Position numbers and translations under genes: made by a program
The notes under the pieces: generated by a model
What the model saw: only the letters and a program-made list of their open reading frames with translations
Databases searched by the model: none
What the model was told of the DNA's origin: nothing
Shown: in pieces, positions 1 to 29,681 of the stretch
Position numbering within the stretch: the stretch's first letter is position 1
Layout of the letters: each line of letters opens with the position of its first letter
Source: a virus
Reading direction: 5' to 3' (one strand)
Virus record (IMG/VR): IMGVR_UViG_3300050029_000284
Location: 1-29,681 of that record
DNA length: 29,681 bases

Positions 1-72
1 GCGCACGAGCTTAACAACCCGCTCAATAATATCTATATCTCGGCTCAGGTGCTGTCAAAGGCTGCCGGAACG
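1..72 (+). pseudogene. Host sensor histidine kinase fragment, interrupted by the prophage
   Basis: Frame 1 of the plus strand reads AHELNNPLNNIYISAQVL, the phosphoacceptor H-box of a HisKA-type sensor kinase; the autophosphorylated histidine is the second visible residue. The window starts inside the gene, so sensor domains lie outside it. After codon 24 the frame enters phage sequence and meets TAA at 88-90, so the ATP-binding domain is cut off from the H-box and the kinase should be inactive. It is the only plus-strand coding sequence recognised here and the only part of the window not belonging to the phage. The H-box call is firm; the kinase's signal is unknown. Confidence 0.85.
68..72. 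repeat. Predicted 5-bp target-site duplication (GAACG)
   Basis: Mu-family transposition duplicates 5 bp of target. If the phage begins at T73, the duplicated bases are 68-72, GAACG. The second copy would lie next to the phage left end, outside the window, so this is a prediction only. Confidence 0.35.
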
Positions 73-117
73 TGTAGCGGCGCGAGATAACTTTTCACAA
101 AAATCAAGATAACTCGC
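73..117 (+). repeat. Phage right terminus with two transposase-site-like repeats
   Basis: The element starts TGTAGCGGCGCGAGA at 73-87, which differs at only a few positions from the Mu right-end terminal sequence I recall. The octamer AGATAACT occurs at 85-92 and again at 107-114, exactly 22 bp apart. In Mu the end sites R1 and R2 are 22-bp MuA-binding sequences laid directly next to each other, so this periodicity is what two adjacent transposase sites would give. A third copy was not found. Confidence 0.7.
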
Positions 118-131
118 TTCGCTCTCCGATT

Positions 132-917
132 TCACCCTGTGCAATCGCAATTCATTATCAGAATTTCCATCGCTTCCTTCTGTACCTCTCCGACATTATT
201 AAGCGACCTCTTGACCACTTTTAGATCCTTGACCTTGAATCCTTTATAAAGCCGCCTTATTACCGGATGATCCTCGTAACTCAGAATGAAGCGACCTTTG
301 AGAGACTTCAACATATCCCGTAGCTTTTCATGCTCTTCCATATCGAATTTGCCCGATCCCTTCTTATAATAAAACTCTGTATCCATATAAGGCGGGTCCA
401 GATAAAAGAGCGCGTTCGGATGATCCCAAATCTTAATACACCTCTCGAAGCTGTTATTCTCGATATAAACCCCTTTAAGCCGCTCCCTGATCACCGGCAG
501 AGACTCCAGGCAAGTCGGATATCTTGGACGGTCCTGTCTCCCATAGCCCCAACCACTCGTCACGTTGGCCCCAAAGGAGTTTTTGAGAAGGTAGTAGAAC
601 ATTATAGCCCTATCTATATCATCCTTGGGCTTGCAGGTCCTCCAGGCCTCCCTGAAGGCCGTATATTCCTCCCGGCTGGCCAGAAGGAAGTGTTGACGCC
701 TCTCAAACTGAAGGTCATGGTCCCGGACAACCCTGAAAAGGTTGACGAGATCGCCATTTATATCGTTATAGACTTCGGTTTTTATCTTTGGTTTATTGAA
801 CAGGACCCAGCCGCCGCCGCCGAAAACCTCTATATAGCTCTTGTGGGACGGCATTTTGGATATTATCGATGCTGCAAGACGAGATTTACCACCAACCCAA
901 GGCACAAATCCAGACAT
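132..917 (-). CDS. dam: DNA adenine-N6 methyltransferase, Dam/D12 class
   Basis: A 261-residue enzyme of the D12 class, which transfers methyl from S-adenosylmethionine to adenine N6. The AdoMet-binding N-terminus reads PWVGGKSRL (residues 6-14) and EVFGGGG (30-36), followed by EVYNDING (48-55), and the catalytic DPPY is at 174-177. Length is normal for the family. The ATG at 917 is chosen over an upstream TTG at 944 because AAAGGGGG lies just before it. It is the last phage gene before the right end, beyond the late terminator, so it probably has its own transcript. Mu keeps its anti-restriction mom gene in the same place; protection of phage DNA from host restriction is the likely job. Target sequence not deducible. 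Confidence 0.93.
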   Translation of the reverse strand: MSGFVPWVGGKSRLAASIISKMPSHKSYIEVFGGGGWVLFNKPKIKTEVYNDINGDLVNLFRVVRDHDLQFERRQHFLLASREEYTAFREAWRTCKPKDDIDRAIMFYYLLKNSFGANVTSGWGYGRQDRPRYPTCLESLPVIRERLKGVYIENNSFERCIKIWDHPNALFYLDPPYMDTEFYYKKGSGKFDMEEHEKLRDMLKSLKGRFILSYEDHPVIRRLYKGFKVKDLKVVKRSLNNVGEVQKEAMEILIMNCDCTG

Positions 918-949
918 TAGTTCCCCCTTTAAATTTGGGGGCAAACCGT

Positions 950-955
950 GTTATA
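950..955 (-). promoter_or_regulatory. Possible -10 box for the methylase gene
   Basis: TATAAC sits on the minus strand about 33 bases upstream of the methylase ATG and downstream of the late terminator. No convincing -35 hexamer precedes it. The Shine-Dalgarno Gs (922-926 region) face five Cs at about 936-940, so the start could be partly hidden in a weak hairpin. Confidence 0.3.
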
Positions 956-991
956 TTCCCCTTTGCGTCCGCGCGGCGCGAGGGGAGGTAG

Positions 992-1047
992 CGGGCTTGC
1001 CCGTGGCCGCTGTTGGCGCAGCGTCCGGTCTAAGGGGTGACACCCTT
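992..1047. other. Cluster of three small hairpins between terminator and methylase gene
   Basis: Three inverted repeats follow one another: CGGGC/GCCCG (992-996 with 999-1003), CGCTG/CAGCG (1008-1012 with 1019-1023) and AAGGG/CCCTT (1032-1036 with 1043-1047). No credible reading frame covers them. They could be an untranslated leader of the methylase mRNA or a small RNA; no known family was recognised. Confidence 0.35.
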
Positions 1048-1072
1048 TGCCTGCCTCTCCTACTCCAAAATT

Positions 1073-1100
1073 ACGGGAAGGGGGTTTAACCCCTTCCCGT
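1073..1100 (-). terminator. Rho-independent terminator of the late operon
   Basis: An 11-bp perfect stem, ACGGGAAGGGG paired with CCCCTTCCCGT around a six-base loop, lies eight bases after the stop codon of the last tail gene. On the minus strand it is followed by AATTTTGG. Position and structure fit termination of late transcription; the T-run is short. Confidence 0.75.
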
Positions 1101-1107
1101 CCCTCAA

Positions 1108-1593
1108 TCAGTTCGACAGCTTCAGACTGAAGTTGTTCGTCAGCACATCCGTATTCACAAGCGCACGTGGTGTACTCAGTTCGCTCCAAGCTATCAGGTT
1201 CGTGCCGTCCGTGATGAAAATCGTCGTCACGGTCTGCGTCCACGTACCTGTCGCCGTCCAGACAAGGTTCTTGCTGGTGAGCTTCCAGCCGTTTCCGTCT
1301 GATGCGCTCGTGGTCCAGCCGGTACCCGACTGCTCGACGGTTATACGCCCGTAGCCGTTTCCGGAGGGTTCGCCTGCCGACGCTGCCGAAAGAGCAGAGT
1401 CCTGGGTCAGCGTGGCGCTTGTAAGCCCCACCTGGAACGTCGTGGTAGCCCCGCCGCCTTTCAGGAACCTCTCCAGCGCAATCTGGTAGCCGGCATGCGT
1501 GAAGCCCGCCGCAAACGCGGACGAGGCCATCAGCATTACCAGCATGGTTGCCGCGAGGATCCTTCCTAAATAAAACCTTTTAAAGCTTTTCAT
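1108..1593 (-). CDS. Exported tail-fibre-like protein
   Basis: 161 residues. The start is the ATG at 1593 after AAAGGAGG; a longer in-frame reading exists but has no ribosome site. Residues 1-29 form a Sec signal peptide: basic MKSFKRFY, a hydrophobic core, then SAFA|AG. The mature part carries VGLTSATLTQDS and EPSGNGYGRI, a pattern found in short tail-appendage proteins of many tailed phages, usually without a signal peptide. It is the last late gene before the terminator and follows the tail-tip gene. Role as a fibre or receptor-related protein is inferred from these motifs and place; the signal peptide is the odd part. Moderately sure of the family resemblance only. Confidence 0.6.
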   Translation of the reverse strand: MKSFKRFYLGRILAATMLVMLMASSAFAAGFTHAGYQIALERFLKGGGATTTFQVGLTSATLTQDSALSAASAGEPSGNGYGRITVEQSGTGWTTSASDGNGWKLTSKNLVWTATGTWTQTVTTIFITDGTNLIAWSELSTPRALVNTDVLTNNFSLKLSN

Positions 1594-1634
1594 GGTTTTT
1601 ACCTCCTTTCCTTTAAGATTTACTGCATTTAAGG

Positions 1635-2594
1635 TCAAGATGTCGTTGCCGCAGTGACATAGTTGAGCCATGTAAACAAACTGGAATAAGACGGGTCCCT
1701 TGCGCCTCCAACGACGACTGAACCGGCAGCCGCAACAACCCCGTCCGTTGCCGATATTATAAGCGAGCCGTTCTTGTAGACCTTTATCGCCGTACCCTTT
1801 ACCTCCAGGCGATATATCCCTGCTGTGCTGGCGTCGGATAGAGTGCCGAGTAACGTGGTTCCTCTATAAAGGCTGACGCCTGCATTGTAATTTACAACTA
1901 ATGAATAACAATTAGTGCCATCGACATACCTTGCATATAGCCTTGCCCATCCGCCAGTGCCTCCTATTGCAGCTTCAACGTAATAATCTGCGCTGGAAGG
2001 AACTGCCGCATTCTTGTAGAACGTATCGCCGCTTTGGTCGATTTCGCAATGTCCTGTACTCGTATTGTTGCCGAAGTTATTCCCAGTCCCGACCTTCGAC
2101 CATGCCCCGCCGACCTCAGGCGAGTGGTTGGCAAGGCTTCCTGCCGCGTCCGAATTGAATGTGTCGTTGAGGAATACCCGGGTCAGGGTATCGGTTTCCG
2201 ATACGGATCCCACGCCGGTCACCTTTTGGCTTTCCGTGTGGTGCAGGCCGCTTGCGTTCGTCGGTGTCCCGGTGCCTGTGGCTTTCTGAGCCTCGTGGAT
2301 GCCCAGCAGGTCCGTATCTGAAACGGTGCCAGTCCCGGAGACCGTCTCTTCCTCCGAGTACAATCTATGTTCATCAGTGGAAACCGAACCTATGCCTGCG
2401 GCCTGCTGGGCCTCGGAATGGGCTACGCCATCGATGCTTTCCACACATCCCGCTCCGTCCGTCTCGGTCGCCTCGGTATGAGCCAAGCCGTCCGCATCAG
2501 CCGCGATGCCCTGTCCCTGGGCCGAGGACGCCTCATGGATACCCCCGCCGCCAAGATGGTCCGCGCTCGCACCGGTACCGGTACCGGTTGCGGT
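1635..2594 (-). pseudogene. C-terminal part of the tail-tip protein, beyond an in-frame TAG
   Basis: This 319-codon stretch continues the reading frame of the gene ending at 2595. It contains no ATG at all and no ribosome-binding site, so it cannot be an independent gene. It carries seven more units of the same repeat, then a roughly 180-residue beta-rich domain (DTFNSDAAGSLANHSP, then alternating strands and FTWLNYVTAA near the end). That pattern resembles concanavalin-like sugar-binding domains, giving a plausible receptor-binding tip. It is expressed only if the TAG is read through or suppressed, or if the TAG is a recent mutation or sequence error. Labelled pseudogene for lack of a better term. 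Confidence 0.7.
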
Positions 2595-2711
2595 CTAGGC
2601 CTCTGTCATGTTCATGGTATCCGACGATTCGACCGATCCAGACCCCGTCACAGTCTCCGCATCATGGGCGGAAAGGTGGTCCGTGCTCTCCACGGTACCG
2701 GTACCTACAGC
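2178..2711 (-). repeat. About nine tandem ~20-residue repeats in the tail-tip protein
   Basis: The protein repeats the pattern [AV]xGxGxVxxxDxLxxxEAQx about nine times, for example AVGTGTVESTDHLSAHDAET and ATGTGTPTNASGLHHTESQK. The units straddle the TAG at 2595-2597. The DNA is diverged rather than identical, so the array is old. It probably forms an extended linker carrying the C-terminal binding domain. Confidence 0.8.
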
Positions 2712-5270
2712 CGGGTTATCCGCTTGCTGGCCCGGCCAGCTCAGGCCGTTTACTTTATAAAAACCCTCGCCTATTTCTTCAACCGATTCCGTCCAAAACT
2801 TTATGCCGTCATGCAGCACGGCATTGATAGCAAAGGTATCGCCCGGCTCCAGCTTTGCCCCGTTTCGCCAGTCGATAACAAAATCAATCGGTATGAGCTG
2901 GCCTTTTTCCTGAAGTTTCCTAAAAGCCAGCCAGTTAGGCACATGGGCGGCGTTACGTACGGCCCACAGCTCATATTTCTTATAGAAAACGCCAAAGGTT
3001 GTCTGAGATGATGAGTCCGAGTCCGTTGCGTCCCCAGCCCAGGTACCCGCTTTGGCACCAGTCGCAGCGTTGGAGGAATAAACATGATCGAATACGGCCT
3101 CAAAATCGTTATAGATGTCCGTCTCTGGTGTCCGGCTGAAAGAGAAACCGCCCTGCGTATCGGCCTCGTTTATGGTTATGCCTGCCGGAGGAGTGCTCGG
3201 GATATATGCCAGCTCCGCCGTGCCGGAATAGCTCCAGTAGAACACGCTGCGGGACAGGAAGGCGAGTTCGTCAATCAGGTCGGTAAACGTCCTCCCTGAC
3301 ATATTCTTCTGTGTTTTAAGGAGTTCTCGCCATGAAAACGCGAATTTGTAACCGGCTGCAACCTGGGCGGCGCGGGTTGTACTGAAAGAATTTCCAATAT
3401 TTTCTAAAGCCCAACCTTGCTTGGTTACCAGCAGGTGTTTAATTATGTCTACCGGGACCTCTATAGTGCTATTCGGTGAACCCGTGTATGTGCCATAGAC
3501 ATCGTCCTTATAGCCGGTGCCTTCGATGGCCACTTCCTTACCTATAACCATCTCCGCCGTGTTGTTACCCGTGAGTGCTACGCCGGTTGCAGGCGATGAA
3601 CCGCCGCCATCGGGCAGGTAGATGACCTCGCACCAGTGCTCACGGCAGGCTGCACCAGCCCCGGAAATCCAGAGGAAACGCAGAGTCATACCTTGGAATT
3701 CATCCCAGGACGGGCGTCCTGCCTTAGTAAGTGCGGACCTATATGTTACTGAAGTCGCCCCGCCTCCCTGCGTGTATTTGCCGTTATATGCTCCCCCTTG
3801 AATCGTCGAGCGACCAATGCCGCCATAGGTCGGGTCGCCAATGGTATTGCATAAATTCGCTCCGATTATAGTGCCTTTATCGGAAACCGCAAAACTCCTT
3901 GTAGTATCGCAATATGACGAGCTCGACATAGTTGTCAAGGCCCATGAGGTCTGACTGCTATCGCACAGAGAAGTGTCTATACCGGATAAACTCATGATCG
4001 AAGAGAACACACGAGTATCTTGAAATATGGTTTCCGTCACGGTCTTGACTATTGTTCCGGTATACGAACCGGCCGCAAGGGCGATGGCGGTACTGATACT
4101 CAGGACATCGACGTAATTTGAACCGTTCGCGGTGATGAGGAAATAGTTCGTGCCATCGTTGAAGGCAAAGTTCTTCCACTGGTTTGCCGTCCAGCCCGGA
4201 TTGACCGTAGCCGTCCACCTCGATGCAGATGTCTTGGACCCGGCCCCGCTCCAGGACATACTGTTATGGCTGTGGCTGCCCTGGTTGACCCCCAAATTCA
4301 CCTGCTTATCGAGGGTCGCCTTAACCGTAAAACTCACTGCGGCTGTATTGGGATAAAGAGGATGCTGGCTCCCGGTAAGGCCGGTATATGCAGTGAACCC
4401 TGATGTCTGCCTTACGCCGTCCACTAATACGCCGATTATGCTCCCCTGCGGCCCGTCGTTACAGATATAGTCATAGTTGCTCTGTACGACGGCTATCTGC
4501 GCGCCCTGGTTGTGGTTCACGGTCACACCGGTTACGCCTGTTAGGACGTGCCCGGCCTTTCCCGTCCAGTGTATGGTGTCGTTATCCACTATAGCCGCGC
4601 CGCTTACCGGAAAGGCCAATTCCCCCTGGGCCTCGTTGATTGTAGCGGTTGTCTGCCCAGGTGTAAGAATAACGGCCAGTGTCGATACCGCGCCTGGGTT
4701 TGCCGGGACGCATAGTGCGCCAGCCACCGAGCCGTAGTTCCAGGGGAGTGGGCTTGCAATTACCCTCGGGTCCGCAAGCGGATATTTGCTGTAGTTGACT
4801 ATATTCTGAACGCGCTTTTTATTAAGGTAGTAGGACAGGTGCGAAACGCCGCAGATAAACGTGTCCCTGTCCTCTGAGGCGATGCCGTCCAGATTGCCGA
4901 CAAACGCATAAAGTGGCTCCGACTGGCCTCCAAAATCGTCCAGACTGATTTTCCTGATAAGGATCGATGCAAAAGTAAAGGGGTATAAATCGTTTATCTG
5001 GCTCAGAAAGGCAAAGGTCTTATAACGTCGATTAAGGAACTCGATCCGTATATCTGGATTTGAAGTGGTCGATGTGATACGGGATGACGTGCGGGAAAGC
5101 CCTGACCAGCTCTTGACGTAGCGCAGATACTGCTGGTTTCCAACCTTGATGTTATGGGTAGAGAAATAATGGGTGCCGCCACCGTTCTTCAGTGTGATAT
5201 CGAACAGTACAATCTCGGTTTTTCTCTTTTTAGAGTTGTGTTTCTGCTGCGTCGCCGTAAGCGTCTTCAT
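2595..5270 (-). CDS. Tail-tip / tail-hub protein (891 residues to the TAG)
   Basis: Large tail protein following the distal-tail gene, with which it overlaps by ATGA. The N-terminal ~190 residues (FDITLKNGGGTHYFSTHNIK..., then DIRIEFLNRRY) and the conserved C-terminal part (FVIDWRNGAKLEPGDTF, then KFWTESVEEIGEG, about residues 805-840) look like hub proteins of siphophage tails; between them is a beta-rich insertion of roughly 300 residues starting near GALCVPANP, possibly surface exposed. The last 38 residues begin a repeat array that continues in frame past the stop. The stop is TAG and aligns with a conserved glutamine (CAG) in other repeat units, so the ancestral protein was probably about 1211 residues. 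Function is assigned by position and size; host recognition is likely. Confidence 0.75.
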   Translation of the reverse strand: MKTLTATQQKHNSKKRKTEIVLFDITLKNGGGTHYFSTHNIKVGNQQYLRYVKSWSGLSRTSSRITSTTSNPDIRIEFLNRRYKTFAFLSQINDLYPFTFASILIRKISLDDFGGQSEPLYAFVGNLDGIASEDRDTFICGVSHLSYYLNKKRVQNIVNYSKYPLADPRVIASPLPWNYGSVAGALCVPANPGAVSTLAVILTPGQTTATINEAQGELAFPVSGAAIVDNDTIHWTGKAGHVLTGVTGVTVNHNQGAQIAVVQSNYDYICNDGPQGSIIGVLVDGVRQTSGFTAYTGLTGSQHPLYPNTAAVSFTVKATLDKQVNLGVNQGSHSHNSMSWSGAGSKTSASRWTATVNPGWTANQWKNFAFNDGTNYFLITANGSNYVDVLSISTAIALAAGSYTGTIVKTVTETIFQDTRVFSSIMSLSGIDTSLCDSSQTSWALTTMSSSSYCDTTRSFAVSDKGTIIGANLCNTIGDPTYGGIGRSTIQGGAYNGKYTQGGGATSVTYRSALTKAGRPSWDEFQGMTLRFLWISGAGAACREHWCEVIYLPDGGGSSPATGVALTGNNTAEMVIGKEVAIEGTGYKDDVYGTYTGSPNSTIEVPVDIIKHLLVTKQGWALENIGNSFSTTRAAQVAAGYKFAFSWRELLKTQKNMSGRTFTDLIDELAFLSRSVFYWSYSGTAELAYIPSTPPAGITINEADTQGGFSFSRTPETDIYNDFEAVFDHVYSSNAATGAKAGTWAGDATDSDSSSQTTFGVFYKKYELWAVRNAAHVPNWLAFRKLQEKGQLIPIDFVIDWRNGAKLEPGDTFAINAVLHDGIKFWTESVEEIGEGFYKVNGLSWPGQQADNPAVGTGTVESTDHLSAHDAETVTGSGSVESSDTMNMTEA

Positions 5271-6028
5271 ACGGGCAGGACCTCAAGGACCTCCAGCTCA
5301 TAGCTGGAGTAATCCAGGCCATTCACGGCCTGGTCGAGGCGCTTCAACAGCTCCGCAAAGAACCAGGAACCGTCGTCATCCTCGACGAAAACAGGCTTTT
5401 TACCTGCCCATAATGCGTCGAGGTCGTTGATATTAGCCGCCATAGCGTCAGTGGCGCGAGCAAGCGGCCACTTGCGGTATTTCTTATTGAGACCGCCCCA
5501 GCGGTCGTAATAAACCACTCCGCCGCCATCCAGTTCCGTCCGCTTTACTCCGTCCTTTGTCCCGCGCACCTGGCTTCCATAGGACGGGTTTCTCTCCATC
5601 TCGTATGTAGGGCCGAGGAACACCTCGGTCTGTTGGGGGATTGTGGACCCGTTGCCGGTGATGGAATAGCCCCAGTAACGCTTTATCCCGTCAGGGCTAT
5701 CAAAGGGAACATTTACAAGGTTATTACCCATCTGTGTCCAGGATGCCGCGACATTCGACCAGTCGATATTGTTTGGGCTCCATTTGATGGTGATGGTGAA
5801 GCCATCCCAGTTATGCCCTGCGGCTATGAACCTGTCGGGCCTCATCGTACCGGAAGCGCCTTGGTCTATGACGACGGAAGGGGAGGTTGCATCCCCGAAG
5901 AGCGCGGGCATGCCGTTATCCCGGTCATAGGCGTAATAGAACTTGTATGTAGCATTCTCGTCGCTGGGCGTCACAACCGCGCCCGGAGCATCGAGCATGT
6001 TATCGTAGAGGATCCTCTTGCGGCTCAT
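5267..6028 (-). CDS. Distal tail-type protein
   Basis: 253 residues between tape measure and tail-tip genes, overlapping both by ATGA, which is the usual place of the distal tail (Dit) or tail-to-tip adaptor. It starts MSRKRILYDNMLDAPG and is rich in aromatic and beta-forming residues (FTITIKWSPNNIDWSNV, then RYWGYSITGNG), like a galectin-type or discoidin-like fold. No signal peptide or membrane segment. The assignment rests on gene order; no diagnostic motif was seen. Confidence 0.6.
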   Translation of the reverse strand: MSRKRILYDNMLDAPGAVVTPSDENATYKFYYAYDRDNGMPALFGDATSPSVVIDQGASGTMRPDRFIAAGHNWDGFTITIKWSPNNIDWSNVAASWTQMGNNLVNVPFDSPDGIKRYWGYSITGNGSTIPQQTEVFLGPTYEMERNPSYGSQVRGTKDGVKRTELDGGGVVYYDRWGGLNKKYRKWPLARATDAMAANINDLDALWAGKKPVFVEDDDGSWFFAELLKRLDQAVNGLDYSSYELEVLEVLPV

Positions 6029-8280
6029 ATTTTGCCTTTCCCGGCCATCTCGCGCCTTACGGGTTCGAGAATACTAACCAACTCACGGACGCTCTCCTGG
6101 GTAACAATGAGGGCCCTGGGGAAATGCAGATGCATGTCTCCACCACCACCGCCTTTGCCCGCCTTCCCGATCGGTGTGAAAGTGGCCCTTTCCGGGCCAG
6201 CCTCGCCCGCAAGAAAACGAGTAGGTTTTGTAACCAGGTAATCTCCACCTTCGGCCTGGGGCCACTCCGCGCCAGGAGTACCATAATAATTATCGATATC
6301 TTTAGACCAGTCGCCGCTGGGTCCACCTGTTACTGACTTAGCTGTAGGAGCGCCTGAAGGTGACCCGACACCGGCAGGGTGTGCCGTGAGAGGGACGCCG
6401 TTTGCGGCGTCCTCTGCATCCTTAAACTTCCAGATGGTATCGGTAAGGTCCTGATATTTTGTTTTCAGTGCGTCGATATCCTCCATCTTCTTTTCCTGTA
6501 GGCGCGCTACTTCCTCGTCTCGTATCCGGGCATCCTCGCCGGTTAAATCCTGTTTATTCAACCTATCGATCTCACTGTCGTAATGTTCTGCCGTCAGCTT
6601 TGTTTGGGCGGCGACCAGCTTGGCGTCCATAATGCCCGTTTCTGCCAGTATCTGGTCGAAGAACGACTTATCGTCCTGGGCCATTATGTCATCGTATTTC
6701 TTGTTGATCCTCGCCATCGCGGCCTTATGTGCTTCCCAGTCCGCTTCTATTTGTTGAGCACTACGATTTTGCATACTGTTCAACTGGTCAAATTTGAGTT
6801 TTTCCTGGGTAAGTTCATGCTGGCGCGCGGCCTCACCAGTAGGGTCGGTATTGGCCATGCCGTTTATTGAATCCCGTAGACCGCTGGCCTTCTGGTCGCT
6901 TGCAACGCGCGCGGCGACTATCTTATTAAAAGCATCTATGCCTTTTTGCCAGTTGATCTCGTCATATTTCTTCTGGATTTCACTAAGCTCCTTTTCAAGC
7001 TCAGTATTCACCTCGGTCATATCCATGCCCAATTTCTTGTACTGTTCAGAGATCTCGTTGTATTTTTTACCGACCTTCTCATAGGCCTTTTCCTGCTCGT
7101 CGGCTCCGATCTCATCCTCTTCACGCCAGGCATCCAGTGCGGCCTTCGCGGTGTCCTTTGCCTGAGTCAACCACTTTTGATGTTCTTTCTCGATGATAGC
7201 GGCCTTCTTTTCATTGAATTCTTCTAAACCTTTATTCCCTCCCTCACGATATTTTTTTTCTTCGTCGTCAAACTTTTTCTCAAGTTCCGCTTTCTGTTTT
7301 TCCCATCCATCGAGGCTCGCCAGTTCGAGGGCTTTTCCTATATTAGCGATGGCCACCATAGTGCCTTCATGATCCCGCTTTTTCTGTTCCTGCTTGTTTT
7401 GTAGATCCTGCTGTGCGTCAAGTTTTGATTGATTTTTTTGCCACTCTATGGATGTCCCGAAGTCAGTACTTACGTGGGCTCCTTCTTTATCGGAGGTGGA
7501 AGAATTGCTATCATCCTTGTAACCGGCCATTTTTTGAAGCACTTTATCGGCCAATGACCAGATGCTTTCAATCTTCTCCATTGTCCATTTTGCGGAGGTC
7601 ATGAGGGGAGCGCCCATCTTCTTTTTCATATCGTCCCATTGGATACCCATCTCCTTGACCTGCCGGGAATATGAGCCTATATCCGCCTGGGACGCGCCTC
7701 CGAAGCGCTTATTGAACTCGCCGAGGATATAGTCAAGGCCTTTTGTCTTAACCTGGTCCGCGTCCAGCACTATGCCCATTCTTTGTAGCATCTCTATATG
7801 CCCGACGTAGGCTTTCCCGATAAAATTAGCTGCACTCGCGGTGTCTATATCCTTTGCCTTGGCAAAATCCAATATCACCGGGATCGCTTTTTTTATTTCC
7901 TCGACCGTCATACCGAACGGGGCGAGGCGGGCCATCATGCCTTTAACCTCTTCATCTTCAACCGCATAGGTATTTTTTATCTGGTCGGCATAAGCCTTCA
8001 TCCCCTCAAAATTCTGGTTGGTGTAGAGGAGATTCGTCTTCATCGCCTGGGCGAGACGCAGGTCGGCCTGCTCCTTTTGGGATGCAAGCTCTATAAGTTC
8101 CTTGGTTTTCTCGGAGACGACTGAAAATGCCGTGGAGAGCGCGTATGCCGCACTCGCGCCTGCAACCAGGTTGCGGGTGAGGTTGGGATATTTGTCCAGG
8201 AGGGTATTGACCTTGCCGGTAACTTTATCGAATACGGCGCTGGCTTCGTCCCTGCCCTTGATTAGAAAATCGAGTTCCAT
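6025..8280 (-). CDS. Tape measure protein
   Basis: 751 residues. It sets tail length and threads the tail tube. Residues about 1-70 contain LIKGRDEASAVFDKVTGKV, typical of tape-measure N-termini, and a short hydrophobic stretch (NLVAGASAAYALSTAF). Most of the rest is charged alpha-helical coiled coil rich in K, E, Q and A; the C-terminus is Gly/Pro-rich. At about 1.5 angstrom per helical residue the tail would be near 110 nm. It lies directly after the tail-chaperone pair, with TAAATG at the junction, the canonical order in long-tailed phages. No lytic transglycosylase or peptidase motif was seen. Confidence 0.9.
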   Translation of the reverse strand: MELDFLIKGRDEASAVFDKVTGKVNTLLDKYPNLTRNLVAGASAAYALSTAFSVVSEKTKELIELASQKEQADLRLAQAMKTNLLYTNQNFEGMKAYADQIKNTYAVEDEEVKGMMARLAPFGMTVEEIKKAIPVILDFAKAKDIDTASAANFIGKAYVGHIEMLQRMGIVLDADQVKTKGLDYILGEFNKRFGGASQADIGSYSRQVKEMGIQWDDMKKKMGAPLMTSAKWTMEKIESIWSLADKVLQKMAGYKDDSNSSTSDKEGAHVSTDFGTSIEWQKNQSKLDAQQDLQNKQEQKKRDHEGTMVAIANIGKALELASLDGWEKQKAELEKKFDDEEKKYREGGNKGLEEFNEKKAAIIEKEHQKWLTQAKDTAKAALDAWREEDEIGADEQEKAYEKVGKKYNEISEQYKKLGMDMTEVNTELEKELSEIQKKYDEINWQKGIDAFNKIVAARVASDQKASGLRDSINGMANTDPTGEAARQHELTQEKLKFDQLNSMQNRSAQQIEADWEAHKAAMARINKKYDDIMAQDDKSFFDQILAETGIMDAKLVAAQTKLTAEHYDSEIDRLNKQDLTGEDARIRDEEVARLQEKKMEDIDALKTKYQDLTDTIWKFKDAEDAANGVPLTAHPAGVGSPSGAPTAKSVTGGPSGDWSKDIDNYYGTPGAEWPQAEGGDYLVTKPTRFLAGEAGPERATFTPIGKAGKGGGGGDMHLHFPRALIVTQESVRELVSILEPVRREMAGKGKI

Positions 8281-8625
8281 TTACAACCCTTTCCCCATCC
8301 CCATCAGCATTTTGAGCAGTTCAGCCGGTTCAGGCTCCCTGCTCCCAAATATCTCGTCGTAGATCCTGCCAGCCGCCTCGACCATCGCCATATCGTCCCG
8401 GTCCAGGTCGTATTTTTCAAGGACCGCTTCCCGTCCGAACAGTTTGCCGAGCCTCCCGGTCAGTGTCAGGTAGATCTCCAGCGCCTCGCGCGCTGCGGGC
8501 AGAAGGCCCGGAGACAAAGGACAATTTCCCATTGCGCAATCAGGAAGCTCGCCGTCGTCCTCGTACTGGCTATCACAAGCCTTGCAATGCACCCCCGGAT
8601 TGTCTGCACAAGCCCGGAGGTGCAT
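8281..8625 (-). CDS. Tail assembly chaperone, downstream (frameshift) part
   Basis: 114 residues if started at the ATG 8625, but that start lacks a clear Shine-Dalgarno and the frame lies exactly -1 to the upstream gene across an A AAA AAC heptamer. The product is therefore probably the C-terminal extension of a ~256-residue fusion, as in lambda G/GT. It begins MHLRACADNPG and has four Cys in the first 30 residues plus two further on (CDSQYEDDGELPDCAMGNC), possibly metal-binding, then helices (AAREALEIYLTLTGRLG). It immediately precedes the tape measure gene, whose product such fusions chaperone. Confidence 0.75.
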   Translation of the reverse strand: MHLRACADNPGVHCKACDSQYEDDGELPDCAMGNCPLSPGLLPAAREALEIYLTLTGRLGKLFGREAVLEKYDLDRDDMAMVEAAGRIYDEIFGSREPEPAELLKMLMGMGKGL

Positions 8626-8627
8626 TG

Positions 8628-9050
8628 TCAGTTTTTTGTTATTTCCTCCGCCTGCTCGGTCTTTACCTTTTTTATAAAGTAATTAACGGACGTAACGTAC
8701 CTGTGGACTATCTCGCCGAATATGAAGCTGTGCAGCATAAGCATCCGGGCATTTTCTTTTGAGTATGTGACTTCCTCGCCTTCTATGAACATCCCGTTGA
8801 AGTTCAATATGGCTTCATCCGCGAGCAGGATATCAAACTGCTTTTTATCATCATAGGAGTCGAACTGCTTTTTCTTGGTATCCCATGACATCGCCAGGGA
8901 GCGCTTGCGCAAACTGCGCATATCCTCCGGGTCCATATATGCCAGTTCTATCGAGGCTCCGTCGTCGAGGTTGATCACCGCCGTGACAGACTCGCCCTTT
9001 GATTTCCTGATAGCCGGGCCAAGTTCCAGGCCCTTCTTTGCCTCGCTCAT
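8628..9050 (-). CDS. Tail assembly chaperone, upstream part
   Basis: 140 residues, ATG at 9050 after AAGGAGAT. Mixed alpha/beta soluble protein (VINLDDGASIELAYMDPED, then a helical C-terminus with LMLHSFIFGEIVHRY). It lies between the major tail protein and the tape measure gene, the standard place of the lambda gpG analogue, and ends EITKN at a TGA that directly follows the slippery heptamer. The abundant non-shifted form and the rarer shifted form together normally coat the tape measure during tail assembly. Sequence alone would not identify it; context and the frameshift signal do. Confidence 0.75.
   Translation of the reverse strand: MSEAKKGLELGPAIRKSKGESVTAVINLDDGASIELAYMDPEDMRSLRKRSLAMSWDTKKKQFDSYDDKKQFDILLADEAILNFNGMFIEGEEVTYSKENARMLMLHSFIFGEIVHRYVTSVNYFIKKVKTEQAEEITKN
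8631..8637 (-). promoter_or_regulatory. Programmed -1 frameshift heptamer A AAA AAC
   Basis: In the upstream frame the codons are ACA AAA AAC TGA, so A-AAA-AAC is phased exactly as X XXY YYZ. Slipping back one base gives AAA AAA CTG ACA ATG CAC, which is the frame of the following gene. The stop codon directly after the heptamer would favour pausing. Confidence 0.82.
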
Positions 9051-9064
9051 ATTAAATCTCCTTG

Positions 9065-9109
9065 AACCCCCTCGCCCTTTAAGGGGAAAGGGGGCCGTGG
9101 GTGAGGGTT
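9065..9109 (-). other. Hairpin between major tail protein and tail chaperone genes
   Basis: An imperfect long inverted repeat: outer AACCCCCTC (9065-9073) with GAGGGTT (9103-9109), inner CCCTTT (9075-9080) with AAAGGG (9087-9092). There is no T-run after it on the minus strand, so it is unlikely to be a full terminator. It may dampen or process mRNA after a highly expressed gene. Confidence 0.45.
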
Positions 9110-9112
9110 GCT

Positions 9113-10180
9113 TTATGCCAGCGGGTTAGTCGACTGGGTATTGATGAACATCAAGTCGAACGGGTTTACCAGGTCGTAGCCCATGTCCGCAGTTCTCATG
9201 CCCAGCGGGGCCGCCGCGGCTGCCTGGCCGCGATATGTCACTGACTGTGGGATCGTGGCCGCGTTGAACGGCTGGTCCGGGCGCTCCATTTTGAGCTGCG
9301 GCAGACGGATTGCCATAGTCCTGTAGTCGGTCCCGCTTATGAGCGCGCCAGTGAAGGTTATATCCGCCTTCAGGAGCGCCTCGGCGTCGAAAGTGTCTAT
9401 CCTGGTCTTCCCTGCATCGTCATAGCGCGGGAAATCCAGTTTAAGGGTGACAACGGGCTTACCGTCGTCTGTGGGCTCGTCTATCCTGTTACCGAACTCG
9501 CTGGTCAATTCGCCCTTCGCAGACCAGTCGTAGTTCAGCTCAAACTTGCTTACCTTTATGACGTCCGCTGGGGACGCAAGGGCGGCGGCGCTCTGTGTGT
9601 TCAGCCTGAATACTCCCTGCTTGAACAGGACGCGGTTGCCCTTGTAAGGGAAGGTGACGTTCGCAAAAGTGGCGATAGTGTTGGTGGCACTGCCCTGTAG
9701 CTTGTCAAACGCTATGCCCTTGAACTCTATGTTCACCAGCCCGTTGCTGTCCGGACCGGATATCTTGAAGCCGGTCAGCTTCACGCTGGGGGCCTCGAAG
9801 ATATTAGCCCTGTAGTTCTTTATGAACGTCGCAAAAAGCCCTGCGCGGCTGGCCGCTATCTTGAGCGTATGCTTGTAGCCGGTGCCTTGTGCGGCAGGGA
9901 CGCCAGCCGTGCCCATCGCCAGTGCCAACATGAGCATATACCCATCATAAGCGAGGTCTGCCGGAGCGCCCCAGCCAGCGTCTATATTGCCCAGGTCGGA
10001 ATACCCCTCGAACTGAGACCCCGTGGCGTTGTCAGGGACGTTCGGCTGTTTCTTTGTAAGGCTGTCGCCCTTAAGCAGGATGCCGCTTCCAGCCCCGCAG
10101 GCTACCGCAGCTCCCCAGGCGGCAGACTTGATAAGGGCATAAAGTACGCCTGTAATACCGTTTACGTTTTTCACCGTCAT
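9113..10180 (-). CDS. Major tail (tube) protein
   Basis: 355 residues. A beta-rich, Gly- and Asn-rich soluble protein with no signal peptide, placed before the chaperone pair and tape measure as major tail proteins are. Segments such as PSVKLTGFKISGPDSNGLVNIEFKG contain alternating strands, and KFELNYDWSAKGELTSEFGN fits a tube-protein fold with repeated domains. The length is large for a single tube domain (usually 150-250), so it may contain two tube-like domains or an added surface domain. ATG at 10180 overlaps the upstream TAG stop region. Expected to be the most abundant tail component. Confidence 0.75.
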   Translation of the reverse strand: MTVKNVNGITGVLYALIKSAAWGAAVACGAGSGILLKGDSLTKKQPNVPDNATGSQFEGYSDLGNIDAGWGAPADLAYDGYMLMLALAMGTAGVPAAQGTGYKHTLKIAASRAGLFATFIKNYRANIFEAPSVKLTGFKISGPDSNGLVNIEFKGIAFDKLQGSATNTIATFANVTFPYKGNRVLFKQGVFRLNTQSAAALASPADVIKVSKFELNYDWSAKGELTSEFGNRIDEPTDDGKPVVTLKLDFPRYDDAGKTRIDTFDAEALLKADITFTGALISGTDYRTMAIRLPQLKMERPDQPFNAATIPQSVTYRGQAAAAAPLGMRTADMGYDLVNPFDLMFINTQSTNPLA

Positions 10181-10182
10181 GG

Positions 10183-10368
10183 CTATTCACCGCCTTTCGT
10201 CGTATCTGCGGCAAGGGAGGGGGTTTTCTTCTCCTCTACCTTGTCAAATATCTGGTCCGGATAACTGCCGTCCTCGCCCGTCTCAATGTCCACGATGGCA
10301 CCGGCCTTCAATATCCCGTATAGCGGGTGCCAGTGCCCGTCCACCTCTTTCTTTGCCTTTCCCTTCAT
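10183..10368 (-). CDS. Small structural-region protein, unknown
   Basis: 61 residues, ATG at 10368 after AGGAGGT. Basic N-terminus (MKGKAKKEVDG), then HPLYGILKAGAIVDIETGE and a charged tail. Such short proteins between tail terminator and tail tube are common in siphophages and often form part of the connector, but no family was recognised. It ends with TAG close to the next gene's ATG. Confidence 0.6.
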   Translation of the reverse strand: MKGKAKKEVDGHWHPLYGILKAGAIVDIETGEDGSYPDQIFDKVEEKKTPSLAADTTKGGE

Positions 10369-10381
10369 CTTGTACCTCCTA

Positions 10382-10837
10382 TTATTGAACGATTAGTTCA
10401 CTTACCGAAATAGTCAGCTCCGCATAATGGCAGAGCACGCTTCCGAATATCCGTTCCTCCGACCTGATTATCTGCATCGGCGTCACAAAAGTGATCTGGC
10501 CGGCACAGCCGGACAGGTAGTGGTCGAACCGGAACCTGCCGCATACCGCGTCCAGGAGCGCCTGGAAGACGTTGTCGCTCGCGCCCGCGTTGTTTACCCC
10601 CATGTACCCCTTGACAAGGAACTGGTGCGTCCAGGTGGATTCGTCGGGATCGTCGTAGGTGTCCTTGGCGCTCGCCCTCGAGATCTCGAAGCCCAGGATC
10701 TTGCCCGTGGAGTCCTTCCAGTGGGCCACGAAATCATCCCATGTGGTGAACGTCAAGGGGAAGTCGTAGACGCGGCCTATTTCCGGGACCTCGTTGAAGA
10801 TATCGACGATCTTCTGTCTGATTACCGCCTCGCTCAT
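10382..10837 (-). CDS. Probable tail terminator / tail completion protein
   Basis: 151 residues, overlapping the upstream gene by ATGA. It starts with a helix (SEAVIRQKIVDIFNEVPEIGRV) and continues with strands, including FLVKGYMGVNNAGASDNVFQ and the late ELTISVSELIV. That helix-plus-sheet arrangement and the position between a gp10-like protein and the tail tube gene fit the protein that caps the tail tube and joins it to the head. Assigned mainly on context. Confidence 0.6.
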   Translation of the reverse strand: MSEAVIRQKIVDIFNEVPEIGRVYDFPLTFTTWDDFVAHWKDSTGKILGFEISRASAKDTYDDPDESTWTHQFLVKGYMGVNNAGASDNVFQALLDAVCGRFRFDHYLSGCAGQITFVTPMQIIRSEERIFGSVLCHYAELTISVSELIVQ

Positions 10838-11346
10838 CCCCTTTTCTCCAGGTCTGCCTTGATGGTGATGCCCAGTTCCTTGGACGCAAACTCCATGTGA
10901 GGCATCGTCGCCTTAATGCCGTCCCGGAACATATGTTTGCCGGGAAAGCCCTTCTTGCCGATTGACCGCGCCACTACGAAGGCCACCCCTGCCGAGTATT
11001 CCTCTGGGACGTTCAGGAACTTTTCGACCCAGGTCCTGAGCGCTGCCGGGGGCGGCATCTTCTGGCCGGGCCTGCGGCCCTCTTCGATCGGAAGAGCATA
11101 AGCCGAAGGTGCGGCCACTATTCCGATCGGGTTTGCCGGGTTCCCGCGCATTTCCGAGAAGATCCTTCCGCGCAACCCGCCTTCCATGCCCATGACGCCC
11201 TGGGGAGTCCGTTCCTTTATCTCGCGCTCGGCATACAGGATCGAGCCCTGTATAAACTGGTAGAGCCGCTTGCGCATTATCTCGCCCACGATGCCTGGAG
11301 TCTTGAATATGGCGTTGTAGGTCGAGTACTCGATCACGAAGTCCAT
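10834..11346 (-). CDS. HK97 gp10-like head-tail joining / minor tail protein
   Basis: 170 residues, TAATG overlap with the upstream gene. A helical start (GEIMRKRLYQFIQGSILYAEREIKERTPQG) leads into LRGRIFSEM and PSAYALPIEEGRRPGQKMPPP, the pattern of HK97 gp10-type proteins in which a Tyr follows the residue pair and a variable loop is near the end (RSIGKKGFPGKHMFRDGI). These proteins sit at the neck between head and tail. Good family-level match by eye and by position. Confidence 0.72.
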   Translation of the reverse strand: MDFVIEYSTYNAIFKTPGIVGEIMRKRLYQFIQGSILYAEREIKERTPQGVMGMEGGLRGRIFSEMRGNPANPIGIVAAPSAYALPIEEGRRPGQKMPPPAALRTWVEKFLNVPEEYSAGVAFVVARSIGKKGFPGKHMFRDGIKATMPHMEFASKELGITIKADLEKRG

Positions 11347-12038
11347 TAATACCTTCTCCTCCGGTGGACGAGGAAGTCGGAGCCGTCCGGGAAGTTATTG
11401 TGCATATGGGTGGTACCGGAGGCCGCAGGCTGGGACGTATCCTTGTCCACGCCGACATGCGCCTCGTATAGTTTCCGTAGCTGCTTGGCGCGAGAGGCAT
11501 ATTCAGCGCTCCTGGACTTGTGGTCCACGACGTCCGCCTGGATGGTAGAGTCGTTCGTCTTTGCATAGTCGCTTGATAGCGTCTCGCATGCCTCAGCGGC
11601 TACGAGGTTTGCCAGGGCGTCCAGGTCGGAGGCCCGGACCGTTGTCTCGTCGATATGCCTGGTTGTGAACGTAACCCTCATGCTGTCGCCCAATGGCAGG
11701 CTCATCCTCATTAGCCTTAGGACCTGCCCGGTCGGGGACTTGTACACAGTGAAATCGTCTTGTGACGTGAGAAACGCCGCGTTCTGAAGCCCGACCGGGT
11801 ACTCGATGTCCTTAAGCTCCGAAAAGTCCGCTTCCCAGCCGGATGGAGGGGCGTAGTCATGGCCGCCGTCGCCGTTAATGTCGGCAACAACCTCTCGGGG
11901 GCGGTCCTTACTGTAACGGGCGAGTGCCAGGGCAGCGGCCTGTTCCCAGTCCGGGGCTGCCAGCCTCGACGAATCCTTTGTGCGCAGTTGCGCCAGGGCC
12001 GTCAGGTTAGATCCGCCTGTCTCAATATTTATAGGCAT
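11346..12038 (-). CDS. Head-tail connector / neck protein
   Basis: 230 residues from the ATG at 12038, preceded by AGGAGG that shares bases with the TAG stop of the upstream gene; a longer in-frame reading has no ribosome site. A helical region (EQAAALALARYSKDRPREVVADI) and DALANLVAAEACETL suit adaptor proteins that sit below the portal. It is the first structural gene after the exported-protein cassette and precedes the gp10-like protein. No recognisable catalytic motif. Confidence 0.6.
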   Translation of the reverse strand: MPINIETGGSNLTALAQLRTKDSSRLAAPDWEQAAALALARYSKDRPREVVADINGDGGHDYAPPSGWEADFSELKDIEYPVGLQNAAFLTSQDDFTVYKSPTGQVLRLMRMSLPLGDSMRVTFTTRHIDETTVRASDLDALANLVAAEACETLSSDYAKTNDSTIQADVVDHKSRSAEYASRAKQLRKLYEAHVGVDKDTSQPAASGTTHMHNNFPDGSDFLVHRRRRY

Positions 12039-12046
12039 AGTGCCTC

Positions 12047-13228
12047 CTAAGGCGTTATATTGGCCGTGCTGCTCCGGCCAGCGTATGTATATTCGATGGT
12101 GTAGGCAACCCCATGCGACAGCCACAGCCGGTTGGCCCACCTGCCGTTGTCGAGGCTCGACGTGCTCGCCTTGACGGTGTAGCTCCTGGCATCATAATCG
12201 GCCTTCAGGTATGCCCGGATACGGACGCCTCCGGTCGGAACCCCGTTCACGTTTGAAAGGAGCGGAGTCGGGTTGAGCTGCGTAGCACCGAATGTCTCAT
12301 CGACGGCCGTATCGCCGCTGCCTACTGTGCCGCCCCAGGGGCCGATGCCGAACCTGGTTGCAAAATAATCGGCCCCTGTGCTCCAGTTCACAAAACCCGA
12401 CCCGCCGCCACCAGAAAGAGAGTTTAATTTCTTGCCCGCCTGGCCTGTCCCCGTATAATTACCAAGCGGTCTGCGCCACACCGCGTCGGCCATAGCGTCG
12501 TTGTCTATGGTCGCAATCATGTCGACTTTATTGTCAGACGAGATTGCAATCTGGTTGGTAGTAGATGTTCCCGTCTTTTTAAGAAGCACGTTCGACGCTT
12601 CGATCTGTGCAAGCGTCAGCGAGCTTGGTGCACTCGTAAGGGTCCTGCCACCTGTCCCGGTATAGTTCCACATGCTCCTGGCGTCCACGTTCACCGTGGC
12701 CGTCGAATCCACCTGGATGGTCCGGGTATAAGACGTTTTCCCGTAAATGCTGCTCATATTATAGAGGGCAGTATAAACACCAGCAGATGACGGCGTGCTC
12801 CAGTTCCCAAACGCTATGCTGCTCGTATAGTTGGGGAAGCCCTTAAGCGTTATGGTTTTGACTACCGCGCCGCTCTCGTTGATTATTTTAACGGTGCCGT
12901 ACTGCCTGGTGGTTGAATAAACCTTGCCATGCCAGATAGAGCTTGTGCCCAGGGCGCTTGCGCCAGCAGCAACCATCGCAAGCAGGAATATAGTCAACGC
13001 GCAGGTTGCGGCAACCTGACGGGCCTTGGCCTTATATCTGCAGGCCTGCTCACGCCTGCGGACCTTGCAAAGAAAACACCCGGCGAGTTCGTGCATGGAC
13101 TCCGAGCATTTGGCCTCGGTCATGTCGGCATAAGCAGTGCAGCCGGGCCATGCCGCCCTTTGCCTGCCGGGGGCAAGCAGTTTTATAAATTTACCCTTGA
13201 AGTCGAACCCGCTCATGGCGCTCCTCAT
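12047..13228 (-). CDS. Membrane-anchored/exported repeat protein with Cys-rich N-terminal tail
   Basis: 393 residues, starting at an ATGA overlap with the cytochrome-like gene. A ~70-residue N-terminal part is predicted cytoplasmic and Cys-rich (Cys 30, 41, 51, 54, 63 and His 46, including CFLC), followed by basic residues, a hydrophobic segment (72-92) and an exported remainder. The outside part has strands and two copies of a motif with NYTGTG (MWNYTGTGGRTLTS and RRPLGNYTGTGQAGKKLNS), as seen in phage fibre or adhesin shafts, and a C-terminal beta domain. Last gene of the exported cassette; stops with TAG inside the next gene's Shine-Dalgarno. Function unknown. An alternative is a shorter protein starting later, but no good start was found. 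Confidence 0.65.
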   Translation of the reverse strand: MRSAMSGFDFKGKFIKLLAPGRQRAAWPGCTAYADMTEAKCSESMHELAGCFLCKVRRREQACRYKAKARQVAATCALTIFLLAMVAAGASALGTSSIWHGKVYSTTRQYGTVKIINESGAVVKTITLKGFPNYTSSIAFGNWSTPSSAGVYTALYNMSSIYGKTSYTRTIQVDSTATVNVDARSMWNYTGTGGRTLTSAPSSLTLAQIEASNVLLKKTGTSTTNQIAISSDNKVDMIATIDNDAMADAVWRRPLGNYTGTGQAGKKLNSLSGGGGSGFVNWSTGADYFATRFGIGPWGGTVGSGDTAVDETFGATQLNPTPLLSNVNGVPTGGVRIRAYLKADYDARSYTVKASTSSLDNGRWANRLWLSHGVAYTIEYTYAGRSSTANITP

Positions 13229-13890
13229 CTGAGATATTTGGCCTTGACCGAACTATGCGGCCAGTGGCAGTCCATGCAGTTATTGACCGTGCTCACAAAC
13301 CCCACTTTTGCGGATACCTTCGATGTTCCCCAGTTCTTTACCGGGGACAGTTTTGGCACAGTCTTATTTGTGTTCCAGGTTATGGAATATGAAAACAGCG
13401 GCGCAACCGACGTTTTAAGCAAGTACCTGACGGCGTCGCGCCTGTTGTAGTACACCCCCCGGGTATGAGTAGCGGAATTCTGTGCCACTGCCTTGGACTT
13501 GGAACGCGCATACGCCGTGGTCGAATAAGAAAACCGAGCTGTCGACGCGTTATGGCAGGCCAGGCAGACTCCCGGCCTCGGGTTCTTGCCCCCGGTGAAC
13601 CCCTTGAAAAACGATGTATAGTTCTTATGCCGGTCAACGGTTGTTGTGCTGTTATAGACATACGGCACCGTGTGGTGGACCGTCCAACTGGTGTATGTGT
13701 GAACGATAACGACCGTCGTCGGCTGCACAAAATGGCAGACCTGACAATTCAAATAGGGCCCCATCGTTGTATAGTTGCCGTGCGCACCCGTAACCGATAC
13801 GCCGTTCTGGACATAGCCCTGCGAGGCTACGGCCCCGAAACAGGCAAGCAGTGCGACGTATACGGTTACGGCAAGCAGGGCCTTTTTCAC
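13225..13890 (-). CDS. Exported tri-haem c-type cytochrome-like protein
   Basis: 221 residues with a GTG start at 13890 overlapping the upstream TGA. A signal peptide (MKKALLAVTVYVALL..., cleavage near AVA|SQ, residue 22) is followed by three CxxCH haem c motifs: CQVCH at 49-53, CLACH at 109-113 and CMDCH at 205-209. Several further His (37, 64, 72, 73, 88, 142, 212) could supply the second haem ligand. In known biology such proteins are exported unfolded and haem is attached in the periplasm by the Ccm or Ccs system. The gene sits between exported neighbours inside the virion operon, so it should be transcribed late. Electron-transfer role, if any, is unknown; it could be host-derived. Confidence 0.85.
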   Translation of the reverse strand: MKKALLAVTVYVALLACFGAVASQGYVQNGVSVTGAHGNYTTMGPYLNCQVCHFVQPTTVVIVHTYTSWTVHHTVPYVYNSTTTVDRHKNYTSFFKGFTGGKNPRPGVCLACHNASTARFSYSTTAYARSKSKAVAQNSATHTRGVYYNRRDAVRYLLKTSVAPLFSYSITWNTNKTVPKLSPVKNWGTSKVSAKVGFVSTVNNCMDCHWPHSSVKAKYLR

Positions 13891-14444
13891 AGGCTGTGGC
13901 CTTCAAGCGGCGCTGGGCATGTGAGGCTGTAACAGCCGAGCGGGTCCGGGTAGGCTGAGACGTTCGAGCAGGCGGTAAAGCCCCCGCCCGTTGCCTTACC
14001 GTACCCCTCAAAATAGAGCCATACGTGGTCGCAGGTCTCATATCCTAACTGCACCAGCCTGTTCATCAGGTTAATGGTTATCTTTATACCGTCACCGAGC
14101 GGCAATACGCCCTCCGACGCTTCAAGCTGCGACAGGGTGTTATAGACGCTATGTCTTATAACCACCCCGCTTTCCTGCACAATCAGGTGCAGAGGGGCGG
14201 GGAAAGTCACGCTATTCCCGGAGATTATTGAGACTTCGGACAGCTTCCAGAACTGGCCGCAGGCGGGAACCACGTTAAGGTAATCTTCCGACGTGAGGTC
14301 CGCACAGGAATTCCCCATAGTCATGGGCGGATCCGGCGTTATGGGATCGCCGATACTCATAGTCCCGACCTTGCCCGCCGCGCAAGCGGTAAGGGCATTT
14401 AAAACGAGTAGTGAAAAAACTAATGCAACGAAAATTCTTTTCAT
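13887..14444 (-). CDS. Cys-rich exported protein or lipoprotein of unknown function
   Basis: 185 residues, ATG at 14444 after AGGAGGG. The N-terminus MKRIFVALVFSLLVLNALTAC is a signal peptide; LTAC matches a lipobox, so it may be lipid-anchored after cleavage before Cys21, though normal cleavage near ACAAG is also possible. Eight or so cysteines overall suggest disulfides in the periplasm (e.g. CADLTSEDYLNVVPAC and the C-terminal C-x-S-x-T-C). The middle has beta strands (VTFPAPLHLIVQESGVVIRH, KITINLMNRLV). It overlaps the cytochrome-like gene and its TAG-bearing upstream neighbour, so it is part of the same unit. No family recognised. Confidence 0.65.
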   Translation of the reverse strand: MKRIFVALVFSLLVLNALTACAAGKVGTMSIGDPITPDPPMTMGNSCADLTSEDYLNVVPACGQFWKLSEVSIISGNSVTFPAPLHLIVQESGVVIRHSVYNTLSQLEASEGVLPLGDGIKITINLMNRLVQLGYETCDHVWLYFEGYGKATGGGFTACSNVSAYPDPLGCYSLTCPAPLEGHSL

Positions 14445-14454
14445 TATTTCCCTC

Positions 14455-15054
14455 CTATTGATAAGTGATGCCGATGTAAAACCGCGACGGTGTCGCACCC
14501 GTGTTCTTTATGACGAACGGTATAGTGTTGCTTTTATCCAGGTTGATAAGCGGAAATCCGCACAATGTGTCCTGCAAATAGTCCGTCCCGTATGGGGCGG
14601 CTGTCAGGGTAGCAAAGTTCACCGAGGCCGCGAAGGTGTCCATGGAGTAGCCGGAACCCTCATAGGTCCCACGGTTATAGAACCACAGCCTGCAAGACGT
14701 CGTAGCCGCCGAGGCGACGACAGAGATGTAGTCAATCTTTATCTGGCACGGAAAGGGGTGAAGGCTGGTGGAATTGTCCATGATATAATTTGCCGCAGTC
14801 ACCTTCCGGGACGTACCCGCCGCTATCAGGCCGGTGAACTGGTAAAAGATGGTCTTATAGTCGCTTTTAACCGGCAACCGGACGCTCCCAATGATAGCGG
14901 CCTTCATGCTTGGGCCGTGGGCCTGGTCGACCGTGCCTTCAATCTTGCTTGGAGGCGAGATGTTAAACGTATCCCCGCCGTCCTGCCCGGTGCAGATGCC
15001 TACTGTGAGGCCGAGTACTAAAAGCACTACAATCGCTATTTTAATTATGTTCAT
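14455..15054 (-). CDS. Exported beta-rich protein of unknown function
   Basis: 199 residues. Two ATGs lie at 15057 and 15054; the second has the better spacing from GGAGG. N-terminus MNIIKIAIVVLLVLGLTVG is a signal peptide ending around CTGQDGG. The mature part is strand-rich (KIDYISVVASAATTSCRLWFY, TIPFVIKNTGATPSRFYIGITY) with the compact ending usual in phage surface or decoration domains. A leader with a conserved hairpin precedes it. It ends in TAG within the next gene's ribosome site. Possible capsid decoration or envelope protein; no family recognised. Confidence 0.62.
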   Translation of the reverse strand: MNIIKIAIVVLLVLGLTVGICTGQDGGDTFNISPPSKIEGTVDQAHGPSMKAAIIGSVRLPVKSDYKTIFYQFTGLIAAGTSRKVTAANYIMDNSTSLHPFPCQIKIDYISVVASAATTSCRLWFYNRGTYEGSGYSMDTFAASVNFATLTAAPYGTDYLQDTLCGFPLINLDKSNTIPFVIKNTGATPSRFYIGITYQ

Positions 15055-15065
15055 CATGCCTCCGT

Positions 15066-15118
15066 GTTCTTCGTTTACCCATGCCCCGGATAACTCCGGG
15101 GTCAGGGAAAGCAGAGAA
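15066..15118 (-). ncRNA. Structured leader RNA motif, copy A
   Basis: On the minus strand this reads TTCTCTGCTTTCCCTGA, a hairpin CCCCGGA-gtta-TCCGGGG, then CATGGGTAAACGAAGAAC. Predicted pairs: TTCT (15118-15115) with AGAA (15070-15067), TTTCCC (15110-15105) with GGG-T-AAA (15080-15074), and the 7-bp hairpin (15101-15084). It ends two bases before the Shine-Dalgarno of the gene at 15054. A second copy lies at 23319-23370 with different stem bases but the same layout. Confidence 0.5.
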
Positions 15119-15123
15119 TTTGT

Positions 15124-15603
15124 TTAACGCCGCTTTATCGCGATGTCCAGCGTCGGGTTTTTCACCGTATGCCCGGCTCCGGGCCCTATCAGGTCAACCC
15201 TTATATCTGTCTCGTCTTTCACGGTTTTGCCGACCTTGTCGCTCACAAGCTGGTTACTGGAACTCAGGTTACTGAAAACGGAGGTGCCGTTACTGTATAC
15301 CAACCGGTGCTGCAACCTCGCCGCCTTCGCGTCCGTGTACTGCACGGCAGAGTGGCATGCCAGCACATACATAGGCCAGTGCGCCCTGAGCCTGGCTACG
15401 CCGACCTTTGTGGAGCTGCCGGTGAATGTCCCCATGATAGGGAGGACAATTACCTGATAAGTGGGGGAGGACGCGCTCGGGTTGTCGGTAGTGTCGGCTC
15501 CCGCCGCGAATGCCGGGTCGCCGTTGGTGACCATGAGCATGGCTACAAAAAGCGCCATGAACACGATCGAGAGCATATAGTCTTTGAAGAAAAGCCTTTT
15601 CAC
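15124..15603 (-). CDS. Exported protein following the capsid gene
   Basis: 159 residues, GTG at 15603 after GGAG. Signal peptide: MKRLFFKDYMLSIVFMALFVAML... with cleavage at AFA|AG near residue 34. The mature part is beta-rich (YQVIVLPIMGTFTGSSTKVGV, then HRLVYSNGTSVF, and DIRVDLIGPGAGHTVKNPT). One Cys-His pair (ACHSA) is present but there is no full haem motif. It is the first gene of the exported cassette and follows the major capsid gene after a strong hairpin. In many phages the gene after the capsid encodes a decoration protein; an export signal is not expected for that, so the role is open. Confidence 0.6.
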   Translation of the reverse strand: MKRLFFKDYMLSIVFMALFVAMLMVTNGDPAFAAGADTTDNPSASSPTYQVIVLPIMGTFTGSSTKVGVARLRAHWPMYVLACHSAVQYTDAKAARLQHRLVYSNGTSVFSNLSSSNQLVSDKVGKTVKDETDIRVDLIGPGAGHTVKNPTLDIAIKRR

Positions 15604-15619
15604 TTTGAGGCTCCTTTCT

Positions 15620-15637
15620 GGGGGCCTTCCGGCCCCC
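15620..15637 (-). other. GNRA-type hairpin downstream of the capsid gene
   Basis: A perfect 7-bp stem GGGGGCC/GGCCCCC with loop GGAA on the minus strand lies between the capsid stop and the next start. No T-run follows in the direction of transcription, so it is not an ordinary terminator. It may stabilise the capsid mRNA 3' end or reduce expression of the cassette that follows. A structured RNA called the Mu-like gpT downstream element has been described at this kind of position; membership cannot be judged here. Confidence 0.5.
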
Positions 15638-15662
15638 TTTGAATTTTAAATGACTGTTAAAC

Positions 15663-17984
15663 CTATGCCTTAACGCACTTGTATGCGTTCCTGTATTCCA
15701 CCACCACGTCCTGGTACTCGTGGCGGCCCTTGTACTGGATCTTATCGGCCACGAACATCTGACCGACCGTGGGGACGTCCGCTACGAACATCTGCGGCTC
15801 TTCCCCGTTCAGGTACGCCGACTCGATGATCTCGCGCTCGGACGGGTCGCCTATCAGCATCCAGTCGTTCGTGTCGGTCATAATCGGCTGGGTCAGGATG
15901 TCCTTGTTGTCTGCCCCGAACCTCTGGAAGAGCCTGTTCGGCGTGAAGGAGCTGTCCAGGTACTTGGCCTGGTTGAGCGCGATCGCGGCGCCCGCCAGCT
16001 CGTGCGGGACCGCCAGTGTAAGCTTGGACCCTATGAAGTCCGTTCCGAGCCTCTCACCGGAACCCGGCTCTGTCATGTTCGCGAGGGCAAGTATCGCAGC
16101 CCATATCGCGGCCTCGTCCTGTGCAAGCGTCCCGCCAAGGCTCGTGGAACCGAGGTTGCCGTGGTTGGCGTGGAACACCCCAAGCCCGTCCGGCTGGTAC
16201 GTCGAGTTGTTTATCAGGAGGTTCCAAGCGTTTTTCGCCCTGGTGCGTATGAATGCGCGTCCCATCCTCTGGACCAGCTTCTGTACCGAGCCCAAGTCGT
16301 CGTTCAGTATGGTCGGCCTGGTCACCGTCAGGATAACGCCCTTGTTGGCGATGTTATAGCTGGACACGTCCTCGCCGATGCTGGTGCTGTTTATCTCGGT
16401 GTAATCGCTGACCTGCGGATCGACAGCCGGGATATCGCTGAAATAGCCGATGTTGATAGACTGCATGGTCTTGTAGTCCACGGCCTTGCGGGTGAAGGAT
16501 ATGATCCTCTCCAGGCCGTATGTAGACCTGCGGTACTCCGCTATCAGTCTGCGGTAGAGCGTGTTGCCGAGCAGCACCGGGAATGAGCTTGTGCTTATGC
16601 CGCCTTCGTTCGCGGCGCACATCCTCACGTATTCCCTGCTGAAGTTCCTCGGGTCGCCTGTGATGCCGGTATCGCCGGTGATCCTGGTGTATGCGGCGCG
16701 CAGTCCCTCGAATTCCGGGACGTCCTTGAATTTCTCGTCGTCTACGTCGAGACCGATCATCTTGTCGAATGCGGCCTGGAGGCGTTCCGGGCTGCTGGTG
16801 ACTTCGACCCTGCCGCCGAAGGCAACCGGGCTGCCTGACTCGGTTATCTTGCCCAGGTACTCGCGCTCAGCGACAAACGCGGCCTTAAGGTCCTCCGTCT
16901 TAAACTCCTTGCCCTCGAAAGCGGCCCTGAGTTTTCCCTTTGTCGCTTCCGGAAGTCCGGACTCGGCAAGCTCCGCGCGCAGCTCCGAGGCGCATGCCTG
17001 TAGCCTTACAGCCGTAAGGCCGGTGGCCAGGGTGTCGAGGTCGGCCTGGCTTGCCCCCTTCATCGTGTAGCCTGCTGCCGGAGCGGCTGCCAGAAGGTTC
17101 AACACCTCGTCCTCCGTAACCGTCTCCTTGTTTTCAAGCTTCGCCTTTATCTTGCCGTACTCGTCGGGCCGCGCCTTTTCGAGGGCGGCTAAAAGCCTGT
17201 GTAACATTTGATGCTCCTTTCCGCCGCTCTCCTGTGCGGCTACCATGCGTAAAAATTCCCCGCCCGCAATGGGCGAGTGCACCACGTCCACTTCAGCCGA
17301 TACTACTTTTTCAAGGTACCGGACCTTCTTGCCGTCAATTACCTTTTTTGTGACGTACCCGGTGATGTCGTTTGAGAATCCCAACAGGTCCTTCTTGCCC
17401 TTATTCCAGGCATCCACTACCGTATCCCTGAGCCACTTCGCAGCAGGCGTGATATGGAACGTGCCATAAAGGCCGTCCGCCCCCGCCTTCACGTTGTCTA
17501 TCCAGCCGACGATCTCCTTCACCGATTTCCCGTACTTTGGGCTTTTGGCTGGATCAACATGCTGGCTTTCTCCCAGGGCGAATACCCGCGCGCCTTCATA
17601 AATGCCAGTTGCGGCCTTCAGGGCCTCCGTCGAGTAAAAATCCTTACCATCCTTGGTCAGGCCGTACTTCACTATCCTGATGTCCCAGGTAGAACCTCTC
17701 GACTCCGGGGTCTCACCGGCGTCCGCCGCGCCGACCAGCTCCATTATTTCCGCTGCCATCATCGCCTGCTCGCCCGGTTCGCCTGCCTCCTCACCCATGA
17801 GCGTTTTCAGCAGGTCCATCATCTGCTGCATGAGGCCCATGTCCGCCATCGAGTTTCTGGAACCTGCGGCAAGAAGCTCTCTCGTCTCGGCAATAAGCGG
17901 GTCCTTGTCCGCCTGGGGCGCGTCTGAGGGAAGCGCCGAAGCCGCCGCCTTCAATGCCTCCAGTTGTTCCTTTAGTTTGTCCAA
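15663..17984 (-). CDS. Fused prohead protease, scaffold and major capsid protein
   Basis: 773 residues, TTG at 17984 after AGGAGG. A helical leader (1-95) precedes a prohead-protease-like domain (about 98-250) with a candidate His142 (GESQH) and Ser204 (LGFSND). A charged helical scaffold region (255-400) follows, then the HK97-fold capsid domain of Mu gpT type from about residue 463 (GISTSSFPVLLGNTLYRRL) to the end. Mu uses separate I, Z and T genes; here they are one reading frame. A well-placed internal start at residue 260 would make a 514-residue scaffold-capsid product lacking the protease. The capsid domain would form the shell, with scaffold removed by proteolysis. Protease catalytic residues are inferred from spacing. 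Confidence 0.85.
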   Translation of the reverse strand: MDKLKEQLEALKAAASALPSDAPQADKDPLIAETRELLAAGSRNSMADMGLMQQMMDLLKTLMGEEAGEPGEQAMMAAEIMELVGAADAGETPESRGSTWDIRIVKYGLTKDGKDFYSTEALKAATGIYEGARVFALGESQHVDPAKSPKYGKSVKEIVGWIDNVKAGADGLYGTFHITPAAKWLRDTVVDAWNKGKKDLLGFSNDITGYVTKKVIDGKKVRYLEKVVSAEVDVVHSPIAGGEFLRMVAAQESGGKEHQMLHRLLAALEKARPDEYGKIKAKLENKETVTEDEVLNLLAAAPAAGYTMKGASQADLDTLATGLTAVRLQACASELRAELAESGLPEATKGKLRAAFEGKEFKTEDLKAAFVAEREYLGKITESGSPVAFGGRVEVTSSPERLQAAFDKMIGLDVDDEKFKDVPEFEGLRAAYTRITGDTGITGDPRNFSREYVRMCAANEGGISTSSFPVLLGNTLYRRLIAEYRRSTYGLERIISFTRKAVDYKTMQSINIGYFSDIPAVDPQVSDYTEINSTSIGEDVSSYNIANKGVILTVTRPTILNDDLGSVQKLVQRMGRAFIRTRAKNAWNLLINNSTYQPDGLGVFHANHGNLGSTSLGGTLAQDEAAIWAAILALANMTEPGSGERLGTDFIGSKLTLAVPHELAGAAIALNQAKYLDSSFTPNRLFQRFGADNKDILTQPIMTDTNDWMLIGDPSEREIIESAYLNGEEPQMFVADVPTVGQMFVADKIQYKGRHEYQDVVVEYRNAYKCVKA
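17205..17220 (-). promoter_or_regulatory. Internal ribosome-binding site and ATG in the capsid fusion gene
   Basis: AAAGGAG at 17220-17214 is followed, after six bases, by an in-frame ATG at 17207-17205 (residue 260, MLHRLLAALEK). It falls exactly between the protease and scaffold domains. This is a better ribosome site than most gene starts here and would allow excess protease-free capsid protein, as with lambda C/Nu3. Confidence 0.7.
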
Positions 17985-17993
17985 TGGAGCCTC

Positions 17994-18248
17994 CTATTTT
18001 TTGACCGACAGTTTCCGGCCATCCTTGGTCACGATCACGACGGTATCGCCCTTGTCCGACCAGTCCAGGACGTCGGCCTCTGTGGCCTCGCGGGCTTCGG
18101 CGACTTTTGTCGTCTCTTTGGTTGTCTTTCCGTTCTTAACAACCGGCTTCTCGACGTGGTCCGTCACCATCACGTCTTTAAGCCATTTAGAATCAAACTC
18201 CTCTTCAATTTCCTGGTCGCCTACTTTCACCTTTTGCTTCTTGGCCAT
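17994..18248 (-). CDS. Small basic/charged head-region protein
   Basis: 84 residues, ATG at 18248 after AAGGAGGG. Lys-rich start (MAKKQKVKVGDQEIEEEF), then KWLKDVMVTDHVEK, a charged middle and a strand-forming end (DTVVIVTKDGRKLSVKK). It lies between the head-morphogenesis and capsid genes, where small assembly or scaffold-like proteins are often found. No family recognised. It ends TAG, which is part of the capsid gene's Shine-Dalgarno. Confidence 0.65.
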   Translation of the reverse strand: MAKKQKVKVGDQEIEEEFDSKWLKDVMVTDHVEKPVVKNGKTTKETTKVAEAREATEADVLDWSDKGDTVVIVTKDGRKLSVKK

Positions 18249-18272
18249 TTTTCCCTCCTTGGTTTTGAACGT

Positions 18273-19091
18273 TTATCCCACTTCCGCCCATTGATACATA
18301 AAGGGCAGGCTATCGCACCCGCAACCCATAGTCTCCTCGAGGGGCGCGGAATCGTCCCTCGGGTACATGATTTCCACCCCGGTACCTGGCAGTATGAAAG
18401 GTTCGTCCACGCCTACGATCTGTCCGTCCGCTTCCAAATGCGAAGTCCGGGCGGCCTTCGGGTGTCCGGCATGGCTCCATTGCTTCCGCAACTCGCCCTT
18501 CAGGGTTTTGTTCGCCTCGGCCATGTTCTCCTGGCTGGCCTTGCTGAACACCTTCCCGGACTCGTGTTTCGTGATCGCCAGGGCGCGCGCACTGATGGAC
18601 GTGAAGATCGACGGGTTGTCGAGGTTCCTTCCCACCGCCGCAATCACATCCTGCGACGATTTTGCACCCGTCATGCCGAGCGTAAGCTCCGACTGGATCC
18701 TGTACATCGCGTCCGAGCCCACCTGTGAGATCTTCAGCCTTGCGAAGTCCTGCATCTGTTCCAGCACATGCGTCGAGATGAACGGCAGTGCCACGGCCAG
18801 CCCTGCGTCGTAAAGCGGCTTTTCTATCAGTTCCCGTCCGAACGACCACATATCCTCCTGTTTCGATGCAATGTCTGCGGCGGCTTTCACCTTCCACCGT
18901 TTCACCGCGTCCTCGACAGCCGCCATGTACTTCGGCAAATATGAGGCCTGCCATTCCGTCGAGGCCCCGGCGATCTGTGCCAGGGTGTCCCTTCGGAGTT
19001 CTTCCAGGACCTTCAACATGGCCTGCTCTCCGGACAGGATGCCCCGGTCTTTTTCCCGGATAATCTGGGCTATGGCGTCTGATATTGACAT
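18273..19091 (-). CDS. Head morphogenesis protein (Mu gpF / SPP1 gp7-like)
   Basis: 272 residues, ATG at 19091 after GAGAGGTGA. The N-terminus is helical (SISDAIAQIIREKDRGILSG...); the C-terminal part has the features of the Mu gpF family: RALAITKHESGKVFSKAS, a WSHAGHPKAARTSHLEADG segment, and the Cys-rich end DSAPLEETMGCGCDSLPF. Those His and Cys residues are conserved in the family and may bind metal. The protein is a minor capsid component that associates with the portal. It follows the portal gene directly, as expected. Well supported at family level. Confidence 0.88.
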   Translation of the reverse strand: MSISDAIAQIIREKDRGILSGEQAMLKVLEELRRDTLAQIAGASTEWQASYLPKYMAAVEDAVKRWKVKAAADIASKQEDMWSFGRELIEKPLYDAGLAVALPFISTHVLEQMQDFARLKISQVGSDAMYRIQSELTLGMTGAKSSQDVIAAVGRNLDNPSIFTSISARALAITKHESGKVFSKASQENMAEANKTLKGELRKQWSHAGHPKAARTSHLEADGQIVGVDEPFILPGTGVEIMYPRDDSAPLEETMGCGCDSLPFMYQWAEVG

Positions 19092-19129
19092 TCACCTCTC
19101 GCATACCTCTAAAAAGCGCCGTTAAAGGC

Positions 19130-19149
19130 GTTTATAAACGTTTATAAAC
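19130..19149. repeat. Two tandem copies of the palindrome GTTTATAAAC
   Basis: The perfect 10-bp palindrome GTTTATAAAC occurs twice head to tail at 19130-19139 and 19140-19149, spanning the last codons and TAA of the portal gene. It could be a protein-binding site or chance from the codons for VYKRL. No promoter was seen beside it. Confidence 0.4.
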
Positions 19150-20676
19150 CCGCCTCGACGGTCGGCGCGCCCCTTTGCGCGCAATCGCCCCCTTCAGCGG
19201 ATTTTGGGGCTGTGGCGGTGGAACCGTATTTGAGGGGTTCCGGTAGTCCTGGTAGCTGTCCGTTACGGCCTCCCCCTGGGCGGCAGCGTATGCCTCATCC
19301 GCGTCCACATCCGTCCCGATCTGTGACAGGAAGTTGCAGAAGGTCCGGCTTGCGTTTTTGCTGTCTATGAACCTGCTGCTCTTCGCCAGGGTCAAGGACG
19401 TGGTTATCTGTTGCAGGGCGGTCGATATCTTTGCAATATCCTTGGTTGCCAGCTCCGGCGTTTCTACTTTGTAGGTATAGGCATCCTCGGAGTCCGCAAC
19501 CATCTTGTGGCTGATACCCTGCTCGATCACGAAGTCCAGGACCTGATATGTAAGGTTTATGAGATCGCCCTGGCGGCTCGCGAAATGCGTCATCGTCGGC
19601 GTGTCCATCTCGGAGGCCGTCGCCTTGTTTACGTTGCCGCCGCCGCCATACCAGTGTTCCGGCATGTTGGCCCCGCCCATGATGTGGTTGCGGAAGATCC
19701 GTGTCTGCTCCGCGTTATCGACCGCCTTCAGGTCCGGAGACACCGCGCTCATCTTAAGCTTTTCGTTGTGCGCGAACATGCTGCCCGACCTCGGGTCACC
19801 GTTCTTTGCAAGCCATGCATCGATTGCCTTGTCGTCGGCCCCGGTCAGCTCGACGTCCCAGACGTATTTATTCAGATGGTCGGCCCTCTCCATGTTCGCC
19901 CACATATACTGGTCGTAACCGTCCATCCAGTCGGCCAGGGCAAAGAAGTCGGATATGCCCCTGCACGAAGCGCCTGGCTGGTTTATGGCGGCGTAGAAGC
20001 ACTGGCCGTCCGTAAAGGTCTCCCTGAGCGCTATAGCGTCAGGCGACAGGGTATCCTCATCCGCGCCCGGCAGAATCGTCTTCAGCTTCACCTGCTTGCC
20101 GTCTATCCGGCCTATCAGGACCACGCCGATCGCCACAAGCGCGTTGCCGGGGTCCGCAATTACGTCCTCGATAACCATCGGGTCGATGAAACCGAGTTTC
20201 ACGCGCCCGGTGTATTCGTTCACGAAAGCGGGCAGGCATAGCTCGCCGTACTGGCTGAGGTTCTTTGCATGCCTGCCGATGTTCAGGTCAAGGTTGTGGG
20301 CAGGGTCCGTCCAGAAGTCGTCAAGCCAGGTCTTTACCTCTTCGTTGTCGGAGCTTATGGTAAAACCTTTGCCGCATACGAAGTCCTTTGAAAGGTCGAG
20401 GATCCACTTGGCCAGCGGGTTTGCCACGGCCAGGTACTCCGCGACACGGATCATCTGGTACCTGGACATCGGGTCCAGGTCCCGCGTATGGTCAGCCGTG
20501 AGCCTCCTCCAGCCGACATCCTTCTGGTCGGCCAGCATGGAGATAGGGGCCGAGGCCCGCATATTCTCGACGGTCTCCGATACCTTCTGATTGACAAGGG
20601 ACTCGATGGTGCGTTCCTGTCTTTCGTTGTACGTCCCTCTCGGGTTATTGAGCCAGCTCTTAAGCCGCCGAAGCAT
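19132..20676 (-). CDS. Portal protein
   Basis: 514 residues from the ATG at 20676, which follows GGAGGCGCA and overlaps the end of the terminase gene by 17 bases; a longer in-frame reading has no ribosome site. Signature features of portals: PMSRYQMIRVAEYLAVANPLA near residue 70, SQYGELCLPAFVNEY and the FIDP segment, a helical stem region (IFRNHIMGGANMPEHWYGGGG), and a C-terminal helix-rich wing. It forms the dodecameric ring at the capsid vertex, the entry point for DNA and attachment site for the terminase. Its neighbours (large terminase before, gpF-like after) confirm it. Mu gp29 counterpart. Confidence 0.9.
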   Translation of the reverse strand: MLRRLKSWLNNPRGTYNERQERTIESLVNQKVSETVENMRASAPISMLADQKDVGWRRLTADHTRDLDPMSRYQMIRVAEYLAVANPLAKWILDLSKDFVCGKGFTISSDNEEVKTWLDDFWTDPAHNLDLNIGRHAKNLSQYGELCLPAFVNEYTGRVKLGFIDPMVIEDVIADPGNALVAIGVVLIGRIDGKQVKLKTILPGADEDTLSPDAIALRETFTDGQCFYAAINQPGASCRGISDFFALADWMDGYDQYMWANMERADHLNKYVWDVELTGADDKAIDAWLAKNGDPRSGSMFAHNEKLKMSAVSPDLKAVDNAEQTRIFRNHIMGGANMPEHWYGGGGNVNKATASEMDTPTMTHFASRQGDLINLTYQVLDFVIEQGISHKMVADSEDAYTYKVETPELATKDIAKISTALQQITTSLTLAKSSRFIDSKNASRTFCNFLSQIGTDVDADEAYAAAQGEAVTDSYQDYRNPSNTVPPPQPQNPLKGAIARKGARRPSRRVYKRL

Positions 20677-22225
20677 TGCGCCTCCTTCCAAAGCCGCCAA
20701 GTCCGAATTTCTGTAGCAATCCATTGCCGCGACGCTTGTCCTCGGGGTCCTTCATGCTGCCCATAGCCTTTCTGGACTTGCTTTCCGCCAGGGCTATCGC
20801 GCCCTCCAGGGCGTCCGGGCCGTCGTCATTGACCGACGAGGACGGGAAGGCCTCAAGCTGCTCGCGCAAAAGGTCCTGGTCTGAGTGGCCCTTGATGAAG
20901 AAAATCTTTTTATGCTCGGCAAGCGGCGACAGGCGGGTAACGCGTCCGACCTTGTTTGACGAGGTTGTGATCTCTGTGAGGCTTAAAGGATAGCCGCGCT
21001 CCTGTGCCTTCAGCTCAAGGGCCGACCTGAGGAACTCGCCTATTGCGTTGACCTCGGAGGCTATCGCATCCGGATTGTAGTTCTCCTTTTGGTCATAGAG
21101 TGCGCTGACGAGGCCATCCGGGGTTGCATGTCTTATCCAGGCGTGGCGAACGTATATCGCCTCCGGGCATACCGAGACGGTTACTACGGCCTTGAAGTCG
21201 TTGTGCTCTCCGGACTTGCTTGACGGGTCGGCGTATGTGACCGTCACCAGCTCCTTGCCTGCAAGGTCGGACTCCTCGTAGAAGTTCTCAAGCCACGCAC
21301 CATCAAAAGCCGCCTGGTCTTCCTGCGGGTTGCCCATATATTCGGCGTTGAATACCTTTGTTCCAACGAGGACCTTCATATTATTCAGGTACTCGATGCT
21401 GAAGCGCTGCAGCCAGAGCGGTGTCCCGTCTTCTTTTATTGCCTGGAAGTGGAAGGGCGTGAACTGCGCGTTAGCCTTCAGCTCCGCCAGGACGCTTTTC
21501 TTGGCCAGCATGGTACCTACGACAAAGAGCGCGCCGATCTTGGGATGGAGAGAAGGGATTACCGCGCTCATGATCCACTTGATAGTGGCCTTTATACGCT
21601 TGGGGTTCTTTACCGACTCGTCGGACTCGATATCGTCGATGATTATCAGGTCCGGCCTGTGCGGGCCGTTCTTCAAGCCGCGTATAGCCTGGCCGGAGCC
21701 GCGCGCGAGGATCCTTATGCCGGTGGAGGTCGTAAAATCGTTCTCGGACCAGCTCGCACCCTTGAGCCTGCCGAAATCTGATTTTATTCTCGGGTTCTCC
21801 TCAAGCTCCACCATAAGCGCGGCGGTTATGCCTGCCGCCTGGGTCTCGGTCTCGGATACCTCGATAATGAACTTCTTTTTCTTGAAGACTATCTTGTGCA
21901 GGACGTAGCCGAAGCTTATGATCGTGGACTTGGCATGGCCGCGCGGGGCGTCGCCCGCCATAGGCGCGGTAGTCTTTGCCTGGTCGGCAAGGTCGATAAG
22001 CTCCTGGTGGAACTCCGCAAACGGCTCGTCGCAGAAATGCGGGAGGTAGGTCTCCATGAAGTACAGGACGTCCGTCTCAGCGCGCTCCTTGCGGGCTTTT
22101 TTCTTGTCGGCGGTATCGTCCTTGAAGCTATCGACGCCTTCCCGGACAAGACGCCGGAGCCGGTCGACTTCCTTCAGGAACTCGCGCTCTGTTAGCTTTT
22201 TCTTCTTAAAAAGCTGAAGGTCCAC
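20660..22225 (-). CDS. Terminase large subunit (packaging ATPase-nuclease)
   Basis: 521 residues, GTG at 22225. Walker A-like APRGHAKST at 93-101 and Walker B LIIIDDIE at 193-200 give the packaging ATPase. The C-terminal nuclease domain shows acidic residues in TYADPSSK (Asp333) and NDDGPDAL (Asp467, 468, 471). Length fits Mu gp28. It pumps and cuts phage DNA at the portal; Mu-type phages package by headful starting just outside the left end, taking host DNA with them. The upstream small-subunit candidate is separated by one base; the portal gene overlaps the end. Confidence 0.95.
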   Translation of the reverse strand: MDLQLFKKKKLTEREFLKEVDRLRRLVREGVDSFKDDTADKKKARKERAETDVLYFMETYLPHFCDEPFAEFHQELIDLADQAKTTAPMAGDAPRGHAKSTIISFGYVLHKIVFKKKKFIIEVSETETQAAGITAALMVELEENPRIKSDFGRLKGASWSENDFTTSTGIRILARGSGQAIRGLKNGPHRPDLIIIDDIESDESVKNPKRIKATIKWIMSAVIPSLHPKIGALFVVGTMLAKKSVLAELKANAQFTPFHFQAIKEDGTPLWLQRFSIEYLNNMKVLVGTKVFNAEYMGNPQEDQAAFDGAWLENFYEESDLAGKELVTVTYADPSSKSGEHNDFKAVVTVSVCPEAIYVRHAWIRHATPDGLVSALYDQKENYNPDAIASEVNAIGEFLRSALELKAQERGYPLSLTEITTSSNKVGRVTRLSPLAEHKKIFFIKGHSDQDLLREQLEAFPSSSVNDDGPDALEGAIALAESKSRKAMGSMKDPEDKRRGNGLLQKFGLGGFGRRRNASAA

Positions 22226-22226
22226 G

Positions 22227-22736
22227 TTAGCCCTTTATCCTCTCGATGAATTCGTCCAGGTAATACATCTCAAACTGCTCTGCGTAGTCCGCGTCCTTCT
22301 CTTTAAGGAAGCCCACAAGCCCAGTCAGGAACTCGATAAACAGGGCGGGCTTATCAGCACCTCCGCCCATATCCATGCGCTTTCGTATGTTATTCAGGGT
22401 CCCGGACAGTTTGTTGAGCTGCGCGAGGTCCTGCGCGTTCACCTGGGAGCCCTGCGTCTCGATCTTCTCCGAAAGGGAGGTGATGGCGGACGTTATGGCC
22501 TTGACCATCAGCTCCTCGGTGTTCTCGATCGCGTCTGTCAGGTCCTGCTTTTTAGCGTCGGCCTTGGCCCGGCGCTCTTCCCAGTTGTATTTCTTTATCC
22601 ATCCCTCCTCGCCGTAAAGGAGCTGGCGGGACCAGGCGGGGTATTCCTTCTTCATCGCCGCCTCGATGGCCTCGTGCGGCTCGCCCTGGCAAAACAGGCG
22701 GAATGCCTTATCTATGGCCTCGGGTTTGTAAGCCAT
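22227..22736 (-). CDS. Terminase small subunit-like protein (DUF3486, Mu gp27-type)
   Basis: 169 residues, ATG at 22736 after GGGGGAATA, TAATG-overlapping the upstream gene. Helical throughout. The N-terminal part (IDKAFRLFCQGEPHEAIEAAMKKEYP) has a helix-turn-helix-like layout suited to DNA recognition, followed by WEERRAKADAKKQ and a long helix ending near GTLNNIRKRMDMGG. It lies directly before the large terminase, as gp27 does in Mu. It would recognise the packaging start and recruit the motor. Family name is by resemblance and order. Confidence 0.75.
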   Translation of the reverse strand: MAYKPEAIDKAFRLFCQGEPHEAIEAAMKKEYPAWSRQLLYGEEGWIKKYNWEERRAKADAKKQDLTDAIENTEELMVKAITSAITSLSEKIETQGSQVNAQDLAQLNKLSGTLNNIRKRMDMGGGADKPALFIEFLTGLVGFLKEKDADYAEQFEMYYLDEFIERIKG

Positions 22737-22981
22737 TATTCCCCCAGGTCCTTCTTGAGCCGTTCTATCAGGGCCGTAACCTCGGCATAATCCCTGTGCG
22801 CCGCCAGGAGGAGGTTCATCTCGTCGGCGACAGCCAGGATATTGGTGTCGAGAGGGTCCTTGTAAGGATCGAGTTCTACCCGCATAGTCCGGATAAGCGC
22901 CTCGATCCTGATTTTGAGGTTCTTCTTATTCTGTTCCGCCTCGGCAAGGCGTCCCTTCAGCATTAACCTCTCCTGGCTCAA
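22736..22981 (-). CDS. Small coiled-coil protein before the terminase genes
   Basis: 81 residues, TTG at 22981 overlapping the upstream stop (TTGA) with GGGAGGAT before it. Nearly all helix with heptad-like charged residues (RLAEAEQNKKNLKIRIEALIRTM, then LIERLKKDLGE). No membrane segment. Mu-like phages often carry such a short helical protein between a membrane coiled-coil protein and the small terminase; its function is unknown. Confidence 0.65.
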   Translation of the reverse strand: MSQERLMLKGRLAEAEQNKKNLKIRIEALIRTMRVELDPYKDPLDTNILAVADEMNLLLAAHRDYAEVTALIERLKKDLGE

Positions 22982-23301
22982 GACATATCCTCCCTGAGTG
23001 TCTTTTTCGTCCTGGTGAATGGACAGAACTGGTTACTGTCGATCTTCTGTTCAACTGTGGTCAGGTGTTGCGTATTCAGCGTCACCAGGTCGACCAGCGC
23101 CTTTGAAATGCTCTCGTAATTCTTAACCAGGGTGACGTTAGACTCGTACATCTCCTTCATTGCCGCGAACCGCTGGCTGGCTTCATCCTGAATCCTCTTA
23201 ATACTTCTCTGGTCGCTCCAGTAGATATAAACCAACAGGCCGACCGGGCCGACAGACTGCAATATTTGCAGGAGAACTCCAAGATCTTTGAATGTGTCCA
23301 A
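22978..23301 (-). CDS. Membrane-anchored coiled-coil protein (DUF2730-like or inner spanin)
   Basis: 107 residues, TTG at 23301 after GGAGGAACA. One N-terminal transmembrane segment (VGPVGLLVYIYW, about residues 17-28) is followed by a long helix (RIQDEASQRFAAMKEMYESN... to EQKIDS) and a short basic tail. That topology matches both the DUF2730-type proteins of Mu-like phages and an inner-membrane spanin. It follows the lysis genes and is preceded by copy B of the structured leader. If it is a spanin, its partner could be the lipoprotein-like end of the gene at 23590-24180. Confidence 0.6.
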   Translation of the reverse strand: MDTFKDLGVLLQILQSVGPVGLLVYIYWSDQRSIKRIQDEASQRFAAMKEMYESNVTLVKNYESISKALVDLVTLNTQHLTTVEQKIDSNQFCPFTRTKKTLREDMS

Positions 23302-23318
23302 TGTTCCTCCAGGTTAAG

Positions 23319-23370
23319 GTTCTCAGTTCACCCAGCCCCCCGATCTCTCGGGCAGCAGGGAAAGCAGAGA
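23319..23370 (-). ncRNA. Structured leader RNA motif, copy B
   Basis: Minus strand TCTCTGCTTTCCCTG, a hairpin CCCGA-gaga-TCGGG (23352-23339), then GGGTGAACTGAGAAC. Predicted pairs: TCTC (23370-23367) with GAGA (23324-23321) and TTTCCC (23363-23358) with GGG-T-GAA (23333-23327). It shares a 15-base identity with copy A (15105-15115 region and adjoining bases) and ends eight bases before the GGAGG of the gene at 23301. Confidence 0.5.
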
Positions 23371-23383
23371 TTGACCTGATTGA

Positions 23384-23593
23384 CTACGACGCCGATTCCG
23401 GAGCGGCGGGAGCTACGAAGTGCCGTTCAGGAAGGCTTATCTTCGTCAGCCTGAGAAGCAGGGACACCTTCTCGTCGGCCCCGACTACCTTGGATGCTGC
23501 AATGGAGTCCGCTATCTCGTTATAAAGCGTTATCCCGGCAGGGATGCCCTTCTCAAGGGCCAGTATGATTAGTTCCAACATGGCTGCGCTCAC
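23384..23593 (-). CDS. Small unknown protein of the lysis region
   Basis: 69 residues, GTG at 23593 overlapping the upstream TGA and preceded by GGAGGT. Residues 5-25 are weakly hydrophobic (MLELIILALEKGIPAGITLY), then a helix and an Ala/Pro-rich end. Small helical proteins like this are common beside holin genes; it may be a membrane-associated lysis accessory. No family recognised. Confidence 0.6.
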   Translation of the reverse strand: MSAAMLELIILALEKGIPAGITLYNEIADSIAASKVVGADEKVSLLLRLTKISLPERHFVAPAAPESAS

Positions 23594-24180
23594 TTTACAC
23601 CTCCCTTGATGACGCCGAGGTCCGTGGCAAGCTTGAATAGGTCGGCGGCGGCCGCAGCGGCTTCGGCCGTGGCGGCGTTATAGTCCGGGCTCGACTTCGG
23701 GTCCTGACCGGCCTGTATACAGGCCGCCATGATATGGATCGCCGAGTCGTCGGCAGTCTTCAGCCGGTCGTAAACGACCTGTATTTTCTGGCAGTCTGCC
23801 GGTTTTATAGTTCCTGACTTGCAGAGGTCCTCAAGCGCCGCAGCTGTGCTATTTATCGACGCGTTGGTGATCTCGGCGGCGGTCACCGCCTTGTTGGCGT
23901 TCGTACCCGCGCAGCCGCCGGACACAAGCAGTGCCACGGTAAGCATCAGAGCGGACAGGAGCGCCAGGACAGACAGACGGGCATGGCCCTTGTTATCCGC
24001 CGACCATGCGACAGGCGTTTTAGTTACAATCCTCAGGGCCACGTTTATGAAACCGAGGATTGCAACCTGGGCGGTCGGATCCAGTACCACCTGCCCGTAA
24101 TAGCTCTGCAATCCCATCGCCGCCATCGCTATGAGGTTTACCCACAGCGTCTTCGAGTAATAAAATGCCTTCGGGTCCAT
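23590..24180 (-). CDS. Holin-like membrane protein with C-terminal lipoprotein-like domain
   Basis: 196 residues, ATG at 24180 (TAATG overlap). Residues 1-62 match a phage holin-like pattern: SKTLWVNLIAMAAMGLQSYYG, LDPTAQVAILGFINVALRIVTKTP, with two membrane segments. A short basic loop leads to a third hydrophobic segment (about 69-88) ending in LVSGGC, which resembles a lipobox. The rest is a ~105-residue helical Ala-rich domain outside the membrane. The whole could be a holin fused to an outer-spanin-like piece. It follows the endolysin genes, so it belongs to lysis. Whether the inner LVSGGC can be processed is unknown; a three-segment membrane protein is the alternative. Confidence 0.7.
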   Translation of the reverse strand: MDPKAFYYSKTLWVNLIAMAAMGLQSYYGQVVLDPTAQVAILGFINVALRIVTKTPVAWSADNKGHARLSVLALLSALMLTVALLVSGGCAGTNANKAVTAAEITNASINSTAAALEDLCKSGTIKPADCQKIQVVYDRLKTADDSAIHIMAACIQAGQDPKSSPDYNAATAEAAAAAADLFKLATDLGVIKGGVK

Positions 24181-24368
24181 TATTCGCCCTCCTCTGGCCT
24201 GCGCGGCTCCTCGGTCATTCCGTGTTCTGCTTCTGCCGTGACATCAGTCTTCGGGGCCGCTGGGGCTTCCGCCATGCCGTGCTCTTCCGGTACGTGGACT
24301 TCCTGCCCGGCTGCCGGGCCTTCCGGCTCCAGGTGGTTAAGGTCCATACCTTTTTCTTTCTCGTCCAT
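24180..24368 (-). CDS. Small acidic, disordered protein
   Basis: 62 residues, ATG at 24368 after GGAGGACGT. Very Glu- and Pro-rich, with the near-repeat EEHGMAEAP / AEHGMTEEP. No fold or signal is apparent. It sits between a small unknown gene and the holin-like gene in the lysis block. Its start is well supported by the ribosome site, but no function can be offered. Confidence 0.6.
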   Translation of the reverse strand: MDEKEKGMDLNHLEPEGPAAGQEVHVPEEHGMAEAPAAPKTDVTAEAEHGMTEEPRRPEEGE

Positions 24369-24376
24369 ACGTCCTC

Positions 24377-24619
24377 CTATGCTGGTGATGTCGGGGCCGG
24401 GAACAGCCTATCCACCAAAAGCATGATGGCGTCCCTAAGCTCCTGTTGGTTGTTTACTACCTTCTTGGATTCTGCGGAATCCTTATCCCACTGGTACGTG
24501 CCTGGTATACCCGCCATGTGGCCTTCCACAAAAAAGCCTGTGATTGTGGCGGGGAACTCGCCATTTTCATACTCGACGGCTACCATGTCCTGAAGAACAT
24601 CCTTGTTGACTACTGACAC
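24377..24619 (-). CDS. Small unknown protein of the lysis region
   Basis: 80 residues from the GTG at 24619, which follows AAGGAGG; a longer in-frame reading overlaps the endolysin gene and has no ribosome site. The sequence is soluble, with a short strand pair (FPATITGFFVEGHMAG) and a C-terminal helix (NNQQELRDAIMLLVDRLF). It follows the endolysin gene. No family recognised. Confidence 0.6.
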   Translation of the reverse strand: MSVVNKDVLQDMVAVEYENGEFPATITGFFVEGHMAGIPGTYQWDKDSAESKKVVNNQQELRDAIMLLVDRLFPAPTSPA

Positions 24620-24635
24620 ATCGGCCTCCTTATGA

Positions 24636-25151
24636 TTAAGCCGTCTTCGACGGCGCTCCACTCTTTGCCTGACGTTCTCTTTCGATCCTTGCCGCCAGCT
24701 CCTTGCGGAAGGGGACCATGTCGAAGTTCGGGCAGGTCTTCCCCTGGGCCTTGCCCGTGTCGGTCTCGTAGTGGCCGATCACGTCACTGGCCTCTAAGCC
24801 CTTGACCGCGCAGTAGTGCAGCAGGAAGACCAGAAGCTTCTCCATTTGGTTGCCGGTGAACTTGTCTATCCCGACGAGACAGACCCCGAGGCTGTGGGCG
24901 TTGTGGCCTTCGCAGTGCGCGCCGACAACATTCTCTGGGCGTCCGGCCTGTATGACGCCGTCCATACCCGTCTGGTAGGGTACCTTGGGGGTTATCTGGC
25001 CGTTCAGGACTACCCAGTGGTAGCCTATGTCCGAGAAACCGCGCCCGTGCGGCGGCGGCATCGTATGCCAGGAGCGTATCTGCGGCACGTCGCCGAAGGT
25101 GGAGTCGGAACAATGAATTATGACCTGGTTTATTTTCCTCGGGACGCTCAT
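24636..25151 (-). CDS. N-acetylmuramoyl-L-alanine amidase endolysin (T7 lysozyme-like)
   Basis: 171 residues, ATG at 25151 after AAGGAG, overlapping the upstream stop. Amidase_2 fold: zinc ligand His13 (VIIHCSD), Tyr44 (IGYHWVV), His127 (VIGHYET), Lys138 and Cys140 (GKTCPNFD) line up with His17, Tyr46, His122, Lys128 and Cys130 of T7 lysozyme. It cleaves the bond between muramic acid and the peptide stem in the cell wall. There is no signal peptide, so release would depend on the holin. Length is close to T7 lysozyme's 151 residues. First clear enzyme of the late operon. Confidence 0.93.
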   Translation of the reverse strand: MSVPRKINQVIIHCSDSTFGDVPQIRSWHTMPPPHGRGFSDIGYHWVVLNGQITPKVPYQTGMDGVIQAGRPENVVGAHCEGHNAHSLGVCLVGIDKFTGNQMEKLLVFLLHYCAVKGLEASDVIGHYETDTGKAQGKTCPNFDMVPFRKELAARIERERQAKSGAPSKTA

Positions 25152-25333
25152 GCTGCGCTCCTTTTCTCTTCTATGATTGCCTGGCAAAGCCTTGGGAACT
25201 TGCCGTCATTCGGGCACTCTATACAGCCCGAGGCGGCAAGCTCTTTCACGGCCAGTACGACTTCCTTTGGTGCGGTCCTCAGTATTTCTACTGCGTCGCG
25301 GTAAGTCTCACTGTATCCGTGGAGGTCGGGCAT
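25148..25333 (-). CDS. Small Cys-containing protein at the head of the late operon
   Basis: 61 residues from the ATG at 25333 (AGGGACACG before it), overlapping the endolysin start by ATGA. Helical, with the segment SGCIECPNDGKFPRLCQAI (three Cys). The same frame is open further upstream to a TAG at 25415-25417, beyond which lies MKKLPHYMS with a much stronger ribosome site, so the original start may have been there. No family recognised. Confidence 0.55.
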   Translation of the reverse strand: MPDLHGYSETYRDAVEILRTAPKEVVLAVKELAASGCIECPNDGKFPRLCQAIIEEKRSAA

Positions 25334-25414
25334 CGTGTCCCTGATGGTTATTAAGTTGTGGGGCTTTAAAGTCGCCCCGAATGCCAAAAGGCCAGAAAAG
25401 GTTGGGAGGTGAAT

Positions 25415-25444
25415 CTAAGACATGTAGTGCGGCAGCTTTTTCAT
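25415..25444 (-). other. Nine-codon open frame MKKLPHYMS with strong ribosome site
   Basis: ATG at 25444 follows AGGAGAAATC and the frame ends at TAG (25415-25417). It is in frame with the gene at 25333 with no other stop between. It could be a leader peptide, or the true N-terminus of that gene interrupted by an amber codon. Confidence 0.4.
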
Positions 25445-25458
25445 GATTTCTCCTGTCC

Positions 25459-25470
25459 GTTTGCACAAAC
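25459..25470. promoter_or_regulatory. Dyad GTTTG-TG-CAAAC upstream of the late operon
   Basis: Minus-strand GTTTGTGCAAAC has 5-bp arms around a TG centre and lies directly after the terminator T-run and before the first late ribosome site. It may be an activator or repressor site. Its centre matches that of the dyad at 25530-25543. Confidence 0.35.
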
Positions 25471-25471
25471 T

Positions 25472-25498
25472 AAAAAAGCCCCATAAATATTATGGGGC
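25472..25498 (-). terminator. Terminator after the Mor-type activator gene
   Basis: Minus strand: GCCCCATA, loop ATATT, TATGGGGC, then TTTTTT. A clean intrinsic terminator 60 bases beyond the activator's stop codon. It closes the early/middle transcript, so the late genes need their own promoter or antitermination. Confidence 0.85.
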
Positions 25499-25529
25499 CT
25501 ACTTTACATCATTAATTTCGGGGAGTGGA

Positions 25530-25543
25530 GTGAAGCACTTCAC
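25530..25543. promoter_or_regulatory. Dyad GTGAAG-TG-CTTCAC, possible Mor/C-type activator site
   Basis: A perfect 6-bp inverted repeat with a TG centre lies 15 bases after the activator gene. On the minus strand TGTAAAGT (25501-25508) is a weak -10 candidate; a start near 25494 would put the dyad centre about 42 bases upstream, as for Mor at the Mu middle promoter. The terminator would then lie just inside the transcript, which is hard to explain, so the promoter assignment is tentative. Confidence 0.35.
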
Positions 25544-25557
25544 AAATCGAGGGGGTG

Positions 25558-25866
25558 TTAAAACATGTCTATCTGCCGGTCATCCTTGATTGTTTTCTCT
25601 ATCTCGCGGATCCAGCGGACAGACTTTTTATACTTGCGGGCGAGGAGTCTATAAGACATTCCAGCCGCAAGGTCGGCCTTGATTAACTGGTTTCGTTTTT
25701 TCACCAAGAAGGCGTCGATCTTGGGGAGGTAAAAGGGTTCGCCTCCCATCTTCTCGCCGAGTTCGAGCGCGGCTGGCATGCCGATGAACTCCGCTATGTC
25801 GCGGTAGATATCCGGAAAGTCGTCGAGGCTCAATCCCTCGCGCCAGTCTTTTATGTCCTCGGACAT
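25558..25866 (-). CDS. mor: Mor/C-family transcriptional activator
   Basis: 102 residues, ATG at 25866 preceded by AGGAGA. Mor-family layout: an acidic dimerising N-terminal part (WREGLSLDDFPDIYRDIAEFIGMPAALELGEKMGG), a short strand (EPFYLPKI), and a C-terminal helix-turn-helix (DLAAGMSYRLLARKYKKSVRWIREIEK). In Mu, Mor turns on the middle promoter that makes C, and C turns on late genes. Only one such protein is seen here, so it may drive late genes directly. It is the last gene before a terminator and lies next to the likely late control region. Confidence 0.92.
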   Translation of the reverse strand: MSEDIKDWREGLSLDDFPDIYRDIAEFIGMPAALELGEKMGGEPFYLPKIDAFLVKKRNQLIKADLAAGMSYRLLARKYKKSVRWIREIEKTIKDDRQIDMF

Positions 25867-26297
25867 GCAGCCTGTCTCCTGGTCATGGATTTAAGCGCCT
25901 CTATAACCTTCTGTGCATCCTGTTTTGTGCGCGGCCTGTCCCAGCCGAAACGGCTTTTCAGAAAATCTTTAAAGCTCACGCGCCACTTGATATCGCCCTC
26001 CAGGCCGGATATCATGCCGAGCTGCTCACGGGTCGGTAGTTCCGTCATGTTCGGCGGCAGGGTCGGTTTGCGCTCGCGTTTTACCTTCGCCTTGCGTGGC
26101 TTGAAGCCCAACTCCTTGAAGCGGTCCAGCACCTTCTCGTAGCCGCCCCATGTGAGGTCCCGGCTTGAGGTAACACCGGCATTCACGAACAGGATCGTCT
26201 CGTAGATGTTCCGCGAGAGCTTTAAGTCTTCCATCGCTATATGAAGGATTGCCTTCTCGTTATTACCTATCGGGGCGCTTGGTTTGTGGTATTGCAA
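25851..26297 (-). CDS. gemA: GemA / Mu gp16-like regulatory protein (DUF1018)
   Basis: 148 residues, TTG at 26297 after GGAGGCGAAAA. It matches the Mu gp16 (GemA) family: an N-terminal helix region with SRDLTWGGYEKVLDRFKELGFKP, then PTREQLGMISGLEGDI and FKDFLKSRFGWDRPRTKQDAQKVIEALKSM near the end. In Mu, GemA affects host gene expression and DNA topology. The middle is highly basic (RKAKVKRERK), so nucleic-acid binding is plausible. It ends overlapping the activator gene, the standard order in Mu-like phages. Confidence 0.9.
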   Translation of the reverse strand: MQYHKPSAPIGNNEKAILHIAMEDLKLSRNIYETILFVNAGVTSSRDLTWGGYEKVLDRFKELGFKPRKAKVKRERKPTLPPNMTELPTREQLGMISGLEGDIKWRVSFKDFLKSRFGWDRPRTKQDAQKVIEALKSMTRRQAACPRT

Positions 26298-26701
26298 TTT
26301 TTCGCCTCCAGTTCCATTTTTGCCTGTCCAAATATTTCCTCGGGGCTTACTTTTTTGAGTTGCGCCGCCATCACCAGCATCGACATCGCGCGGCGGATCA
26401 TGTTTCTAAGTGCAAGGTCCATATCCTCCGGCGTCACCGCCATGAAGTAGCCCTGAGGCTTCGTGTTCGTCGCGCCGATCAACAGCCGGTGATGCTTACG
26501 CAGGTGCCGTATGACGTCCCTGACGGCGTTGTAGCCCATATTCAATTCACCTGCCAGCATTTCACCCGTCACGGCGTTTGCGTGGCCCTTGTGGCCCTCC
26601 AGGAGCCGCAGGACCGCAGCCTCTTCCCTTGTCAGGGAATCGCCGTGGATCACAGCGAGGGGAGCCGGGGCGGTGAATATGTCGAGCTGGTCAGTCTTCA
26701 T
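26267..26701 (-). CDS. Winged-helix DNA-binding protein
   Basis: 144 residues, ATG at 26701 overlapping the upstream stop. Residues about 22-85 form a helix-turn-helix/winged helix: LTREEAAVLRLLEGHKGHAN, then MLAGELNMGYNAVRDVIRHLRKHHRLLIG with a wing at TKPQGYFMA. A helical C-terminal half follows. It is likely a transcriptional regulator or replication accessory protein of the early/middle block. The exact family was not recognised. Confidence 0.7.
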   Translation of the reverse strand: MKTDQLDIFTAPAPLAVIHGDSLTREEAAVLRLLEGHKGHANAVTGEMLAGELNMGYNAVRDVIRHLRKHHRLLIGATNTKPQGYFMAVTPEDMDLALRNMIRRAMSMLVMAAQLKKVSPEEIFGQAKMELEAKNCNTTNQAPR

Positions 26702-26889
26702 TTCAGCAGCTTCGGCAACACGCAGAAAGGCGTGTCACACAGCAGGTTGACAGGCTCGCGAAACATTGCCCGTCTTGCCTTGCTGGCCGCATACAGGTTC
26801 TCGAACGGGCCTTTATCACTGGACGTTTCCGCCTTTTTACCGGCCTGCCAATATGTGAAGTACCAGCCTGGATTGCGGGAGTCGTTCAT
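26698..26889 (-). CDS. Small unknown early protein
   Basis: 63 residues from the ATG at 26889 (AAGGAGGG ten bases before), overlapping its neighbours by ATGA. Aromatic start (SRNPGWYFTYWQAGKKAET), then a basic middle (SKARRAMFREP). The pattern GWYFTYWQAGKK resembles short phage proteins that present a beta hairpin, but no named family is recognised. Confidence 0.6.
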   Translation of the reverse strand: MNDSRNPGWYFTYWQAGKKAETSSDKGPFENLYAASKARRAMFREPVNLLCDTPFCVLPKLLK

Positions 26890-27089
26890 CTGTACAAATC
26901 CCTCCTTGTGAACTGTTTCGCCGCGTCTCCCCACAGGACCATGTAATGGAGCGTCCCGTGGACCGGGCTCGGTTTCTCTTTGATAAAAAACGTCGGCAAG
27001 CCGCTCATGATACAGGCCATACTTAAATCCGGCCTCTCCGTTGCCGCTATGTACCGTCTGCCATTGTGGGTCCTATCATAAAGAATCAT
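26886..27089 (-). CDS. Small unknown early protein
   Basis: 67 residues from the ATG at 27089 after AGGAGG. Contains MILYDRTHNGRRYIAATERP and FFIKEKPSPVHGTLHYMVLWGD; a mixed basic and aromatic protein with no membrane segment. No family recognised. It ends with an ATGA overlap. Confidence 0.6.
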   Translation of the reverse strand: MILYDRTHNGRRYIAATERPDLSMACIMSGLPTFFIKEKPSPVHGTLHYMVLWGDAAKQFTRRDLYR

Positions 27090-27111
27090 GTAACCTCCTG
27101 GCCTCATCAGG

Positions 27112-27149
27112 CACCGCCATACGGTGCGACGCACGGGGCCGAGGCCCCG
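27112..27149. other. Two adjacent hairpins after the HU-like gene
   Basis: CACCG/CGGTG (27112-27116 with 27122-27126) and CGGGGC/GCCCCG (27134-27139 with 27144-27149, loop CGAG). No T-run follows on the minus strand. Possibly an mRNA stability or processing element in the 70-base gap. Confidence 0.35.
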
Positions 27150-27159
27150 GCGTTTCGGC

Positions 27160-27453
27160 CTATCCGAGCAGGTCTTTTGACGGTTTGAAGCTTACGCGGC
27201 GTCCTGCCGGTATCTTTATCGACGCCCCGGTCGCCGGGTTGCGTCCGTTGCGGGCCTTGGTCTCCTTGACCGTAAACGTCCCGAAACCCTTTATGGCAAC
27301 GGTGTCGCCATGCGTGAATGCTGACTGCATCTCGCCGATAATCGTGTCCAGGGCCGTCATGGAATCTTTTTTTTGCCAGCCTGTACGCGCCGCCACCATC
27401 GTAACCAGTTCCGCCTTGGTCAACTTTGAAGCCTTTTTCTTTACGTCCGCCAT
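27160..27453 (-). CDS. HU/IHF-family DNA-bending protein
   Basis: 97 residues, ATG at 27453 after GGAGGTG. It has the helical base (LTKAELVTMVAARTGW) and the family signature GFGTFTVKETKARNGRNPATG with IPA at residues 81-83, the proline-bearing DNA-contact arm. Such proteins sharply bend DNA. Mu transposition needs host HU and IHF to assemble the transposase complex and to activate the early promoter; a phage-encoded copy would make that independent of host supply. It lies in the early block beside Gam and other replication-linked genes. Confidence 0.95.
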   Translation of the reverse strand: MADVKKKASKLTKAELVTMVAARTGWQKKDSMTALDTIIGEMQSAFTHGDTVAIKGFGTFTVKETKARNGRNPATGASIKIPAGRRVSFKPSKDLLG

Positions 27454-27671
27454 TACACACCTCCGTTTTTAGTTATGGCCTGCAAACAGGCCGGGCAGTC
27501 AACCGCTGCCGTTGTGATGATCAGGCCCTTGCCGTCCAAGCCGCAAAGGCTCTTCTTGTACCATCTATCTCCGAGTACTCGGTGTCCGAATACTTCAACC
27601 GGAACTCGGGCATGCACGGTGCCAGTATTTCCGTCCAAGGCATGCGGGTAACTCACAGTGCCGTCTTTCAC
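27453..27671 (-). CDS. Small zinc-binding-like protein
   Basis: 72 residues from the GTG at 27671, overlapping the upstream TGA; a longer reading has no ribosome site. The C-terminal DCPACL and LCGLDGKG with His in HARVPVEVFGHRV could form a zinc site. Similar short proteins occur in phage early regions. Function unknown. Confidence 0.6.
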   Translation of the reverse strand: MKDGTVSYPHALDGNTGTVHARVPVEVFGHRVLGDRWYKKSLCGLDGKGLIITTAAVDCPACLQAITKNGGV

Positions 27672-27901
27672 GCCTTCACCTCTTCCCTGGGCGGCCAGTG
27701 CCATTGGCCGGAGCCATCGCCTTCCTCTACTGCCAGTCTGAAGCTGATACTAAGCCCTTTAAATACAGTCATGGATACCGTCCACACCCCATTCTTACGC
27801 GACGTGTCCGCCAGCACTACCGTTATGATCGCGGCGTAATCATTGCCGTCGCAGGCCCTATAGTGGACCATCCTGCCTACTGTTGGAGCTGGCTTCTTCA
27901 T
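27668..27901 (-). CDS. Small beta-rich Mu-like phage protein
   Basis: 77 residues, ATG at 27901 overlapping the upstream stop. The pattern TVGRMVHYRACDGN, AAIITVVLAD, VSMTVFKGLSISF and GQWHWPPRE is that of a short all-beta, SH3-like protein found repeatedly in the early regions of tailed and Mu-like phages. Function is not known. Confidence 0.65.
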   Translation of the reverse strand: MKKPAPTVGRMVHYRACDGNDYAAIITVVLADTSRKNGVWTVSMTVFKGLSISFRLAVEEGDGSGQWHWPPREEVKA

Positions 27902-28125
27902 GATGCCGCCTCCGCTCCCGGCAGGCGTTTCAGCGTCTTGCCCTTGTAGTTCTCAAGGTCCCTCATCGCCTGTTTATGCGTGTCGCGGTCGGTAAAACCG
28001 GGCAGGCGCTTTTGTGATCCGTTCGGCTTAAGGAGATAAGGTGCCCACTTGTCTCCTAAGCCAGTGGATATCACGACTGCCCTTCCGTTCTTGTGCATCC
28101 AGCCTGTTTTAATACGATCGCTCAC
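27898..28125 (-). CDS. Small basic protein, unknown
   Basis: 75 residues from the GTG at 28125 after AGGAGG; overlaps the Gam stop as GTGA. Basic, with KTGWMHKNGRAVVISTGLGDKW and a helical region (HKQAMRDLENYKGKTL). The first part looks like a beta hairpin followed by a helix. No family recognised. Confidence 0.6.
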   Translation of the reverse strand: MSDRIKTGWMHKNGRAVVISTGLGDKWAPYLLKPNGSQKRLPGFTDRDTHKQAMRDLENYKGKTLKRLPGAEAAS

Positions 28126-28604
28126 GCCGCCACCTCCTCCTGTATTTTCTTGATGTCCGGCTTTATGGTGCAATTATCCGCCCGCTTAATGGTAATACCT
28201 GCTTTAAGAAGTTCGTTTTCGCCCAGGTTCTGGACAACGTCCTTATTGACCTCTTCGACCGTCCGTATACAGTCCTCGTGTCCCTGTTCGCGTAGGTTCA
28301 TTATTACCATGTCCTCCGCCAGGTTAAACTGCACCTTGCCGTTCGTCAGCTTCCAGGATACTGTGCCGAAGGATAGCTTCCTTGTCCTGGTCTTCCCGAT
28401 AAAGTCCGCTTTGTGAGCAGCCGCAAAGGCTTTTATCTCCGACTCCAGCGTCTCATACTGTTTGTCTGCGGGTCCCTTCACCTTGTCAAGCACGGCCTGT
28501 GCCTTATCAACGGCCTCCTTGTACTCAGCCGCCGCGATGGTCCTCTTGATTACCAACTCGCCCATGCGCCTGAGTCCCTTGTTTACTTCATCCCATGTGT
28601 TCAA
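28122..28604 (-). CDS. gam: Mu Gam-like host-nuclease inhibitor
   Basis: 160 residues. The TTG at 28604 is chosen because AAGGAGGT lies seven bases before it; a longer reading would place that ribosome site inside the gene. The helical N-terminal half (NTWDEVNKGLRRMGELVIKR, then LESEIKAFAAAHKADF) and the strand-rich second half (RKLSFGTVSWKLTNGKVQFN) match Mu Gam, a dimeric double-strand-end-binding protein related to eukaryotic Ku. It shields linear phage DNA from host exonucleases. It lies in the early block, two genes after the MuB end, as in many Mu-like phages. Confidence 0.92.
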   Translation of the reverse strand: MNTWDEVNKGLRRMGELVIKRTIAAAEYKEAVDKAQAVLDKVKGPADKQYETLESEIKAFAAAHKADFIGKTRTRKLSFGTVSWKLTNGKVQFNLAEDMVIMNLREQGHEDCIRTVEEVNKDVVQNLGENELLKAGITIKRADNCTIKPDIKKIQEEVAA

Positions 28605-29133
28605 CTGCCGTACCTCCTTTTTTCCCAAAAAGCTTCTCTTTATCCCGTTTTATCTGAGCCTTCATCTCCGCCCGCTCCGCGTCTGTTATCTCCGGCAGCG
28701 CCGCCGCAACCGGAGCCATGCCCTGGTCCTTCGTGCGGGGTCTGCTTTGTGCCCTGTCGTGCTTGTCGCGCTCCTCGCGGCGGGAGGTCTGGAGCGCGTG
28801 GACTTTCATGATCTGCTTCAAGTACTCGTGCCCGCCTTTAAGCATCGGCTGGTTATTGCAGACGATGGTGATGCAGCGCGCGACATTCTCCTTGTCTATT
28901 GTCCAGCCGCGCCCGCCGCGCTCAAAGTACCCTCCATCCCATATTTTCAGAAGGTCCTCGACCAGACGCGTTTCCTTCGGGAGGTAGCAGTCACCGAAAA
29001 GCTTTATGTACTCCCGCGCTGTTTTCTCAGCGAGGTTAAACCGCTTGTAAAGGCCGTTTAAAGCCTGTAACGGGGCATCCTTCGCGGCCTTGGTGTCGAG
29101 CACACAACCGCAGCTTGGGCAGGTGACCTTCAC
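28588..29133 (-). CDS. Zinc-finger-bearing early protein, unknown
   Basis: 181 residues, GTG at 29133 just after the upstream TAA. The N-terminus MKVTCPSCGCVLDT has a CPxC zinc-ribbon half-motif; a second CxxC partner is not evident. A helical middle (AREYIKLFGDCYLPKETRLVEDLLKI, with GGYFERGGRGWTI) is followed by a charged, probably disordered end. It overlaps Gam by 17 bases. Possibly a replication or host-takeover factor; no family recognised. Confidence 0.65.
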   Translation of the reverse strand: MKVTCPSCGCVLDTKAAKDAPLQALNGLYKRFNLAEKTAREYIKLFGDCYLPKETRLVEDLLKIWDGGYFERGGRGWTIDKENVARCITIVCNNQPMLKGGHEYLKQIMKVHALQTSRREERDKHDRAQSRPRTKDQGMAPVAAALPEITDAERAEMKAQIKRDKEKLFGKKGGTAVEHMG

Positions 29134-29134
29134 G

Positions 29135-29497
29135 TTACGCCGCCTCCTTGGGGCCGCAGCCCATCGGGCAGGGTGTTACGGGGCCACCGTCGAGGCAGTT
29201 AAGGCGCTCTTTGCAAGCGCCCTGGAGCGCCGGATCGCACTCGAAGTTACCGGACACAAGGCGGCGTCCCTGCGGCGACAGGCGGCTCTTCAGCATGACG
29301 CGACCGGCTGCCTGCATCAGGTCTACCAGTTCTCCGTCGCGCTTTTTCTTGTGGGCATACGTATTCGCCAGAGGAACCGTCTGAGATATTCCGCAGGCGC
29401 ATGGGCCGGGGCCTTTTCGGATCAGTTCGCAGTCCGGCTCCGGGCATATATAGGCTTCTTTCAGCTTTAACGAGACTGTCGGGATAATTTCTTCCAT
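29135..29497 (-). CDS. Cys-rich early protein, unknown
   Basis: 120 residues, ATG at 29497 after AGGAGA. Ten or so Cys arranged in two groups: CPEPDC...CAC near residues 18-34 and CDPALQGAC...NC...CPMGC at the end, suggesting two zinc-binding modules. The middle is a basic helix (AHKKKRDGELVDLMQAAGRVMLKS). Directly downstream of MuB. No family recognised. Confidence 0.62.
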   Translation of the reverse strand: MEEIIPTVSLKLKEAYICPEPDCELIRKGPGPCACGISQTVPLANTYAHKKKRDGELVDLMQAAGRVMLKSRLSPQGRRLVSGNFECDPALQGACKERLNCLDGGPVTPCPMGCGPKEAA

Positions 29498-29512
29498 GGT
29501 TTTCTCCTCTCC

Positions 29513-29681
29513 TTATATGGCGAACATTATCTCTTCGGTGACTTTGTCGGACCCGGTGTCTGCTGCCAGGTTCATGGCGCGGACGCAGTAGTTGTTGATC
29601 GAGAGCGGGTATGCATAACTGACGGACTTGCCCTCGCGCTTTTGGGAAAGACGCGTCTTCAGGGCATCTATGGCCTTCGGC
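29513..29681 (-). CDS. MuB-like target-capture ATPase, C-terminal end (partial)
   Basis: Only the last 56 codons are in the window, too short for the usual table of open frames. They read PKAIDALKTRLSQKREGKSV..., then YPLSINNYCVRAMNLAADTG and VTEEIMFAI before TAA. Position just ahead of Gam and the NN..V..A...A helix pattern fit the C-terminal end of Mu B or an ExeA-like AAA+ ATPase. MuB binds target DNA, stimulates transposase and gives immunity against self-insertion. The Walker motifs lie beyond the edge, so the call depends on gene order and this tail. Confidence 0.65.
   Translation of the reverse strand, partial: PKAIDALKTRLSQKREGKSVSYAYPLSINNYCVRAMNLAADTGSDKVTEEIMFAI

Follow-up and report, generated by a model that had tools for sequence, protein, structure and literature searches.

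The window (the whole stretch of DNA that was analysed, i.e. the 29,681 nucleotides of IMG/VR virus record IMGVR_UViG_3300050029_000284) contains a phage gene whose product is very probably, to judge by its motifs, profile match and conservation, a real triheme c-type cytochrome. The gene belongs to what is probably a transferable cassette of four genes, expressed late and acting in the host envelope. The explanation that we retain as a whole, a triheme cytochrome carried by a cassette and forming an electron path in the envelope, is given a probability of about 0.42; electron flow as the use of the cassette, taken separately, is a tentative proposal that falls short of even odds. An earlier note on the same DNA had correctly seen a credible exported three-haem cytochrome in a late operon; what it had missed is a four-gene module, common to an unrelated phage and absent at the same site in eight relatives.

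The cytochrome-like gene and its predicted haem sites

The gene and the segments of its product that matter here are the following, G001 being a second phage contig described below.

13225-13890, minus strand: triheme c-type cytochrome-like exported protein (221 aa; PF09699 above cut-off; all Cys and 9 of 10 His kept in G001)
13822-13890, minus strand: signal peptide, aa 1-23 (MKKALLAVTVYVALLACFGAVAS), from hydropathy; residue-identical in G001
13765-13782, minus strand: HGNYTT segment before haem site 1; the same motif stands ahead of a CxxCH in other genomes (22 multihaem ORFs)
13732-13746, minus strand: haem site 1, CQVCH, aa 49-53; conserved in G001
13552-13566, minus strand: haem site 2, CLACH, aa 109-113; conserved in G001
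13264-13278, minus strand: haem site 3, CMDCH, aa 205-209, then H212 (CxxCHxxH); conserved in G001

The ORF starts with a GTG codon, and its product has ten histidines. The three CxxCH motifs, the signal peptide and the several spare histidines announced in the earlier note are all present. Three CxxCH motifs were never obtained by chance in 200,000 shuffles of the residues of the protein, and no other ORF of at least 60 aa in the window has more than one. Six histidines outside the motifs (37, 64, 72, 88, 142 and 212) are conserved in G001 and are candidate distal ligands; their number would be enough for bis-His ligation of three haems. Inside the signal peptide lies a possible lipobox (LLAC, aa 14-17), a looser match than the LTAC of the neighbouring protein P203.

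A search against cytochrome profiles, as suggested in the earlier note, gave a match to PF09699 (Paired_CXXCH_1, the doubled CXXCH domain) at 24.7 bits for a curated cut-off of 20.6; the G001 homologue, at 30.1 bits, was also above it. With TIGR01905 (NCBIfam), the G001 homologue was above the cut-off of 25.2 (26.0 bits) and the window protein below it (20.5 bits). We place the protein among the multihaem c-type cytochromes because it combines at least two CxxCH motifs, a predicted export signal, candidate distal histidines and a profile match. With the motifs and spare histidines kept in the homologue as well, the earlier description of a credible exported multihaem cytochrome appears sound. 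The protein is sparse in haem sites (3 in about 198 mature residues), in contrast to the dense electron-wire cytochromes. The AlphaFold model, made without haem and from a two-row alignment, had a pLDDT of 27 and no usable fold; that of P200, another cassette protein, had a pLDDT of 40. Sequence searches of the PDB gave no relevant match; for the cytochrome, no solved structure corresponded.

Relation to cellular cytochromes

A DNA pattern coding for HGNYT followed by CxxCH, with CAC as the only histidine codon, was scanned over 84,980 species genomes. The resulting list, partial because of the single codon, has 27 stretches, and 22 of these 27 lie in an ORF with 2 to 73 CxxCH motifs. The multihaem ORFs are from Bacillota (including a Thermincola ferriacetica MAG), Actinomycetota, Chloroflexota, Bacteroidota and one archaeon. 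In sequenced genomes HGNYT...CxxCH seems to mark almost only multihaem cytochromes. Beyond the motif, similarity is weak: the best phmmer E-value, within the small set of pattern-matched ORFs, was 0.0016. No full-length host homologue was found in the close scan of the 84,980 species genomes, nor in about 1,100 genomes from the phyla of four motif-bearing genomes, which were searched more deeply but without positive control. For lack of such a homologue the electron partner cannot be named, and, since the deep searches had no positive control, the strict AMG label is withheld.

The carrier phage and the insert between capsid and neck genes

The 29.7-kb contig carries Gam, GemA, HU, a Mu-F-like protein (Phage_Mu_F-like, below the Pfam cut-off) and a gpT-related protease-capsid fusion, in agreement with the transposable carrier proposed in the earlier note. 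By its gene content, the window is seemingly a Mu-like phage with the transposase end missing from the record: no transposase is present in the 29.7 kb, the record stops upstream of Gam, and a profile search for the rve transposase was empty. The gene order is portal, F, capsid, P159, P200, P203, cytochrome, P393, neck, and the part of interest is as follows.

15663-17984, minus strand: protease-capsid fusion (gpT-related), left border of the insert, from profile match and comparison with relatives
15620-15637, no strand assigned: 7-bp G+C hairpin between the capsid gene and the insert, from a sequence scan
15124-15603, minus strand: P159, exported (signal peptide), first gene of the insert; no sequence match in G001
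14455-15057, minus strand: P200, exported (signal peptide); 69-70% identical in G001
13887-14444, minus strand: P203, exported, Cys-rich, lipobox LTAC; its C-terminal motif DPxGC....CP..LEGH is common to a 66-aa exported peptide of G001
12047-13228, minus strand: P393, one transmembrane helix near aa 72-92; first 177 aa 75% identical in G001
11346-12041, minus strand: neck gene, right border of the insert; adjoins the capsid gene in eight relatives

The cytochrome gene overlaps both of its neighbours, as the earlier note had reported, by GTGA (13887-13890) with the upstream exported gene and by ATGA (13225-13228) with the downstream one. Its position between proteins with export signals, inside the late operon and away from the edge of the element, also stands, the site being now defined as the capsid-neck interval. 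A hydropathy scan of the 44 genes of the window gave strong signal peptides for four consecutive genes (13225-15603) and for a fibre-like gene (1108-1671), the three other matches being weak. P393 is predicted to have a cytoplasmic N-terminus with conserved cysteines (30, 41, 51 and 54), the transmembrane helix and an extracytoplasmic C-terminal part. Profile searches gave no recognised redox domain in the partner proteins of the cytochrome.

Eight relatives, Microcystis phage Mae-JY22 and seven IMG/VR contigs, were linked to the window via the portal. Their capsid and neck homologues overlap or are at most 150 bp apart, against 3.6 kb in the window, which argues that the block is cargo inserted where the capsid and neck genes meet; the portal-matched loci contain no ORF carrying more than one CxxCH. 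Presence in one phage and absence at the same site in relatives, here eight of them, is one of the marks of a moron. The other mark, a promoter and terminator of its own, was not found: the same-strand promoter match, inside P393, is weak, the hairpin upstream has no T-run, and the genes overlap. A scan restricted to sigma-70-type consensus sequences gave no promoter-like site at the start of the insert on the coding strand. The hairpin itself is perfect, with a T-rich tail on the opposite strand only and none on the coding strand.

Three features elsewhere in the window are recorded here. The fibre-like protein (1108-1671, minus strand) scored 26.8 bits with PF23140 (Gp80; cut-off 27) and has a signal peptide, which is odd for a virion fibre. 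Between the ORFs 2595-5270 and 1635-2486, an in-frame TAG (2595-2597, minus strand) ends an 891-aa tail protein and breaks an array of repeats HxEAxxxxGxGxV...; the frame then runs on without a stop for 319 more codons, which encode further copies of these repeats. The TAG may be read through, may come from an assembly error or may be a recent mutation. At the tail end of the late region, 132-944 (minus strand) codes for a D12-class adenine DNA methyltransferase, with a GC content of 0.47 against 0.55 for the window.

A second carrier of the cassette

The only cytochrome homologue found in IMG/VR is that of G001 (IMGVR_UViG_3300033233_000095, 37,688 b), with 79% protein identity by alignment. 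Further IMG/VR scans with the cytochrome, P200, P393 and the HGNYT-CxxCH pattern led to G001 alone, the four other pattern matches having no multihaem ORF at the matched site; no homologue was found in GenBank phages or PLSDB plasmids. The earlier note had stated that homologues devoid of CxxCH would refute a cytochrome; this single one keeps all three motifs, together with 7 of 7 cysteines and 9 of 10 histidines. Third codon positions of the two genes are 53% identical, against 82-83% for positions 1 and 2, and dN/dS is about 0.16 (NG86) to 0.22 (YN00), with low values for P200 and the N-terminus of P393 as well. Judged by these substitution patterns, the cytochrome gene is under purifying selection.

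G001 has a capsid, adaptor and portal of SU10 type and a Terminase_3, none of which matched the window proteins. DNA similarity between the two is limited to P200 and to the cytochrome plus the P393 N-terminus; comparison of the proteins adds a tail protein (29%) and two small proteins to what the phages have in common. Between P200 and the cytochrome, G001 codes for a 66-aa exported peptide whose motif DPPGCWIKPCPLTLEGH matches the C-terminus of P203 (local score 60; best of 300 shuffles, 43). The start of the cytochrome gene overlaps the Cys-rich gene by GTGA in the window and TTGA in G001, and its stop overlaps the next start by ATGA in both. From this common order and these overlaps we define the cassette as P200, the Cys-rich peptide, the cytochrome and the transmembrane protein; in both phages it sits between the capsid and neck genes, upstream of the latter.

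In G001 (L008), positions 2002-2466, directly after the capsid gene, code for a 154-aa exported protein with no sequence relation to P159. In the cytochrome (13831-13890) and in P393 (13169-13228, both minus strand), the first 20 codons are nearly unchanged at synonymous sites relative to G001 (0.89 and 0.87), whereas most of the rest of both genes is far more diverged at such sites. Either a recombination tract or an RNA-level constraint at the gene junctions is proposed. Outside the cassette, a small Cys-rich protein (CPE..C.LIR.GPGPCACG) is encoded at 29135-29497 (minus) in the window and at 30430-30741 (minus) in G001, with 46% identity; its occurrence in two otherwise unrelated phages hints at a common host group.

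A 127-bp end repeat suggests that G001 is an assembled circle, although the end class that the collection assigns to it may differ; its genome looks complete. Profile searches, in which the controls were positive, gave no match to a tyrosine integrase, rve transposase or serine recombinase. A role restricted to lysogenic conversion was marked down on this ground: it is unlikely to be what the two phages share, and a role in the lytic phase is favoured. Should G001 be virulent, the function common to both phages has to operate during lytic growth.

A proposed role in the host envelope

The cassette would be transcribed late, along with the virion proteins, as part of one polycistronic message, as gene order, overlaps and strand suggest. 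Its exported members would cross the membrane by the Sec pathway. Haem c is attached outside the cytoplasm, so that loading of the three haems would use the cytochrome-c maturation system of the host. P393, through its single transmembrane helix, would anchor the assembly at the membrane, and the whole may serve as an extra electron path in the host envelope, sustaining the respiration of the infected cell through a long late phase. We favour an electron path because the haem sites and spare histidines are all kept. Redox cargo has precedents in the multihaem cytochrome clusters of Borgs (PMC9605863) and in phage soxD (PMC8190135). Several points count against an electron path: expression just before lysis leaves little time for a respiratory benefit, the partner proteins show no recognised redox domain, haem sites are sparse, the searches gave no host cytochrome similar over its whole length, and only two members of the cytochrome family are known. 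The more far-reaching proposal, of a phage-specific device of four genes that moves horizontally, is exchanged whole among unrelated tailed phages that infect one host group and forms a haem-bearing complex in the envelope during lytic infection, i.e. a viral electron-transfer or redox apparatus and not a borrowed host enzyme, is possible, with the odds about two to one against it.

Alternative explanations

Close behind the electron path ranks receptor masking or exclusion, which we consider unlikely, if not by much: the exported proteins would cover the surface of the host or block it, perhaps at a cytochrome displayed there that serves as receptor, which would save sibling phages and the progeny released onto debris from being lost, and the haems would serve for fold and mimicry, not for electron flow. 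Every member of the cassette is either exported or anchored in the membrane, P203 with a lipobox and the cytochrome with the looser one, exclusion lipoproteins inside a structural cluster have been tested in the mEpimmI coliphages (PMC11893012), and carriage by the apparently lytic G001 fits with protection of the progeny. Nevertheless, PADLOC and PHROGs searches revealed no relation to known exclusion proteins, and the full conservation of three haem sites and six spare histidines is more than a mask needs.

Decoration genes are often placed right after the capsid gene, where the insert also lies; exported beta-rich proteins and the cytochrome could thus bind the particle during or after lysis and give it a haem or redox surface, the more so as the fibre-like protein of the same phage also begins with a signal peptide. 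This is improbable, since virions of tailed phages are assembled in the cytoplasm whereas haem c is attached outside, and the same capsid-neck core occurs in eight relatives that have no cassette. Still less probable is a secreted protein in which the CxxCH motifs form disulfides or metal sites: the pLDDT of 27, the low haem density and the lack of a match to a solved structure would fit, but not the three exact motifs in their HGNYT context, the profile score above cut-off and a homologue that keeps them together with the spare histidines. That the gene is a recently captured host gene and a neutral passenger, as a motif common to cellular cytochromes might suggest, was rejected on the dN/dS of about 0.2 and is hardly credible for a cassette kept at the same place in two unrelated phages.

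Comparison with known systems

The phage cargo known to touch respiration consists mostly of copies of host enzymes. Here a probable cytochrome, intact and under selection, is found in the head-neck operons of two phages unrelated to each other, one of them apparently virulent; from the sequences, a haem-bearing device for the outer layers of the host appears to circulate among phages. If true, phages of cytochrome-rich bacteria make their own haem protein outside the cytoplasm, and the cassette would let one test directly whether phages manage or exploit the electron flow or surface cytochromes of such hosts. Searches of the open-licence literature turned up no tailed phage reported to carry an exported multihaem cytochrome, which is weak evidence of absence.

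The cellular doubled-CXXCH and multihaem cytochromes with (GP)HGNYT-CxxCH (PF09699/TIGR01905), e.g. that of the Thermincola ferriacetica MAG, have the same first site (HGNYT...CxxCH), the same last site (CxxCHxxH) and an exported architecture; they differ in having mostly six haems or more (range 2-73, the lowest values being those of contig-truncated ORFs), against three, widely spaced, in the phage protein. The mEpimmI exclusion lipoproteins are likewise exported cargo inside a structural gene cluster, a likeness drawn without sequence comparison; for them exclusion was tested and no haem sites are reported (PMC11893012). Phage soxC and soxD provide another case of a phage gene for a c-type cytochrome subunit; the two reported viral SoxD lack either one or both of the cytochrome motifs and are homologues of host SoxD (PMC8190135), whereas the protein described here keeps its three motifs intact and has no known host homologue. 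Borgs, too, are extrachromosomal elements with clusters of multihaem cytochromes (PMC9605863); they are giant elements of archaea that carry many cytochromes besides other cargo for host metabolism, whereas the element described here is a small tailed phage with one cytochrome, set within its structural operon.
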